From Flammeovirgaceae bacterium (lineage in GTDB: Bacteria > Bacteroidota > Bacteroidia > Cytophagales > Cyclobacteriaceae): 64,000 nucleotides of DNA. The DNA lies in the NCBI GenBank assembly GCA_021298355.1, contig JAJTEH010000010.1:1-64000 (forward strand), read 5' to 3'. Position numbers and translations under genes: made by a program. Below the pieces are notes generated by a model, which saw nothing but the letters and a program-made list of their open reading frames with translations, had not been told where the DNA came from and ran no database searches. This document shows positions 1-64,000 of this stretch, piece by piece (position 1 is the first letter of the stretch; every line of letters starts with the position of its first letter).

Positions 1-369
1 AAATTAAAAACAATCAAAAATGGAGAAAAACATCAGGTATTCCCAATGGGAATACTGGCTCCAATTCAATCACTTGATAATCAATCACATTTTGTCTTAG
101 CTTGACGGCTATGCCTGTGGAGAGGGGTTGGGGGTGTGGTTTTTCTTTAAAGCAGGGCGTGCTCGGGCGAGAGTATTCTATATTCCAAAATTCCAGATTC
201 AAAATTCAAAATTTGAAATCTTGAATCTGAAATCTTGAATCTGAAATTTGAAATTTGGAATTCAGAATTGAACCAAGGCAGAGTTAGGTAAATCTGTCAA
301 CTTACTTTTACCAATTGTCAACTATCTTTACAACCCAACAAACCAACCAAAAATCAACACACAGAAAAC
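1..369. other. Intergenic region upstream of rpe, repeat-bearing, no gene
   Basis: No convincing gene is seen here. Positions 37-55 form an interrupted palindrome with 9-base arms (GTATTCCCA / TGGGAATAC) around one A. Around 115-145 lies a G-rich stretch (GAGAGGGGTTGGGGGTGTGG) whose reverse strand reads HPQPLS. From memory, similar reverse-strand peptides recur at the ends of spurious Bacteroidota ORFs, which would make it an interspersed repeat; that is recall, not a search. An AT-rich repeat cluster follows at 181-268. A weak -7-like box TATCTTTA lies at 323-330, about 40 bases before rpe. Confidence 0.5.
181..268. repeat. AT-rich direct and inverted repeat cluster
   Basis: TTGAATCTGAAATC at 221-234 is followed directly by TTGAATCTGAAATT at 235-248, a 14-base tandem repeat. 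The flanks carry variants of the same words in inverted orientation (CCAGATTCAAAATTC on the left, TTTGGAATTCAGAATTG on the right), so the block can fold back on itself. It resembles the ATTCAAAATTC-type intergenic filler common in Bacteroidota. No function can be assigned. Confidence 0.7.
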
Positions 370-1023
370 ATGGCACTACAAATAGCACCCTCCATTCTGG
401 CGGCAGACTTCGCAAACATTCAAAAAGAAGTAGAAATGCTCAACCAAAGCCAGGCCGATTACATCCATGTCGATATCATGGACGGTGTATTTGTTCCTAA
501 TCTATCCTTCGGTATCCCCGTAACACAAGCCATACACAAACACGCTAAAAAACCACTAGACGTACACCTCATGATAGTCGAACCCGAAAAATATGTCGAA
601 GCATTCTTCAAAGCCGGGGCTGCCATCATCAGCGTACATGCCGAAGCAAGCCCACACCTACACAGAACCCTCCAACAAATACACAGCCTCGGCATAAAAG
701 CAGGCGTAGCCATAAACCCACACACACCCGTATCCATCCTAGAAAATGTCTTACACGATATAGATCTCGTTTGCCTCATGTCGGTTAACCCAGGCTTTGG
801 CGGACAAAAATTTATCGAACAAACCTACCATAAAACAAAGCAACTGCACGCCATGCGCACACACGCCAAGGCCTCGTTCTTAATAGAAATAGATGGAGGA
901 GTAAACATAGAAAACGCACCCAAACTTAAAGCAGCCGGTGCCGATGTACTCGTAGCCGGCAACTTCGTATTCAGCGCCACCAATCCCCAAGAAGTAATCC
1001 GCCAGCTAAAAGCCATACCATAA
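370..1023 (+). CDS. rpe: Ribulose-phosphate 3-epimerase
   Basis: Interconverts ribulose 5-phosphate and xylulose 5-phosphate in the cytosolic pentose phosphate pathway. The 217-residue protein has the usual length and the whole TIM-barrel motif set: APSIL at 6-10, the metal and catalytic pair H33/D35 in HVDIMDG, H66 in DVHLM, the phosphate-binding NPGFGG at 140-145 and the second catalytic aspartate D175 in EIDGG. The ATG at 370 fits the family N-terminus (MALQIAPSIL). The coding strand is noticeably rich in A and C, like the next two genes and unlike most of the window. It probably has its own promoter in the repeat-bearing region upstream. Identification is firm. Confidence 0.97.
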   Translation: MALQIAPSILAADFANIQKEVEMLNQSQADYIHVDIMDGVFVPNLSFGIPVTQAIHKHAKKPLDVHLMIVEPEKYVEAFFKAGAAIISVHAEASPHLHRTLQQIHSLGIKAGVAINPHTPVSILENVLHDIDLVCLMSVNPGFGGQKFIEQTYHKTKQLHAMRTHAKASFLIEIDGGVNIENAPKLKAAGADVLVAGNFVFSATNPQEVIRQLKAIP

Positions 1024-1080
1024 CCCTATAGCAAACGTTATTCTTTAAATTTCTTAGCTTTACAAACTAAACATTCAATA

Positions 1081-2088
1081 GTGAAGAGGTTTCTGGTTTT
1101 GATGGTCTTCTTATCGTTGTCAGGCCTCGCATTTGGCCAATACGAAAACGAAAAACAAGCCACCATTCCCCTCGAACATTTCTACATCAAAAGGCAAGGC
1201 CCCGGTTTCAGAAAATACCTCACCAAAATAACATGGGGGCTAAGCACCGGCTACGGCCGTTCCTATTTCAACCACACACTAGATGGCTTCACCGTCATTA
1301 AAAATCCCGATCGCGGTCCTTTCATTCAATCCGCCTCGGGCACACAATTCACCAACTGGTTTAACCAAACCGAGTCTGCTACCATACCCATAGCACCAAC
1401 CGCCATTCAGGTAAACGCCAATACCGAAGAAGTAAATTTTAAAGGCACAGGCGGCAGCATCCCACTAAAGCTCACAGCACACTACGAGTGGAAACGCTAC
1501 AGAATAGGAGCCGGCTACTCCTACGAATACATGTGGGTAGGCGACTTTAAATCCAAAGAATACAGCCAGTTAGGTACTTTCTCGCCCAACGCCAAAGGTG
1601 GTTTCATGCGCAAATACTTTCTGGTTGTAGGCGCAGCCTTATACCGCTATCAGGATTACCTCCTCGTAGCCGATGCACAAATAGGTAATTTTAAACCATC
1701 CAGAACCTTTAATATGGGTCAGATATCAAGAGGCTTGTATTACAACATAGGCTTCACCATCGAGCGCGATTTATCAGAATACTTTAAAGTATTCCTAAGA
1801 CCATCTTTCGAATTAAAATCATTTACCTTACAAGTACCCGAAGCAGGCGGTATCAAACACCGGTTCAATGCCCTATACCTTAACGTTGGTGCAACATACC
1901 GCATACCCGATTTAAGACGCTGCGTAGTAAAAGGATGCAAAGCCCAAATGAACCACGCACACGGCAACAAAGAATACCGAAGCCGCGTGCATCCTATCTA
2001 TCTCCGGCAAAACCCAAACTACGGAGAAAACCATCCGGTAATACTTAAATACAAAGGCAAAAACAAACGCAAAATCAATCCCTATTAA
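1081..2088 (+). CDS. Outer-membrane beta-barrel protein, function unknown
   Basis: A GTG start opens a clear signal peptide (MKRFLVLMVFLSLSGLAFGQ), so mature protein probably begins near residue 20. The remaining ~315 residues alternate aromatic and polar residues in strand-like stretches (YKIGAGYSYEYMWVG-type segments), as in Bacteroidota outer-membrane barrels. The C-terminus is different: from about residue 275 it is basic, with two cysteines and many H, R and K, which may be a periplasmic or surface tail. A -7-like box TAGCTTTA (1055-1062) sits about 20 bases before the start and supports the GTG. I recognise no specific family. Confidence 0.7.
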   Translation: MKRFLVLMVFLSLSGLAFGQYENEKQATIPLEHFYIKRQGPGFRKYLTKITWGLSTGYGRSYFNHTLDGFTVIKNPDRGPFIQSASGTQFTNWFNQTESATIPIAPTAIQVNANTEEVNFKGTGGSIPLKLTAHYEWKRYRIGAGYSYEYMWVGDFKSKEYSQLGTFSPNAKGGFMRKYFLVVGAALYRYQDYLLVADAQIGNFKPSRTFNMGQISRGLYYNIGFTIERDLSEYFKVFLRPSFELKSFTLQVPEAGGIKHRFNALYLNVGATYRIPDLRRCVVKGCKAQMNHAHGNKEYRSRVHPIYLRQNPNYGENHPVILKYKGKNKRKINPY

Positions 2089-2200
2089 TCACCTGATTAG
2101 TACAGTTTTGCAAGGCCTTTTCAGGCGTAAATTTTCCTAGTGTTTTAGTAGCTTTTACGTATCTTGCGCGCTTTACAAAAAGCGTTAATTATTCTTATAC

Positions 2201-4750
2201 ATGGCCGAAGAAAATGAAGGTCTGCAATCCGGCAGACAAAGCATCATCCCCATCAATATCGAAGATGAAATGAGAGCAGCCTACATCGATTATTCGATGT
2301 CGGTAATTATTTCCAGAGCCTTACCCGATGTACGCGATGGACTTAAACCCGTACACAGACGCGTGCTGTTTGGCATGTTAGAGTTAGGCGTAAACTATAA
2401 TAAACCATATAAAAAATCAGCCAGAATTGTAGGAGAGGTGTTAGGTAAATACCACCCACATGGCGACAGTTCTGTTTACGATACTATGGTACGCATGGCG
2501 CAAGATTGGTCCATGCGCTATCCCTTGGTAGATGGGCAAGGTAACTTTGGCTCCGTAGATGGCGATGCTCCCGCAGCCATGCGCTACACCGAAGCACGCC
2601 TACGCAGAATTGCCGAAGAAATGCTGCACGACATCAACAAAGAAACAGTTGATTTCCAACCTAACTTTGACGACTCCCTAACCGAACCCACCGTATTACC
2701 GGGCAAAATGCCCAACCTTTTGGTAAACGGTGCATCAGGTATTGCAGTAGGTATGGCCACCAACATGGCCCCACACAATTTAACCGAAGTAGTAGATGGC
2801 ATTCATGCGTATATCGATAACAACGATATCACCATCGAAGAACTAATGAAGTTCATCACCGCCCCCGATTTCCCAACCGGTGGTATCATCTACGGCACAA
2901 ACGGCATCCGCGAAGCCTACAGAACCGGAAGAGGCCGCGTAGTATTACGCGCCAAAGCCGAAATTGTAACCAACGACAATGGCAAAGACCAAATCATCGT
3001 AACCGAAATACCGTATCAGGTAAACAAAGCGCAGATGATCGAAAAAACAGCTGCGCTGATAAACGAAAAAAAGATTGAAGGAATTTCTGCCCTGCGCGAT
3101 GAATCAGACAGAGACGGTTACCGCGTTGTATACGATCTAAGAAAAGATGCCATGCCAAACGTAGTATTGGCCAATCTTTTTAAATACACCCAACTGCAAA
3201 ACTCATTCAACATAAACAATGTTGCACTGGTAAAAGGCAGACCCTACACCTTAAACATAAAAGAACTCATCCGCTACTTTGTAGAACACCGCCACGAAGT
3301 AGTAGTACGCAGAACAAAATACGAATTAGCCGAAGCCGAAAAGCGCGCACATATACTCGAAGGTTATTTAATAGCATTAGATAACCTCGATGAAGTAATC
3401 AGCCTCATCCGAAACTCTAAAGATCCCGAAACAGCCAAAACAGAATTAATGGCTCGTTTTGGTCTTTCAGAAATACAATCAAAAGCCATATTAGAAATGC
3501 GCTTGCAACGCCTAACCGGTTTAGAGCGCGATAAAATCCAGCAAGAGTACAAAGAAGTGCGCGAGTTGATAGATAAACTCAACGAAATTCTAGCTTCAGA
3601 ACCCATCCGCATGCAAATCATAAAAGATGAGCTAAGCGAACTCAAAGAAAGATATGGCGATAAACGCAGAACAGAAATCGTTCACACCGAAGAAGACATT
3701 ACCATAGAAGACATGATCCCCAACGAGGCTATGGTAATTACCATATCCAACCAGGGATACATCAAACGCACTTCATTATCAGAATACAGAACACAAGGAA
3801 GAGGCGGGGTAGGCTCACGCGGGGCAGCATCAAAAGAAGATGACTTTACCGAGCACTTGTTTATCGCAAATGCCCACAACTACCTATTAATATTTACCAA
3901 CTCCGGAAAAGTATTCTGGAAAAAAGCATACGAAATACCCGAAGGCACCAAAACCAGCAAAGGCAGAGCCATACAAAATCTGTTAAACATTGAGCCGGGC
4001 GATGTTGTAAGAGCAGTAATAAACGTGCGCAGCCTCGAAGACGATGATTACATCAACAATAACTACGTTATCCTGTGTACCGAAAAAGGCGTGATAAAGA
4101 AAACGTCCCTGGAAGCCTACTCCCGTCCGCGCGCAGCCGGCATAAACGCCATCACAATAAACGATGGCGATAAACTGCTAAACGCAGCCTTAACCAACGG
4201 CTCTAACCACATCATAATAGCCAAAGCCGAAGGCAAAGCCGTTCATTTCGATGAAAGCGAAGTAAGGCCAATGGGTAGAAATGCCGCAGGCGTTAGAGCT
4301 GTAACTCTCGATTCAGAAACAGACATTGTAATTGGCATGGTATGTGTAACACGCGAAGATGCCAACCTATTGGTTGTTTCTGAAAACGGCTACGGAAAGC
4401 GCTCCCCGATAGACGATTACAGAATAACCCGCAGAGGAGGTAAAGGAGTAAAAACCATAAACGTTTCCGATAAAACCGGAAAACTAGTGGCTATAAAAGA
4501 AGTAGTAGATAACGATGAATTAATGATCATTAACCGCTCTGGCATCACCATCCGGATAAAAGTAGATGAACTACGCGTTATGGGGCGTGCTACACAAGGA
4601 GTGAGGTTAATTAAGTTAAGCGATGACGACAGCATTTCATCAGTAGAAAAAATACAGAAAGTAGAAGGTGAAACAGAAACCGGAAGCGAAGCAGAACCGA
4701 ATACAGAAAACAATAGCGAAAACAATACAACAGAAGAAACCAATAACTAA
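2201..4750 (+). CDS. gyrA: DNA gyrase subunit A
   Basis: The breakage-reunion subunit of the A2B2 gyrase that introduces negative supercoils. The 849-residue protein has the full layout: the N-terminal winged-helix and tower region, the catalytic tyrosine Y129 in [10 protein letters not shown], and a C-terminal wrapping domain. The GyrA box is TRRGGKG at 743-749, which separates gyrase from topoisomerase IV ParC. The quinolone-determining region reads GDSSVYD with S90 and D94, equivalent to the susceptible S83/D87 of E. coli, so no target resistance is apparent. The last ~35 residues are an acidic E/T/N tail. The gene is followed after 25 bases by a TPR protein and may be co-transcribed with it. 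No gyrB lies in the window. Confidence 0.98.
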
Positions 4751-4775
4751 ATTTGACTCATAAACCTGAACGAAC

Positions 4776-5972
4776 ATGAAAAAAGTGATTCTTGTGCTTT
4801 TGCTGGCACCAATAATTGCCCTTGCACAAAAGCCCATTAAGCCCAACCTAAACAAGGCACTAAACCTTTGGAAAGATGGCAAATTAGATGAAGCAAAAGC
4901 CATGATAGATGTGGCAGAAACAGATGCAAAACTTTCGTTAGATGGTAAAACATTTTATTATAAAGGTTTGATCTACGCCTCTTTAGATACAACCAGCAAC
5001 GAAAATTTTAAAAAATTAGCCGAAAACCCATTAGACATTGCACTTGCTGCTTTTGATAAAGCCGAATCCATGCAAACAAAAGGAAAAGATTACTTCATAA
5101 TGGATGCCATGGGCCTACCTTTTCCTAAAACACAACAGATGGGCATATTGGCTGGGGCTTATTTAAACAAAGGTGCAGCAGCCTATCAGGAAGATGATTT
5201 TGAAAAAGCTGTTGGCTTCTTTAAGAAATCTCAACGCGTAAATCCAAAAGACACCACCGCTTGCTTTTATTCTGGCTACGCTAATTTTCAACGCGAAGCA
5301 TACAAAGAAGCTGTAGAAGATTTAAAACTCTACATCGTAAATGGTGGAACATCTCAAGATGCTTATTCTCTGATTGTAAACGCGTTAAATGGCCCACTCG
5401 AGCAAAAAGACGAGGCCTTAAAGATGGTTCGCGAAGCAAAAACTAAATTTCCTAACAATACCGATTTCCCTAAGGTTGAAATCGGAATATTGATTGACCA
5501 AAACAAAGTAGATGAAGCAAAAGGTGGTTTAGAATCTGCAGTAGCTAAAGAACCAACCAACAAAATCTTGCATTTCTATCTTGGTTACGTTAACTCAAAA
5601 CTCGAAAATTGGGAAGCCTCAAAAGCTAATTATCTCGAAGCGATAAAAATCGACAAAGATTATTTTGAAGCACATTACTACCTTGCTCAGATCTACCTGA
5701 TCGATGCAGAAAAAGTAAAACGTGAGATGAACAACTTAGGCATAAGCAAAGAAGACCAAAAAAAGAAACTCGATTTAGATAAAGTATTGGTTGAAAAATA
5801 CAAAACTGCATTGCCTTATTGGGAGAAAGCAAATAACATGAAGATAGAAGACAACAACACTAAAATAGAAGTGTTGGACAAACTAAGCATTATGTATTAC
5901 TACCTTGGCGAAGATGCAAAAGCAGCAGCCATCGAAAAGCAGTTAAAAGATTTAGGAGTAAACAACAACTAA
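4776..5972 (+). CDS. Secreted tetratricopeptide-repeat protein
   Basis: A signal peptide (MKKVILVLLLAPIIALA) precedes about 380 residues of helical TPR units. Typical TPR positions are visible in AYLNKGAAAYQEDDFEKAVGFF (about 126-147), ACFYSGYANFQREAYKEAVEDL and LHFYLGYVNSKLENWEASKANY. The protein is probably periplasmic and makes protein-protein contacts; no enzyme motif is present. It starts 25 bases after gyrA on the same strand and ends in a strong terminator at 5994, so it is the last gene of that unit. Its codon use is less C-rich than that of gyrA. The exact role is unknown. Confidence 0.8.
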   Translation: MKKVILVLLLAPIIALAQKPIKPNLNKALNLWKDGKLDEAKAMIDVAETDAKLSLDGKTFYYKGLIYASLDTTSNENFKKLAENPLDIALAAFDKAESMQTKGKDYFIMDAMGLPFPKTQQMGILAGAYLNKGAAAYQEDDFEKAVGFFKKSQRVNPKDTTACFYSGYANFQREAYKEAVEDLKLYIVNGGTSQDAYSLIVNALNGPLEQKDEALKMVREAKTKFPNNTDFPKVEIGILIDQNKVDEAKGGLESAVAKEPTNKILHFYLGYVNSKLENWEASKANYLEAIKIDKDYFEAHYYLAQIYLIDAEKVKREMNNLGISKEDQKKKLDLDKVLVEKYKTALPYWEKANNMKIEDNNTKIEVLDKLSIMYYYLGEDAKAAAIEKQLKDLGVNNN

Positions 5973-5993
5973 TCGATATCAATCCATACAAAC

Positions 5994-6020
5994 AAAAAGG
6001 TTGCCTAGGCAACCTTTTTT
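5994..6020. terminator. Bidirectional rho-independent terminator
   Basis: AAAAAGGTTGCC and GGCAACCTTTTTT face each other across a two-base loop, with A and T runs on both sides. It lies between the stops of the TPR gene (+) and the glucokinase gene (-) and can serve both. Confidence 0.9.
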
Positions 6021-6041
6021 ATTTGTTCTGTGTGTAATACT

Positions 6042-7010
6042 TTATTTAACAGTTTGTAATTCCAGGTAATTCCAAACCAAACTGCTTGCGCCTAATATAG
6101 AAGCCGCCTGATTTTGTAAGCCCGAAGGAAGTATTTTTATTTTCCCTCTAAATACCGGCATCAGGTTTTCTTCCATGTGTCTTATGGTTGGCTCAAAAAT
6201 TAGATCACCGGCAAGCGATAATCCTCCGAATAAGAAGATGGCCTCAGGGTCGGTATGCACAACAGTTTCGGCTAGTTTCATCCCTAAAATTCTTCCGCTA
6301 TATTCAAATGCTGCTTTAGCTACAACATCGCCTTTTAGTGCCGCATCGGTAATCATTTTTGTATCAAGATTATCAAAACTGATCTCGCGCAATACACTGT
6401 CTTCTAGGTGATCTGCCAATAATTTGTATACCGTTCTTCGTATTCCGGTTGCGCTTACATAGGTTTCTAAACATCCGCGTTTACCGCAGTTGCAATAGCG
6501 CCCGGCCGGGTTTACAGAGGTATGCCCAACCTCGCCAGCTATTCCATGTTTTCCATTTACCAATTGTCCATTACAAACTATACCACTACCCAGCCCTGTG
6601 CCAAGGGTAATAACAATAAAATCTTTCATGCCTTTAGCCGCACCATAAACCATTTCGCCTACTGCAGCAGCGTTAGCATCGTTTGTAACTATACAGGGCA
6701 CGCCTAATTTCTTTTTAAACAATTCGGCTAATGGTATAATGCCTTTCCATTTTAGATTGGTGGCATGTTCAATAGTGCCTGTGTAATAATTACCATTAGC
6801 AGCACCTACTCCAATTCCAATTAACTCGCAATTCCCTACTTTACCTACAGCCTCATGAATGGCTCTAGCCATATCGTTAATAAAATCTTCGAACGTGTCG
6901 TGATTTTGCGTGGAGATACTTCCTTGTATCAACACGTTGCCATCTCGGTCGACAAGGCCAAACTTTGTGTTGGTTCCTCCAATGTCAACTCCGGCTGTTA
7001 CTTCTCTCAT
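6042..7010 (-). CDS. ROK-family glucokinase
   Basis: Probably phosphorylates glucose to glucose 6-phosphate with ATP. The 322-residue protein has the phosphate-binding DIGGTN at 9-14, the catalytic aspartate D111 in TNDAN, ExGH at 160-163 and the ROK zinc motif with H163, C173, C175 and C180 (CNCGKRGCLE). It has no N-terminal helix-turn-helix, so it is the kinase and not a NagC-type repressor. It starts 10 bases after the stop of pfkA and belongs to the pgi-pfkA-glucokinase cluster, which supports glucose as substrate, although ROK kinases for N-acetyl sugars look similar. Confidence 0.88.
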   Translation of the reverse strand: MREVTAGVDIGGTNTKFGLVDRDGNVLIQGSISTQNHDTFEDFINDMARAIHEAVGKVGNCELIGIGVGAANGNYYTGTIEHATNLKWKGIIPLAELFKKKLGVPCIVTNDANAAAVGEMVYGAAKGMKDFIVITLGTGLGSGIVCNGQLVNGKHGIAGEVGHTSVNPAGRYCNCGKRGCLETYVSATGIRRTVYKLLADHLEDSVLREISFDNLDTKMITDAALKGDVVAKAAFEYSGRILGMKLAETVVHTDPEAIFLFGGLSLAGDLIFEPTIRHMEENLMPVFRGKIKILPSGLQNQAASILGASSLVWNYLELQTVK

Positions 7011-7020
7011 AGTAGTAAAG

Positions 7021-8007
7021 TTAAATGGAAAGTATTTTCGCTATTCTCAGGGATTCGTTATCTATTTCGTGAATGTGATTGATGATCGTTTCGAATGAGT
7101 TGAAAACAATTTTATTACTTTTAATGCCAACCATTACATCGGTTTGTCCATTAAGTAAACCTTCTACTGCGGCAACGCCCATTTTACTGGCCAATACTCT
7201 ATCGAAATAAGAAGGTGCACCTCCTCTTTGCAAATGCCCCAATATGGTTACTTTAATATCGAAGTAAGAAGAACGTTCAGCTACACGTTTTGCTAATTCG
7301 TTGGCATCGCCAATTTTAGAACCTTCGGCAACTACTACTAGGTTAGACTTTTTGCTGCTGCCCTCTCCGGCAGTTAAGCTAGCCATTAGTTCTTCGAACG
7401 TCATGTTTTCCTCCGGAATAATTATAGCAGCTGCACCTCCGGCAATACCACTATTAATGGCAATGTATCCAGAATTGCGCCCCATTACTTCAATAAAAAA
7501 AAGTCTATTGTGCGATAAAGCTGTGTCACGTATTTTATCTAATGCTTCAACAGCCGTATTTGTAGCTGTGTCATATCCAATTGTGTAATCCGTTCCGGCT
7601 AAATCGTTATCAATTGTTCCGGGTATGCATACACCAGGAATTTCGAATTCTTTCGTTAAGTAATGAAGACCGGTAAAAGAACCATCGCCACCAATGCCAA
7701 CAAGGGCATCGATACCTTCGCGTTGTAAATTTTCATACGCCTTTTTTCTTCCTTCGGGTGTTCGGAATTCCTGACTGCGGGCAGTTTTTAGAATAGTGCC
7801 ACCACGTTGGATAATATTACCAACAGAACGAGCTCCTAACTTTACAATATCGCCTTCTATCATGCCTTCGTAACCGCGCATGATCCCGAAAACTTCTTTT
7901 TGATAAAAACTGGCTGTGCGAACTACCGCACGAATGGCTGCATTCATACCGGGGGCATCGCCTCCGGAAGTAAATACACCAATGCGTTTAATTTTTGTAT
8001 GGCTCAT
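7021..8007 (-). CDS. pfkA: ATP-dependent 6-phosphofructokinase
   Basis: Phosphorylates fructose 6-phosphate to fructose 1,6-bisphosphate, the committing step of glycolysis. From the ATG at 8007 the protein has 328 residues: SGGDAPGMNAAIR near 14-26 for ATP binding, GGDGS at 106-110, the catalytic TIDND at 131-135 with D133, the MGRNSGY segment and HLQRGG near the C-terminal third. GGDGS, rather than GGDDT, marks the ATP-type enzyme over the pyrophosphate type. A start 21 bases upstream is possible, but MSHTKIKRIGVFTSGG matches the family N-terminus better. It lies between pgi and the glucokinase gene on the same strand. Confidence 0.96.
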   Translation of the reverse strand: MSHTKIKRIGVFTSGGDAPGMNAAIRAVVRTASFYQKEVFGIMRGYEGMIEGDIVKLGARSVGNIIQRGGTILKTARSQEFRTPEGRKKAYENLQREGIDALVGIGGDGSFTGLHYLTKEFEIPGVCIPGTIDNDLAGTDYTIGYDTATNTAVEALDKIRDTALSHNRLFFIEVMGRNSGYIAINSGIAGGAAAIIIPEENMTFEELMASLTAGEGSSKKSNLVVVAEGSKIGDANELAKRVAERSSYFDIKVTILGHLQRGGAPSYFDRVLASKMGVAAVEGLLNGQTDVMVGIKSNKIVFNSFETIINHIHEIDNESLRIAKILSI

Positions 8008-8080
8008 AGAACGATGCCAAAAATACACTTAGAATAAAACTTTCCTAATGATTTGATTAAGGATATCAAATAGCTTTTTA

Positions 8081-9736
8081 TCAGCTAGATTTCAATCGTT
8101 TGAAATAATTGATTAATCCATTAGTTGATGAATCGTGAGACGAAACTTTTTCGTTATTGTTCAGCTCGGCCAGTATTTTCTTAGCTAGTACTTTGCCTAA
8201 TTCTACTCCCCACTGATCAAAACTATATATGTTCCAGATTACGCCTTGCACAAAAATTTTATGTTCGTAAAGTGCAATAAGCGCTCCAAGTGTTTCTGGT
8301 GTTAATTGCTTTAGTAAGATGGAATTAGTGGGCTTGTTTCCTTCGAAAACTCTGTACGGTGCGTGGAAGGTAATTTCATCTTCTGTAAATCCAACTGCTT
8401 TTAACTCTGAGGCAACTTCTTCGTAAGGTTTACCATTCATAAGAGCTTCCGGCTGCGCAAAGAAGTTAGATAATAGTTTTGCGTGATGGTCGCCAATAGG
8501 ATTGTGCGAGTTAACCGAAGCGATGAAATCGCAAGGTATCATCTTTGTGCCTTGGTGAATTAATTGATAAAAAGCATGCTGGCCGTTTGTGCCCGGTTCG
8601 CCCCAGATTATCGGGCCGGTTTGGAAATGCACAGGATCCCCGTTTCTATCAACAGACTTACCGTTGCTTTCCATATTTCCTTGCTGAAAATAAGCTGCGA
8701 ATCTGTGAAGGTATTGATCATAAGGAAGTATGGCTTCTGATGCTGCTCCGTAAAAATTATTGTACCAAATGCCAAGCAAGGCCAGAATTACCGGGGCGTT
8801 TTTATGGAATGGTTCGTTTCTAAAGTGTTCGTCCATTTGGTAAGCACCTCGTAAAAGTTTTTCGAAATTAGAATAACCAATTGTGCAGGCTATACTTAAA
8901 CCGATGGACGACCAAAGTGAATAACGACCACCAACCCAATCCCAGAATACAAACATGTTTTCCGGATTAATGCCAAATTCTTTTACAGCTTTCTCGTTGG
9001 TAGATACGGCTACAAAATGTTTGGCAACATCGCCTTTTTGATTGGTTTGCTGTAAAAACCAAGCCCTTGCGCTTTCTGCGTTGGTCATGGTTTCTTGTGT
9101 AGTAAAAGTTTTAGAGGCAATGATAAAAAGAGTAGTTTCTGGATTTACTTTTTTTAACGTCTCTGCTATATGTGTACCATCTACATTAGAAACAAAGTGT
9201 GGCTGAATACCTTGCCAATAAGGCTTTAACGCTTCGGTTACCATATACGGGCCGAGGTCCGATCCGCCAATTCCTATGTTTACAATATCGGTTATCTTTT
9301 TTCCGGTAAAACCTGTGTGTATTCCGTTTAGTAATTGTGTGCTAAACTTTTCCATTTGGGCCAACACATTTTTAACATCGGGCATTACATCTTTACCATC
9401 CACAACAATTGCTTTATCACTAAAATTTCTTAAAGCGGTATGTAAAACAGCTCGCCTTTCGGTTTGGTTAATCGCTTTGCCGGTAAACATATTTTCGATG
9501 GCACCTTTTACTTCGCATTCTTCTGCTAGCGCAATTAAAATCGAAATTGTTTCTTCATCAATCAGATTTTTAGAATAATCGATGAGAATATCTTGAAACT
9601 GAATTTGAAATTTCTCGAATCTTTGGTCATCATCTACGAACAATTCTTTTAAATGTGTGGCTTGCATGGTTAAGAAATGCATTTCCAGTTTTTTCCAAGC
9701 CTGGGTTTCGGTAGGATTTATTTTAGGTAAAGACAT
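8081..9736 (-). CDS. pgi: Glucose-6-phosphate isomerase
   Basis: Interconverts glucose 6-phosphate and fructose 6-phosphate. The 551-residue protein (ATG at 9736, [14 protein letters not shown]) has the long Pgi architecture with two SIS subdomains. Visible landmarks are [10 protein letters not shown] in the first, [13 protein letters not shown] (the family signature), the glutamate of QGNMESNGK and the C-terminal histidine and lysine region ([16 protein letters not shown]). The ATG at 9760 would add eight residues that match nothing typical. It is the first gene of the glycolytic cluster; pfkA follows after 73 bases. No clear promoter was seen in the 100 bases behind alkB. Confidence 0.96.
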
Positions 9737-9837
9737 ATAGCCATTTAATTTGAAATGCAAAGAAAAGATTATGACGGTGATATCACAATCAAATAAATGA
9801 TTTAGTAAATAGGATTAAGCAAAAGATCGAGAATAGG

Positions 9838-10920
9838 CTATGTTATCGATTGCATTTGCCACTCATCTAATTTCTTATTCATCAGGTTAAACCATAGGGG
9901 AGGTACCAACGCAATAAGAATCATTGTAGGATAGCCATAAGGTAGTTGAGGGCTTTCATCATAATGTTCTAACACCTGATACCGTTTATGTGCATACGCG
10001 TGGTGATCGGAATGGCGTTGTAATTGAAATAAAAAGAAATTGCTTATTAGGTGACTAGCATTCCACGAATGTAAAGGATTAACTTGTTCGTATCTGCCTG
10101 ATGGTAATTTTTTTCTCTGTATTCCGTAATGCTCTAAATAATTTACAAGTTCCAATAAGGTAAAGGCTACTATACTTTGCGAGAAAAAGAACAGAGGTAT
10201 AGACAAAAGAATTTCTCCACTTAGTAAATAGCCAAATACCAACAAAGCCAAGCAAAACAAAGCTGGTAATACTTGATAGTGAATCATTTTGTTATCGATA
10301 GAAAAGAAAGATTTATTTTTTTGAATCAATCGTACGTTTTCTAAATGCCATGCATGCTTGTAGCCTACAAAAACGGATTTAAACCAAAACCGATAAAAGG
10401 TTTCGTTCTTTTGTGCTGTTGCCGGATCTTCCGGTGTGGCAACATAAACATGATGCCCACGATTATGCTCGATATAAAAATGCATATAGCAAACAGTCAT
10501 CAGCAACACCTGACTGTAAAATCTTTCGATCTTTGGTTTTTTATGGCCTAACTCATGCGCTACTGTTATGCCGATACCGCCCGTTACTAAGCCTGTACTA
10601 AGTATAAAGCAAAACCATTCAAAAGCTCCATGTATTTCTTCTTGTGTAATTACCCAAACACACCAAAACAAGAATGCCAATTGAAGATACATCCACACAT
10701 AGGTTACCAATCTGTAAAAGTATCGCTCGGTTTCAAGTGCGATAACTTCTTTTTTTACATTAGAAGTATCTAAGCCAATTAAGTAATCGGCAAAAGGAAT
10801 GAAGATGAATACAAAAACTATTGTGCTCATTTGCCAATATCCATTTAAATAAACACCCGCAACAACAAGTGCCGGAAGAATAAAGGCTGTAAAAAATCCA
10901 AGTCGTTTAAGTAAAGCCAT
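9838..10920 (-). CDS. alkB: Alkane 1-monooxygenase (AlkB type)
   Basis: An integral-membrane diiron hydroxylase expected to oxidise the terminal carbon of medium or long alkanes. From the ATG at 10920 the protein has 360 residues, several membrane helices and all AlkB histidine motifs: HELGH 122-126, EHNRGHH 151-157, NYLEHYG 260-266 and LQRHSDHHA 300-308. The last two separate AlkB from fatty-acid desaturases of the same superfamily. No rubredoxin or rubredoxin reductase gene is adjacent, so its electron donor must be encoded elsewhere. It is divergent from the DEAD-box gene and shows no clear promoter. A related xylene-monooxygenase-like role cannot be excluded. Confidence 0.9.
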   Translation of the reverse strand: MALLKRLGFFTAFILPALVVAGVYLNGYWQMSTIVFVFIFIPFADYLIGLDTSNVKKEVIALETERYFYRLVTYVWMYLQLAFLFWCVWVITQEEIHGAFEWFCFILSTGLVTGGIGITVAHELGHKKPKIERFYSQVLLMTVCYMHFYIEHNRGHHVYVATPEDPATAQKNETFYRFWFKSVFVGYKHAWHLENVRLIQKNKSFFSIDNKMIHYQVLPALFCLALLVFGYLLSGEILLSIPLFFFSQSIVAFTLLELVNYLEHYGIQRKKLPSGRYEQVNPLHSWNASHLISNFFLFQLQRHSDHHAYAHKRYQVLEHYDESPQLPYGYPTMILIALVPPLWFNLMNKKLDEWQMQSIT

Positions 10921-11094
10921 GTTTAAAAAAAATCGCAATTAATTTACTCTTTAAATCATCTAAATGCAAAAGAATAAATGGTGTTTGATGTAACCTAAAG
11001 TTTTTTCATTCGAACCGTTTAACTTTATATTGTTAACCAAGTTTGTTCACGTTTAGCAAATAAAGCAAGTATACTGATTATCTGATAATTGGTG

Positions 11095-11102
11095 TATCTT
11101 TG
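11095..11102 (+). promoter_or_regulatory. -7 promoter element of the DEAD-box gene
   Basis: TATCTTTG matches the Bacteroidota -7 consensus TAnnTTTG exactly. No good TTTG box is seen 17-21 bases upstream. Transcription would start near 11108 and give a leader of about 110 bases before the helicase start. Confidence 0.5.
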
Positions 11103-11141
11103 TGAGCTTTATTGCAGATTCGGTATTCGCGTTCATATAAT

Positions 11142-11163
11142 AAACGGGTAGTCTGCCCGGTTT
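11142..11163 (+). promoter_or_regulatory. Hairpin in the leader of the DEAD-box helicase mRNA
   Basis: AAACGGG and CCCGGTTT pair around a TAGTCTG loop, with one bulged G. It lies within the predicted long 5' leader, about 55 bases before the helicase start. Cold-inducible RNA helicase genes often carry long structured leaders, so a regulatory role is possible but inferred. Confidence 0.35.
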
Positions 11164-11218
11164 ATGAAAGAGTTTGAATCAGTTTTCTGCTGAAGGTAAC
11201 TCTTTACATAAACAAAAC

Positions 11219-13069
11219 ATGATGACATTTAAAGAATTAGGCCTATCGCAGGCTTTAGTAGAAGCCATTACAAAATTAGGTTTCGAAACTCCTACCCCCA
11301 TTCAAGAACAAGCCATTCCGGTGTTGCTACAAGAAAATCGCGATATGGTTGCTCTTGCCCAAACCGGAACAGGTAAAACTGCTGCCTTTGGTTTACCCAT
11401 GCTCGAAAAGATAGACGTAACAAACCGATCTACACAAGCATTGGTACTGGCACCAACACGTGAGTTGTGTTTGCAAATAACAAACGATCTGGAAAATTTC
11501 TGCAAAGATGCTAAAGGCGTACACATTGTTCCTATTTATGGTGGTGCAAGCATAGTTGAGCAAATTAAAAAGGTAAAACGTGGTGCTCATATAGTAGTTG
11601 CTACTCCAGGACGATTAATGGATATGATGGACAGAAAAGCTGTTTCTATTTCAGATATTCAATTAGTAGTGCTTGATGAAGCAGACGAAATGCTAAACAT
11701 GGGATTTAAAGATGATATCGATACTATTTTAGCCGATACACCCGATGAAAAGAAAGTATGGTTGTTTTCTGCTACCATGCCAAAAGAAGTACGTGCAATA
11801 GCTAACGCGTATATGTCGTTTCCACTCGAGATTACTGTTGGAAACAAAAATCAAGGCAATGTAAACATCGAACATCAATACATTGTAGTAGAAGAAAGAG
11901 AACGCTACGCTGCACTAAAACGAATAGTAGATTATAACATCGATATTTTTGCCGTAATTTTTTGCCGCACAAAATTAGACACGCAAAAAATTGCAGAAAA
12001 CCTAATTAGAGATGGATACAATGCCGATGCCTTACATGGCGATTTAACGCAACAGCAACGCGATAAGGTTATGAAAAGCTTTAAGGATAAAACCTTGCAG
12101 TTTTTAGTTGCAACCGATGTGGCTGCACGTGGTATAGATGTAAGCAACATTACACACGTAATTAATCTTAATTTGCCCGATGAAATAGAATTTTATACAC
12201 ATCGAAGCGGAAGAACAGCGCGTGCTGGCAAACAAGGAATTTCTTTGGCAATTATTACCAAACGCGAGTTGGGTAAAATAAAACAGATAGAAAAAGTAGT
12301 GAACACAAAGTTTCAGCGCATTAATATTCCTACAGGTGCTGAAGTTTGTCAGAAACGATTAATACATTTAATTCATAGACTGCGCGATGTAAAAGTAAAC
12401 GAAACAGAACTTGCACCGCTTATGCCATCGGTTTACGAAGAGTTGCAAGGCTTAACTAAAGAAGAAGTAATCAAACGATTTACTTTCCTTGAGTTTAATC
12501 ATCTGTTAGATTATTACCGTGATGCTCCGGATTTAAATAAATCCGAGAGACCTGCAGATACATTTGCTAAGCAAGAGAGATTTGTAACTGGCACTCGCTT
12601 GTTTATAAACATAGGCAAAATGGATGGACTTGATGCCGGCAAGTTATTAGGAATGATTTGCGACCGTTGTGGTGTAACCAGAAGTGTTATAGGTAGAATA
12701 GATTTAAAAGGAGCTTATTCGTTTATTGAAGTTGAAGAAGAAGTAAGCCAGCTTGTGCAATCTAATTTGCATGGTATGGAGTACAAAGGCAGAATGGTGC
12801 GCGTAGAAATAACACAAGAGAAAGAAAGATCGGGTAGAAGCGGAGGAGGAAATCGTAGCCGTAGCGAACGAACAGATAGAGGAGAAAGAACTGAAAGAAG
12901 AGAAAGAAGTGAAGGAAACCGCTATGGAAAGAAAGAGGGGAGCAGATACAGCGATTCTACCTCCGGTAAGTTTGATAGAACTTCTAAATACAAAGACAAC
13001 AAATACAGTTCGAAGGATAGAAAAACTAAACCCGAGAAAAAGAATGAAAAGTTTTCGAAGTGGGATTGA
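11219..13069 (+). CDS. DEAD-box ATP-dependent RNA helicase (DeaD/CsdA-like)
   Basis: Unwinds RNA duplexes, typically in ribosome assembly and cold adaptation. From the paired ATGs at 11219/11222 it has about 615 residues: the Q motif (FETPTPIQEQAIP), Walker A AQTGTGKT, DEAD, SAT, and the C-terminal RecA domain ending in HRSGRTARAG. A DbpA/CsdA-type RNA-binding domain lies around 445-525 (RLFINIGKMDGLDAGKLLG), followed by a basic R/G/S/E/K tail. The upstream TTG at 11174 would add an unconserved extension and is rejected. It has a perfect -7 box and a long leader. The stop is two bases from that of the convergent lipoprotein gene. Confidence 0.95.
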   Translation: MMTFKELGLSQALVEAITKLGFETPTPIQEQAIPVLLQENRDMVALAQTGTGKTAAFGLPMLEKIDVTNRSTQALVLAPTRELCLQITNDLENFCKDAKGVHIVPIYGGASIVEQIKKVKRGAHIVVATPGRLMDMMDRKAVSISDIQLVVLDEADEMLNMGFKDDIDTILADTPDEKKVWLFSATMPKEVRAIANAYMSFPLEITVGNKNQGNVNIEHQYIVVEERERYAALKRIVDYNIDIFAVIFCRTKLDTQKIAENLIRDGYNADALHGDLTQQQRDKVMKSFKDKTLQFLVATDVAARGIDVSNITHVINLNLPDEIEFYTHRSGRTARAGKQGISLAIITKRELGKIKQIEKVVNTKFQRINIPTGAEVCQKRLIHLIHRLRDVKVNETELAPLMPSVYEELQGLTKEEVIKRFTFLEFNHLLDYYRDAPDLNKSERPADTFAKQERFVTGTRLFINIGKMDGLDAGKLLGMICDRCGVTRSVIGRIDLKGAYSFIEVEEEVSQLVQSNLHGMEYKGRMVRVEITQEKERSGRSGGGNRSRSERTDRGERTERRERSEGNRYGKKEGSRYSDSTSGKFDRTSKYKDNKYSSKDRKTKPEKKNEKFSKWD

Positions 13070-13071
13070 GT

Positions 13072-13674
13072 TTACTCTTTCGCAAGCGTAAATAGTGATT
13101 TTGGTTTAATCGAAGCTGAAGGATCTGCATGTAAAATCAAATCCTTTTGGATTTCAACAAATTGGTTGAATTGTTTTGCGATTGTATTGTACTGCGATCT
13201 TAATTCATTTTTATTTTTTTCTGCATCTAAAACAGTGTTGCAAAGATTTTGCAACATTCTGTTTTGGTTATAGAAACGAGAGGAGTAAGCCATTGACGTT
13301 ATCTCTTCAATAAGTTTTTCTTCTTGTTTGTCGTACTCAAAAACAATATCAGCATTAGAAAATGTTTTTTCAGTAAAACGTATGTTTAGCAATTGGTTAA
13401 GTCTGGCAGTAAAACTTTGTTCAACCATAGTATTTACTTGTTTGCCAGTAGTGAGTTCGTGTAAAATGTAGCGAAGGTTTTTAATTTTCATGTTGTCGTC
13501 ATGCACCATGTTATTCCATGCAATTACAAGGCTATCTTGCAGATCGAGATATTGTTGCATAACAGAATCTTGTCGAGAAAAAACAGTGACAACTATTGGC
13601 GTATTTTTTGGCTGGCAACCCAACCAAAGGCCAACCGAGCATGAAGATATAAGTAGGTATAAAAAAACTTTCAT
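13072..13674 (-). CDS. Putative lipoprotein, function unknown
   Basis: A 200-residue protein with a short hydrophobic leader ending in LWLGC (C20), a somewhat imperfect lipobox, so it is probably lipid-anchored. The remainder is mostly helical and rich in N, Q, K and E, with coiled-coil-like stretches and no enzyme motif. It lies behind paaD on the same strand with about 100 bases between, so it is not clearly part of the paa unit. Its stop almost touches that of the helicase. No family is recognised. Confidence 0.6.
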   Translation of the reverse strand: MKVFLYLLISSCSVGLWLGCQPKNTPIVVTVFSRQDSVMQQYLDLQDSLVIAWNNMVHDDNMKIKNLRYILHELTTGKQVNTMVEQSFTARLNQLLNIRFTEKTFSNADIVFEYDKQEEKLIEEITSMAYSSRFYNQNRMLQNLCNTVLDAEKNKNELRSQYNTIAKQFNQFVEIQKDLILHADPSASIKPKSLFTLAKE

Positions 13675-13771
13675 AGACAGAGACTCTTTTGAACAAAGTA
13701 CGGAATAACCGGTGGTTGAGTTTTTTGATATACATTAATTTATAAACAGATGTACCATTCTGTTTAATTTA

Positions 13772-14257
13772 TTATTGTATGGGTTTAAACTGCTCAAAGG
13801 CTTCTTTACAGGTATGGCAGTAATGTATAGATCTGCACAGGGTAGGACCAAACGGGTTTTTTAATTCGGTATTGTTGGTATTACACCTCGGACATATAAC
13901 GTGTTCTAATACACTTATATCAGTAAACAAAGAATTTGGCATGGGTGGTGCTAATCCAAATTGCTGTAGTGCCTTTTTTCCTTTTTCAGAAATTTTATCG
14001 CTGTTCCAGGGGGTACTGAAACTTATGTTAACCTCAACATTTGTATATCCATTGTTAAGAAGTTTTTCTATTACTTCTTGCTTCATGTAATCTAGTGCTG
14101 GGCAGCCAACAAACGTGGGTGTCATTTCTACCCTAACATTTTCGTTATTTTGTTCTACATGTGTAATAACTCCTAAATCTACCAGAGAAAGTACCGGAAT
14201 TTCCGGATCTTTTACTTCGTCCAGCAGTTTCCAAATTTGATCTGTATTTGCTTCCAT
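13772..14257 (-). CDS. paaD: Phenylacetyl-CoA epoxidase assembly protein PaaD
   Basis: PaaD is needed for maturation of the PaaABC(E) epoxidase, probably in metal or Fe-S cofactor assembly. The 161-residue protein has an N-terminal MIP18/DUF59 domain (KDPEIPVLSLVDLGVI near 16-31, TPTFVGCPALD near 46-56) and a C-terminal zinc ribbon (CPRCN about 120-124, CHTCKEAF about 147-154). The start is four bases after the paaC stop, so the genes are translationally close. It is the last paa gene visible; no paaE reductase follows, which is notable because the epoxidase needs an electron donor. Confidence 0.93.
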   Translation of the reverse strand: MEANTDQIWKLLDEVKDPEIPVLSLVDLGVITHVEQNNENVRVEMTPTFVGCPALDYMKQEVIEKLLNNGYTNVEVNISFSTPWNSDKISEKGKKALQQFGLAPPMPNSLFTDISVLEHVICPRCNTNNTELKNPFGPTLCRSIHYCHTCKEAFEQFKPIQ

Positions 14258-14261
14258 ACAT

Positions 14262-15017
14262 CTACCATTCTGCTGTAGGATCTATCTTGAATACTTCACT
14301 CATTTCATCTAACAATGGTTGTAAATGCTCTGTATGTTGGCCATTTCTGCCACCGTATATGGCTTTTACAGTAGGCCAGCTAATGGGTTTAAGTTGAGTT
14401 TGTGCAAGCAATGCATCTACTTTTAAAATCCATTGCTTTTGTAATTCGGCTTCGCCTGCAAAAAATCCTTCTGCAATAATGCTGCTTTCGAATGGAGAGG
14501 GTTCAAAAATTCCTAATGCATACGGCAAGGCTATGTCAAGGCTGTTTTGCAATCTGCCGATACTTTCCGGAGTTGCGCTTCCAAGTTTTTTAATGAGCGT
14601 GTTGGCATGCAGGGTATGATATTGTAATTCTCCTTTTATTTTTTTTGCAAGATCGGCCAAAGGTTGATAACTAGATTGTGACAGCAAATCGAAACGAATT
14701 GCTTCGGCTGTATCAAAAAGAAAATGGCGTATCAAAGAGAAGTCGTATTCACCATTTGGTAATTCTACCAATTGGCAGTTGTGAAATTGTTGTGCGTTGC
14801 GCATAAAAGCCACCGTGTCGGGCTCTTGTTCACCCAGTTGGTTGAGCAATTGGTAAAGGGCGTAACTTTGCCCAACCTTGTCTTGTGCCATGGAAGAAAA
14901 GGCTATGTCTTCTTCCAGTAACGGACCAAAACCCGTCCATTCCGAATTTCTATGTCCGAGTATAAGTTGGTCGTCTGCAATTTTATACAAAAGCTCTTTT
15001 AGCGCGACTTCTTTCAT
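14262..15017 (-). CDS. paaC: Phenylacetyl-CoA epoxidase structural subunit PaaC
   Basis: A ferritin-like four-helix-bundle protein that forms the stable heterodimer with PaaA but does not itself carry the diiron site. The 251-residue length fits the family. ILGHRNSEWTGFGPLLEEDIA near 20-39 and SMAQDKVGQS near 42-51 are the helix segments matching the PaaA metal helices, while the C-terminal WPTVKAIYGGRNGQHTEHL is characteristic of PaaC. Its ATG overlaps the paaB stop by four bases (ATGA), which indicates coupled translation. Confidence 0.94.
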   Translation of the reverse strand: MKEVALKELLYKIADDQLILGHRNSEWTGFGPLLEEDIAFSSMAQDKVGQSYALYQLLNQLGEQEPDTVAFMRNAQQFHNCQLVELPNGEYDFSLIRHFLFDTAEAIRFDLLSQSSYQPLADLAKKIKGELQYHTLHANTLIKKLGSATPESIGRLQNSLDIALPYALGIFEPSPFESSIIAEGFFAGEAELQKQWILKVDALLAQTQLKPISWPTVKAIYGGRNGQHTEHLQPLLDEMSEVFKIDPTAEW

Positions 15018-15631
15018 AGTATTTCGTTTTTTCGTTGTGCCAAAAATCGGGTGAGTTTATCTCCGGCTTTATAGTCGGAGGCATCGCGGTATTTTTTATC
15101 GGGCAGCGTTTTCCATAAAACCATTTCTTCAGGTTGTGTATGTCTGATGGCGCTTTCGCGTATAGCCCAAACGTTAAAAACGGGTTTGCCATCTTGCAGG
15201 TTTTCTTTTCCTTTTAGCATAGCCTCTTGCGGAGTGCTGGCAGTAACTTTACCAGCTAAAACATGTTGTTTTCCTCTTTTTAAAAGATGAAATATCAAAT
15301 AGTTTTCTAAGATGTTGTTTGCATTGGGTGTGTAGGGGGGGAGTGTGTCGTAAGCATTTACGGTTCCTTCTGTTAGGGCAGAAACGTAAACATCGCGGGT
15401 ATCTGTAACGAAAATAGAAACACAGGTAAACCTACGGGTAAATGTTTCTTTAGCAAGAACAAACGCGAGTTCTATATCTGAAGCGTGCACGATACCTTCG
15501 TGTTGAAATGGTTTATTTTCTTTTGCTTGAACGAATACTTCGTACGTTCCGAGTTGGTCTAGCGGAACCTTAGTTGTTATTTCGCGACTTAGCGTGGGCA
15601 AGCGGTTTACGCGTGGATCTAAGGATTTCAT
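15014..15631 (-). CDS. paaB: Phenylacetyl-CoA epoxidase subunit PaaB, two-domain form
   Basis: PaaB is the small subunit that bridges PaaAC dimers. The classical protein has about 95 residues; this one has 205. Two PaaB-like units are visible: about 28-82 (TYEVFVQAKENKPFQHEGIV, then A.LA..LAKETFTRRFTCVSIFV) and about 110-190 (YLIFHLLKRGKQHVLAGKV, then A.LKGKENLQDGKPVFNVWAI). Each has a strand followed by an ASxxxEAxxxxKE-type helix and a second strand, suggesting an internal duplication or fusion. It lies between paaA and paaC and ends in an ATGA overlap with paaC. Confidence 0.88.
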   Translation of the reverse strand: MKSLDPRVNRLPTLSREITTKVPLDQLGTYEVFVQAKENKPFQHEGIVHASDIELAFVLAKETFTRRFTCVSIFVTDTRDVYVSALTEGTVNAYDTLPPYTPNANNILENYLIFHLLKRGKQHVLAGKVTASTPQEAMLKGKENLQDGKPVFNVWAIRESAIRHTQPEEMVLWKTLPDKKYRDASDYKAGDKLTRFLAQRKNEIL

Positions 15632-15639
15632 AAAAGGAA

Positions 15640-15661
15640 CACTGCCGGTAAACCGGCAGTG
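15640..15661 (-). promoter_or_regulatory. Perfect intercistronic hairpin between paaA and paaB
   Basis: CACTGCCGGT and ACCGGCAGTG are exact complements with only AA between. On the mRNA strand it precedes the paaB start by a few bases and is followed by TTCCTTTT, not a real U run. That fits an mRNA-stability or translation-control element, or a weak attenuator, more than a full terminator. Confidence 0.6.
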
Positions 15662-15683
15662 ATAGTTGTTTTAAAATTTAAAA

Positions 15684-16670
15684 TCAGGCTAGTGGAGTTA
15701 CGTAAGCTGCTTGTGGTGCTTTTAGTGCTTCGCGCACCCACCGGCCTCGCTCTTCTGCAATTCTTCTTACTTCAATTCTTTCTTTATTGCATGGGCCTTC
15801 GCCATTTATCACTCGTTTAAATTCTTCCCAGTCGGGTTCTGTATATTCCCACTTGTTTGTGGTTGGGTTCTTTTTAAGGTTCGGATCGGGAAGGGTAAAA
15901 CCTAGTTCCCAAATTTTAGGAACGTACATATCGAGGAACTGATTTCGCATATCATCATTTGTACCCATTTTTACTTTCCACTTCATGAGTATTTCTGTAT
16001 GCGCTGATATCTTGTCTGATGGTCCAAAGAAATGCATCATAGGTGCCCACCATCTGTTTATTGCTTCCTGAAACATTTGGCGCTGTTTATCTGTGCCTGT
16101 TGCAAGGAATATAACGCAATGATGGCCGTATTTAAGGTGAAATGATTCTTCAGCACATATTCTTTCTAACGCACGGCAATAGGGGCCATAGCTTCCTTTT
16201 GCATTGGCTAATTGGTTTACTATCGCTCCGGCATCAACAAGCCATGAAATAAAACAAGAGTCGGCCCATGTAAATGCCGGATAGTTAAATATGTTAGAGT
16301 ATTTAGATTTGCCTGATAACAAATCGTCAATCATTTGTTCGCGGGTTTTTCCGAGCGTTTCGGCCGCACTGTAAAGTAACTGTGCGTGTCCTACTTCATC
16401 TTGTACTTTCGCCATTAACGAAAGTTTTCTTTTGAAGCCCGGAGCTCTTGTTATCCAGGTGCCTTCTGGTAACGCACCAATTATTTCGCTGTGTGCGTGT
16501 TGCTCTATCATACGAATAAGTTGTTTACGATAAAGCGCGGGCATCCAATCTGTAGGTTCAATTTTTTCGCCTCTTTCTATTTTGGCTTCAAATGCAGCTA
16601 ATTTTTCCGGATCTTCCTGTGCAAGGCTGTCGGTTCTTATTGCTTCAAAAGTATTTCCTCCTCCGTACAT
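15684..16670 (-). CDS. paaA: Phenylacetyl-CoA epoxidase catalytic subunit PaaA
   Basis: The diiron subunit that converts phenylacetyl-CoA to its ring 1,2-epoxide with O2. The 328-residue protein shows the carboxylate and histidine ligand helices: IEQHAHSE near 55-62, VQDEVGHAQ near 88-96 and [14 protein letters not shown] near 170-183. The N-terminus MYGGGN matches Bacteroidota homologues as I remember them. The gene starts 35 bases behind a -7 box and just downstream of a TetR-type operator, so it leads the paaABCD unit and is probably induced when the regulator releases DNA. Confidence 0.96.
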
Positions 16671-16688
16671 AGTATTAAATTATAGTTT

Positions 16689-16719
16689 CAAAAATACAAA
16701 CTAACACGCGTTAGTAAAA
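16689..16719 (-). promoter_or_regulatory. paaA promoter with PaaR-type operator in its spacer
   Basis: On the minus strand TATTTTTG (16689-16696) is a perfect TAnnTTTG box and TTTT (16716-16719) a near match to the upstream TTTG box, 19 bases apart. The spacer is almost filled by ACTAAC-ACGC-GTTAGT (16700-16715). From memory, the PaaR operator of Thermus is CNAACGNNCGTTNG; this sequence fits at all but one fixed position. It lies directly beside the tetR gene. Binding here would block RNA polymerase. Confidence 0.75.
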
Positions 16720-16723
16720 CACC

Positions 16724-17320
16724 TTAGGTTGGGTTTTGTTTTAAACCATTTACCAGCATGTCAGATAATTGTTTACCTAATACAGCCGGTTCTATTGCGC
16801 TTGTTGGGTCGTACCAGAGTGGCATCCAGTTGAGGGACGAAAAGAGCGTCATCACGGCAAGTTTTTTGTCTATCGTTTTTTTAAATTCACCGTTGGCCAT
16901 CCCGGCCTCAATCATTAATTTAAACCGATTGATATAGTTGATGCGCAGTAAGAGAAAATCGCGCAAGAAAGGCTGGCTTAAATGGCGGTGTTCGTTCATA
17001 AATACTGCTGATGCCGTTAAATCTTTTGCCATTACTTCCACATGGCCAATTATGCCTTGTTGTAACCTTTCACTGGCTGTAAGGTTTTGTTTCGATTCTA
17101 CTTTCTCGAGTGAGGCCATAAAATCTTTTGCCATGTCGAAACAAAGTACATGTAGTATTTCTTCTTTTGATTTGATATGGGAGTACAAACTGGCAGCTTC
17201 AATTCCCAATTTTTGAGCAAGGTCGCGCATACTGGCTGCAACGTATCCTTTTTCACGAAATAGTTCAGCGGCCACTCTTATCACTTGTTCTTTTCTGGAT
17301 ATGCTGGATACTTCTGTCAT
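16724..17320 (-). CDS. TetR-family regulator of the paa genes (PaaR-like)
   Basis: A 198-residue DNA-binding repressor. The N-terminal helix-turn-helix is typical: RVAAELFREKGYVAASMRDLA followed by LGIEAASLYSHIKSKEEIL, about residues 14-60. The C-terminal ligand domain is all-helical. It lies immediately upstream of paaA in the same direction with a palindrome between, so its ligand is probably phenylacetyl-CoA, as for PaaR; the assignment rests on that context. Its own promoter appears to be TAATTTTG at 17337-17344. Read-through from tetR into paaA is possible because no terminator separates them. Confidence 0.85.
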   Translation of the reverse strand: MTEVSSISRKEQVIRVAAELFREKGYVAASMRDLAQKLGIEAASLYSHIKSKEEILHVLCFDMAKDFMASLEKVESKQNLTASERLQQGIIGHVEVMAKDLTASAVFMNEHRHLSQPFLRDFLLLRINYINRFKLMIEAGMANGEFKKTIDKKLAVMTLFSSLNWMPLWYDPTSAIEPAVLGKQLSDMLVNGLKQNPT

Positions 17321-17336
17321 AGCAAGGGCATTTGTT

Positions 17337-17344
17337 CAAAATTA
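17337..17344 (-). promoter_or_regulatory. -7 promoter element of the tetR gene
   Basis: The minus strand reads TAATTTTG, an exact TAnnTTTG match about 17 bases before the tetR ATG. It lies within the dyad AAATTAT-GA-ATAATTT (17339-17354). No clear -33 box was found. Confidence 0.45.
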
Positions 17345-17369
17345 TGAATAATTTGCAAAGACATAAGGT

Positions 17370-17849
17370 ATGAAATACAATTCAATAAACGAGTATTTTT
17401 TAAAGATGCAGAGAAGACATTCTTTGCCTGTGTTTTTACCGGCCATCGCTTTTATGGTGATCTATTATTTAAAATTGATGGACTATGACTTGCCGGTTCA
17501 AGAAAATTTCAACTCATTTTTAGTAGTGATAGGTTTGGTTGTGTTTTCTTTCTTTGATGCACTTTTGGTGATGATTTTGTTTAAGGTAATGGTGAGAAGG
17601 CTTCTAAAGAAAGTTAGTTTGGGTGTAAGAATGGATGGTTATGCACAATGGTCGATCATTCGTTTTTTTGTAATCTATTCGGGCTCTTGGTTATTCGTGT
17701 TATCTTTTTTGTTTAGTGGTTTCGAGTGGTTATCCGTTGCATTTTTACTTCATTTTTTATTTTATTTTGTTACGTGGCCAAGTCGAGAGCGGCTTTGTAA
17801 AGATTTAAAACTAACTCAGGCCGAGCGCGAAGTAATTTATTCGAAATAA
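17370..17849 (+). CDS. Small integral-membrane protein, function unknown
   Basis: 159 residues with four likely membrane segments: about 20-36 (PVFLPAIAFMVIYYL), 47-72 (FLVVIGLVVFSFFDALLVMILF), 94-112 (IIRFFVIYSGSWLFVLSFL) and 116-133 (GFEWLSVAFLLHFLFYFV). The loops are basic, and the tail (ERLCKDLKLTQAEREVIYSK) is probably cytoplasmic. It is divergent from tetR with 49 bases between and ends at a strong shared terminator. It resembles no named family I can recall. Confidence 0.7.
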   Translation: MKYNSINEYFLKMQRRHSLPVFLPAIAFMVIYYLKLMDYDLPVQENFNSFLVVIGLVVFSFFDALLVMILFKVMVRRLLKKVSLGVRMDGYAQWSIIRFFVIYSGSWLFVLSFLFSGFEWLSVAFLLHFLFYFVTWPSRERLCKDLKLTQAEREVIYSK

Positions 17850-17850
17850 A

Positions 17851-17876
17851 AATGCCTGTTAGGGTAACAGGCATTT
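17851..17876. terminator. Bidirectional terminator
   Basis: AATGCCTGTTA and TAACAGGCATT are perfect complements around a GGG loop. It lies between the convergent membrane protein gene and the outer-membrane protein gene. The T run is short on both sides. Confidence 0.8.
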
Positions 17877-17898
17877 AGGTAGAATAATGAAATAGTTT

Positions 17899-18888
17899 TT
17901 AGAAGATAATACCGAAGCTAAATGCGTTAAGTGATGGTCCTCTGTTGTTGGCAAATAATTCGTTGAAATCGTAGTTGAAGAAAAGATCTGTGCCTCTGTA
18001 ACCTACTTGTAAACGAGCTCCATAGCGCAGGTTATTAAGGTAGAAATTGCTTCTGTTTCTGTCGCGTTCTTTGTCGCCATTTTCTTTATAAACATTTTTT
18101 GCATAACTGTCTATTCTATATCCTACGTAGGGGCCAACACCAATTCTAAAGGCCTGATCGGTATCCCAGAAACGAACTTTCTTATTGTTGCTTCCAAAGT
18201 CTAATACAGGTACTAACGATGCGTTTAAATAGGTTACGGTAAGCTTGCTTTTAACCGGATTTAAATCGGTAGATAACTCAGCAAATTCCACAGAAGCATT
18301 TCCTTTTGTTAATGTGGTGCCATCGTTTTGAAATTTAAAGTTGTACCAGCTTACACCAAAACCCCACTCAAGGAAAAGTTTACCTGCAATTCTTGTTTTT
18401 TGAATAGAGTTTAAACCAATATACCAACTACCCCAAGGTCTTACAGCATATGGTTGATTGTCTTTATCGGGAAAAGAACCATTGTTTAAAAAATTATTAG
18501 TGCCAAAATCTATATTAAAGGATTGCCAGGTATTTCTACCCACAAATCTTCTTTTGCTTTCTCGGCCACTAAATTCCCACTTGCTAACATCATTGTCATT
18601 ATTGTCGAATGCTGGCCATTCCGGTTCACTTTCTGTTTTTGATTGCAATGGTTCGGTTATTGGTTTAATGGTAGTGTCTTTTGCTTCCAGCTTGCGGATA
18701 ATGTCTGCAAATAACGCAGCATAATCGTATGTTTTTAGGGTGGGTATATCGGCTTTATCGCCAATGGTTAAAACTAATTTGCTTTTTTTGGCAAGTTCTA
18801 CCACAACGGTATCAACTTTTTTAGTTTGGCCGACAACAACTCCGGAATACAACACTATGAGTAAAATAATAAGGAATAGCTTTTTCAT
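17899..18888 (-). CDS. Outer-membrane beta-barrel protein of an ECF-sigma module
   Basis: From the ATG at 18888 the protein has 329 residues with a signal peptide (MKKLFLIILLIVLYSGVVVGQ). The first ~100 residues are charged and low in complexity; the rest is built of strands with aromatic belts (WGSWYIGLNSI, FRIGVGPYVGYRI, YGARLQVGYRGTDLFFNYDFN) and ends in FSFGIIF, a normal barrel end. A start at 18909 would overlap the gene before it and precede the signal peptide, so it is rejected. It is four bases behind the anti-sigma-like gene, which suggests the sigma factor controls or responds to this envelope protein. Exact function unknown. Confidence 0.75.
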   Translation of the reverse strand: MKKLFLIILLIVLYSGVVVGQTKKVDTVVVELAKKSKLVLTIGDKADIPTLKTYDYAALFADIIRKLEAKDTTIKPITEPLQSKTESEPEWPAFDNNDNDVSKWEFSGRESKRRFVGRNTWQSFNIDFGTNNFLNNGSFPDKDNQPYAVRPWGSWYIGLNSIQKTRIAGKLFLEWGFGVSWYNFKFQNDGTTLTKGNASVEFAELSTDLNPVKSKLTVTYLNASLVPVLDFGSNNKKVRFWDTDQAFRIGVGPYVGYRIDSYAKNVYKENGDKERDRNRSNFYLNNLRYGARLQVGYRGTDLFFNYDFNELFANNRGPSLNAFSFGIIF

Positions 18889-18892
18889 TTTT

Positions 18893-19645
18893 TTACTTGT
18901 TACGTTCACTTTTTTCGTTTCGAAAATTCAGCGCCAGAATTTCATTTTTCTTGCTACGCAATTGAGCTATTGGAGATTGATTTGTGGTAAGTTCTCCTGC
19001 TTTTTGCAATAGCTTTTGAATAGAAGATGCGTCTTTTGACTCTGAGGTTGCATCTTTGTTTTCTTTTTTCAACAAATATTTTTCATGTAAGTCATTAGTT
19101 GTATACACCAGCGTTATTGTGTTAGAAGTTGTTTGTTTAGTTTCCTCGGTAGAGGTTGTTAGTATTTTCGTCTCTGGTTGGTTGTTGGGTAACACAATAT
19201 TTTCTTCACTAACTATGTAGTTTTCTTTGGCAATGTTAATGATGTGGGCAGGCAGATTATTTCTTTTATCTGTTTTATCTTTTTTAACGTTTTTGTTTTT
19301 ATCAGGCTTAGTTCGGTTAGGTTCAGTATTTTTTTTCAAAGGTGTTTCCTTCTCCATGTTAGCTCTTATGCTATCCAACGTAACATTGCTTTTAGAATCA
19401 GTTTGTTCTTTGTTCGATGGATTTTCTATTGTGCTTTGCTGGGCAATTGTTTGTTTAGTTTCTTCTTTCAAAGAAAAATAATAATAGGTTCCAGCCAATA
19501 ACAGGGGTGTAAGCATGGCTGCAATTGCCCACCAGTTAATTCGGTTTACAGGCAAATTTTTCTCTATTTTCTCCCAGGCATTTGCCGGGGCTTGAGCACT
19601 GTGGTTGTACAGTTTATCTCGAAAAAGTTTATCCGGCTGTTTCAT
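18893..19645 (-). CDS. Putative membrane anti-sigma factor
   Basis: A 250-residue single-pass protein. The N-terminal ~35 residues (KLFRDKLYNHSAQAPANAWEKIEKNL) are cytoplasmic and resemble Bacteroidota anti-sigma N-termini, a membrane helix covers about 39-57 (WAIAAMLTPLLLAGTYYYF), and the rest is a polar, K/E/N/T-rich periplasmic region. Its start overlaps the sigma gene by 17 bases, so the two are translated together. No zinc anti-sigma motif is present; the role is inferred from order and topology. Confidence 0.7.
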   Translation of the reverse strand: MKQPDKLFRDKLYNHSAQAPANAWEKIEKNLPVNRINWWAIAAMLTPLLLAGTYYYFSLKEETKQTIAQQSTIENPSNKEQTDSKSNVTLDSIRANMEKETPLKKNTEPNRTKPDKNKNVKKDKTDKRNNLPAHIINIAKENYIVSEENIVLPNNQPETKILTTSTEETKQTTSNTITLVYTTNDLHEKYLLKKENKDATSESKDASSIQKLLQKAGELTTNQSPIAQLRSKKNEILALNFRNEKSERNK

Positions 19646-20222
19646 CGTGTTTATAATTATTTTGGTAGGTTTTCCAGTCGTAGTTGATCAGCATTTTTTG
19701 AAGATAAGTTCGGGCACGGCTTAGCTGCGATTTAGATGTGTTTTCACTGATGTTTAATTGATCGGCAATCTCTTTGTGAGTATAACCATCGATGGCATAT
19801 AAATTAAAAACAAGTTGATAGCCTGCCGGCAATTGCTGTATAAGTTTTACTAAATCTTCTGCTTGTAATTCGGCATCTAATTGTTGATAATTCGGTTCAT
19901 GATCAGCCAATTCTAAATCTGTTTCCAGATACATGGTTTTGTTTCTTCTTATCCAGGTAAGGGCCTCGTTAACAACAACGCGCCTAATCCATCCTTCAAA
20001 ACTTCCTTCATTTCTGAATTGGTCTATCCGTTCGAATACCTTCGTGAATGCTGTAACGAGTACATCTTCCGCTTCCATTTTGTTTTTTACATACCTACAG
20101 CACAAAGCGTACATTTTACCCGAATAGATTTCATAAACCTGCTTTTGTGCGGTTGCTTTATTTTGTTTGCAGCCGAGTATTAACTCTTCTTCGTTACCGT
20201 AATGCACAAATAGGGGGCTCAT
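19629..20222 (-). CDS. ECF-type sigma-70 factor
   Basis: A 197-residue RNA polymerase sigma factor of the ECF group. Region 2 is at about 25-95 (YEIYSGKMYALCCRYVKNKMEAEDVL, then FTKVFERIDQFRNEGSFEGWIRRVVVNEAL) and region 4 at about 125-180 with the helix-turn-helix GYTHKEIADQLNISENTSKSQLSRAR. It heads a three-gene unit with the anti-sigma-like and outer-membrane proteins. Its target promoters cannot be told from this sequence. Confidence 0.93.
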   Translation of the reverse strand: MSPLFVHYGNEEELILGCKQNKATAQKQVYEIYSGKMYALCCRYVKNKMEAEDVLVTAFTKVFERIDQFRNEGSFEGWIRRVVVNEALTWIRRNKTMYLETDLELADHEPNYQQLDAELQAEDLVKLIQQLPAGYQLVFNLYAIDGYTHKEIADQLNISENTSKSQLSRARTYLQKMLINYDWKTYQNNYKHDETAG

Positions 20223-20281
20223 GGTGGGGTTTACACCAATTCAGATGCAAGATAAAAGCCTAAGGTTGCATGGCTTAGAAA

Positions 20282-20722
20282 TTAAAAATAAGCAGAGTGG
20301 TTTATTTCAACATTAAATTCTATTACTTGGTGTTTAACTACAATAAAGGGATTAATGATCATTTGTTCATTAAACTGATTTCCCCAGAGTTTTTCTCCTT
20401 CTTGAATTAACAAACTGTAGTGGCCGGGCGGAAGGGTAGTTTTAAAATAGCCTCTTTTATTGGATTGTATTTTTTTAATTGGTTTTTGTTTTGGTTTACT
20501 TATAAAGCCGTTCGTGGCTTGGTTAAGGTCAACTTCTAAAGCGAGATAAATCCAGATTGTTCGCTTAACTCCTTTGGGCTTGGCCATTTTTTCCGGGCCC
20601 GGCATTTGGTTGCCTGTTAATAAGGTTATTCTTCCTTTAACACCTTGTTTTTGTGCTCGTGCATGTATGCTTATTAGCATAATAAAAACAAAGCATGATG
20701 TAAAGTAGATTACGTTTTTCAT
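20282..20722 (-). CDS. Secreted protein of unknown function
   Basis: The likely start is the ATG at 20722 (146 residues), which opens a signal peptide (MKNVIYFTSCFVFIMLISIHARAQ). The frame runs on upstream to 20872, but that part crosses a strong terminator and lies in the esterase gene, so it is not coding. The mature part has an immunoglobulin-like strand pattern: VKGRITLLTGNQMPG at the start, then KRGYFKTTLPPGHYSLLI, close to carboxypeptidase-regulatory-like domains of Bacteroidota. It is about 60 bases ahead of the sigma gene on the same strand, so some co-expression is possible. Confidence 0.7.
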   Translation of the reverse strand: MKNVIYFTSCFVFIMLISIHARAQKQGVKGRITLLTGNQMPGPEKMAKPKGVKRTIWIYLALEVDLNQATNGFISKPKQKPIKKIQSNKRGYFKTTLPPGHYSLLIQEGEKLWGNQFNEQMIINPFIVVKHQVIEFNVEINHSAYF

Positions 20723-20732
20723 GTGCCTAAAT

Positions 20733-20767
20733 AAAAAAAAGACTGCCAAAGGGCAGTCTTTTTTTTT
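20733..20767 (-). terminator. Terminator of the esterase gene
   Basis: AAGACTGCC pairs with GGCAGTCTT around a four-base loop, with long A and T runs on both sides. On the minus strand it follows the esterase stop by about 14 bases. Confidence 0.9.
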
Positions 20768-20780
20768 ATGAATAAAAAGA

Positions 20781-22463
20781 TTATTGTGCAGGTGAAGTTG
20801 CCACAGGTGGGCTAACTGGCAAAGGCGTACTGTTGTACTCAGCAATACTTGGTAGTGGTACGGTGGCACCAAAAGCAGAATTAATTGCTTTTATGAAAAC
20901 CTGTGCTATGTAGGCAGATCCTCTGTTATTGGGATGAACCCCATCAACAGAAAATAAACCAAATGGAGGAGCAAAGGTTGCATTTACCGGAATACCATCC
21001 ACAATTCGTACAGTTCCATTTACAATTTTTGTAAACTCAGCATTAACATCAGCCAAGGCTATTCTAGAACTGTTTGCGGTAACAACAGATTTAATGTGGT
21101 TATTAAAATCTGTAGTACGATTTTTGATTTCTTGAATTTCGCTTGGTAGAAGAACAAATTGATCGGCAAGTGGTACAGATACACCATTGATTAATGCCGG
21201 ATTATTACTTACGCAGGTTCCTAAAATAGAACCAGCGGATAAAGTTATAAGATCATTAGCATTAGCTTGTCGTGTTCTGCCATAGGCAGCTAGCGCAGGG
21301 TTAATTCCTGATAACGCAGTTGTTAAATCTTCTAAAGTTTCATCATTTATAACTATGCCATTCCTGCCAGCTGCAAAAGTAACTTTTCTTTTATCTGCTT
21401 CCTCTTGCGTAATTACACCTGCCCCAGCCAATCCATTTAAAGCAGCATTAAAGCCACCATAACCTGTCATTCCATTTAGTTGGTTAATTTGCTCTTGAAC
21501 ATCATCAGTACCATTTGTATTGAAATCACATCCTCTAAGCGTAAAATCGATTTGATTCCATGTTACTGTAGAAAAGAAAGGTATAGCTGTAACATCAGGA
21601 ATTGTAGCTACAACCATTTTAACGTTTGCATTAGAATTTAAAATTGTATTTATCGCAGTAGAATATTGACTTTGAAAAGTTGCAACAGAAGTTAAAGGTA
21701 TTGCACCACTCGCACCGCTTGTGGCATATCCTAAAACATCATTATTGCCAAGCCAGAAAGAAACAAAGGTTGGATTGGTAGCTAACGCATCACCGAGAAT
21801 AGTTGACGTTCCTGGGTTAGATGCAAATCGCGCATACAAAGGGTTGAAAAATGGATTTCCTGTGGAAGGGCCACCTGTTGCTGGATTATTAACTTGCCCT
21901 AATAATATACCTGGAACACCAAAGTTATTTAACTTGGTTCTGTCTCCTTCAAAAGTGGCGGGTAGATCTGCAGAATTGTAAGGAGCAGGTACCGCTGGAG
22001 TATTTTGAGGAGTTGGACAAGTTCTTGAAGTAGCAGGAGTGTTTGCAGCTGCAGGTCCTGGAGAACGGCTTACTAAACAACCGGCACCGTCTGGATCAGT
22101 TGCACCATCTGGATCAAATAAAACTAACCTACCTAAAATTAAGCCTGCTCCAGGGTTTGATACGGAAGAATTATAACCGTTTACTGAATTAATATTAGGT
22201 TGATTAAATTCATCATTTTCGCTTACAAAGGCGAATTGTTTGGCCATTATGGAAGGAAATGAATTTGCCTGACCTTCATTAAAAAGTGCCCCAGCTTGAA
22301 ACCCAGCGGTTAACGAGTTTCCTACAGAAACAAATTTCGTAAAGTTGGCTGAGCCAGGTTCACCAGTTATCGGCTCTTTAGGTTTTAAATCATTTATTTC
22401 TTGCTCACAACCAGTTGCAATAACCAAAGCAATGGTTGCTAAAATGCTAATCGATTTTTTCAT
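20781..22463 (-). CDS. SGNH/GDSL-type esterase lipoprotein
   Basis: A 560-residue protein with a signal peptide and lipobox ATGC (C19), so probably anchored in the outer membrane. The SGNH blocks are visible: GNSLTAGF with the nucleophile S51 (N replacing D of GDSL), the FWLGNND block III and a late SVDGVHPNNRG with the catalytic D and H. The middle carries a long S/N/A/P/G-rich insert. The tail is proline-rich. It starts 15 bases after the TonB-dependent receptor, so the pair is probably one transcription unit for binding and cleaving an ester, perhaps a lipid or acylated sugar. The substrate is unknown. Confidence 0.85.
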   Translation of the reverse strand: MKKSISILATIALVIATGCEQEINDLKPKEPITGEPGSANFTKFVSVGNSLTAGFQAGALFNEGQANSFPSIMAKQFAFVSENDEFNQPNINSVNGYNSSVSNPGAGLILGRLVLFDPDGATDPDGAGCLVSRSPGPAAANTPATSRTCPTPQNTPAVPAPYNSADLPATFEGDRTKLNNFGVPGILLGQVNNPATGGPSTGNPFFNPLYARFASNPGTSTILGDALATNPTFVSFWLGNNDVLGYATSGASGAIPLTSVATFQSQYSTAINTILNSNANVKMVVATIPDVTAIPFFSTVTWNQIDFTLRGCDFNTNGTDDVQEQINQLNGMTGYGGFNAALNGLAGAGVITQEEADKRKVTFAAGRNGIVINDETLEDLTTALSGINPALAAYGRTRQANANDLITLSAGSILGTCVSNNPALINGVSVPLADQFVLLPSEIQEIKNRTTDFNNHIKSVVTANSSRIALADVNAEFTKIVNGTVRIVDGIPVNATFAPPFGLFSVDGVHPNNRGSAYIAQVFIKAINSAFGATVPLPSIAEYNSTPLPVSPPVATSPAQ

Positions 22464-22477
22464 ACTTTTTCCGATAG

Positions 22478-25255
22478 TTATTTAAAAAATTCATCGAATG
22501 TGATGGAGATATAATACATCTGGCCAACAAACGGACCACCTAAATTGGTGCGATAGTCACCACCGAATAAATTAGTTCCTCCGGCTTTAACTACTGATTT
22601 TATAGAAGGAACACGGTAGCTGAAAGAGGCATCGAACACGCCAAATTCAGGTACATCCCAGGTACCAAATGAGCTAAACCAATTGAAACCTTCTTGCCAA
22701 CGATAATTAAGGTTGAAGCCAAGGTTCTTGGTTAATTTTCTGTTGCCAACGCCAATGTTAAACTTGTTATTGGGTGTGTTAAAACCGGCATTGAATACGC
22801 GTCCTTCAATTTGTTCTTCTTCGAAATCTGCGTAGTTGTAATTTGCATTAATTGTATATCCTTTTGGCAAGTTATATGTTACGCCTAGCCCTACACCGTA
22901 GGAAGTAATTTCGTTAGGGGCGTTAGAATATAAACTAAAAATTGTACCAGTATTTAAATTAGTTCCTTGGTGGGTAGCAGGAGCCTTGCTTGCAACAAAA
23001 TCAGTACCGATAAAATCATTATAAATATTATAATAACCGTTTAGATCTACCAAAATTTTGTTTTCAAACAATCCTTTGTAGCCAACTTCGAAAGCCTTTA
23101 ACTGTTCAGGTTGCACGTAAGGTACATTTGTAGTTACTAAGAGCTGTTGATTTCCGCCAGTTATTGTACCATCGGCATTTACAGTTCCACCAGAATTTCT
23201 CCACGCTAAATAAGAATCTCTTGTCCAGGATCCTCCGTTATGTACACCGTAACGTGCTGCGTTTGCTTCTGTACTCCCTAACAAAGTAGCATCAGATGCA
23301 GGAAAATAAATAAACTGTGCTTGTGTTTGTGGGTTTCTGAAACCTGTTTGGAATGAAGCACGGAAATTATGGTTGTCGTTTACAGTATAAACTGCCGAAA
23401 CGCGTGGAGTAAATTGTCCATCAAAATTTTCGTTTTTATCGTAGCGGGCCGATGCGGTTAATTTTAAACTTCCAAATGTTTTGGCTGCTTGTATATACCC
23501 TCCAAATTCGTTGATTTTAATTCTTTGGAAGTTTACTTCTGCCCTTGATGGAGCATCAGGATCTTCGTTTAAAATAGTGCCATCAGTAAATAAGTCGTAC
23601 TGGCGAACATTTCCACCTACCATCAACTCCATGAAGTTGATTTGATTTTTGAAGTTGTAGTTAAATTCACCGTGCCAAATTCTAGAATCATCTCTAAAAG
23701 TCGCCCCCGGAGGATTGCCTTGGAATAAAGCAGTACGAACAGAATCTGTTAATTGACGAAACGCTAGTGTTCCAGGTTGCGGTCTTGCAAACCGAGGTTG
23801 CCCACCTGGTCTGTTATGGAAACCTACATCCGCCCATTGTCTAGCTTGAGCATCATTTCCTGGATCAACACCTGGCACTGTTCCTAAATAGGCCGCAATA
23901 TAATTCGGAGCCCACTGCGCTGCGGTAGGGCTCAAGGCTTCGTTCATAAATGAGCCCAGAGCTAAAAGATTATAAGAATCTCCTGCGTCTGTTTGTGTAA
24001 CATAACCCCTTACGAAGAAGTTATCAGCACGTAATTCTAACTTTTGAAACACTTGAGTAAATCCTCTGAGCGCATACTTGGCATCACCTTGGTAAATAGC
24101 ATCACCAGATCCGTAACGGTAGTTGTATAAGGCCTCAATTTTATCGTTGATTCTGTAGTGTAATGCAACATCGCCTTTAATACTTCTAGCAGAATAATCA
24201 TCTATAATATCTTCCTCTCTAAAACCTGTTCTTCTAATATCCAAAGCAAAACCGGGGGGGCTAATTCTTGCTTCATCACCATAAGTGTTAACGCCATCGA
24301 AGTTTGCTTCAGTTGTTGAAAGATCAAACTCTGAATTAGCTCTTAAACGGTCTTGCTTGTAATCGTTGGCGGCCCAGTCTTCAGCGTCCATAAACGAGAA
24401 GTTTACCTTAAATGCAAATTTATTATTGAATGCTTTTGCGTAACGAACTCCGAAGTTATTGTAAGGGAATGCCTGTCCTTGTGCATCAGAAGTTGTTATA
24501 CCGGTTTTTAATTGAGCGCTTAATCCTTGGTAATCGAATGGACTTTTTGAGGTCATGATCAAAATACCGTTGAACGCGTTTGGCCCGTAAAGGGCAGACG
24601 CTGCACCTGGAATTAGTTCTAAACCCTCGGCATCTAACTCGCCAATACCTACAATGTTACCGGTAGGGAAGTTAAGAATTGGGGCAGAACCATCTATTCC
24701 GTCTATCCACTGTACGAATCGTTCGTTAGCGATGGTAGCAAAACCTCTTGTATTTACAGCAGGGAAATTTAAGCTACTGCTTGTAACCTGAACGCCTTTT
24801 ACATTAGCCAAAGCATCAAAATATTCCGGTGCACTAGTTTGCTGTATGGCAATTAAGTCTACCTTTTCAACTGTTACAGGAGATTTTAAAATGCTTTCTT
24901 CCACACGAGAAGCAGAAATTACAATTTCTTGGCCTAAGAGTGTTTGTTCTTCCATCACAATTTCAAGACCTGTTGTATTAGCGTTGCTAATCGTTAGTTC
25001 CTGAGATTTAAAACCTATGAAAGAAAAAGAAAGGGTTAGTGGTGGGTTATCGTTCACTTTTATAGTAAACTCTCCATTTGCATTTGAGATTGTTCCCAAT
25101 ACGCGTCCTTTTACCACGATATTTACACCTGCCAGCTTTTCACCGGTTGTGCCATCTTTTACTGTACCCGAAATGGTAGTTTGGGCCCAGCTTGCCGTTG
25201 CTGCCAATAGTATAAGGGCTATGGGCAATAGCAAACGTTTGTAGAATTTTGTCAT
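22478..25255 (-). CDS. TonB-dependent outer-membrane receptor
   Basis: From the ATG at 25255 the protein has 925 residues: a signal peptide (MTKFYKRLLLPIALILLAATASWAQ), a carboxypeptidase-regulatory-like domain at about 27-110 (ISGTVKDGTTGEKLAGVNIV), a plug domain at about 120-230 (VTVEKVDLIAIQQTSAPEYF, LYGPNAFNGILIMTSKSPF) and a beta-barrel ending in a terminal aromatic-rich strand. No SusD partner is adjacent; the SGNH esterase is. The frame extends 34 codons further upstream, but those cover terminator-like hairpins and are not conserved. The transported ligand cannot be told from sequence. Confidence 0.93.
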   Translation of the reverse strand: MTKFYKRLLLPIALILLAATASWAQTTISGTVKDGTTGEKLAGVNIVVKGRVLGTISNANGEFTIKVNDNPPLTLSFSFIGFKSQELTISNANTTGLEIVMEEQTLLGQEIVISASRVEESILKSPVTVEKVDLIAIQQTSAPEYFDALANVKGVQVTSSSLNFPAVNTRGFATIANERFVQWIDGIDGSAPILNFPTGNIVGIGELDAEGLELIPGAASALYGPNAFNGILIMTSKSPFDYQGLSAQLKTGITTSDAQGQAFPYNNFGVRYAKAFNNKFAFKVNFSFMDAEDWAANDYKQDRLRANSEFDLSTTEANFDGVNTYGDEARISPPGFALDIRRTGFREEDIIDDYSARSIKGDVALHYRINDKIEALYNYRYGSGDAIYQGDAKYALRGFTQVFQKLELRADNFFVRGYVTQTDAGDSYNLLALGSFMNEALSPTAAQWAPNYIAAYLGTVPGVDPGNDAQARQWADVGFHNRPGGQPRFARPQPGTLAFRQLTDSVRTALFQGNPPGATFRDDSRIWHGEFNYNFKNQINFMELMVGGNVRQYDLFTDGTILNEDPDAPSRAEVNFQRIKINEFGGYIQAAKTFGSLKLTASARYDKNENFDGQFTPRVSAVYTVNDNHNFRASFQTGFRNPQTQAQFIYFPASDATLLGSTEANAARYGVHNGGSWTRDSYLAWRNSGGTVNADGTITGGNQQLLVTTNVPYVQPEQLKAFEVGYKGLFENKILVDLNGYYNIYNDFIGTDFVASKAPATHQGTNLNTGTIFSLYSNAPNEITSYGVGLGVTYNLPKGYTINANYNYADFEEEQIEGRVFNAGFNTPNNKFNIGVGNRKLTKNLGFNLNYRWQEGFNWFSSFGTWDVPEFGVFDASFSYRVPSIKSVVKAGGTNLFGGDYRTNLGGPFVGQMYYISITFDEFFK

Positions 25256-25289
25256 ACAGTTTTGTTTGGTTATAACATGTTGTAACAAC

Positions 25290-25351
25290 AAAAAACCCAA
25301 TAGGTTTAATAAAATTGGGCTTTTGCCATGCGGCAAAGTACAAAATTTTGT
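25290..25351 (-). promoter_or_regulatory. Hairpin cluster between gldC and the TonB receptor
   Basis: Reading the minus strand from gldC: a palindrome ACAAAATTTTGT (25340-25351), a TTTGCC-ATGC-GGCAAA stem (25322-25337), then CCCAAT / ATTGGG with a 12-base loop (25296-25319) followed by six T. The last looks like a terminator of gldC or an attenuator ahead of the receptor. TACTTTGC nearby is one base short of a -7 box. Confidence 0.45.
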
Positions 25352-25392
25352 GAACAAAAAAAGAAATCGGTTGCGGAAATTAAAGTAATGCT

Positions 25393-25734
25393 TTAAGCCC
25401 CTTTTTTAACTTCAGTTTGAAGGTGTTTTACTAGTTTTTCGCAAAGTGCGTTCATTTCAGAACTCATAAACTCATCTCCGGTAGAGGTTAGGGCACTTTG
25501 GGCTAAGCCGCCTATGCAGTCTATATAAAAACGTTTCATTTCTGTTACAGGCATGTCTTTGGCCCAAAGGTCTATTCGAAGTGTATTTTTTTGCTGATGA
25601 TCCCATAAGGCAACACTTATGGCTTTAGTTTCGGATGGTCCTTCCTCAGGTTTATCTGTAGCATCCCAGGTTATCTTGGTTGGTATGTTCTGGTTATCCA
25701 GATCTACAGAAAAATGTATTTCGGTTTTTCGCAT
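25393..25734 (-). CDS. gldC: Gliding motility protein GldC
   Basis: A 113-residue cytoplasmic protein characteristic of Bacteroidota, linked genetically to gliding in Flavobacterium johnsoniae, where it supports the GldB/T9SS machinery but is not part of the core. The match is by recall of the family: an N-terminal strand (RKTEIHFSVDLDNQNIPTKI), the TKAISVALWDHQQKNTLRID segment and the KDMPVTEMKRF motif. No other gld, spr or por gene is nearby. A perfect -7 box (TACCTTTG, 25755-25762) precedes it. Presence fits the T9SS substrate found later in the window. Confidence 0.88.
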   Translation of the reverse strand: MRKTEIHFSVDLDNQNIPTKITWDATDKPEEGPSETKAISVALWDHQQKNTLRIDLWAKDMPVTEMKRFYIDCIGGLAQSALTSTGDEFMSSEMNALCEKLVKHLQTEVKKGA

Positions 25735-25754
25735 GTCGTTATTAATTGAAACGG

Positions 25755-25762
25755 CAAAGGTA
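25755..25762 (-). promoter_or_regulatory. -7 promoter element of gldC
   Basis: The minus strand reads TACCTTTG, an exact TAnnTTTG match 20 bases before the ATG. A weak TTCG lies about 19 bases further upstream. Confidence 0.5.
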
Positions 25763-25822
25763 TAGGCAGAAAATGCTTAAAGCGAATTTGTAGATATTTA
25801 AATACATCTTTTTAATCAGCCG

Positions 25823-25854
25823 TTGTACATAAAATTGAATATTTAGTACTTTTG
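25823..25854 (+). promoter_or_regulatory. Promoter of the structured RNA
   Basis: TTG (25823-25825) and TACTTTTG (25847-25854) are spaced by 21 bases, a good Bacteroidota promoter. The expected start is 25860-25861, which is exactly where the closing stem of the RNA begins. Confidence 0.7.
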
Positions 25855-25860
25855 AAAACT

Positions 25861-26071
25861 ATCCACCTGGATTTGGGACACGTTTGCTGAACCTAACAAT
25901 TAATACAATACCGAGCCAAGCTACCAGACAAAATCAGGCCTCATGCTGACGTTAAACCGTTAGCACCTCGCCCAAAAAGCAGGTTAACAGAAGAAGGTTG
26001 CGGCTGAGGGCAGCTCAAAACTTGTCGTTTTGGGGTTCAGAAACACCTCACCAAATTCGGTGGATTTTTTT
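25861..26071 (+). ncRNA. Structured small RNA, possibly 6S-like
   Basis: About 210 bases without a reading frame but with strong structure. The first 14-16 bases (ATCCACCTGGATTTGG, 25861-25876) pair with 26051-26065 (CCAAATTCGGTGGAT), giving about 15 pairs with one bulged T. Inside this, CTGAACC (25887-25893) pairs with GGTTCAG (26034-26040). An apical hairpin TGCTGACG / CGTTAGCA (25944-25965) has a six-base loop. A run of seven T follows the closing stem (26065-26071), and a good promoter ends six bases before it. A long rod closed by its own ends fits 6S RNA, and a Bacteroidota form (6S-Flavo) is known; this identity is a guess. A leader controlling the sirtuin gene is the alternative. Confidence 0.6.
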
Positions 26072-26782
26072 ATGCTTAAAAAATTAGTTGTTTTAACTGG
26101 CTCTGGAATTAGTGCCGAAAGTGGTATTCCCACTTTCAGGGCAGAAGATGGACTTTGGGCCGGATATAAAATAGAGGAAGTGGCCACCCCGGAAGCCTGG
26201 GCACGCGATCCGGCAAACGTGCTTGATTTTTATAACAAAAGAAGACAAAATGCAGCAGAAGCAGAACCCAACAAAGCTCATTATCTTCTAAGCAAACTTG
26301 AAGCATATTTTGATGTTAAAATAATTACACAAAATGTAGACGACCTTCATGAACGGGCCGGTTCTACACACGTAGTGCATCTGCATGGAAGTTTACATGA
26401 GTCGAGAAGCACAAAAACAGGACAAGTTTTCCCGGTAAAAAATAACATGCTAAACATGGGAGATTATTGCCCACAAGGCGCCCAACTACGCCCCAACATA
26501 GTATGGTTTGGTGAAGCAGTGCCTTTAATAGAAGAAGCAGCCGATCTGGTTTCTACTGCGGATTTATTTTTAATTGTGGGCACTTCTTTACAAGTTTATC
26601 CGGCTGCAGGGTTGTTTCGGTATTGCCGTTTCGATGCTTTAAAATTTCTGATTGATCCGGTAATTCCTGCAGAAGTACTAACCAGAAAAGAGTTTACCAT
26701 CTGGCAAGAAAAAGCCACAAGCGGAGTGGAAAAATTTTGTTTGCATGTTGCCCAACTCACCGGCAAAACAATAACCTTATAA
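26072..26782 (+). CDS. NAD-dependent protein deacylase, Sir2 family
   Basis: Removes acyl groups from lysines using NAD. From the ATG at 26072 the protein has 236 residues: GSGISAESGIPTFR at 10-23 (NAD binding), QNVDDLHERAG at 87-97, catalytic H105 in HLHG and GTSLQVYPAAG at 170-180. Y54 and R57 (FYNKRR) form the YxxR pair of class III sirtuins, which favour succinyl and malonyl groups. The usual four zinc cysteines are missing; only C133 remains in that region. The start codon directly follows the T run of the upstream RNA, so regulation through it is possible. coaX follows after six bases. Confidence 0.93.
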   Translation: MLKKLVVLTGSGISAESGIPTFRAEDGLWAGYKIEEVATPEAWARDPANVLDFYNKRRQNAAEAEPNKAHYLLSKLEAYFDVKIITQNVDDLHERAGSTHVVHLHGSLHESRSTKTGQVFPVKNNMLNMGDYCPQGAQLRPNIVWFGEAVPLIEEAADLVSTADLFLIVGTSLQVYPAAGLFRYCRFDALKFLIDPVIPAEVLTRKEFTIWQEKATSGVEKFCLHVAQLTGKTITL

Positions 26783-26788
26783 TGTTTT

Positions 26789-27565
26789 ATGAAAAGTTTG
26801 GTATTCGATATTGGAAATACAGACATAACAATTGGAGTTGGCTATGGAGCCGAATGGCAACACGTTTTCCGTTTACCATCCGACTTATCAAAAAAATCCG
26901 TTTATTATTTCGATTCTCTACGCACTTTATTTTTAGAACATCATTTGGCTTTTGATAAATTAGAGTTAGTTGTAATAAGTAGTGTTGTACCCGACCTTAC
27001 CGGCCAAATACAAGAGGCAATTCACAACCTTACAGAACAAAAAGCAATAGTACTACAAGCCGAAACATTTTCGAAACTTCCTATCACTGTTTTAAATCCT
27101 GAGCAAATAGGTTCCGACTTGGTTTGTAACGCACTAGCAGCATTCACTCATTACAAAACCGCTTGCCTTGTTGTAGATTTTGGCACGGCATTAACCTTTA
27201 CAACAATTACCGATGATGGACAGATCGCAGGGGTAGCCATATTACCAGGTTTAAAAACTTCTATAAAAGCATTAACACAAAACACAGCCCGACTTTTCGA
27301 AGTACCGCTTAAAGTTCCGGCCTCAGTGCTTGGAAAAGATACTACACACGCTATACAAGCAGGAGTGCTAATCGGTTATGAAGGATTAGTACTGCATATG
27401 ATAAACCGTATTAAAACTGAATTAAACAAACCCGACTTGCCAGTTATGGCAACAGGTGGTTTATCTTCTATTTTACCAATTGTAAAGGATACCTTTACTG
27501 ATGTAAACCCCATGCTAACGTTAGATGGTTTACGGCTGGCTGGTGAAATTTTAAAGTCCTCATGA
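26789..27565 (+). CDS. coaX: Type III pantothenate kinase
   Basis: Phosphorylates pantothenate in the first step of coenzyme A synthesis. The 258-residue protein is of the ASKHA fold: DIGNTDITIG at 7-16 as the phosphate loop, the VVDFGTALTFTTI block and GVAILPGLKTS, and a late ATGGLSS. The type III enzyme is feedback-resistant in known cases. It lies six bases behind the sirtuin gene and is convergent with the thioredoxin-like gene; the two stop codons are back to back with no base between. Confidence 0.93.
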   Translation: MKSLVFDIGNTDITIGVGYGAEWQHVFRLPSDLSKKSVYYFDSLRTLFLEHHLAFDKLELVVISSVVPDLTGQIQEAIHNLTEQKAIVLQAETFSKLPITVLNPEQIGSDLVCNALAAFTHYKTACLVVDFGTALTFTTITDDGQIAGVAILPGLKTSIKALTQNTARLFEVPLKVPASVLGKDTTHAIQAGVLIGYEGLVLHMINRIKTELNKPDLPVMATGGLSSILPIVKDTFTDVNPMLTLDGLRLAGEILKSS

Positions 27566-28096
27566 TTACTTAACAAGTGCATCTATCTTTTTTCTGAACG
27601 ATGCTTTGTTAAAATTTTCAACGCCTGTTTTATGCCAAACTATTTGCCCCTTTTTATCAATTAAAAAAGAAGATGGTATAGCTCTTACCTGCAATACTTT
27701 AGGAAAATTCTGATCGGGATAGTAAACAGGAAATGTAAAGTTGTTTTGCAATAAATAGTTATTCACTTTCTGATTGTCGCTTTGTTTATCTAAAGAAATA
27801 GCTACAATTTCGAAATCGGGATGAAGATAAGATTGCTGAAGTTTTTGCAAGGAAGGCAGCTCAGCTCTGCATGGCCCACACCAGGTTGCCCATAGATTAA
27901 CAAGAACTACTTTGCCTCGGTATTGATGAAAGGGTACACTTTTTTGATTCATATCTATTAGCGAGAAGGTATAAGAAACGGAGTCAGCAATAACTGAATT
28001 TACTCTGTATTGATTGCTAGCTGTAGTAACTAAAACAAACAAAGGAATAACAAAAATGAGCAGGTAAAGCGGCACTCTCAATTCTGGTAGTTTCAT
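27566..28096 (-). CDS. Membrane-anchored thioredoxin-like protein (TlpA/ResA type)
   Basis: A thiol-disulfide oxidoreductase of the cell envelope. From the ATG at 28096 it has 176 residues: an uncleaved membrane anchor at about 10-28, then a thioredoxin fold with the active site WCGPC (in LWATWCGPCRAELPSLQ) and a cis-proline region (VRAIPSSFLIDKKGQIV). TlpA-like proteins serve cytochrome c maturation or general disulfide reduction; no cytochrome genes are adjacent, so the partner is unknown. A start 33 bases further upstream is possible but would place polar residues ahead of the anchor. Confidence 0.88.
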   Translation of the reverse strand: MKLPELRVPLYLLIFVIPLFVLVTTASNQYRVNSVIADSVSYTFSLIDMNQKSVPFHQYRGKVVLVNLWATWCGPCRAELPSLQKLQQSYLHPDFEIVAISLDKQSDNQKVNNYLLQNNFTFPVYYPDQNFPKVLQVRAIPSSFLIDKKGQIVWHKTGVENFNKASFRKKIDALVK

Positions 28097-28163
28097 TTTG
28101 GCACAAAAGATGTGTAGTAAATTAAACAAATCTGATTAATTTCGTAAGTTAAATAGTCTGTAG

Positions 28164-29945
28164 ATGTTTAAAAATCTTCTTTTTTGCTTATTCGTTTTCG
28201 TGAGCTTTTTTGCAAATGCACAAAAAGTAAAATATAAGGACATTTATACCTGGTTGGCCAACAAACAGTATGACGAAGCAGAGCCATTCTTAAGAAAATA
28301 TGTTAAAGAAAATGACGATAATCCAAATGCATTTTTGTTTATGGGTTTGGTTTATGAACATAAATCCGGAAAGGCAGACGTACTAAAAGAATCTAAAATA
28401 CTTTTATCACATATTGATTCATCCATTCTTTTTTTTGATAAAGCATTTAAAACGGTTACTGAAAAAGAACTTAGAAAAAATGATGAATATTATGAAACGT
28501 TTAAACGCAGAGATTTAAGAACGGGTGAGTTTGGTGTTAAACTCAGTGATATTCAGTTTTTTCTCGAAAAGAAACAACAAGAGTTAAAAGAAAAAGCAGA
28601 TAAAGTAAAACTCACAACAACTTATTTTTATTTAGCCGATTCCCTATATCGGGGTACACAAGCCTTATATAAAAATCTGGTTGATAAGCATAAAACAAAC
28701 AAAAGTCTTATCCTGCAGTCTGATGAACAAACATTAAAACAACTTTCAGCTATAAGTTTAAAATTCGATTCTTGCACAAAAGCGTTCGGTATTTATAAAA
28801 CAAATGGAGTAGCTTTATCAAAAGGTAAGTACGATCAGAAAATTACGCTAAAAACTATCCAGGAAATAGAAATTGATGGACGTGAGGCATCAGATTTTTT
28901 CTCTAATTCACTAACACTGTGGGACTATAAAGTTTTTGCAGACGAGCAAGTGAAGATTATCAAAAATGGTTGGTTTCCTGTGCGCGACCAATGGGTAGCT
29001 TTAGACATTGAAATAAATAAAGTAAGAGCAAAACTCGAGAAAGACTCTGTTTCGATATCTGCTGATTTAAAAAAGATTCAGGAAAGATTTCCTATCGAGG
29101 CAAGTAAAAAAGTAGATGACAACTCTTTACCGCTTTTTGTGTTAACGGCAAAAGCCATAGAACTGCAATACAAATCTAACTTAATAGAAAATAAACCCTT
29201 ACGCGACTCGGCAGACGTATATCAAAAGTTAAAAGCAGCACAAATTGAGTTCAAAGCCATTACTAAACTCGATAGTTTAGTTTCTTCCTATAATTTGGAT
29301 GAAGTAGACAGGCGCTCTCTGGATTACAAACATTTTATAGAAAATACATTTAATAAGCCCACGATACTCAAAACATTTTTACGTGGTCTTCAAGAGTATG
29401 CACAAAGACAAAAAGAATTAAAAAAGTTTGAATTATCATTTAGAGAGAAAGCAACTAAATGGATACTATCTGACACAGATTCGGTTGCTTTATTTTTAAA
29501 TCCGGGAGAGCAGTATGCCTTTCAACCATTGTTGGTTTTGAATGATAAATTCACAACGGGCCTTCATTATAAAGATACCACAGATGTAAGTGGTTATTTG
29601 TTTAACATACCACCCAGCAGAAAGCCCGACTTGAAAGTTACTTTTAATCTCAATAAAAAATACTTTAGCAAGTACAGGCAGCCATTCACTAAAGGTTTGT
29701 TTGCAACAGATGCTGCAGCTCAGGTTTTCTTTGTTGTTATTTATTCAGAAAGCAAAACTGCCAAAGAAGGCAAACACCCTGTAACGGTGGCTAAAATTTA
29801 TCGAAGCGATGGGCTTGCATGGCAAAACGAATATTTAATAGATGGAGTACCTACTTCTGCAAATTTTATTTCTGGAGAATTATCGCTCAGCACGAATAAT
29901 GCATTAGTGTATACCATCGATAAAAATGGAAAACTTAAGCAATAA
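28164..29945 (+). CDS. Secreted TPR-like protein of unknown function
   Basis: 593 residues with a signal peptide (MFKNLLFCLFVFVSFFANAQ). The first ~80 residues contain TPR-like units (TWLANKQYDEAEPFLRKYV, NAFLFMGLVYEHK), the middle (about 85-420) is charged and helical with coiled-coil character, and the last ~150 residues look beta-rich (FFVVIYSESKTAKEGKHPVTV). A near-consensus -7 box TAATTTCG lies at 28137-28144, 20 bases before the ATG. It ends at a strong terminator. I recognise no family with a known role. Confidence 0.75.
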   Translation: MFKNLLFCLFVFVSFFANAQKVKYKDIYTWLANKQYDEAEPFLRKYVKENDDNPNAFLFMGLVYEHKSGKADVLKESKILLSHIDSSILFFDKAFKTVTEKELRKNDEYYETFKRRDLRTGEFGVKLSDIQFFLEKKQQELKEKADKVKLTTTYFYLADSLYRGTQALYKNLVDKHKTNKSLILQSDEQTLKQLSAISLKFDSCTKAFGIYKTNGVALSKGKYDQKITLKTIQEIEIDGREASDFFSNSLTLWDYKVFADEQVKIIKNGWFPVRDQWVALDIEINKVRAKLEKDSVSISADLKKIQERFPIEASKKVDDNSLPLFVLTAKAIELQYKSNLIENKPLRDSADVYQKLKAAQIEFKAITKLDSLVSSYNLDEVDRRSLDYKHFIENTFNKPTILKTFLRGLQEYAQRQKELKKFELSFREKATKWILSDTDSVALFLNPGEQYAFQPLLVLNDKFTTGLHYKDTTDVSGYLFNIPPSRKPDLKVTFNLNKKYFSKYRQPFTKGLFATDAAAQVFFVVIYSESKTAKEGKHPVTVAKIYRSDGLAWQNEYLIDGVPTSANFISGELSLSTNNALVYTIDKNGKLKQ

Positions 29946-29976
29946 AAAAACCGGGTTATTGCCCGGTTAGTTTTTT
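29943..29976. terminator. Bidirectional terminator
   Basis: AACCGGG and CCCGGTT pair across a six-base loop with A7 on one side and T6 on the other. It lies between the convergent TPR-like and DUF-like genes and overlaps the end of the latter. Confidence 0.88.
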
Positions 29977-30405
29977 CCAATCCTGAAACCTTAAATCAAT
30001 TCGGTTTTTAATTTTCTCGTAATTTTCCCACGTGTCTGTTACGTGGTATATAGATGGTAATCCTTTTACTAAGATTTCGTCATAATCGTTTCGGTATAAA
30101 CCACTTCCGTAATAATAATAAGTAAACATGTTGCCATGTTTGTTGAAGAGTTCAAAACCAAGGTAACCATCCCAAATTTCGCTTAATATAGTACAGGAAA
30201 TTTCTCTTCGTTTAAATCTGAATATCTGTACGGTCGCTTCTTCTTCAAAATAATCAGAGTACAATTCATGCTCTATGATCCAACCTAAATACATGCCTAT
30301 ATGAACATAAGCTTGTTCTATAGGCAACGAATCGGGGAAATTACCGAGGAAGTGTGTCTTGGCGTTATCGTAAATAGTTTTTTGTATTTCAGCTTTCTTT
30401 TCCAT
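29956..30405 (-). CDS. Cytoplasmic protein of an uncharacterised DUF-type family
   Basis: From the ATG at 30405 (MEKKAEIQ) the protein has 149 residues, with no signal or membrane segment. The segment PIEQAYVHIGMYLGWIIEHEL near 34-54 resembles a conserved HIGxxLxW motif of small Bacteroidota DUF proteins, some linked to contact-dependent toxin immunity; the resemblance is from memory and weak. The C-terminal part is rich in Y, W and D. It has no clear partner: a membrane protein gene precedes it by 47 bases on the same strand. Confidence 0.65.
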   Translation of the reverse strand: MEKKAEIQKTIYDNAKTHFLGNFPDSLPIEQAYVHIGMYLGWIIEHELYSDYFEEEATVQIFRFKRREISCTILSEIWDGYLGFELFNKHGNMFTYYYYGSGLYRNDYDEILVKGLPSIYHVTDTWENYEKIKNRIDLRFQDWKKLTGQ

Positions 30406-30452
30406 AGGCAAGAAGGTAGGTATCCGCACAAGATACTAAATTATGATAATTA

Positions 30453-31691
30453 TCAAGCAACCCGAAAAAAAAGATACGCAATGAAGATAGCTGCAACCGC
30501 ACCAGCTACATCTGCTAATAAACCTCCACTAATGGCATATCTTGTTTTTCGTATGTTAACTGAGCCGAAATAGACTGCTATTACATAAAATGTTGTTTCT
30601 GAACAACCTCTGAAAATACTGGCGAGATTTCCTGCAAACGAGTCGGGCCCTAAAGTTTTCGCTATGTCCATCATCATGGCACGAGATCCCTGTCCGGTTA
30701 ATGGTTTTAGAAAGGCAACTGGTAGTGCATCAACAAATGCCGTGTTGATATTTAACAACGTACCAAAAAAATAAACGAAGCCTTGCATAATGTAATCTAT
30801 AGCACCGCTTGTTCTAAACACAGCTATACCTACCAGCATGGCAACCAGATACGGAATTATTTTAATGGCCGTGTCGAAGCCTTCTTTTGCACCTTCAACA
30901 AATGTTTCGTAAAGCGGGATTTTCTTTTTTAAACCAAGTAAAACAAAACTCATGATGATGCTAAAGATGATTAAGCTCGAAATTATACTCGATTGTGTTT
31001 TCAGCATTTCTGGCGTAAGAGAAGAAAAGTATAGCATAACACCGCCAATGCTGCCTGTAAGAACAAGCAAGTAGGCTATCATTACTTTATCCCACTTTAA
31101 CTTCTGTTTAACAGATAAATAAACCAATCCGGCCATTGTGCTGAAAAATGTGGCGAATAACGTTGGTATAAAAATGCTAGTTGGATTAACTGAGCCCAAG
31201 GTGGCCCTGTCGGCTATAATAGTGATTGGTATAAGTGTAAGTCCGGAGGCATTCAATACCATAAAAGTTATCTGCGCATCAGATGCTGTATCTTTTACAG
31301 GATTTAATTCTTGTAACTCTTTCATGGCCTTTAATCCAAGCGGTGTAGCCGCATTATCCAGGCCAAGCATGTTAGCACTAAAGTTCATGATGATGGATCC
31401 ATTGGCAGGATGATCTGCCGGAACACTCGGGAACAAACGTTTGAAAAACGGCCCAATCAATTTCGAGAGGTAAATTACCAAACCTGCGCGTTCTCCTATT
31501 TTCATCAAACCTAACCACAATGCCATAACACCTGTTAGGTTAAGTGAAATTTCAAATCCGGTTTTCGAAGCTTGAAAAGTTGAATCGATTAATGCCGGAA
31601 ACAAACTGCCATCGCCAAAAAACAATAAGCGCACGAAGGCTATTAAAGCAGCACAAATAAAAAAAGCTGCCCACAAGTAGTTTAAAATCAT
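30453..31691 (-). CDS. SpmA/SpmB-like nucleoside-recognition membrane protein (fused)
   Basis: 412 residues with about ten membrane segments and two Gate (nucleoside recognition) domains. The N-terminal half matches SpmA (ALWLGLMKIGERAGLVIYLSK, then NMLGLDNAATPLGLKAM) and the C-terminal half SpmB (FVEGAKEGFDTAIKIIPYLVAMLVGIAVFR, then LKPLTGQGSRAMM). In Bacillus they are separate spore-maturation proteins; in non-sporulating Bacteroidota a fused form is common and its substrate is unknown. It stands alone on the minus strand. Confidence 0.87.
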   Translation of the reverse strand: MILNYLWAAFFICAALIAFVRLLFFGDGSLFPALIDSTFQASKTGFEISLNLTGVMALWLGLMKIGERAGLVIYLSKLIGPFFKRLFPSVPADHPANGSIIMNFSANMLGLDNAATPLGLKAMKELQELNPVKDTASDAQITFMVLNASGLTLIPITIIADRATLGSVNPTSIFIPTLFATFFSTMAGLVYLSVKQKLKWDKVMIAYLLVLTGSIGGVMLYFSSLTPEMLKTQSSIISSLIIFSIIMSFVLLGLKKKIPLYETFVEGAKEGFDTAIKIIPYLVAMLVGIAVFRTSGAIDYIMQGFVYFFGTLLNINTAFVDALPVAFLKPLTGQGSRAMMMDIAKTLGPDSFAGNLASIFRGCSETTFYVIAVYFGSVNIRKTRYAISGGLLADVAGAVAAIFIAYLFFRVA

Positions 31692-31768
31692 ACAGCAAGT
31701 TTAACCAAAACCACGTTACCTTTTTGATATATCTAGTATCAATAAAAGTTCAATTATGGTTTAAATAA

Positions 31769-31800
31769 TTTCAATTTTTATATCTAGAGAGTTAAGTTTG
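31769..31800 (+). promoter_or_regulatory. Promoter of the giant adhesin gene
   Basis: TTTC (31769-31772) and TAAGTTTG (31793-31800) are spaced by 20 bases; the second is an exact TAnnTTTG match. Transcription would start near 31807, 21 bases before the ATG at 31828. The alternative TTG start at 31798 lies inside the box and is excluded. Confidence 0.6.
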
Positions 31801-31827
31801 TTGTTTAAAATACCTAAAATCTGTCTT

Positions 31828-33141
31828 ATGGTTCGCTTTACGTCTGGAAAGAGATTGTCCCAAATCTTTGCTCTGACCATCCTTATTTTTTGTTATTCAC
31901 TTCAATCTGTTGCCCAAACAGGTCCAGGTGGTGTAGGAAATGCAACTGGTGCCAATAGCCAGCCAATTAATGTGCTTTGGCTAAGGGGAGATGCCGGTGT
32001 ATCAACCAGTGGCTCGTTAGTAGATACATGGGCAGATCAATCCGGAAACAGTAACAATGCTACAGGAGCCGGAGTTACACGCCCTACATTTAACGGCACA
32101 GATGCAAATTTTAATAGTTTGCCTTCTGTTACTTTTCCGAATACGGCAGCTTCAAACTTCTTTTTACAAGTTGCAGACAACGACAACCTGGATAACACCA
32201 ACAACTTGTCTGTGTTTGTGGTGTCGCGACCGATAACTACAACAACCATAAATGGTTTATTGTCTAAACGCTCAGCTGCAGCAACAGATCAATCGTATTT
32301 TTTTGAAATCACAAACGCCCTGCGTTATAGAGCTACCATTGCTACAGGTGCAACCAGCAACATGGTATCTGTAAATGCCACCGCCTCTCAAGCCAATGTG
32401 TTAAGTTTTATAATGAATGGCTCAACAAGAACAGGTCTTTTAAACGGTGGTAATAGCGCAACACCTGCTTCAGCAAGTTCAATTCCTAATACAACATCAA
32501 ATTTGTTTATAGGTAGTTACGATGCAATAACGAACAACAACTTCGAAGGCGAAATTTCTGAGGTAATAATATTTAGATCTACACTAAACTTACCACAACG
32601 CCAACTAATAGAAAATTATTTAAGTGCTAAATACAACATTACGCTCGCGGGAGGTGCCGATTTTTATGGTGGCGATGTAGCAGGAACGCCAACTTTCAAC
32701 CACGATTTTGATTTGGCCGGATTTGGCCAGCAAGGTGGCGAACAACATACCATTGGTAATTCGAGAGGTTTTATTGTTGCACCTGCCAACGGTACACTAA
32801 ATGCAAATGCAGAATATTTACTTACAGCACACAATGGCGCAGCAAACTCTGCGGTAACAACAAACTTAGGAACTGGCGGAGTAGTACAACGTTGGAACAG
32901 AACCTGGTATATTGATAAAACTACCCCGGGCACGTTAGATGCCGACTTAACGTTTGATTTTAGTGAAGGTATCAACGGACAGTTTCCGCAGAATAAAGAC
33001 AATTACGTTTTACTACGATTAAACACCGGAACAGGAAATTACGATGTAGTAACTTCTATTGCTTCCGGAGATAAAACTTTATCTGGCGACCAAATTACAT
33101 TTAGAGTTACCGATACTGATTTGTTAGCGGCAAAAAATTAA
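31828..33141 (+). CDS. 5' fragment of a giant T9SS surface protein, cut by a cassette
   Basis: A 437-residue frame from the ATG at 31828. It has a signal peptide (MVRFTSGKRLSQIFALTILIFCYSLQSVAQ) and a LamG/concanavalin-like region from about 45 (NVLWLRGDAGVST, VDTWADQSGNSNNATG, then ENYLSAKYNITL), a layout common at the N-terminus of Bacteroidota surface proteins. Codons after position 33123 belong to the inserted cassette and give the wrong end LAAKN. It has no T9SS sorting domain, so the product, if made, should stay in the periplasm. With the cassette removed the frame continues into the 3' fragment at 33589. Confidence 0.85.
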   Translation: MVRFTSGKRLSQIFALTILIFCYSLQSVAQTGPGGVGNATGANSQPINVLWLRGDAGVSTSGSLVDTWADQSGNSNNATGAGVTRPTFNGTDANFNSLPSVTFPNTAASNFFLQVADNDNLDNTNNLSVFVVSRPITTTTINGLLSKRSAAATDQSYFFEITNALRYRATIATGATSNMVSVNATASQANVLSFIMNGSTRTGLLNGGNSATPASASSIPNTTSNLFIGSYDAITNNNFEGEISEVIIFRSTLNLPQRQLIENYLSAKYNITLAGGADFYGGDVAGTPTFNHDFDLAGFGQQGGEQHTIGNSRGFIVAPANGTLNANAEYLLTAHNGAANSAVTTNLGTGGVVQRWNRTWYIDKTTPGTLDADLTFDFSEGINGQFPQNKDNYVLLRLNTGTGNYDVVTSIASGDKTLSGDQITFRVTDTDLLAAKN

Positions 33142-33271
33142 ATGCGGCAAAACATAATTCAGTTTATACTTTGCAGAAATTTTATTTCAAGATAAATCGG
33201 GCGTTTGCTTTAAAAGAGTAGAACCAATCGAGCAATAATTTCTGAACTTGAACTTTCGCACTTTTCAAGCA

Positions 33272-33415
33272 ATGAGAATTCAATCAGATAAAATCACTTT
33301 CAGTTTTTATATTGAAATATTTTCTTTTCAAGTCGTTCAGAGTTTTTGCTTTAAAAGATTTGGCCATCGGCAAGCAATATTGTTTTGCTTGGAACAACCG
33401 CGCATTTCAAGATAG
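33272..33415 (+). CDS. Small cassette ORF, 47 residues, doubtful
   Basis: An ATG at 33272 opens a 47-codon frame rich in F, I and Q and ending in ISR. Earlier in the cassette a 17-codon frame (33142-33195) also ends in ISR, and both contain RQ followed by I and L/F residues, so they look like two decayed copies of one unit. Neither has a recognisable domain. The ORF may be a remnant, or the cassette may not code for protein. Confidence 0.2.
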   Translation: MRIQSDKITFSFYIEIFSFQVVQSFCFKRFGHRQAILFCLEQPRISR

Positions 33416-33439
33416 AGTTCCAATACTCTAGAATTTTCA

Positions 33440-33588
33440 GCCGCTAACAACAGCTATTTGTTATGGCTTTTGTTTTGGCAAATGAAATGGGAATTAATAA
33501 ATTTAAAGAAACAAACTGCGAACTGACAGAGCACTTCGCGCACTAAAGCCACACCAAATAGCTTAGACCGATTGACGGAGTTTATACG
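33440..33588 (+). repeat. attC-like recombination site of the cassette
   Basis: GCCGCTAAC (33440-33448) is the left outer arm; its partner GTTAGCGGC is formed when the cassette circularises (G33588 plus 33124-33131). Inside, AGCTATTTG (33452-33460) pairs with CAAATAGCT (33555-33563), then after a 3 x 3 loop TGGCTTT (33464-33470) pairs with AAAGCCA (33545-33551). About 75 bases form the variable top. The spacer on the right is long (24 bases against 3 on the left), unlike canonical short attC sites. Confidence 0.7.
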
Positions 33589-36500
33589 TTGGGAACTTTA
33601 AACCTAACAACAAGTCCTGTAACAGGTGTTTCTAACAGAACTTGGTACAGCTACCAATCCGGTAACTGGAACGATCCTCTGGCCTGGACCTTAGATGGAG
33701 GTATTACCCCTTTATTTGTTAACCCCGGAAACGAAATTCCGGGTATTACAGATAACGTAGTAGTAACTTCCGGCAGAACCATTACCATGAACGTGAATAA
33801 CGTTCAGATAAATAGCATGCAGGTAATCGGAACACTTGATGTGGCCGCTACAACAGGACATAATTTTGTTACAATATCGGGTAATGGAAGAATTCGATTA
33901 TCCGGTTCAACAGATAATTTCCCGGCTGGCTCAACTACATCTTTTGCCGATAATAGTATAGGAGGTACTGTAGAATTTTATGGTACAGGGAAATCGTTAA
34001 CAAGCAGCAGAACCTACAACAATGTTGAAATTGCCATGACGGGCACCTCAGATCAGGTAACCATGCTGGCTAATCAAACGCTTAACGGAAATCTTACCAT
34101 TAACAACGGTATATTTAGAATAAACGATAATGTTACGCTTGCTAACTTAACAATTACCTTATTCGGTAATGTTACGGTAAACGCAAATGGTGGTATTCGC
34201 GTTGGTAATACAGCCACTACAACCCGCCACGAGTTTAATTTGCATGGAAATTTTGCGAACGATGGAGGAACAGCCTATTTTACTAATCGTACTGCTGCAG
34301 ATTTTACCAATGACGATACATCGGGTTTTGCAGATTTTAATACCATTAACCCAACACGCGATCAATCAGTATTATGTAATGGCGAAACACGCTTCTCAAG
34401 AATAGAAATTAACAAAGGGTTAACCAACACTTATAAAACAACAATTTCTGCATCGCAAGTAAGTTTCTTTAATTTGTTTGGAAGAGCAAATTTTTCTGTT
34501 GATGCCGCACAACTTACCACCAACGAGAATTCCATCGGTTTAATATACGGCACCGTTGAGCTTGGCGATAATGTGGTGGTTCCTGCCCTAAACACAACTG
34601 GAAATTATTCCATTTTTACAGGAGCTCGTTTATGGGTAAATGGCGCTACGGTTTCCAAACTTGGTCCAAATGCCATTGTACCTTACGGTACCCTTAGAGT
34701 ATCTGCGGGTTCTCTTTCTACCCAAATTGTTGGTGGAGCTGCGGGTATAGTTACACGAGATAACGGTATCATTATTATAGAAGGAGGAAGCATCACCACC
34801 AACATCATGCGAACTTCTGTATTAGGTGTAAACTCAGATGGTAGCTACATTCAATCAGGTGGTACAGTAACAGTAACAGGAGGTGGAGGAGGAGATTACG
34901 CCATTTTTAGTTTAACCTACCCTGGAAATGTTTTTAACATGAGTGGCGGTACATTAATTGTACAAGGTGCAAGTAGCCTCGGCACAGCATCAGCAAGAGG
35001 TACTGTATTTATCAACTCAGATCCAAGTAATGTTAGCATTACAGGAGGTACGGTTATCTTTGAAGCCGATCAAACAACAACATATAGAATAACCTCCAGA
35101 GCACCATTCTGGAATGCCATTTTCAGAGCAACCGGAGGTACAAGAACGTTTCAATTATTAGGAACTTCCTCAGGAAATCCTCCTTCTAATGAAGCTACTT
35201 TACCCATTCAACCTTTGGTTGTGTTAAATGACTTAACAATAGAGTCTAACGTAACATTTGATGCAAACAGTGCCGATGTAACCATTGGTGGAAATTTAGA
35301 TATAGCAGCAACGGGTATCTATACGCACGGAACCAATACAACAACTTTCAATAGTTTAGGAGTTGCCTCTATAAATTTGGCCAATACAACAACTACCCAA
35401 ACTTTTAATAACCTTGTAATCAACAAAAATTCGTCTTCTGATGAGGTAGTTATTACCTCTGGTCGTGCAGCACCTAACGCAGCCATTCAGGTTAATGGAA
35501 CATTAACAGTAAACAGAGGCTTGTTAGATTATGGAGCATTTAGAATTGCAGCAAACGCTGATGTTAGTTTAGCCAGTGGTGTAACCATTGGCAGAACAGC
35601 AAGCACAGGGCGTTTGGTATTCAATGCAACTGTAGATCAAACCATCTCTACGTTGGGAGCAACCATTGTAAGTATGGAGATCAACAAAACAACAGCTAAT
35701 AGAACTGTTTCGTTGGCTTCCGGAAATTTAACGATAACAGGAACGCTGACTTTAACAGATGGTGTTTTTAACATCAACTCAAGAAGATTAACCTTAACCG
35801 GTGCCACCGCAGCTATTGCCGGTACGGGTTACAGTATTACTAAAATGATACAATTGGCAGGTAATGCTGGTGATGGTGGACTTGAAATGTATTTTAATGC
35901 AAATGAAACAATTGTTTACCCCATAGGTACAAACGCAAACTCAACGGTGCGCTATACGCCTGTAACGGCAACAACACAAAGTTTTGCAGACGATGGTCTA
36001 ATCCGTATCAGTATAGAGGATCGTCTTCTTCAATTAGCAAACTTGCCTGCACCAAATAGTTTAAGTTACAACTGGAGAGCCAACCATTCAAACTTTACAA
36101 CGCTCCCCCGTATTAGCTATCAATTCACATATGATCAAGTTGATGCCGATGGATCAGAAGCAACATATGTACCGGGTAAAGTTTTAACGGGTACTCCATT
36201 TACACGTTCAAGTGAAGACGCTACCGATATAAACACTACAACCAATGTTTTAACATTTAACGGGACTACGACAAGCTCCGGATTTCCGGGTGCAGGATTT
36301 ACATTAGAAAACGCTGCTTACACAGGTGGTGCCAGCGCCATGTTTACCGGAACCCCTGAAACGTATTACAACCTTAATACAGGGCAACTAGGATGGGAGA
36401 ATGATAATAAATGGTCTTTGATAAGCCACGTGGGCGCGCCAACAACTCAATCTCCAGGCCCCGGTGATGTTGTGATGATGAGAAACTTTGGTGAAGGTAA

Positions 36501-39500
36501 TGCCAACTCATGGGTATTAATGAATGTGGATGTAGAAGTTGCAGCCGTAATTTTTGATAATACCGCTGGAGGATGGCCACCCCGCATTACAGTAACAGAT
36601 GGAAGAAGTGTTTCGCTGGGCGTTGTATCGGGTACGGGAGAAATTATGGTGGAGGTAAATCCTGCATTGCCTAATTTAAATACAACAGATATCGGAGAAT
36701 TCGCCAGACAAGCATCCAGTGTATTTATTTATAAAGTTGAAAATGATGCCACGTATAACTTATACTCAGCCTTTACAGAATATCCAAACCTGAGAATTGA
36801 AGGAAGTAATGGTAGTGCCAATACGGGTTTACGCGTAATGACAAACCCTAACCCTGTAACCATCAACAGAGATTTGTGGTTGGATTGGGGTGGAACGTTC
36901 AGAGCAGGGAATACAGTAAACATATTACGCGATATGCGCCCCGGAATTGGGGGCGGAGGAGGCGGCCGTTTCCAGTTTGGTGAAGGCGGAAGCTATACAG
37001 TAAACGTTACCCGCGATTTAATAAGCAACAACAGCGCAAATAACAGAGTAGAAGTATTGAATAACACGCCATCAACGTTGGTACATACGCTAAGGGTTGG
37101 TGGAAACATAACCATGACCACCGGACAATTAGATCTGTTTAATGGCACAGGCACAGCCAACAACGCTGTGTTAGAATTAAACACTGCAACTTCGGGTAGC
37201 TTTACAGATGTATCCGGTAATACGCCTGATTTGTTCCGCATTGTAATGAACAAAGGAACTTCTACAGCTACTACCTTTACATTATCGGATAACGTTGTGC
37301 TAAACGGACCATTCGATGGCGCAACCAAACCGCTGACACTTCAGAATGGGTTGTTAATTATGGACGATGCAGCACTTAATTTTACGCTAACATCGGGTGG
37401 TGCTGATTTTACCATACCAGGTTCTGCCGGGTTGGAAGTGCGCCAAGGTAGCGCTTCTACTTCTACAACCAGTACCAATGCCAATATTGTATTAGATGGT
37501 TTGTTAAGAGTAAGTGGTGGAACAGTAACTGTTGATGCCGGTGGTACTACAGACACAAATTATATAGAATATACAAACTCAGGTAACGCGGCCATCGAAA
37601 TATCATCCGGATCGTTAACCGTTGCAGGTCAGGTGAGAAGACAACTTACAAGTGATACAGGTGTACTTCGATTTACACAATCTGGTGGAACTTTTATAGC
37701 AGGTACCGAGGCGGCTCCTACAACTACAAGAGGTGTATTTGAAGTACTTAACACAGGAAGCCAGTTTAATCACTCAGGAGGTTCTTTCACAATTGTGAGA
37801 GGTATAAACAGCACAACAGTACCTAGTTTATGGTTAGAACCAACAACATCTAACGTTACAAGTGCATCAACCATAAATATTGGAAATGCTTCAACACCAG
37901 CGGGTGTTAATTCTCAGAACATAGGTATTCGCTCTTCAGCTACTTTACATAACATTACGATTAGCGGATCAAACAGCCCGGTAACGCGTTTGTATAACTT
38001 GCCTTTATCACTCAACGGCACTTTAACTATTGCAGCAAGTAATACTTTTAATGCCAATGGTCTGGGCTTAACAATAAGAGGAGATATGGTTGTTAATGGC
38101 TCCTTTATTGCCAATGGCAATACAACAACTTTTTCTAACTCAACAGCCGCATCTATTTCTGGAACCACTTCTGCCTTAAGCTATTTTAACTTTGTAAAAT
38201 CCGGAGTTGGTACGTTAACACTTGCAAGAGACATCAACATAAACAGAGATTTACAAGTTAATGCCGGTATACTGGCACATACTGGCTTTACCATTACCTT
38301 GTCAGGTAACGCTCAGCTAAACTCAGCTGTAACATCGACAAGCGGTAATGGTTTAGTCTTTGCAGGTTCTGCGCAGCAACAATTAACCAGAAATATTGCC
38401 GGAACAACCTCATTAGGTATAGTAACCATTAACAACACTAGTGGTGTTGTTATACCCGATGGAAACGGATTTAACTTTACGATCAATAATGGGTTAAGAA
38501 TGCAAAGAGGTGTATGGGATATCGGTAGTAGTTTACTAACGCTAAATACCAATGCTTTGATTACGGCTGTTAATCCGTTCTCAGTAACGAATATGATCCA
38601 AACCAACAGTTCGTTTACTGACTTTGGTGTGCGAAAGATTTTCCCTGCAAACTTTAATTCTTCGGTATTTGTGTTCCCGGTAGGTCAGTTAGCTTATACT
38701 CCGGTAACGTTTAATTTTGTTTCACCAAATACTACAGGTACTAATGCTGCGGTTATTACTGTTCGACCTGCCAATGAAAGACATCCATCCATAGTTCAGG
38801 ATGATGAACTGCCGCTTGGTGCAGGGCCGGAAGATTTCGATGATTTACAAAACTCCTTGCAATATCATTGGATCATCAATGCAGATAATATATCAAATAC
38901 GAATTTCCGTTCTACCATGACGTTACAATACGATCAATCATCGGTTGCAGTAACAGCACCCAGAACAGAAGCTAATTATATTCCTGCCAGAATTTTATCA
39001 GACAACAATACAACTAACAGCATTAATAAATTCACCACTACCGATTTAGATGAAACTACCAATACCATTACATTCGATTTTGCCTCGGTTACGGATGCCG
39101 GTATTTCAGGCGAATATTTTGCCGGGGTAGATTTAGCCATACCAGATAATGTTCCTACTTACAGAACAACCGGTTCTGGTAATGTAAATGCGGCTATCTA
39201 CACACCTGCTGTGCCGGGTGGCGGAGCTCCAACAGGTGCTCAGGTAATAATAGAACCAGGCCATACTGTTACATTCAATATAAATAACGTTTCTCTATAT
39301 GAAACAACGATTAGCAGTGGTGGTATCTTATTAATTCCTACAGGTTCTATCGGACATCGGTTGGGTATCTTAAATGGCACTGGAGATTTACGTGTTGAAT
39401 CTAACACAACTAGTGTTGTATTGCCTGCTGCTGTTTATGACGACTTCTTCTCATGCTCAGGCGGTGGATTGGTGTATGGTGGTACCGGTTCCTACGAAAT

Positions 39501-41220
39501 TCTGGGAGGTATATCAAGCTTGCGTAACCTTACTATTTTAGGTTCGGGAAGTAAAACATTTGCCAATAACGATGTTACTATCTGTAACGATTTAACAGTA
39601 AATATGACTTCCGGTTCGCTTTCTATTGCAAATAGCAGAGTGATAACGGTTCAAAATGATGTCATCATCAACAATGGAGGTGGCTTAAATACGCTCACTG
39701 GAACATTATCTGTTACAAGAGATTTTGTACAATCGGCTGGTTCGTTTAATGGCGGTACCGCTGGTACTAAAACAATTGGCAGAAACTTAACTGTAAGCGG
39801 TGGCTCGTTCACAACGGGTACAGGTACAGGTAACATCATTCAGATTGCCGGAAACATGACGGTGGCCGATGCCGCAACCTTTACAACGGGTGCAGCCAGC
39901 TTAACAGGTCAAGAAATTATTTTTAACGGAACAACACAGCAAACTCTAACAGGAAATTTTGCCGGTACGCGTGCATTAAACAGACTTGATATTAACAACA
40001 GCGCTGGTTTACTATTGGCAAGTAACGTTACCATAAATTCTGAGTTAGGGCTAACCAATGGTTTAATTACGCCAGGTACTAACACTTTATTGTTAGGTTT
40101 AACAGCTATCGCTACTCCAACCTTAGGAAGTTTAAATTCATTTGTTAATGGTAAGTTGTTTAAAGTAATTAACAATGGAACTTTCAACTTCCCTATTGGT
40201 AGAACAGCAGCAGCTTCAAACAGATGGAGACCAGGAGCCTTGTTTAACACAACAGGTGGAACACAAACCTGGGATATGGAATATGTACCCGGTGCAGCTA
40301 CAGGAGCTGTTGCCAACGCACCGGCACCTCGCAATAACCCAGTGAATAATTTTACTTCTGCAGATCCATTGGTGTTGCGAATTGCGAGAGGAGAATACTG
40401 GAGAGTTTCTGACGGTTCAGGTACAGCTAATGGCAGAACAGCCAGAGTAGGTTTAAGTTGGGGAACGGCAAGTGATGTATCAGCAATACAATCGCAACGC
40501 GAATCAATGAAGGTGATGACTTGGAATGGAACCAACTGGACAAACAGTGGTGGACAAAATTTCTCTGTTGGTCACACACAAAGTGCTGGTACGTTTCAAT
40601 CAGTTTCTACGCTTTCATTCTCCGAGAATATTGTAACCCTTGGTTCAACTGAAGTTGCAAATCCTTTACCAGTTGAGTTACTAAGCTTTACCGGTTTTTA
40701 TGATAATGGCGTAAACATCATTGAATGGAAAACGGCAACGGAGATCGATAATGATTTCTTTGAATTGCAACGATCTGTAGATGGTGAAACATTTGAAGTA
40801 ATTGGAATTGTTAAAGGTGTTGGAACAACAACTGACTTAACGAGATATAACTATCGTGATAACAAGCCTGTTGCTGGTAATAACTATTACAGATTGAGAC
40901 AGGTTGATTTCAATGGTCAATTTGAATACAGCGAAGTAATTAAAGTTATGGTTGATGAAAATGCTTTTGTATTCAACATCAATCCTTATCCTAACCCGGT
41001 AAACAGAAATAACAAACTGAAAACAGAATACCTGAAGAGTAATGACGAGGATGCTGTTGTGTTACTTCGCGATTTAACCGGCAAAGTAATGGAACAAGCT
41101 TTTGTTAATGGAACTACAGGTACTGTAGAATTCAACATCGATAATAAAAACCCAGGTATGTATTTAGTAGAAATGCAACAGGGAGAAAGAAAGATTGTGA
41201 AGAAGATTATCGTAAACTGA
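33589..41220 (+). CDS. 3' fragment of the giant T9SS surface protein
   Basis: An open frame of 2543 codons with no signal peptide or plausible own start; its first codon TTG belongs to the interrupted gene. Three large modules are visible, starting near residues 18, 930 and 1855 with a GNW/W...P.GD.V-type segment and closing with a YPIG/FPVG/FPIG segment; between lie beta-helix-like T/N/G/S-rich repeats, as in adhesins. Near 2360-2440 is the PLPVELLSFTG domain that often precedes the sorting domain, and the last ~80 residues are a T9SS type A domain (YPNPVNR, GMYLVEM, KKIIVN). Without the 5' part it cannot be exported. Reunited, the protein would have about 2975 residues. Its stop is two bases from that of rsmE. 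Confidence 0.85.
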   Translation: MGTLNLTTSPVTGVSNRTWYSYQSGNWNDPLAWTLDGGITPLFVNPGNEIPGITDNVVVTSGRTITMNVNNVQINSMQVIGTLDVAATTGHNFVTISGNGRIRLSGSTDNFPAGSTTSFADNSIGGTVEFYGTGKSLTSSRTYNNVEIAMTGTSDQVTMLANQTLNGNLTINNGIFRINDNVTLANLTITLFGNVTVNANGGIRVGNTATTTRHEFNLHGNFANDGGTAYFTNRTAADFTNDDTSGFADFNTINPTRDQSVLCNGETRFSRIEINKGLTNTYKTTISASQVSFFNLFGRANFSVDAAQLTTNENSIGLIYGTVELGDNVVVPALNTTGNYSIFTGARLWVNGATVSKLGPNAIVPYGTLRVSAGSLSTQIVGGAAGIVTRDNGIIIIEGGSITTNIMRTSVLGVNSDGSYIQSGGTVTVTGGGGGDYAIFSLTYPGNVFNMSGGTLIVQGASSLGTASARGTVFINSDPSNVSITGGTVIFEADQTTTYRITSRAPFWNAIFRATGGTRTFQLLGTSSGNPPSNEATLPIQPLVVLNDLTIESNVTFDANSADVTIGGNLDIAATGIYTHGTNTTTFNSLGVASINLANTTTTQTFNNLVINKNSSSDEVVITSGRAAPNAAIQVNGTLTVNRGLLDYGAFRIAANADVSLASGVTIGRTASTGRLVFNATVDQTISTLGATIVSMEINKTTANRTVSLASGNLTITGTLTLTDGVFNINSRRLTLTGATAAIAGTGYSITKMIQLAGNAGDGGLEMYFNANETIVYPIGTNANSTVRYTPVTATTQSFADDGLIRISIEDRLLQLANLPAPNSLSYNWRANHSNFTTLPRISYQFTYDQVDADGSEATYVPGKVLTGTPFTRSSEDATDINTTTNVLTFNGTTTSSGFPGAGFTLENAAYTGGASAMFTGTPETYYNLNTGQLGWENDNKWSLISHVGAPTTQSPGPGDVVMMRNFGEGNANSWVLMNVDVEVAAVIFDNTAGGWPPRITVTDGRSVSLGVVSGTGEIMVEVNPALPNLNTTDIGEFARQASSVFIYKVENDATYNLYSAFTEYPNLRIEGSNGSANTGLRVMTNPNPVTINRDLWLDWGGTFRAGNTVNILRDMRPGIGGGGGGRFQFGEGGSYTVNVTRDLISNNSANNRVEVLNNTPSTLVHTLRVGGNITMTTGQLDLFNGTGTANNAVLELNTATSGSFTDVSGNTPDLFRIVMNKGTSTATTFTLSDNVVLNGPFDGATKPLTLQNGLLIMDDAALNFTLTSGGADFTIPGSAGLEVRQGSASTSTTSTNANIVLDGLLRVSGGTVTVDAGGTTDTNYIEYTNSGNAAIEISSGSLTVAGQVRRQLTSDTGVLRFTQSGGTFIAGTEAAPTTTRGVFEVLNTGSQFNHSGGSFTIVRGINSTTVPSLWLEPTTSNVTSASTINIGNASTPAGVNSQNIGIRSSATLHNITISGSNSPVTRLYNLPLSLNGTLTIAASNTFNANGLGLTIRGDMVVNGSFIANGNTTTFSNSTAASISGTTSALSYFNFVKSGVGTLTLARDININRDLQVNAGILAHTGFTITLSGNAQLNSAVTSTSGNGLVFAGSAQQQLTRNIAGTTSLGIVTINNTSGVVIPDGNGFNFTINNGLRMQRGVWDIGSSLLTLNTNALITAVNPFSVTNMIQTNSSFTDFGVRKIFPANFNSSVFVFPVGQLAYTPVTFNFVSPNTTGTNAAVITVRPANERHPSIVQDDELPLGAGPEDFDDLQNSLQYHWIINADNISNTNFRSTMTLQYDQSSVAVTAPRTEANYIPARILSDNNTTNSINKFTTTDLDETTNTITFDFASVTDAGISGEYFAGVDLAIPDNVPTYRTTGSGNVNAAIYTPAVPGGGAPTGAQVIIEPGHTVTFNINNVSLYETTISSGGILLIPTGSIGHRLGILNGTGDLRVESNTTSVVLPAAVYDDFFSCSGGGLVYGGTGSYEILGGISSLRNLTILGSGSKTFANNDVTICNDLTVNMTSGSLSIANSRVITVQNDVIINNGGGLNTLTGTLSVTRDFVQSAGSFNGGTAGTKTIGRNLTVSGGSFTTGTGTGNIIQIAGNMTVADAATFTTGAASLTGQEIIFNGTTQQTLTGNFAGTRALNRLDINNSAGLLLASNVTINSELGLTNGLITPGTNTLLLGLTAIATPTLGSLNSFVNGKLFKVINNGTFNFPIGRTAAASNRWRPGALFNTTGGTQTWDMEYVPGAATGAVANAPAPRNNPVNNFTSADPLVLRIARGEYWRVSDGSGTANGRTARVGLSWGTASDVSAIQSQRESMKVMTWNGTNWTNSGGQNFSVGHTQSAGTFQSVSTLSFSENIVTLGSTEVANPLPVELLSFTGFYDNGVNIIEWKTATEIDNDFFELQRSVDGETFEVIGIVKGVGTTTDLTRYNYRDNKPVAGNNYYRLRQVDFNGQFEYSEVIKVMVDENAFVFNINPYPNPVNRNNKLKTEYLKSNDEDAVVLLRDLTGKVMEQAFVNGTTGTVEFNIDNKNPGMYLVEMQQGERKIVKKIIVN

Positions 41221-41222
41221 TC

Positions 41223-41912
41223 TTAACCATTAATTGTATAAACAGCACAGCAGGCCAGCAAGCCTGCTGTTTCTGTTCGTAGGATGTTGTTTCCTAACGA
41301 TACTTTGGTAAAATGATGTTGCTCTGCCAAGGCTACTTCTTCCGCAGTGAAATCTCCTTCAGGTCCGATTAAGATTAAAATTTTTTGGTTTGATAGTAAT
41401 TTCTCTTTGAATTGTACAGGATTGTTCCGGTCTACAAAAGCAATCAATTTAATATCAGTTTCTTCAACAAGTAGGTCTTCGATTTTTTTACCAACTACTA
41501 TTTCTGGTACATAAAATTGATGCGATTGCTTAATAGCGCTGATCGCTATTTTATCTAACCTTTCTTTCTTTATAAAATTTCTCTCTGTTCTTTCTGTTTG
41601 TATCAAAGAAATTTTCTCAACACCTAGCTCAGTTGCTTTTTCAACTAACCATTCTATTCTATCCGCATTTTTTGTAGGAGCGATGGCTACATGCAAAAAT
41701 CTTTTTGGTTCTACTTTTTTTCTTTCAGTAATTTTTACTTCGCAAGCTTTTATATTATCGTTAGTAATGATTGCTTCTGCGGATTCACCCATACCATTGG
41801 TGATAGCGATAACATCTCCTTTCTGATAACGCAATGCTTTTATGCAATGCCGGGATTCTTCTTCCGACAATGTAAACGTATTTTCCTGATCGAATGGATG
41901 AAAGAAAAGCAA
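41223..41912 (-). CDS. rsmE: 16S rRNA m3U1498 methyltransferase RsmE
   Basis: Methylates N3 of U1498 in 16S rRNA with S-adenosylmethionine, on the 30S particle. The 229-residue protein has the N-terminal PUA-like part (SRHCIKALRYQKGDVI) and the SPOUT knot: IAPTKNADRIEWLVEKATELGV near 92-113, SERTERNF-like RTERNF, IGPEGDFTAEEVALA near 183-197 and LGNNILRTETAGLLA near 206-220. These are diagnostic. It follows the acyl-CoA-binding protein gene by six bases and is convergent with the giant gene. Confidence 0.95.
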   Translation of the reverse strand: MLFFHPFDQENTFTLSEEESRHCIKALRYQKGDVIAITNGMGESAEAIITNDNIKACEVKITERKKVEPKRFLHVAIAPTKNADRIEWLVEKATELGVEKISLIQTERTERNFIKKERLDKIAISAIKQSHQFYVPEIVVGKKIEDLLVEETDIKLIAFVDRNNPVQFKEKLLSNQKILILIGPEGDFTAEEVALAEQHHFTKVSLGNNILRTETAGLLACCAVYTING

Positions 41913-41918
41913 AGTGAC

Positions 41919-42182
41919 TTATTTATAGTGATGAACAAGTGTAGCCATAAAATCTACATACTCTTGTTTAGCTTGTTCTACTGTTTTTCCCTTTAGTTCT
42001 GCCCAGGCATCAAATTTAGCAATGGCTTTAAAATCAAAACCTCCTGGTCTTTCGCCACTCACATCGCCTTCGGTTGCTTGTTTAAAAAGCGCATAGATTT
42101 TTAAAAGTTCTTCGTTGGTTGGTCTTTTCGTTAGTTCTTTAGATTGTGCAACGGCTGCATCAAATTGTTCTTGTAGTGTCAT
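41919..42182 (-). CDS. Acyl-CoA-binding protein
   Basis: A small cytosolic carrier of long-chain acyl-CoA. From the ATG at 42182 it has 87 residues, the family length, with the four-helix motif set: FDAAVAQSKELTKRPTNEELLKIY, the YALFKQATEGDVSGERPGGFD segment and KFDAWAELKGKTVEQAKQEYV. These include the tyrosine and lysine residues that hold the CoA phosphate in known members. A longer start at 42209 would overlap the gltA terminator and is not used. rsmE follows on the same strand. Confidence 0.93.
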   Translation of the reverse strand: MTLQEQFDAAVAQSKELTKRPTNEELLKIYALFKQATEGDVSGERPGGFDFKAIAKFDAWAELKGKTVEQAKQEYVDFMATLVHHYK

Positions 42183-42205
42183 AAAAAAAGGGCTGTTTCC
42201 AGCCC
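42183..42205 (-). terminator. Terminator of gltA
   Basis: GGGCTG and CAGCCC pair around a four-base loop; on the minus strand seven T follow. It lies between gltA and the acyl-CoA-binding protein gene and touches the start codon of the latter. Confidence 0.85.
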
Positions 42206-42228
42206 TCAAGTTAAATATCTATTTTCAA

Positions 42229-43515
42229 TTATCGCTTGGCAATTTCTACGTAAGGTCTTGATTTTGTACCTATGTAAACTTGTCGTGGACGGCCAATCGG
42301 TTCTTTGTTCTCGCGTAATTCTTTCCATTGCGCAATCCAGCCCGGTAAACGGCCCATTGCAAACATTACAGTAAACATATCTACCGGAATACCTAATGCA
42401 CGGTAAATGATACCCGAATAGAAATCAACGTTCGGATATAATTTTCTTTCAATAAAGTATGGGTCGCGCAAGGCAACTTCTTCTAACTTCATCGCGATGT
42501 CTAACACCGGATCGTTTATGCCTAATTTATTCAAAACATCGTCTGCGGCTTTCTTGATAATTTTAGCGCGCGGATCGAAGTTTTTATAAACGCGGTGTCC
42601 GAATCCCATCAAACGGAAAGGATCGTTTTTATCTTTTGCTTTGTTAATCCATTTTTCGATGTTTCCTCCATCTTGGCGAATCGCTTCCAACATTACAATC
42701 ACTTCTTGGTTAGCACCACCATGTAAAGGTCCCCACAAGGCATTTATGCCTGCAGAAATAGAAGAATAGATACTTGCTTTAGATGAACCAACAATTCTTA
42801 CCGTTGAAGTTGAACAGTTTTGTTCGTGATCGGCATGAAGGATTAATAATTTATCTAATGCATTGGCCACAACCGGATCTACTTCATAATGTTCAGCAGG
42901 AAGTGCAAACATCATTTTCAAAAAGCGCGAGCAATAATCCAACGAGTTATCCGGGTAGTTAACCGGGTGGCCTACGGCATTTTTATACGACCAGGCTGCA
43001 AATGTTGGCATTTTTGCCAACGAGCGCACAATGCTTAAATAAACACCTTCGGCAGAACGGTTCGGATCTAATGACTCAGGATAAAATGCAGTTTGTGCAC
43101 AAAACAAAGAAGCTAGAACACCCATAGGGTGGGAGGTAGACGGAAAACCATCAAGTATCTTCTTAATGTCTTCGTGTACCAGCGTGTGTGTGGTAATGTC
43201 GCGCGTAAACTTCTTTAATTGTTCCGAAGTAGGAAGTTCACCAAAGATGAGCAAGTAGGCTACTTCCAGAAAAGTAGATTTTGCTGCTAAATCTTCGATG
43301 GCATATCCGCGGTAGCGCAAAATTCCGTGATCGCCATCTAAAAACGTAATACCACTTTTTGTGGCTCCAGTATTTTTATAACCGATATCCAGAGTTACAA
43401 GCCCGGTTTTCTCAAGCAATTCGCTTATGTCGATTGCGGTTTCATTTTCCGTACCTTCTACGATGGGTAATTCGTAGGTTTGGCCGTTGAAAGTTAATTG
43501 TGCTGTTTTAGCCAT
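42229..43515 (-). CDS. gltA: Citrate synthase
   Basis: Condenses acetyl-CoA and oxaloacetate to citrate, the entry of the TCA cycle. The 428-residue protein is of the long bacterial (type II) form. Catalytic regions are visible: the first histidine in GPLHGGANQ, the second in MGFGHRVYKNFDPRA, and the aspartate in NVDFYSG. The N-terminal beta-rich extension (AQLTFNGQTYELPIVEGTE) is typical of the hexameric enzymes that NADH can inhibit. A -7-like TATCTTTA (43535-43542) lies about 20 bases before the ATG. It ends in a clear terminator. Confidence 0.97.
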   Translation of the reverse strand: MAKTAQLTFNGQTYELPIVEGTENETAIDISELLEKTGLVTLDIGYKNTGATKSGITFLDGDHGILRYRGYAIEDLAAKSTFLEVAYLLIFGELPTSEQLKKFTRDITTHTLVHEDIKKILDGFPSTSHPMGVLASLFCAQTAFYPESLDPNRSAEGVYLSIVRSLAKMPTFAAWSYKNAVGHPVNYPDNSLDYCSRFLKMMFALPAEHYEVDPVVANALDKLLILHADHEQNCSTSTVRIVGSSKASIYSSISAGINALWGPLHGGANQEVIVMLEAIRQDGGNIEKWINKAKDKNDPFRLMGFGHRVYKNFDPRAKIIKKAADDVLNKLGINDPVLDIAMKLEEVALRDPYFIERKLYPNVDFYSGIIYRALGIPVDMFTVMFAMGRLPGWIAQWKELRENKEPIGRPRQVYIGTKSRPYVEIAKR

Positions 43516-43579
43516 GATGTTGAAATTTCCGGTTTAAAGATAGATCGTAATCGTTTTCTGAAAAATGTTATTCAATAAT

Positions 43580-44398
43580 TTAATTATTTCCTAAAATAAG
43601 CGGCATACCATCTTTACCCGATCCCACTACAATTATCTTAGAATTAGGAGATTTAGATAATTCTAAAGTAGCTTCAATACCTCTCATCTTTAATAATTTA
43701 TCAGTTAAACTGTTATTAATAATATTGTTGGCTCTGGATTCGCCTTCTGCTGCAATTCTTTTTCTTTCGGCTTCGCTTCTTTCTTTATCTAATCTAAATT
43801 GGTAAGCCAACGCTTCTTGCTGTTGTTGCAATTTGCTTTCGATAGCAGCCTTAATCTGCTCGGGTAAATTAATTGAGCGGATAAGCAAGGCAACCATGTG
43901 TACGTTGTTGGCAATCAATATTTTTTCAGATTCTTCTTTGATGGTTGCTTCTACTTCGGCACGTTTAGTAGAATAAATTTCTTCGGCTGTGTAACGCCCC
44001 ATAACTTGCCTAACGGCCGACCTAACTTCCGGAACAACTAAAATATCGATATAACCCTGGTTGAATTTTTCGTGTATGTATCCGATTTTCTCTGGCAATG
44101 GATTGAAACGAACGGATACATCAACATGAATAGAAAGACCACTTTTATCTAGCACATCCATGTTTTCGTCTTTCAATTGTTCTTGAACGGAATAAACGTA
44201 TACATCATTCCAAGGGGCTTTGGTATGGAAACCCGGCCCGATAATATTGTCTTTATCCAAACCATCGCCAAACTTATAAAAGATTACTGCGCGTTGGCCG
44301 GCTTGTATGGTATAGAATAAGCTGGATGAAATCCCGATTAATACAAATAGGGCGATTACTCCAAGAATGACGAAAGGGACTATTCTTCTGTTGTTCAT
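43580..44398 (-). CDS. SPFH/prohibitin-family membrane protein
   Basis: 272 residues with one N-terminal membrane helix (about 8-30, VPFVILGVIALFVLIGISSSLF) and a prohibitin-type SPFH domain at about 30-205 (IQAGQRAVIFYKFG, then VRSAVRQVMGRYTAEEIYSTKR), followed by a coiled coil (ALAYQFRLDKERSEAERKRIAAEGES). Such proteins form large ring or cage assemblies at the membrane and often modulate proteases such as FtsH; no hfl gene is adjacent. A good promoter (44415-44446) precedes it. Confidence 0.9.
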   Translation of the reverse strand: MNNRRIVPFVILGVIALFVLIGISSSLFYTIQAGQRAVIFYKFGDGLDKDNIIGPGFHTKAPWNDVYVYSVQEQLKDENMDVLDKSGLSIHVDVSVRFNPLPEKIGYIHEKFNQGYIDILVVPEVRSAVRQVMGRYTAEEIYSTKRAEVEATIKEESEKILIANNVHMVALLIRSINLPEQIKAAIESKLQQQQEALAYQFRLDKERSEAERKRIAAEGESRANNIINNSLTDKLLKMRGIEATLELSKSPNSKIIVVGSGKDGMPLILGNN

Positions 44399-44414
44399 AT
44401 GTACATTATTTGTT

Positions 44415-44446
44415 GAAAGATACCTACTCCACCACTTGTTTTCAAA
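44415..44446 (-). promoter_or_regulatory. Promoter of the SPFH protein gene
   Basis: On the minus strand TTTG (44443-44446) and TATCTTTC (44415-44422) are spaced by 20 bases. The second differs from TAnnTTTG only in the last base. It ends 17 bases before the ATG. Confidence 0.55.
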
Positions 44447-44467
44447 CAGTTAGGTGTACTTAATTTA

Positions 44468-45142
44468 TTACGCTCTTAAAGTGGATAAACCACCATCAAC
44501 CCCCATAATTTGTCCGCTGATAAAGCTTGCTTCTTCGCTTACTAAAAAGGCTGCCAGTGCTGCTAATTCTGCTGGTGTTCCTGTTTTCTTTAAAGGATGT
44601 CTTTCGGCAGATGCTTTTTTCTTTTCTTCTGTTCCTAGAATTTTAGCAGCTAGTGGCGTATCCGTTAAAGATGGAGCAATGGCATTTACTCTGATTTTAG
44701 GTGCCAGTTCAGCAGCCAGCGATTTGGTTAAACCTTCTATTGCTCCTTTGGCCGATGCAATAGAAGCATGAAAGGGCATACCTTGGCTAACAGCAACCGT
44801 GCTAAATAAAACGATGGAAGAAGTGCTATCGCTTGCTTTTAACAAAGGCAACACTTGTTGTATGGTTCTTACCGCTCCTAAAACATTGATGTTGAAATCG
44901 TCTGTAAAATCTTGTGTGCTTAATCGATGAAAAGGTTTTAGATTGATAGAACCCGGGCAATAAATCAAACCTTGCAGCGAAGAAGGAAGTGATGAAAGAT
45001 CCAAGGAATCTTGTGTGGCATCGTATTTAATTTTTCCACTTCTGGAAGCTTCAAAAACCTGATACCCTTTTTGTGAAAGTTGAAGACTGAGGGCAGCTCC
45101 GATTCCAGAACTTGCACCTACGATAAGAATGTTTTTAGACAT
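44468..45142 (-). CDS. Short-chain dehydrogenase/reductase relative, catalytic Tyr missing
   Basis: A 224-residue Rossmann-fold protein. VGASSGIGAALS near 8-19 binds NAD(P), a CPG segment replaces NAG, and the end has SGQIMGVDGG. The usual catalytic YxxxK reads IASAK (in HASIASAKGAIEGL), so the lysine is present but the tyrosine is isoleucine. It may be a non-classical reductase or a binding protein; I recall similar HASIAxAKGA proteins in other bacteria, so the loss is probably a subfamily trait, not damage. No pathway partner is adjacent. Confidence 0.87.
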   Translation of the reverse strand: MSKNILIVGASSGIGAALSLQLSQKGYQVFEASRSGKIKYDATQDSLDLSSLPSSLQGLIYCPGSINLKPFHRLSTQDFTDDFNINVLGAVRTIQQVLPLLKASDSTSSIVLFSTVAVSQGMPFHASIASAKGAIEGLTKSLAAELAPKIRVNAIAPSLTDTPLAAKILGTEEKKKASAERHPLKKTGTPAELAALAAFLVSEEASFISGQIMGVDGGLSTLRA

Positions 45143-45184
45143 GTTTGTTTAACAATGCCTCAAACAAAAGGTTATACAAAACAA

Positions 45185-45210
45185 AACAGGTTATCACATG
45201 ATAACCTGTT
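45185..45210 (-). terminator. Terminator of pckA
   Basis: AACAGGTTATC and GATAACCTGTT are perfect 11-base complements around ACAT. The flanking sequence on the minus strand is T-rich. It lies about 60 bases behind the pckA stop. Confidence 0.8.
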
Positions 45211-45270
45211 AAATTTTATGCGAGATAAAGTATTTGTATGATCTGATTATCTGATACTACAATGTAAATC

Positions 45271-46884
45271 TTACGCAGATACTTTGGTTCGCGGTGCTCC
45301 TGCTAAAATTTCATCGTTTGCGAATGAAGCAAACTTTTCGAAGTTTTTATTAAAGGCATTGGCTAAGAAAGTTGCTTTTTCATCGTAAGCGTTTTTGTCG
45401 TTCCAGGTATTTCTAGGGTCTAGAATTTCTGACGGAACATTTTCGCAAGCGGTTGGCATAGCAACACCAAAAACATCGTGGTTTACAAATTTCACTTTAT
45501 CTAATGCACCGTTTAGTGCAGCGGTAATTAACGCTCGTGTATACTTTAAGCTCATGCGCTTACCTACTCCGTATGCACCTCCACTCCAGCCTGTGTTTAC
45601 TAACCAAACGTTTACGTTTGCCTCGCGCATTTTGCGGCTAAGCATTTCGGCATATTTAGTAGGATGCAACGGCATAAAGGGGGCGCCAAAGCAAGCCGAG
45701 AAAGTCATGGTTGGTTCTGTAACACCTGCTTCAGTTCCGGCAACTTTTGCTGTATAGCCAGAGATAAAATGGAAAGCTGCCTGACCAGGCGTTAATTTAG
45801 AAATAGGAGGAAGCACACCATACGCATCGCACGTAAGGAAGAAAATGTTTTTAGGATTTTTTCCGATGGAAGGAACAGCAATGTTGTGTATGTGTTCGAT
45901 AGGATAACTCACGCGCGTATTCTCAGTGCGAGATCCATCCGCGAAATCAACTTCATTCGTGCCTTTTTTATACACGATATTTTCTAAGATGGCTCCGGGT
46001 TTAATGGCGCGGAAAATATCCGGTTCTTTTTCTTCTGTTAAGTCGATACACTTTGCGTAACATCCCCCTTCGAAATTGAAGATAACGTTGTCTTCCGTCC
46101 AGCCGTGTTCATCATCACCAATCAATTTTCTGTTGGGGTCGGCCGATAAAGTTGTTTTTCCTGTTCCGGATAAACCGAAAAAGAGAGCGGTATCACCTTG
46201 CTCGCCTGCGTTTGCAGAACAATGCATGGATAATACATTGCGTTGATGAGGCAACACATAATTTAAAACAGTGAAAATTCCTTTTTTAATTTCACCCGTG
46301 TAACCGCTTCCGCCAACTAATATGATTTTGCGTTTGAAATCGATGATTGAAAAATTATGCTGACGCGTTCCATCTACTTCAGGATTAGCACGAAAACCGG
46401 GGGCATTAAGAATTAACCATTCTGGTTCGAATGTTGCCAGGTCTTCCTGCTTAGGTCGAAGAAACATGTTGTAGGCAAATTGGTTCGACCAAGGGTATTC
46501 GTTAATCACTCTTATTTTGATAGCATAGCGAGGATCGGCACACGCCAACGCATCGCGCACAAAAAATTCTTTTCCACTAAAATATTGAATCATCTTTCGG
46601 TACAGGCCATCAAACTTGCCGGCATCGAAAGGAATGTTAAAGTTGTTCCACCAAACGCTATTCTCTGTTGTTTCATCTTTAACCGTGAATTTATCTTTTG
46701 GTGAACGGCCAGTAAATTCACCGGTATCTACAGCAATGGCTCCGCTAGTAGCAAGAGTTGCCTGTCCGTTTCGAACGGCAATGGTAGCCAGTTCTTCAGG
46801 AGAGAGATTCCAATGTGCGGTGCCTTCGAGAATGCCCAGATTCTTTAAGAAAGGTGTAAGGGGTTTTATACCTGTTTCTTGCAT
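45271..46884 (-). CDS. pckA: Phosphoenolpyruvate carboxykinase (ATP)
   Basis: Converts oxaloacetate to phosphoenolpyruvate with ATP, the entry step of gluconeogenesis. From the ATG at 46884 (MQETGIKPLTPFLKNLGI) the protein has 537 residues, the family length. Diagnostic segments are TGRSPKDKF, the kinase loop GLSGTGKTTLSADPNR, GDDEHGW and VGGSGYTGEIKKGIF; the ATP rather than GTP form is clear from these. The frame is open for another ~115 codons upstream, but that stretch enters the divergent transporter gene and looks random. A weak -7-like TACCTTCG is at 46908-46915. Confidence 0.97.
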   Translation of the reverse strand: MQETGIKPLTPFLKNLGILEGTAHWNLSPEELATIAVRNGQATLATSGAIAVDTGEFTGRSPKDKFTVKDETTENSVWWNNFNIPFDAGKFDGLYRKMIQYFSGKEFFVRDALACADPRYAIKIRVINEYPWSNQFAYNMFLRPKQEDLATFEPEWLILNAPGFRANPEVDGTRQHNFSIIDFKRKIILVGGSGYTGEIKKGIFTVLNYVLPHQRNVLSMHCSANAGEQGDTALFFGLSGTGKTTLSADPNRKLIGDDEHGWTEDNVIFNFEGGCYAKCIDLTEEKEPDIFRAIKPGAILENIVYKKGTNEVDFADGSRTENTRVSYPIEHIHNIAVPSIGKNPKNIFFLTCDAYGVLPPISKLTPGQAAFHFISGYTAKVAGTEAGVTEPTMTFSACFGAPFMPLHPTKYAEMLSRKMREANVNVWLVNTGWSGGAYGVGKRMSLKYTRALITAALNGALDKVKFVNHDVFGVAMPTACENVPSEILDPRNTWNDKNAYDEKATFLANAFNKNFEKFASFANDEILAGAPRTKVSA

Positions 46885-47099
46885 AAAGTGTAGTGAATTA
46901 AGAGAGGCGAAGGTAAGAAATTCTTTTTTCAAACGATTGCGAAATCGATGGATTAAATTTTTAAGAAGATTGGGAATTTGGAGTTTACATTCTACTTTGG
47001 GGCAAACTTTAGAATTTTGTTTGGCTGGTGTTGCCAAAATCCCAACTTTAATTGATTTTGCCACTGCGTACAAAATTTTTTTAACCTTAAAATCCTTCC

Positions 47100-48356
47100 A
47101 TGAACCTATCGCAACGCTGGCACGAAGCCCGCCACGGATTCTCCTCAACCTTTTGGATAGCCAATACTTTAGAATTATTTGAAAGATTAGCTTTCTACGG
47201 AACCAAAGCTGTTTTAGCTTTTTTTCTTGCAAAGAAAGTCGGATTGGAAGATGAAGCAGGAGCGCTTGTTGGTACTTTTTTCACAGGTGTTATCTTTTTC
47301 CTTCCAATTTTTACTGGAGTATTAGTTGATAAATATGGTTTTAAGAAAACGCTGATAGCCTGCTTTGCAGTTTTTGCTTCAGGGTATTTTTTAATCGCTT
47401 TGGCTGGTATGGAATGGGGCAACGAATTAGTTGCCAATATTGGAGCCAAGAACTATATAATCGCAGTATTGGTATTTACGGCTGCAGGTGGCTCATTAAT
47501 TAAGCCTTGCATAGTCGGAACAGTTGCTAAAACAACAACAGAGGGGTCGCGCGCTTTGGGTTTTTCAATTTATTATTCACTTGTAAATCTGGGAGGTTCC
47601 GTTGCACCCATCATAGCCTATTATATCAGACAGGATTTGGGAATTGAGTTTGTTCTGGTTATGTCATCTATTACTTCGTTGTTATTAATGGTTGGGACCA
47701 TTTTTTTCTTTAAGGAACCATCAAGTGGTAATGATATAAAAGAAGAAAGAAGTTTGGGAAAAGTTTTCTCTGATATGATTACCGTTTTCAGCAATTTTAA
47801 ATTCATTTCGTTTTTAATTATTTTCTCTGGGTTTTGGATTATTTTCTGGCAGATTTTTTTGTTGCTTCCTTTCTATGCTACAGATGTTTTAGGGTACGAA
47901 AAATTTGAATTCTTAGAATCAGTTGATGCTTTTTTTGTTATTGTTTTTAGTCCACTGCTAGCCATATTATTTAAAAATTGGAAAGCATTTACGGCCATGA
48001 TTGTAGGTTTTCTTTTAGCGAGCTTAGCTTGGATTATTGTTGGAGCATTCCCTACAGTTTTAGCTGTTGTAATTGGAGTAGCTGTTTTTGCTTTTGGCGA
48101 GGCAACCCAAGCACCGAGATTTTATGAGTATGTTAGTAATCTTGCGCCAACTGGACAAGTTGGAACTTACATGGGATTTGCCTTTTTGCCGGTAGCATTG
48201 GGTTCAGTAATGGCAGGTTATCTGGCAGATTGGTTACGTAATTCTTACATGGAAACTAGCCCTTCAACTATGTGGTATATTTTGAGTGGTATAGGATTAT
48301 TTTCTACGTTGCTCATGATTGTATACGATAAGTTAGCTGTAAAAAAAACAGGTTGA
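47100..48356 (+). CDS. Proton-dependent peptide transporter (POT/PTR2 family)
   Basis: 418 residues with about 12 membrane segments, expected to import di- and tripeptides with protons. The POT signature is visible in the first helix as ELFERLAFYGTKAVL (the ExxER motif), followed by the helix 2-3 loop with DKYGFKK. It is shorter than many POT members (about 450-500). The gene is divergent from pckA, 215 bases away, and followed after 35 bases by an OPT transporter, which supports a peptide role. Another major-facilitator substrate is possible. Confidence 0.85.
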   Translation: MNLSQRWHEARHGFSSTFWIANTLELFERLAFYGTKAVLAFFLAKKVGLEDEAGALVGTFFTGVIFFLPIFTGVLVDKYGFKKTLIACFAVFASGYFLIALAGMEWGNELVANIGAKNYIIAVLVFTAAGGSLIKPCIVGTVAKTTTEGSRALGFSIYYSLVNLGGSVAPIIAYYIRQDLGIEFVLVMSSITSLLLMVGTIFFFKEPSSGNDIKEERSLGKVFSDMITVFSNFKFISFLIIFSGFWIIFWQIFLLLPFYATDVLGYEKFEFLESVDAFFVIVFSPLLAILFKNWKAFTAMIVGFLLASLAWIIVGAFPTVLAVVIGVAVFAFGEATQAPRFYEYVSNLAPTGQVGTYMGFAFLPVALGSVMAGYLADWLRNSYMETSPSTMWYILSGIGLFSTLLMIVYDKLAVKKTG

Positions 48357-48391
48357 CAAAACTCTAATTATTCTAAACTCCCATAACTTTT

Positions 48392-50446
48392 ATGTCAAAT
48401 TTAAAAGCCTTTAAACCCTATATCGCTCCGGAGCAAAACATAGCAGAGTTTACGGTTAAGTCTGTTGTGTTTGGTTCGCTTTTCGGTATTCTCTTCGGTT
48501 GTTCTACTGTTTATCTTGCGCTTAAAGCAGGTCTTACCGTTTCGGCTTCTATACCCATTGCTGTATTAGCCATTACATTAGGAAGAAAATTTTTAAAGAC
48601 AACCATTCTCGAAAACAACATCATTCAAACTACAGGCTCAGCCGGTGAATCCATTGCCGCTGGAGTTGTATTTACCTTACCCGGATTTTTATTCCTTTCT
48701 CCAACTGAAAGTGGTGTTAGTATAGGTGAGAGTTATTTTAATTATCTCACGATATTAATCTTAGCTTCATTTGGCGGTATGTTGGGCACCATGATGATGA
48801 TTCCGCTAAGGAGATCGCTCATTGTTAAAGAACACGAAACCTTACCTTATCCGGAAGGCACAGCTTGTGCTTCTGTGTTACAAGCAGGCGAGAAGGGTGG
48901 AGTGTTTGCTAAAACAGCTTTCTTTGGTATGGGCTTTGCGTTGGTGTATGCTGTTTTGCAAAAAGTATTTCATGTAATTGCCGAAACACCAGCTTATGTA
49001 ACAAGCCAGGTAAATAAGTTTTGGCCATCGGCCACAACCAATGCAGAAATTACACCTGAATATTTAGGTGTTGGGTATATCATCGGTCCTAAAATTGGTG
49101 GCGTATTAGTTGCAGGTTCGGTATTGGCCTGGTGGGCGATTATTCCGCTTTTATCAACCTTAGTTCCATTCGAAACAGTTGCTCAACAACTAGTAACGCT
49201 CGGCTACTTGGCCGACATCAATACAGCCGGAGGAAAAGGAAATTGGGACCCGGTTTCTAAAACTTTTGCTAACCCTTCCAGTGCATTATACTTTGCGTAT
49301 ATTAGGCAGATAGGTGCGGGTGCAGTAGCAGCCGGTGGTTTTATTACGTTGATTAAAACAATTCCAACCATCATCAGCTCCTTCCGCGATAGTGTAGCAT
49401 CGTTAAAAGAAAAAAGTGAAGGCGGAATTTTAAGAACAGAAAGAGACTTATCTTTTAAAGTAGTGATCTTCGGTAGTCTTATATTGGTAGCGTTAATGAT
49501 TGTTTTGCCGGGTATTCCGGGCGATGGATTTTTTCAGAAATTATTAATCGGTATTCTGATTATTATTTTCGGTTTTTTCTTTGTTACGGTAGCCAGTCGC
49601 ATTGTTGGTTTAGTGGGTTCGAGCAACAGCCCGATTTCAGGTATGACCATCGCCACGTTAATGGGAACATGTTTGATTTTTACTGCCGTAGGATGGAGTG
49701 GTAAATTATATGAACCACTTGCATTAGTGGTAGGTGGAATGATTTGTATTGCTGCTGCCAATGCAGGAGCAACCAGTCAGGATTTGAAAACAGGTTTTAT
49801 TGTTGGGGCAACGCCACGTTACCAACAAATTGCTTTATTTATTGGTGCGATTGTTTCATCTATTGCCATTGGCATTGTGGTAAAAGTTTTAGACACTCCA
49901 ACAGCCGATATGGCAGCACAAGGCATAACGCATGCTATCGGCAGCGAAAAGTTTAGCGCGCCACAAGCAACGTTAATGGCAACTTTAGCGCGTGGTATTT
50001 TATCCTTCAATCTCGATTGGCAATTTGTGATGGTGGGTGTTTTTATTGCAGTTATGATTGAATTGTGTGGCATTAAAGCATTAGCATTTGCAATAGGTTT
50101 GTATTTACCTTTATCTACAACGCTACCGATTTTTATCGGTGGCGCCATTAAAGGTTTGGTGGATATGAAAATGAAAAAACAACCAACAGCTAACGCACAC
50201 GAAGAAGAATTAGGAAAAGGAAGTTTGTTTGCAACGGGTTTAATTGCAGGGGGTGCTTTATCAGGGGTGGTTGTTGCCTTGCTTTCTGTTAATGATGAAA
50301 TTTTTGAGAAGATGAAAACAGTTAGTGCCGAACATGCTATTGCCAACACAATAGGAGAGAATGGGTACGCCTTACTGGGTGTTGCTTGTTTTGCTGTGAT
50401 GGGTTGGTTAGTTTACAAACAAGCCGTTTCTAAAAATGATGAATGA
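48392..50446 (+). CDS. OPT-family oligopeptide transporter
   Basis: 684 residues with some 14-16 membrane segments. The OPT pattern is clear: FGSLFGILFGCSTVYLALKAGL near the N-terminus, the QTTGSAGESIAAGVVFTLPG segment, the YPEGTACASVLQAGE motif and the DLKTGFIVGATPRYQQ motif in the last third. Members import oligopeptides or metal chelates. The tail faces a terminator. It follows the POT gene and forms an apparent peptide-uptake unit. Confidence 0.93.
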   Translation: MSNLKAFKPYIAPEQNIAEFTVKSVVFGSLFGILFGCSTVYLALKAGLTVSASIPIAVLAITLGRKFLKTTILENNIIQTTGSAGESIAAGVVFTLPGFLFLSPTESGVSIGESYFNYLTILILASFGGMLGTMMMIPLRRSLIVKEHETLPYPEGTACASVLQAGEKGGVFAKTAFFGMGFALVYAVLQKVFHVIAETPAYVTSQVNKFWPSATTNAEITPEYLGVGYIIGPKIGGVLVAGSVLAWWAIIPLLSTLVPFETVAQQLVTLGYLADINTAGGKGNWDPVSKTFANPSSALYFAYIRQIGAGAVAAGGFITLIKTIPTIISSFRDSVASLKEKSEGGILRTERDLSFKVVIFGSLILVALMIVLPGIPGDGFFQKLLIGILIIIFGFFFVTVASRIVGLVGSSNSPISGMTIATLMGTCLIFTAVGWSGKLYEPLALVVGGMICIAAANAGATSQDLKTGFIVGATPRYQQIALFIGAIVSSIAIGIVVKVLDTPTADMAAQGITHAIGSEKFSAPQATLMATLARGILSFNLDWQFVMVGVFIAVMIELCGIKALAFAIGLYLPLSTTLPIFIGGAIKGLVDMKMKKQPTANAHEEELGKGSLFATGLIAGGALSGVVVALLSVNDEIFEKMKTVSAEHAIANTIGENGYALLGVACFAVMGWLVYKQAVSKNDE

Positions 50447-50490
50447 TGAATGGCTGATGAGAGACAATTAAAAAATATACAATTAATAAT

Positions 50491-50528
50491 AAATAAAAGA
50501 CCACGATTTAAATCGTGGTCTTTTATTT
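50491..50528. terminator. Perfect 38-base palindromic terminator
   Basis: The 19 bases from 50491 and the following 19 bases are exact reverse complements, centred on TTT|AAA and with GACCACGAT in each arm. A and T runs at both ends make it usable in both directions, for the OPT gene (+) and the small gene at 50599 (-). Confidence 0.9.
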
Positions 50529-50598
50529 GAATGTGTAAAAATTGGTAAAATCAGAAACCCCTATTTGGGGCCTTTTTAATTTATAAGGATGATTAAGT

Positions 50599-50823
50599 TT
50601 AAAATTTGTCGGGTATCTGGATGATGCGCACTACAATTTCGTGCGGGTCGCCATCTTTATCTAACAAACTGAATTTTACCATTGGGTTATCTTTCTTCAA
50701 CATGGTTTCTACATTGATAACCTGGTTATCTAATAAATGCTTTTGAATTTCTTTTTGCAGAATGAACAATGCATTTGCAAAATCTACTTCCAGCGGACTG
50801 GGATTATAAGTGGAGGTTTTCAT
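50599..50823 (-). CDS. Small conserved-looking protein of unknown function
   Basis: 74 residues, soluble, with an N-terminal helix (LEVDFANALFILQKEIQKHL) and a strand-rich end (NPMVKFSLLDKDGDPHEIVVRIIQ). Its composition is coding-like and it follows fabH by 35 bases on the same strand, so it is probably co-transcribed. It may be a small adaptor; no family is recognised. Confidence 0.65.
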   Translation of the reverse strand: MKTSTYNPSPLEVDFANALFILQKEIQKHLLDNQVINVETMLKKDNPMVKFSLLDKDGDPHEIVVRIIQIPDKF

Positions 50824-50858
50824 CTTCTTGTTAATCTATCCGCCATCTGAGAGGTTTA

Positions 50859-51860
50859 TTATTGCCATCTGATGAGTGCACTGGCCCATGTAAACCCGCT
50901 ACCAAATGCGGCTAAGCAAAGTAAATCATTTTCTTTCAACTTTCCTTCTGCCCAGGCCTCACTTAATGCAATGGGTATAGAAGCAGCAGTTGTATTACCA
51001 TAACGCATGATGTTATTGTAAACCTGATCTTCGCGTAACGATAATTTTTCCTGAATATATTGGCTTATACGCAAGTTAGCCTGGTGTGGAACCAATAAGT
51101 TAATATCCTCTTTAGTTAGGTTATTGGCGTGTAGGGCTTCGTTAATTACTTCCATAAAACGAACTACCGCGTGTTTAAACACCTGGTTGCCATTCATAAC
51201 TACTTTAAATCCTGTTGTATCTAAAATCTGATCGGCTTGTCTTTCTTCGCGAGGTCTGCTGCTGCCGGGGTCTTTCACATATAATTCTTCAGCAAACCGT
51301 CCATCGGCATGCAGGTGGGTAGATAAAATTCCTTGCTTATTGGTAGCTGTTAAAACGGCCGCACCTGCTCCATCGCCAAAAATAACGGCTGTGTTTCTGC
51401 CGCGTGTGGTAACATCTAAGGCTGATGATTGAATTTCTGCGCCCACCACCAAAACAGTTTTATACATGCCCGATTTTATAAACTGATCTGCAATGGATAA
51501 AGCATAGATAAAACCGGAACATGCGTTTTTAATATCAAGTGCTCCAATTCCTTCTAAACCTAATTCGCGTTGTAATAAAACACCAGAGCCAGGGAAATAG
51601 TAGTCGGATGTGATGGTAGCAAACACAATAAACTCAACATCCTTTTCTTTAAGCCCTGCGCGCTCCAATGCCATTCTGCTTGCTTTTGCCGCCATGTTGG
51701 CCACCGTATCTTTTTCAGGATTAAACCAACGTCTTTCTTTAATACCCGTTCGCTCAATAATCCATTCGTTGTTGGTTTCCATGAGAGATGATAAATAATC
51801 GTTGGTGATGATTTGCTCAGGCACATGATGGCCGAGACCAGCTATCTTAGAGTATGGCAT
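50859..51860 (-). CDS. fabH: 3-oxoacyl-ACP synthase III (KAS III)
   Basis: Starts fatty-acid synthesis by condensing an acyl-CoA with malonyl-ACP. From the ATG at 51860 (MPYSKIAGLGHHVPE) the protein has 333 residues. The catalytic triad is visible: cysteine in DIKNACSGFIYAL, histidine in LVPHQANLRI and asparagine in RYGNTTAASIPIAL. A related role in synthesis of branched or secondary lipids is possible, since Bacteroidota often carry several FabH copies. No other fab gene is near. A start at 51881 would use TTG and is not needed. Confidence 0.93.
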   Translation of the reverse strand: MPYSKIAGLGHHVPEQIITNDYLSSLMETNNEWIIERTGIKERRWFNPEKDTVANMAAKASRMALERAGLKEKDVEFIVFATITSDYYFPGSGVLLQRELGLEGIGALDIKNACSGFIYALSIADQFIKSGMYKTVLVVGAEIQSSALDVTTRGRNTAVIFGDGAGAAVLTATNKQGILSTHLHADGRFAEELYVKDPGSSRPREERQADQILDTTGFKVVMNGNQVFKHAVVRFMEVINEALHANNLTKEDINLLVPHQANLRISQYIQEKLSLREDQVYNNIMRYGNTTAASIPIALSEAWAEGKLKENDLLCLAAFGSGFTWASALIRWQ

Positions 51861-51931
51861 AATGTTTATTAGGTTGCGCAAGTTAACGAATTGTTACCTA
51901 ATGAGTGTTAGGTAGAATAAAATTATCCTAT

Positions 51932-51963
51932 AAAAAAGAAGGCTACCTGATAGTAGCCTTCTT
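51932..51963 (-). terminator. Terminator of the ABC-M1 fusion gene
   Basis: AAGAAGGCTAC and GTAGCCTTCTT are 11-base perfect complements around a six-base loop; on the minus strand a run of six T follows. Confidence 0.9.
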
Positions 51964-51976
51964 ACTTTTTAAGTTT

Positions 51977-54900
51977 TTACTTTTTTATCAAACTCTTCGT
52001 ATTGTCGTCAGAATGGCGATCGATGAGTTTATGCAAAGGATCGATGCCGGCCTTGCGCGGTTTATCTTTTACCAAAATTTTGATTTCATTATCCTTGGTT
52101 CTGAATTTGTGTTTCTTCAAATAAATCAGGCTGTCTTTTCCTGCTTTACTTTTTCCATACACTCCAATATCAATCCAATCTTGAATAGGAATATTACTTT
52201 CAATACCAGCGCTATCGGCACGCAATTTTTCTGTAGAAAGTTTTAAGCTTACTTCATATAAACCCTTACTCTTTTCTGTATAACTCGCTTCTGTCGTTTT
52301 GTTTTCAAACAAGGTAATCGTTTCAAACATATCTGTGATAAGATACTGCAAACTATCTGGTGTTACTTGTCTGAAATATTTTAACAAATCGGCAGAGGTA
52401 GGGTAGGGCGCATCTTTAAAGGCCCAGTCTTTTGTAAAACGTTTTAAGGCCATGTTTACGCTATCTTCTGAAATATAATCTTGTAAGGCATACATTACTA
52501 AAGAACCTTTGTTGTAATGAATATAACCTTGCGATTCAACCAAGGCTAAAGGTTGTTCCTTTTTTCTTTCGAAAGCTCGGCCACCTAAGTAACGATCGAG
52601 TTCGTATTTTAAATACTTCTCAATTATTTCCTCGCTGAATTTATTCTTCATGACCATTAGGGCAGAGTATTGCGACATGGTTTCGCTTAGCATGGCATTA
52701 CCTTTTACGCCTGCTTCCATTACCTGATGACCCCACCATTGGTGAGCTACTTCGTGAGCTGTAACGTAATAAGCCATATCCAAATCTTTATCAGGATCTT
52801 CTACACGTTGTATAAATCCGATGCCTTCAGAAAAAGGAACGGTGTTGGCGAATGATTGCGCGAACGATGCATACCGTGGAAATTCCATTATGCGCATTTG
52901 TTTAAACTGAAAGGGGCTGAAGTTTTCTTCGTAATACACCAACGCATCTTTCATACCCTGCATCATTTTATCGAGGTTGTATTCGTGTCCTTTGTGATAG
53001 TATATCTCAAGGTTAACGTCTTTCCACTTGTCGCGTTTTATTTCGTAACGCGCAGAAATCATAGAAAAGAAATTACACATGGGCGCATCCATATCGTAGG
53101 TGAAGTAGCTGCGACCATTTTCTTCCCATTGTTTTACTAAATAACCCGGTGCAATTGCCGTTTGTCCTTTCTCTGTGCTGATTTGCATTTTGAAATCGAG
53201 ATGGTCGGCATCATCGCCAAACAAACTCATCGCCAAACCACGCGGATCGTTGCGTTCCATCATGCGCTCGCGCTCAGGTAATTTTTTCTCTTTGCGTTTA
53301 TTATCATCGCTCATTTCATAATCGCGGTTGTAGCCGAGTGATGGGAAGTACCCGTTATTAAAAAATGTTCCGTTAAAAATTACTTGCGTATTCGAGTTTG
53401 AGTTTTCTACAAAGCCATTGGTTAAGAAAACTGTTTTAAAATCCATGCGCAAGCTATCTCCGGGTTGCAAAGGTGTTTCGAGTGCGTAAATGGTGTATTT
53501 AAAATCATCATATTTTTTGCTGATGCCATTTTTCTTATCGAAGCGGATGTACTCGTTTTTTACTTCCGATTCAGGATTTTCCTGTATGTGAATTTCGCTG
53601 ATAGGTTGATTGGTTTTGTTCTTCAAAATAAAATAACCTTCGGCAGTAAAATCTCTTTTTGATGGATAGATATCAACCTTTAAATCAATTTTGGTGATAC
53701 GAGGCTGCGCAATGAATTCGAATTTCTTTAATTCTTTTTCGTATGCAATTTGTCTTTCTTCCTGATCATCAGAGTTAGCATACCTATTCAGAATATTTGT
53801 ATTGTAAAAAATATAAAATCCTGAGCTGATAAAAATGACAAAGCCCGATGCCAGTAGTAAAACAAGAGGTCGGTTTAAACGGAGTTTACCACTTTTCCAA
53901 CGCATATTCATTACTGCTTCGGAACCTCGCACAGAGAAAACAACTGCGATAGCGAAAAGGATAACAACAAAAGCAAACCAATATACCTGGAACCAGGTAA
54001 AAGGTGTAACAAAGTGGCCGTACACATTCATATCAGAATAAGTACCCAAGCTTCCGTTTCCGAATTGAAAGAGTGGATGTTCTAAACCAATCTGGCTAAA
54101 GAAAATAACCATGATAAAGAAAGCAATAGAAACAGCAAATCCTAAGAATTTATTGTTAACCATTACCTGAATGAAAATAGAAAGTAATGTGTACAACACA
54201 AGGAAGGCGAGTGTTTCGGTATATAAACTACCGAAGTAGATACCTAATTCGAATTTATAATACCCATAGCTGGCTTGGATGATAACACCACAAACAATTA
54301 AACCAAACAATAAAACACAATACACTAAAATTAGCCCAACAAACTTGGATACCAGTTGGATAAAGTCTGGCATGGGCATGGCATCAATAATCAAATTTAA
54401 TTTCACTGCTCTTTCTTTCCAGACTAATTCGCCCGTATAGAGCACCGTGATGATGACAAAAAACAAATTAAATCCACTTAACAACCCAAGAATGGAGTAC
54501 GTGGTAGGATAGGATTTCGTTCCGTATAATTCGTTTAAGTTTACTGCATTTAAGAACATCAGCAACATACCTGCAATTACAATGGCGATAAATGGTATTT
54601 CTCTGAACACCATTTTAAAGTAGAAGAAGGTAAGTTTTAAAAACTGTTTTACATAAGTAGAACCGGTAACAATTTGCTTAGCCACCGGAATAATCACCGA
54701 TTCCGAACGAATTAATTGTTTTTCTTCTTTAATAGGTTTTGGTTTGAATAAACTGTTTTGCACTACATTAAACTTAAAGGCAAAATGCGTGATAACAAGA
54801 ATAAGAATACCCGCACCAACCCAAATTAATCTATTGAATAAAATCGGACCTTGTAAGGGAATTTGTAATGCATTACGTTCTCCGGGTGTCCAATACTCTG

Positions 54901-55558
54901 TGTAAAAATTAAAGGCTCGTACACCGAAAGGATCAATTAAAGAAGCAATTTCTTTTTGTTCTAAATCGCGCAGCATCGACTGACTCGCCAAGTAAAGCAC
55001 GAGTAATAAAATACCTTGCGTGTAAATCACAATTGATTTTCTACTTAGTGCACCACTCGCAAAAAAGATGGCTCCCGTAAAAAACATATTGGGCACAACA
55101 AATACAAAGAAAGGTTGCCAGTAGGTAAGTAAGTTAAACGGTAATAACCGATCTGCCTCGCGGGTTGGCCAAATATCGCCTAACATAAAGGCAATGGGTA
55201 AACTCGTAGCTACTAAAAGCAACACAACAAAACTTCCCCAGAATCTTCCCATTAAATAATTAAACTTTTTAATAGGCGTGCTAAACATGATGGCCTCCGT
55301 ATTGTGTTCGAAATCTCTTAACACAGCAACTCCCATAATAGCCGATGAAATGAGTGTGAAAAATACGCTCATTATCAAAATCATTTGTGCAATAACAATG
55401 GGCGCGTTTTCTTTTACCTGACCAACCGCTCCGCCTATTTGTACAACATCCGTTGTAACGGCTGCAAAGCAAAGTAAAAACATGATGGCGAAGTACACAT
55501 AGTTAGCAGCGCGCGCTTTTCTATAACTGAGCTCGAAAGCAAAAATATCTTTAAACAT
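51977..55558 (-). CDS. ABC transporter permease fused to an M1-type metallopeptidase
   Basis: A 1193-residue protein. The first ~620 residues hold about 12-13 membrane helices in two ABC-2 type permease blocks (LSSAIMGVAVLRDFEHNTEA-like segment near 70-90 and a second block from about 310). The last ~550 residues are an M1 aminopeptidase-like domain with zinc motif HEVAHQWWGH (H935, E936, H939) and a likely third ligand E959; the spacing is one longer than classical M1. The fused type is seen in Bacteroidota. It starts eight bases after its ATPase gene. It may export or process peptides, but the substrate is unknown. Confidence 0.9.
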   Translation of the reverse strand: MFKDIFAFELSYRKARAANYVYFAIMFLLCFAAVTTDVVQIGGAVGQVKENAPIVIAQMILIMSVFFTLISSAIMGVAVLRDFEHNTEAIMFSTPIKKFNYLMGRFWGSFVVLLLVATSLPIAFMLGDIWPTREADRLLPFNLLTYWQPFFVFVVPNMFFTGAIFFASGALSRKSIVIYTQGILLLVLYLASQSMLRDLEQKEIASLIDPFGVRAFNFYTEYWTPGERNALQIPLQGPILFNRLIWVGAGILILVITHFAFKFNVVQNSLFKPKPIKEEKQLIRSESVIIPVAKQIVTGSTYVKQFLKLTFFYFKMVFREIPFIAIVIAGMLLMFLNAVNLNELYGTKSYPTTYSILGLLSGFNLFFVIITVLYTGELVWKERAVKLNLIIDAMPMPDFIQLVSKFVGLILVYCVLLFGLIVCGVIIQASYGYYKFELGIYFGSLYTETLAFLVLYTLLSIFIQVMVNNKFLGFAVSIAFFIMVIFFSQIGLEHPLFQFGNGSLGTYSDMNVYGHFVTPFTWFQVYWFAFVVILFAIAVVFSVRGSEAVMNMRWKSGKLRLNRPLVLLLASGFVIFISSGFYIFYNTNILNRYANSDDQEERQIAYEKELKKFEFIAQPRITKIDLKVDIYPSKRDFTAEGYFILKNKTNQPISEIHIQENPESEVKNEYIRFDKKNGISKKYDDFKYTIYALETPLQPGDSLRMDFKTVFLTNGFVENSNSNTQVIFNGTFFNNGYFPSLGYNRDYEMSDDNKRKEKKLPERERMMERNDPRGLAMSLFGDDADHLDFKMQISTEKGQTAIAPGYLVKQWEENGRSYFTYDMDAPMCNFFSMISARYEIKRDKWKDVNLEIYYHKGHEYNLDKMMQGMKDALVYYEENFSPFQFKQMRIMEFPRYASFAQSFANTVPFSEGIGFIQRVEDPDKDLDMAYYVTAHEVAHQWWGHQVMEAGVKGNAMLSETMSQYSALMVMKNKFSEEIIEKYLKYELDRYLGGRAFERKKEQPLALVESQGYIHYNKGSLVMYALQDYISEDSVNMALKRFTKDWAFKDAPYPTSADLLKYFRQVTPDSLQYLITDMFETITLFENKTTEASYTEKSKGLYEVSLKLSTEKLRADSAGIESNIPIQDWIDIGVYGKSKAGKDSLIYLKKHKFRTKDNEIKILVKDKPRKAGIDPLHKLIDRHSDDNTKSLIKK

Positions 55559-55566
55559 AGCGTTAA

Positions 55567-56457
55567 TTAGTTAGTAGCTAAAACATTTTGTTTTCCAAAA
55601 ATGAGCGAGAAGTAAACATCTTCCAGATCGGCTTCTGTTTTCTGAAACCCTTCGGGTGCGCTATCTTCATTGTATACGGTTATTTCCGGGCGGCCGGCAA
55701 TTAATCTTTCTGAAATAACGGTGTACTGATTTCTGAATTCTTCCAGTTGATTTTTCTCAATTCTTCTCTTCCAAACTTTACCACTTACGGAAGCGATAGC
55801 ATCTAACGGATTGCCTTTGTATAATACTTCGCCATTGTTGATGATGGCCATATCGGTACATAATTCTTTTACATCTTCCACAATGTGTGTAGAAAGAATA
55901 ACGATGGTGTTCTCTCCGATTTCTGAAAGCAGGTTTAAGAACCTGTTTCTTTCTGCGGGATCGAGCCCGGCAGTGGGCTCATCTACAATAATTAATTTAG
56001 GATTGGCTATTAACGCTTGTGCAATACCGAAGCGTTGTTTCATACCCCCGCTGTACCCGCCCAGATTTTTATTCTTGGCCTTCCACAAATTGGTTTTGTG
56101 CAACAAGGCTTCTACTAATTCTTTTCTTTCTTTTTTATTTCTAATCCCTTTTAAAACAGCTAAATGATCGAGTAAGGTTACTGCATCTACCTTAGGGTAT
56201 ACTCCAAACTCTTGCGGTAAATAGCCTAGAATTTTTCTAACTTCTTCTTTTTGGGTTAATACATTTAAATCGCCTAATGTTATGGTACCTGTATCTGCCT
56301 CTTGTAGGGTTGCAATGGTGCGCATTAAAGAAGATTTGCCTGCGCCATTTGGGCCTAATAGGCCAAACATTCCCTGGTTGATGGTTAATGTAACACCTTT
56401 TAAAGCTTGTACGCCATTGGCGTATGTTTTGGTAAGATTATCGATAATGAGTTGCAT
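55567..56457 (-). CDS. ABC transporter ATP-binding protein
   Basis: The 296-residue ATPase of the fused permease-peptidase. Walker A is GPNGAGKSS near 35-43, the signature is YSGGMKQR near 131-138, Walker B LIIVDEPTAGLD near 151-162 and the H-loop STHIVED. It belongs to the ABC-2 (drug or antibiotic exporter) group. It lies eight bases before its permease and is the first gene of this two-gene unit. Confidence 0.95.
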   Translation of the reverse strand: MQLIIDNLTKTYANGVQALKGVTLTINQGMFGLLGPNGAGKSSLMRTIATLQEADTGTITLGDLNVLTQKEEVRKILGYLPQEFGVYPKVDAVTLLDHLAVLKGIRNKKERKELVEALLHKTNLWKAKNKNLGGYSGGMKQRFGIAQALIANPKLIIVDEPTAGLDPAERNRFLNLLSEIGENTIVILSTHIVEDVKELCTDMAIINNGEVLYKGNPLDAIASVSGKVWKRRIEKNQLEEFRNQYTVISERLIAGRPEITVYNEDSAPEGFQKTEADLEDVYFSLIFGKQNVLATN

Positions 56458-56524
56458 GGATAGATTGAATTTACAGAGTATGTAGCGTTTGTGGCGAAAA
56501 TGTTACACCAAATAGGCTAAAAAC

Positions 56525-56557
56525 AAAAAAACTCCACATAAAGCAGAGTTTTTTTTA
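56525..56557 (-). terminator. Terminator of the small gene at 56575
   Basis: AAACTC and GAGTTT pair across an 11-base loop between A and T runs. On the minus strand it follows the stop of the gene by about 18 bases. Confidence 0.7.
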
Positions 56558-56574
56558 TAACTAAAAGAGGTGGC

Positions 56575-56991
56575 CTAGTTAAGCGTTGGTTCCATAAAGC
56601 AAAGCAATTCATATTTCAACTTATCGAATTGCATGGAGAATTGGGTTAGCTCGTCCATCAGGCCTTTATGTTCATTAAAGTAGCTGTTATCAGACTCATC
56701 GTTGTTTTTAAGAATGTGGGCCAAACTGGCTTCGTGTTTTCTTAATTTAGAAACAAAGGTATCTATAACTTCTCCGCCATAGTAGGTTATCAAATTCTGA
56801 AAATGACTAATTCTCTTTTTATCTTCCTCTACTTGAAATACCGAAGAGCGAGTGTCTAATAACTTCTGAAAAAATTTTATTTCGCATTTCCAGAGTTCCG
56901 TAGCAGATTGCCAGGCGAGGCTTTGCTTGTGCATATCAATTAAACTTGATTGCAAAATATACTTGTTGGTGGTGCTTAGTATGGATATCAT
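56575..56991 (-). CDS. Helical cytoplasmic protein of unknown function
   Basis: 138 residues, or 119 if the second ATG at 56934 (MHKQSLAWQ) is used. It is almost wholly helical with coiled-coil-like segments (WKCEIKFFQKLLDTRSSVF, FVSKLRKHEASLAHILKN) and no signal or membrane part. It is divergent from the CBS-domain gene; such pairs may act together, but no evidence exists here. Confidence 0.65.
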   Translation of the reverse strand: MISILSTTNKYILQSSLIDMHKQSLAWQSATELWKCEIKFFQKLLDTRSSVFQVEEDKKRISHFQNLITYYGGEVIDTFVSKLRKHEASLAHILKNNDESDNSYFNEHKGLMDELTQFSMQFDKLKYELLCFMEPTLN

Positions 56992-57120
56992 AACCGTTTG
57001 ATTTTGATATGAAGGTATATTAATAGCAAATTTTTTTTCCTGACCATTATCAAGACTTGCTCCAACAACTGACTATTTTTTTCTGATTCCTGTCAGCGTT
57101 AGGGCTGACTCAACTCATGC

Positions 57121-57148
57121 TTGAGAAAGTTAGCTATGCGTATGTTTG
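57121..57148 (+). promoter_or_regulatory. Promoter of the CBS-domain gene
   Basis: TTG (57121-57123), 17 bases, then TATGTTTG (57141-57148), an exact TAnnTTTG match. The transcript would begin near 57155. This rules out the ATG at 57146 and supports 57167. Confidence 0.65.
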
Positions 57149-57166
57149 TTCGTAATCTTTTACGAT

Positions 57167-57583
57167 ATGAAAAAACGCGAACCAGTTTCCCACATTATGA
57201 CACAACATGTGTTTTCGGTGGAAGAACACGAATCGTTAGAGAAAGTAATGGCTATTTTTCGAAAGCATAAAATCAGACATCTGCCTGTAACCAAAAACGG
57301 AGAGATAAGTGGCATGATTAGCAGCACAGATATTAATCGGTTAACGTTTGGTCGTTTATTCGAAAATCAAGACGAAGTAGATGAAGCGATTTTACACATG
57401 TTGAGAATTCCGCAGGTGATGACCGAAAAACCGAAAACAATTTCTTCAGATACAACCATTATGGAAACGGCTGAACTATTTTCGAAGGAAGATTATCATG
57501 CTTTGCCTGTGGTAGATAATCATCAGTTGAAAGGAATAGTAACCACAACCGATGTAATTCGTTTTTTGCTTGATCAATATTGA
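57167..57583 (+). CDS. CBS-domain pair protein
   Basis: From the ATG at 57167 (MKKREPVSHIM) the protein has 138 residues and consists of two CBS domains, about 5-60 (VFSVEEHESLEKVMAIFRKH, then KIRHLPVTKNGEISGMIS) and 78-138 (PKTISSDTTIMETAELFSKE, then YHALPVVDNHQLKGIVTTTD). Stand-alone CBS pairs usually bind adenine nucleotides and report energy state. The partner is unknown. Confidence 0.92.
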   Translation: MKKREPVSHIMTQHVFSVEEHESLEKVMAIFRKHKIRHLPVTKNGEISGMISSTDINRLTFGRLFENQDEVDEAILHMLRIPQVMTEKPKTISSDTTIMETAELFSKEDYHALPVVDNHQLKGIVTTTDVIRFLLDQY

Positions 57584-57602
57584 TTTAGGTTTATGTTTAA
57601 TG

Positions 57603-57637
57603 AAAAGAGGCTGTCTCAGTTGAGCAGCCTCTTTTTT
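57603..57637. terminator. Bidirectional terminator
   Basis: AAAAGAGGCTG and CAGCCTCTTTT pair across an 11-base loop, with T6 on the plus strand. It lies between the convergent CBS and M1 peptidase genes. Confidence 0.88.
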
Positions 57638-57656
57638 ATCTAATTTAACTTAAAAA

Positions 57657-59513
57657 TTATCGCGCTTTGTAATCGAAGTCTTTGATAAGCGCAATTTCCA
57701 CTTTATTATTTTTTCTTTCTACATCGGCCATTCTAAGGGATGGATCAATTTCGATCGATAGTATATCGCTTATTTTATACGATAACGTAGTAGTATACGT
57801 TGGATAAACCCACGGCCATGCTTCTGCGTTTGTTCTTTTCATGTTGGTGTTTTCAGTGGGTTTATTACCGAGTGTTTCGTTAAGTGGGATGTAAAGCATT
57901 TCTTTGCTTCCATCTTTTAAAGTAATAACAACATCTAAAGGCATAGGGAAATCGCCCACACGCTCGAAAGTAATTTGTGTTCCGTTTTCTTTACCAGTTA
58001 TTTGTTTAATGCCATAATCAATTTTCTTTGTTGTGTTTACCCAATAATTCAAATACCAACTTAATTGTAAACCACTTTGTTTCTCCATGATGCGGATAAA
58101 ATCAACAGGTTCCGGATGTTTAAATTTCCAGGTGTTGTAAAACCTGCACATGCCAATGTAAAAGTTTTCTTCGCCTACAACGTATTTTAATTGTTGCAAG
58201 AAAACAGTTCCCATGGAATAGGCTGCAATGGAATAAGCACGGTTGGTGTTGTAATGATCGGAGTGTTGACTAATCGGTTCTTGTAAACCACTTTTCACTA
58301 AGGCGAAGTAAGCTTGATAGCTTCCATCGTGCGAACGTGCCACATCTTTACCCGACATGTTGGCTTCTGATTCTTGTGAGGTGAAGTCGGTAAAACCTTC
58401 GTCTATCCAAGGATACAATGCTTCGTTAGATGCCAACACGCCTTGGTACCAACTATGCGATACTTCGTGCGCCATTACACCAACTAAACTTCCTAAATTT
58501 CTTTCGCCTGTAATTAAAGTACACATCGGATATTCCATACCACCATCGCCACCTTGAATGATAGAGTATGTTTCGTATGGGTATTTACCAAATGTTTTAT
58601 TCATGAATTCGAAATGTTTTACTGCATAGAATTTTAATTCTTTCCAGTTCTCTGCTGTTTTATCATTTTTCTGATAAAAGAAATGCAACAGAGGTCCGTT
58701 CGGAACTTGCGCTGTTTCGTGCGTGTAATCCGGGTCGGCAGCAAAAGCAAAATCGATTACATTCTTCGCTACAAAATGCCAGGTAAGATTTCCGTTTGGT
58801 TTTTTTACGGTTGTACCTTGCTTTTCGTATCCATAGCCTACTTTATCGGCATTCATTAACACACCGGTTCCGCCAATTACATACGTTGGGTCGAGAGTAA
58901 TTTTTACATCGAAATCTCCCCATACACCATGAAACTCTCTGGCTACATATTGGTAGGCGTGCCATCCTCTGAAATCATACTCAGCCATTTTAGGATACCA
59001 TTGTGTCATCGAATAGGCTATACCTTCTTTGCTATCGCGTCCTGATCTTCTGATTTGGATGGGAACTTGTGCTTCGAAAGTCATATCGAAAACAGTTTTG
59101 GTATTGGGTAAAATAGCTTTAGGTAATGTTACTTCCAGAATAGTGCCATTCACCACATACTTTGTGTCTTTACCATCTTGTTTTAAAGAGAGTATGTGTT
59201 GATAGCCGATTTCATTGTCTTTTAACTTAGCAATTCTATCGCCAACGCGCGGATCGGGATCTTGAATGTTGCGCGAGCGTACATCCATCATGCTGCCGGG
59301 TTGAAAGGCATTAAAGAAAAGATGGTAATACACTTTGGTAAGTGTGTCTTTAGAATTATTGTAGTAAACTAATTTTTGGGTACCATTTACTTTGTGTGTG
59401 CGCACATCGAGTTGAACGTCCATCGTGTATTCTGCTCTTTGTTGCCAGCGAAAATCCTGAGCAAGTGCAGAAGATATGATGCAAGTAAGCATCAGGCATA
59501 GTATACATCTCAT
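57657..59513 (-). CDS. Secreted M1-family metallopeptidase
   Basis: 618 residues with a signal peptide (MRCILCLMLTCIISSALAQ), so the enzyme is periplasmic or outer-surface. The N-terminal part is the M1 beta domain; the catalytic part has HEVSHSWYQ and the glutamate of DEGFTDF exactly 18 residues after the second histidine, the classical zinc set. The exopeptidase motif GGMEYP (in GGDGGMEYPMCTL) is also present. It probably trims peptides for uptake, in line with the POT and OPT transporters. It follows the outer-membrane protein gene by 39 bases. Confidence 0.94.
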   Translation of the reverse strand: MRCILCLMLTCIISSALAQDFRWQQRAEYTMDVQLDVRTHKVNGTQKLVYYNNSKDTLTKVYYHLFFNAFQPGSMMDVRSRNIQDPDPRVGDRIAKLKDNEIGYQHILSLKQDGKDTKYVVNGTILEVTLPKAILPNTKTVFDMTFEAQVPIQIRRSGRDSKEGIAYSMTQWYPKMAEYDFRGWHAYQYVAREFHGVWGDFDVKITLDPTYVIGGTGVLMNADKVGYGYEKQGTTVKKPNGNLTWHFVAKNVIDFAFAADPDYTHETAQVPNGPLLHFFYQKNDKTAENWKELKFYAVKHFEFMNKTFGKYPYETYSIIQGGDGGMEYPMCTLITGERNLGSLVGVMAHEVSHSWYQGVLASNEALYPWIDEGFTDFTSQESEANMSGKDVARSHDGSYQAYFALVKSGLQEPISQHSDHYNTNRAYSIAAYSMGTVFLQQLKYVVGEENFYIGMCRFYNTWKFKHPEPVDFIRIMEKQSGLQLSWYLNYWVNTTKKIDYGIKQITGKENGTQITFERVGDFPMPLDVVITLKDGSKEMLYIPLNETLGNKPTENTNMKRTNAEAWPWVYPTYTTTLSYKISDILSIEIDPSLRMADVERKNNKVEIALIKDFDYKAR

Positions 59514-59552
59514 AGGTAGATAATTAACAAGTAATAATAAAGAATGCCGGGC

Positions 59553-60503
59553 TTAATCCCAAAGGTTTTTGTTTTTGCGCAGGCTTATTGTATATGAAAG
59601 GTTTGCAGAAAAGAAACTGCTTTCGGATAACACCAAAGTTTCGGATGGCAATGCCTTAGGTATGTGATAGGCATAAGAGAACATGAAGTTCCATTTTTTA
59701 TACGTAATGCTTACAGGAAAGTTAAGGGCAACATTCATGATGCCAAACTCATGTATTTCTTTTTCTACGATAGAAAATCTACTTCCGTATTTCTGTATGT
59801 TCTGCAAAGCCTCGCGAATGGTTTTGGGTTCTACATACTCGGTGAGGTAAAATTTCTCATCGCCATAGAGTAAAGAAACGGAAGGAAAAAATGCAATGCG
59901 TTTGATGCCTTTCCAATTTCGTTTTTGCAAGGTTACGCCTAAGGATGGTAGTAAACGATGGGCGTGCTTATCGCCTGTATAAAATAAATAATTAAGATTG
60001 AAATTGATAAACTTATAATCGAAAGAAGGGGTGATAGTCCATGAATTGGTATAGGGTATATAACTATTTTCATCGAACCGATACAGGTAACGATCGTAAC
60101 CGGCCATTACAGAAAAATAAGAATTGAATACATGCATATAGCCCAGCGATAATGTGGTAAGATAATATTCCAGAACGATGTCATCGCTCCAGTATCCGCT
60201 TACATCGGCAAACAAACCAAAGCTGGAAAAGTAGGAGAGAGAAGGGGCAAGGCCAAAATTTTCGAAACCCATAGTTCTTCCTGCGGCCAGTATATTGCTG
60301 TTGTATCCTAACCTGAAACTTAGTTGATGATCGAGTTTATCTTCTGCCAGCAGTATGCTATCTATCAAATTAAAAATGGCAAGAGAATCGCTTCCGCTTA
60401 AGAATAATGAATCGGTTTGTATAAAAACGCTGTCAGCATCCTGACTTTTTACAGACAAGGATGCTGAAATACTAACCCAAAAAAGTAAAATGAGTTTTTT
60501 CAT
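59553..60503 (-). CDS. Outer-membrane beta-barrel protein, function unknown
   Basis: 316 residues with a signal peptide (MKKLILLFWVSISASLSVKSQ) and a short acidic, low-complexity stretch (about 25-60) before a barrel of roughly 10-12 strands with many Y, F and S (YLTTLSLGYMHVFNSYFSVM, FINFNLNYLFYTG, ANLSYTISLR). It lies between the Spy-like gene and the M1 peptidase gene, so it may belong to the ECF-controlled envelope unit upstream. No known family is recognised. Confidence 0.75.
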   Translation of the reverse strand: MKKLILLFWVSISASLSVKSQDADSVFIQTDSLFLSGSDSLAIFNLIDSILLAEDKLDHQLSFRLGYNSNILAAGRTMGFENFGLAPSLSYFSSFGLFADVSGYWSDDIVLEYYLTTLSLGYMHVFNSYFSVMAGYDRYLYRFDENSYIPYTNSWTITPSFDYKFINFNLNYLFYTGDKHAHRLLPSLGVTLQKRNWKGIKRIAFFPSVSLLYGDEKFYLTEYVEPKTIREALQNIQKYGSRFSIVEKEIHEFGIMNVALNFPVSITYKKWNFMFSYAYHIPKALPSETLVLSESSFFSANLSYTISLRKNKNLWD

Positions 60504-60524
60504 GCAGCCGGTTAAGGCTTACTT

Positions 60525-61019
60525 TTAATTGTTTCGTTGTTGTTGTCGTTGCTGAATTCTTTCGCGTTGCATTTCGCGGTTGTTTTGCATGTTTTGCCTT
60601 TGTTTGATTTGCTGCAATACAATTTTTCTAAAATCTGCTTCTGCCTGCCGCAAGGCCATTAATTTTTGCGGAGAGATAGATTCCATCAATCTACCTGAAT
60701 AATTTTTTTCTAAATCCAACTCTTGCTGTTTCAGTTGTAAGCCTAACTCAACCAATTCTTTATCGGATTTACCAGCGCGTTGGGCTTCTCGATATTGTTG
60801 TTGAAGTTGCTGGCGTTTTTGCGCAAACTCTCTGTACACAGGCCAGAACTTTTCTGCTTCGGCTGGGGTAAGTCCGAGTTTTTCGGTAATAAATGCGATG
60901 CGTGCTGCATTGATTTTATCTTTTGCTTTTTGGTCGGGTGGTTCCGGTAAATCTTCTGTTTGGGCATAGCCAACCTGAAAGGCAAAAAGCATGGCCAATA
61001 AGGTGTTGATCAGTTTCAT
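60525..61019 (-). CDS. Spy/CpxP-like periplasmic protein
   Basis: From the ATG at 61019 the protein has 164 residues with a signal peptide (MKLINTLLAMLFAFQVGYAQ). The mature part is helical and resembles Spy/CpxP folding and stress sensors: LGLTPAEAEKFWPVYREF (the LTxxQ-like helix) near 48-65 and LMESISPQKLMALRQAE near 110-126, then a Q/R/N-rich tail. The start lies one base behind the anti-sigma stop, so the genes are co-translated. Its place behind a sigma and an anti-sigma gene suggests a stress-responsive envelope unit. A start 18 bases further upstream is possible. Confidence 0.82.
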   Translation of the reverse strand: MKLINTLLAMLFAFQVGYAQTEDLPEPPDQKAKDKINAARIAFITEKLGLTPAEAEKFWPVYREFAQKRQQLQQQYREAQRAGKSDKELVELGLQLKQQELDLEKNYSGRLMESISPQKLMALRQAEADFRKIVLQQIKQRQNMQNNREMQRERIQQRQQQRNN

Positions 61020-61020
61020 G

Positions 61021-61440
61021 TTAAAAAGTGTTTTCATCTAATTCTTCTATATAATTTTCCAGTAAACTATCGTCTATCGTTTGTTCAAATACTTCAGCTT
61101 CGATGGCTTGCACATCTTCGTTGCTTATTTCTTCCTCGCTTAAAAGATTTTCTAAATTTTCTTCTTCGGCCAGGTAGGCAATCAAATCTTCAGTTTCAAT
61201 TGCAGCCAATAGATTTTCTGCATCATCTGCATTTTCTACCTGATTGTTTAGATACCACACCCAACCAAACACAGCAAGAACAACCGAGGCAATTGCTATC
61301 TTAAAAGCAGGTTGGTGAAACCAAAAAAACTTTGTTTCGGGTTTCTCCAGGCGTTTGTTAATTCGGTGCGATAACGTATCGAAATAGCCTTCGGGCGCTT
61401 GCAGAAAGTCTTTTTTCGGTATGGAATCTAGTTTGCTCAT
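61021..61440 (-). CDS. Putative membrane anti-sigma factor
   Basis: 139 residues: a basic cytoplasmic N-terminus (about 1-45), a membrane helix at about 46-64 (AFKIAIASVVLAVFGWVWYL) and a very acidic C-terminal region rich in E, D, L and N. No zinc motif is seen. Its position between the ECF sigma gene and the Spy-like gene supports an anti-sigma role, which is inferred from context and topology. Confidence 0.75.
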   Translation of the reverse strand: MSKLDSIPKKDFLQAPEGYFDTLSHRINKRLEKPETKFFWFHQPAFKIAIASVVLAVFGWVWYLNNQVENADDAENLLAAIETEDLIAYLAEEENLENLLSEEEISNEDVQAIEAEVFEQTIDDSLLENYIEELDENTF

Positions 61441-61478
61441 TTTTTAGGATTAGATGTTTTTCTGTATTAAAGGTTTAA

Positions 61479-62015
61479 TCATTCCGTTAAAAAATCTTCA
61501 ATTTTCTTTACGGCATGGTGGTAGCTGGCTTTTAAAGCGCCTACGCTGGTTTGTGTAATCTCAGCGATTTCTTCATACGATAAATCTTCATAATATTTCA
61601 TGTTAAAAACAAGGCGTTGTTTATCTGGTAACTTCAATAATGCTTTTTGTAATTTTAGTTGTATTTCATCGCCATTTAATCCGGGTTGATGTTCCAGTTT
61701 TTGGGTTAATTCTCCCTCAACATCTCCAATAGGTAAGAAAAACCTGCGTTTCTTTTTTTGCAGAAAGGCCAGGCTTTCGTTGGTTGCAATGCGGTATATC
61801 CAGGTGAAAAGCGAAGCATCTTCTCGAAAGGTATCGAGGTAGCGGTGTACTTTAATAAAAACTTCTTGGGTAACATCATCGGCATCATCGTGGTCGATTA
61901 CCATTTTTCGAACATAACTATACACGCGTTTTTGATACGCATGGATCAATAGGTTAAAACCATACGAACGCGTATCCGGATTTCGAAGTTTAAGTAGGAG
62001 CTCGGAGTCTGTCAA
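61479..62015 (-). CDS. ECF-type sigma-70 factor
   Basis: 178 residues. Region 2 lies at about 20-85 (FNLLIHAYQKRVYSYVRKMV, DADDVTQEVFIKVHRYLDTF) and region 4 at about 120-175 (KLPDKQRLVFNMKYYEDLSYEEIAEITQTSVGAL). It heads a four-gene set: sigma, anti-sigma, Spy-like protein and outer-membrane protein. The first bases upstream show TATCTTCC, a poor -7 match. Its targets are unknown but envelope stress is likely. Confidence 0.94.
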   Translation of the reverse strand: MTDSELLLKLRNPDTRSYGFNLLIHAYQKRVYSYVRKMVIDHDDADDVTQEVFIKVHRYLDTFREDASLFTWIYRIATNESLAFLQKKKRRFFLPIGDVEGELTQKLEHQPGLNGDEIQLKLQKALLKLPDKQRLVFNMKYYEDLSYEEIAEITQTSVGALKASYHHAVKKIEDFLTE

Positions 62016-62117
62016 AACCGCTTAAATGTTATACGGAAGATAGATAGTTTTTACAGGAAAAGGTTTAATCTGAACTGAAATTATTAAGAAGAAAATTTAG
62101 AAAGATGGATTGAAACC

Positions 62118-63200
62118 TTATCCCTTAAACTTGTCCAATGTATCTACCAGCCATTCGAATTGTTCTTTGCTATGTGCAGGAAAATTGGCGAAACGCAATT
62201 GTTGTGTTTTGTTTTTGCCATAGCCATCGCCTGGCATTATGCCATGTTGCTGTAAAAATTGATTAACAGATTGGGTAACTTCACCGCATTGCGCTACAAT
62301 AACTGTTTTAGAACGATGTTCTTTTTTTTCAACAAATGGTTTTAAGATAGGATGTTGATCGAGCAATTGATATAAGATGGCGGCTTTGTATTCCGTTTCT
62401 TTTCTGATGGTATGAATGGTTCGTCTGTTAAAATCTTCGGCTACTTGCCCTAATAAATAAATGCCTAACGTATTGGGTGTTTCCGGAGTTTGATTTTTTA
62501 CTGCGAAAGAATGAAGCGTTGGCAAGTTGTGGTATGTGCCGATATTGATTTTTTTCTTTTGCAAATCGTTTGCTTTGGCTAAACATTTTTGATTAACACA
62601 CCAAACGCCTAAGCCCGGTGGTAAACCAAATGCTTTTTGCACGGAAAAGAAAACGCCATCTATTACATCATAATTAAAATCAGGGTAGGGTAGAGATGAA
62701 ACAGCATCTATCATGATTAAAGCATTCGGATAGCTTGCACGAAGTTTATTTAAATCTTCTATTGGCCAACTTACACCTGTGCTGGTTTCGTTGTGGGTGA
62801 TGGCAACAAACTCAGCATGCGGATGAATGCTTTCAGGTAATTCAAATCCTTTTCCTTCTTCAACCTGAATAAGGCTTACGTGTTTTTGAAGTTGTGCAGC
62901 AATTTCTGCATAGCGTGCCGAGAAGGATCCATTTACATAATGAATCGATTTCTCTTCAACTAAATTTTCAATGCTTCTTTCCCATATTTCTGTAGCCGAA
63001 CTTGTAAAGACAACAGTATAATTTTCAGGAAGCTGAAGTAAATGTTTTAATTCTCGAACAGCTTTTTCTACAATGGCTTCGAATGCTTTGCTGCGGTGCG
63101 AAAGGGAAAGGATGTTGTTTTTTATAGCCGACTTAAGATGATCGGATACAGTAAAATAAAGTTGGGATGGCCCGGGTGTGTAATTCGTAAATGCAGCCAT
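62118..63200 (-). CDS. Class V aminotransferase (phosphoserine transaminase-like)
   Basis: A 360-residue PLP enzyme. The start [16 protein letters not shown] matches SerC-like proteins (NxxPGPS), followed by the SLSHRSKAFEAI substrate segment, IDAVSSLPYPDF with the PLP-ring aspartate and the Schiff-base lysine in SVQKAFGLPPG. Phosphoserine transaminase of the serine pathway is the most likely role; an alanine-glyoxylate type activity is possible. Its ATG overlaps the ftsE stop by one base (TAATG). Confidence 0.82.
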   Translation of the reverse strand: MAAFTNYTPGPSQLYFTVSDHLKSAIKNNILSLSHRSKAFEAIVEKAVRELKHLLQLPENYTVVFTSSATEIWERSIENLVEEKSIHYVNGSFSARYAEIAAQLQKHVSLIQVEEGKGFELPESIHPHAEFVAITHNETSTGVSWPIEDLNKLRASYPNALIMIDAVSSLPYPDFNYDVIDGVFFSVQKAFGLPPGLGVWCVNQKCLAKANDLQKKKINIGTYHNLPTLHSFAVKNQTPETPNTLGIYLLGQVAEDFNRRTIHTIRKETEYKAAILYQLLDQHPILKPFVEKKEHRSKTVIVAQCGEVTQSVNQFLQQHGIMPGDGYGKNKTQQLRFANFPAHSKEQFEWLVDTLDKFKG

Positions 63201-63904
63201 TATTCAGTTGGTAGATCTACCACTTCATTTTTTGAATCTGTAATTTTTCCGGCTTCGCATTTTAAGATACGCGCAGGATATTTTCGGATTAATCGATAAT
63301 CGTGTGTGGCCATCATAATAGTTGTTCCACTTTTATTAATTTGATGAAACAATTTGATGATGCCATCGCTTACTTCCGGATCGAGATTACCTGTTGGTTC
63401 ATCGGCAATTAATAGCACGGGTTCATTCAATAATGCTCGCGCAATTACCACACGTTGTTGTTCGCCACCTGATAATTGATGCGGATATTTTTTTTCTACT
63501 GAACCTAAACCGACTTGCAGTAAAACTTCTGTGATGCGGTGTTTAATTTTTACGTTGTCTTTCCAACCGGTTGCTTTTAAAACAAAAAGTAAATTATCGG
63601 CAACGGTTCTGTCATTAAACAATTGAAAGTCTTGAAAGATAATACCGAGTTTTCTTCTTAGAAATGGAATATCTTTTTGTTTGATGCTGCGAATAGAAAA
63701 ACCGGCAACAGAAATATCACCTAAACGCAAAGGCAAATCGCCATACAAAGTTTTCAGCAAGGATGATTTCCCCGAACCTGTTTTACCTACTAAAAAAACG
63801 AATTCACCTTTTTCAATTTCAAGATTGAGTTGATTAAGCACAGTATGCTGGTCTTGAAAGATGGCAACATCTTTTAATCGAACAACAGGATCGGTAGAAA
63901 ACAT
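63200..63904 (-). CDS. ftsE: Cell-division ATP-binding protein FtsE
   Basis: A 234-residue ABC ATPase that with FtsX controls peptidoglycan hydrolases at the septum. Walker A is GKTGSGKSS near 40-48, QDFQLF and the LSGGEQQR signature follow, and Walker B is [12 protein letters not shown]. The QDF..L and [20 protein letters not shown] regions favour FtsE over LolD, although the two families are close. No ftsX lies on either side inside the window. The downstream aminotransferase is translationally coupled. Confidence 0.85.
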
Positions 63905-63934
63905 CGTTTGTTAATTCAGATCGTGATATAAAAA

Positions 63935-64000
63935 TTAACCATTTGCTTTTTTATGGTCGGCTAAAAATTTAGCTAAACCACTATCCGTTAAAGGATGATT
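63935..64000 (-). CDS. Transaldolase / fructose-6-phosphate aldolase, 3' end only
   Basis: The last 21 codons of a gene that continues beyond the window. The translation NHPLTDSGLAKFLADHKKANG is very close to the C-terminus of small transaldolase/FSA (TalC-type) proteins (HPLTDKGxxxFLADW). It lies 30 bases before ftsE. It probably acts in the non-oxidative pentose phosphate pathway; the missing part prevents a firmer call. Confidence 0.75.
   Translation of the reverse strand, partial: NHPLTDSGLAKFLADHKKANG

Follow-up and report, generated by a model that had tools for sequence, protein, structure and literature searches.

Why is a surface-protein gene of a Flammeovirgaceae bacterium broken in two by a short piece of DNA, and what enzyme could have placed it there? 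In this study, we have addressed this question from the window (the whole stretch of 64,000 nucleotides in which the gene lies), from the genome it comes from and from related genomes. In the ORF analysis, an in-frame insert divides one gene of the window into two frames, 31798-33141 and 33589-41220. This confirms what a reading made from the sequence alone had proposed for the gene, for which 'adhesin' was that reader's name, with the 5' frame given here as 31798-33141. The 5' frame continues to a stop at 33139-33141 within the insert, and its host part has a match to Laminin_G_3 (lectin-like) below cut-off. The longest ORF starting within the insert encodes 55 aa, and a 14-mer, TTTGCTTTAAAAGA, is found twice in it (33204-33217 and 33345-33358). 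The features of the locus are collected in the table.

Table. Features of the split gene and of its insert (window coordinates)
Feature	Position	Strand	Evidence
5' part of split T9SS surface-protein gene	31798..33123	+	ORF; gapless against the intact G002 gene
Inserted integron-type cassette, 447 bp	33124..33570	+	Empty site in G002; copies of its ends on C64, C2, C61
Cassette 5' end TTAGCGGC (R' half of circular attC)	33124..33131	+	Preceded by G33123; complementary to 33440-33448
attC-like site	33440..33570	+	Inverted repeat, fold z, covariance model match
R'' GCCGCTAAC	33440..33448	+	Opens the attC-like site
L''	33452..33460	+	
L'	33555..33563	+	
Cut	after G33570	+	
3' part of split gene, starting ATT GAC GGA (IDGVYTLGT)	33571..41220	+	ORF; gapless against G002
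Por_Secre_tail, T9SS C-terminal sorting domain	40987..41214	+	Pfam PF18962, E 7.7e-9

The ends of the insert were fixed with partial copies of it elsewhere in the same genome. The left end, G33123|T33124, is where the sequence-only reading had put it: a copy of the first 243 bases on contig C2 (93% identity) and one of the first 267 bases on C64 (90% identity) both start at insert base 1. The right end had been placed 18 bases too far. A copy on C61 covers the last 133 insert bases (315-447, to window 33570) at 96% identity and then goes on with GTTGTGGGC; this end at base 447 makes the insert 447 bp long (33124-33570), not 465 bases ending at G33588 on a G|TT, with G|ATT as the right-hand junction. 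As 447 and 465 are both multiples of three, restoration of the frame could not distinguish them. The bases 33571-33588 (IDGVYT) are host-gene sequence, so the insert-free frame reads FRVTDTDL-IDGVYTLGTLNLTTSP, with TDTDL-IDGVYTLGT at the junction in place of the DL-GTLNL that had been proposed. The left boundary is identical in three contexts and the right boundary in two.

Alignment with close relatives agrees with these ends. Among 39 genomes, its own included, the same-genus genome G002 carries the uninterrupted gene: its match to the query stops at window 33122 and resumes at 33571, a single base lying between the two parts, and our flanks joined at 33123|33571 align to it over 445 bases at 77% identity, without a gap. 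A right end at 33588 is ruled out by this empty site and by the C61 copy. Two other genomes, G004 (71%) and G001 (70%), span the junction without the insert, with small gaps elsewhere. The target is G|ATT (G|AT) and no target duplication was seen in the empty-site comparison. For the stray cassettes on C66 and C61, we found no simple counterpart in G001-G004 that would give a further clean empty site. The consensus GNT given for secondary sites in an excerpt of PMC4618277 fits the G|ATT target.

The architecture of the insert is that of an integron cassette. The insert opens with GTTAGCGGC, complementary to the R'' box that it carries at 33440-33448, and it terminates in an attC-like hairpin; in a circle, the end and the start of the cassette would make one attC-like site, while in the gene this site continues into the host sequence. 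For the 140-nt site, the z score of folding is -4.7 on the bottom strand and -2.7 on the top strand. With a covariance model of such sites (248 kb searched, E up to 0.1), the single match in the 64-kb window is 33438-33581, at E 3.7e-12, a site which is itself among the 41 that built the model, and the insert is the only match on its contig at E <= 0.01. The locus therefore shows a single cassette, a G|NT target outside any array and a known empty site, which are the features of attG-type insertion. Off-array insertion of cassettes is a known kind of event; Loot et al. are said to have reported in 2024 integron cassettes inserted at attG sites, with secondary sites of the form GWT or GNT. Taken alone, the insert is a further example. 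The idea of an off-array cassette captured at a G|WT-type target was thus right apart from its right end, and the sequence-only reading overstated how rarely insertions within genes have been described, as cassette insertion at non-classical genomic attG sites is already published (excerpt of PMC12901181). What differs from the attG cases is that we see here a natural event within a gene, one that would have been made by a non-canonical integron.

The source genome (3.6 Mb in 82 contigs, rated 97% complete) holds, in its cassette arrays, the cassette ends that the sequence-only reading had hoped to find in further copies (C2, C64 and C61) but no intI in the accepted sense, since nothing in this assembly scores above the IntI cut-off. 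Five matches to the tyrosine recombinase family are present. One of them, C64:366-1532 (-), encodes a 388-aa tyrosine recombinase (Pfam PF00589) and lies about 100 bp from the copy of the start of this same cassette, within which the contig ends. C2 likewise has an array at its end, with six cassettes or more. The 65 bases ahead of the first cassette, which reach the G of GTT, are 83% identical between C64 and C2 and stand before different cassettes on the two contigs, which makes them a candidate attI seen in two copies in one genome. Over the whole genome, the covariance model finds 22 sites at E <= 0.01 (six on C2, four each on C5 and C22, three on C66, two each on C61 and C54, one on C25), eight of which belong to the 41 sites it was built from. 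No tyrosine recombinase is found on the contigs of the C22 and C66 clusters. The attI-like stretch on C2 (L010, G000:C2, 15042-15106) precedes the first cassette of its array with no recombinase adjoining, and a tRNA gene (L010:11877-11950) lies about 3 kb before it.

The recombinase on C64 is close to known families without belonging to them by score. Against TIGR02249 (integrase_gron) it reaches 202.1 bits, under the cut-off of 265, and the match comes in two pieces that skip profile positions 178-238, as is nearly the case for the two Xer proteins of the same genome; its best NCBIfam match is the XerA model NF040815, at 217.4 bits, under the cut-off of 220. The IntI-specific domain (patch III / I2 helix) is absent from its family, which we refer to as patchless. 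The spacing from KGxKxR to HxxRH is 58 residues in the C64 enzyme and 58-61 in 77 of 81 patchless rows, while 28 of 29 IntI rows have 100 (dropped or unmeasured were the patchless rows L061, where the script matched another motif, L054, L071 and L088; among IntI, L129 was unmeasured and L123 not found, and the Xer row L147 was a mis-hit). An alignment of 55 members takes 394 columns for a 388-aa protein, and therefore none of the 55 carries the IntI insertion. R242, K267, H331, R334, H357 and Y366, which we take to be the catalytic residues, are invariant in these 55 members. At the N-terminus, the family also has a domain of about 110 aa, for which the model gives strands and helices; folded alone (L006 366-1532 (-), residues 1-110), it gave no PDB match at E <= 0.001.

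A first tree with three groups only made the sisterhood of IntI and the patchless family trivial, and it was redone with XerA. In the tree with Xer and XerA, the patchless family and IntI each form one clade, and 26 patchless and 14 IntI sequences lie on one side of a branch (100/98) with ten Xer and two XerA sequences on the other. By this phylogeny the patchless family is sister to IntI, and the tree is compatible both with an earlier loss of the patch in this family and with its gain in IntI. The patchless clade is joined by a wider group whose N-terminal match is weak, and sites are found in three of that group's four stretches, one of them weak. Family f70 (L193, L195, L198, L200) forms a deeper branch of the patchless clade, with open frames of 406-480 aa and C-termini of the SPLDDL- or NP(I/M)DNL-type.

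If this family recombines cassettes, arrays would be expected beside its members, and they are there. We scanned genome contigs and kept the best 80 of at least 554 relatives, which are Bacteroidota by title, one being titled Chlorobiota. At these loci, on which it was partly trained, the covariance model finds 186 attC-like sites, every one of them on the recombinase strand, 184 downstream of the recombinase and two upstream (L067, L108). A hand-written detector, which on shuffles returned two sites downstream and four upstream, found 86 in 282 kb downstream versus 10 in 727 kb upstream. Where at least 1 kb of downstream sequence is available, 37 of 45 loci have a model match and eight have none. 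The contig ends within 1 kb downstream in 35 of the 80 loci and upstream in 0 of the 80, a clustering such as repeats would cause. Nine further stretches had no part in the model: six of them contain 29 matches, all downstream and on the same strand as the patchless gene, and in L219, L221 and L225 no site-model match was found.

The ends of the cassettes also fit together as in a circular attC. The five bases after GTT are complementary at all five positions to the five before AAC at the cassette's own end in 30 of 38 intervals between consecutive sites, and within one site, which joins two cassettes, in only 4 of 67 (random pairs 2.6%; Fisher p 9e-15); in the C2 array, all five intervals show this complementarity of start and R''. 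A structure-free chain search, whose detector is palindromic and strand-blind, recovered 16 cassettes in L096 and 13 in L075, where shuffles gave at most three. The highest shuffle chain overall was five, in the canonical locus L217. Chains of 3-4 at K=5 are noise (L014, with no model matches, gave four, but one at K=6), and the K=5 chains of L204, L217, L219, L221, L222, L224 and L225 are no better than shuffles. In 86 cassettes from eight arrays, the longest ORF is forward in 68 and reverse in four, with 14 having none of 50 aa. In some arrays (L073, L076, L085, L056 and others), the common 140-nt sites are accompanied by a second size class of about 204 nt.

The sites share the plan of attC and differ in the asymmetry between their two strands. 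The consensus hairpin has R boxes, spacers of 3 and 6 nt and an L stem, with compensatory change in 13 of 18 pairs. We compared 10 patchless loci with nine of the 16 fetched canonical IntI loci, from the same phylum, both sets being chosen after the chain search. In the classical attC sites that this search recovers at the nine loci (34 stems of 41 sites), the 5' arm holds 81 of the 85 bulged bases, whereas the patchless loci have 27 bulges in 51 stems of 89 sites, without arm bias (12 vs 15). Instead, 95 of their 162 mismatches have A in the 5' arm and C in the 3' arm, the reverse (C.A) being seen seven times; at the nine canonical loci, A.C accounts for 2 of 33. The alignment of sites, with 41 rows, has one pair of columns with A.C in 40 of them and a second with A.C in 20. 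A top-strand A.C is a bottom-strand G.T wobble, and therefore the strands differ though no base bulges.

The same bias is seen when the comparison is extended to 84 patchless loci, those with chains of three or more being counted. At K=6, ungapped stems of score 9 or more were obtained for only 106 of 158 chained sites, and 98 of these 106 have A.C while five have C.A; at K=5, such stems come from only 98 of 231 sites, with A.C in 92 and C.A in four, so that a third to over half of the chained sites have no clean stem. By locus, A.C exceeds C.A in 32 of the 34 with usable stems at K=6 and in 27 of 29 at K=5, with two ties and no reversal each time. Fifteen canonical loci, L218 being left out, yielded ungapped stems 0 times in 32 sites and once in 53. 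Scarce extrahelical bases and A.C asymmetry go together with the patch-less enzyme. A.C-type sites are also found at one of 16 canonical IntI loci, L218 (G043:C1), where four of them (2833-5513 and 9209-10330 are cited) lie about 4 kb from IntI; no patchless recombinase turned up when the roughly 17 kb before them were scanned for its motif.

Given an exact insert with its empty site and cassette architecture, and arrays beside a recombinase family in which the IntI insertion is missing, it is very probable that a Bacteroidota integron cassette recombined into an attG-type G|AT, the 388-aa patchless enzyme of C64 being the most likely recombinase. In the reaction that we propose for the C64 enzyme, an excised cassette circle would carry a complete attC-like site (R'' GCCGCTAAC...G|TTAGCGGC), and one of its strands would fold into a hairpin. 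The recombinase, probably acting on single strands, would cut after the G of GTT and join the cassette to attI or a further attC and, on rare occasions, to a G|AT of the genome. Because the enzyme is without the reader of extrahelical bases, the strand would be chosen by means of the conserved mismatches, which are A.C on the top strand and G.T wobbles on the bottom one.

The explanation that competes most with this model, though we consider it unlikely, is that the patchless enzyme recombines double-stranded sites as Xer does and that the hairpin is kept for some other reason. An enzyme without the I2 helix does resemble XerA in model score and in structure rank, and I2 is stated to underlie single-strand recombination (eLife, excerpt of PMC7790495). 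On the other hand, the stems vary in sequence and are kept by paired changes in 13 of the 18 pairs, and a double-stranded site would have no need of a directional A.C mismatch. Less probable still, and in our view improbable, is that a canonical IntI, acting now or formerly in trans, made the arrays and the insert, with the patchless recombinase as a bystander. The A.C-type sites near the IntI of L218 and our own C22 and C66 clusters, without a tyrosine recombinase on their contigs, would agree with it. Yet the 97% complete assembly has no IntI above the cut-off, canonical IntI passes that cut-off in only 1 of 73 genomes of the window's class versus 83 of 223 in the other classes of the phylum, 39 of the 80 loci (the best 80 of at least 554) have sites 3' of the patchless gene, and canonical sites are structurally different.

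Two explanations do without an integron. A transposon-like or RNA-derived repeat (MITE, REP/RAYT type) could well be short, have inverted repeats and lack a long ORF, as the insert does; we nevertheless regard it as very improbable, since the empty-site comparison shows no duplicated target, the two ends match each other's complement as they would in a circular attC, the cassettes form chains with mostly one forward ORF each, and at gathering scores the only Rfam match in the four sources searched (the window, L010, L071 and L075) is a tRNA, in L010. An assembly artefact, in which two contigs were joined through a cassette repeat, is the least probable of all: cassette copies are repeats and other contigs do end in them, but this insert is about 4 to 11% different from its copies, both flanks belong to one gene and their join is gapless against the sister genome.

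The integron cassette and the patchless enzyme that we favour as its recombinase can now be set beside known systems. In canonical integrons, the array lies on the 5' side of the integrase gene. The system described here shares with them (VchIntIA / 2a3v) a tyrosine recombinase of the sister clade with a C-terminal end of the SP(L/I) type, G|TT junctions, R''/R' boxes, spacers of about 3 and 6 nt, hairpin sites and arrays of mostly single-ORF cassettes. It differs in that the recombinase is without the 42-residue IntI insertion and has the extra N-terminal domain of about 110 aa, in that the array stands on the 3' side of the gene, and in that the sites have few extrahelical bases and A.C mismatches instead. 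Archaeal XerA (NF040815, 5hxy, 4a8e) provides the best NCBIfam and top structural matches of the patchless enzyme, but the family falls elsewhere in the tree, in which XerA is represented by two sequences only. XerA resolves chromosome dimers (excerpt of PMC8138268). For the integron-like subgroup of tyrosine recombinases of Smyshlyaev et al. (2021), the excerpted text describes the insertion as not fully conserved, yet essential for integron function, and in that excerpt no cassettes or attC are tied to members without the patch (PMC8138268).

These comparisons matter since the gain of I2 is held to have made integrons and I2 is said to occur in no other protein of the databases (excerpt of PMC7790495). 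Direct proof of its causal role is lacking because deletion of I2 kills IntI1, according to the same excerpt. A natural sister family without I2, found beside hairpin sites mostly without the bases that I2 reads, makes the necessity of I2 directly testable. Furthermore, IntegronFinder accepts integrases by the patch, as described in an excerpt of PMC9668308, and so does another survey (excerpt of PMC2426708), so that patchless platforms would not be counted as complete integrons where the patch is required. In the excerpted part of the 2022 IntegronFinder paper, one complete integron is given for Bacteroidetes proper, in Salinibacter ruber M1 (PMC9024848), and Bacteroidota are listed among the integron-bearing phyla in an excerpt of PMC8618304. 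Among the matches listed from the open-licence PMC literature, we recognised no description of patchless integrons with cassettes.

Based on the sequences at hand, a patchless integron with hairpin sites mostly devoid of extrahelical bases appears to be a new form of integron. We lean, with some reserve, towards the broader view that Bacteroidota hold a second great integron lineage, sister to the known one, which would recombine hairpins without the I2 helix and use the A.C mismatch as strand signal. If this is true, cassette capture either predates the helix that is credited with the origin of integrons or does not depend on it, and these integrases would be missed by any survey in which the patch is a requirement. 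The split gene suggests that cassettes of patchless integrons reach ordinary genes; the system behind the insert would be the larger novelty, and it is invisible from the window alone.

With regard to distribution, the patchless N-terminal domain is found in 15 of 295 genomes of the class at E <= 1e-20, our own included, and in 43 of 295 at 1e-6, and the site model matches 26 of 29 near relatives, again with our own among them. A plasmid of Acinetobacter baylyi (NZ_CP104737.1, 19262-19885), a host far from Bacteroidota, encodes a piece with 50.5% identity to the patchless recombinase over residues 179-386 of the latter.
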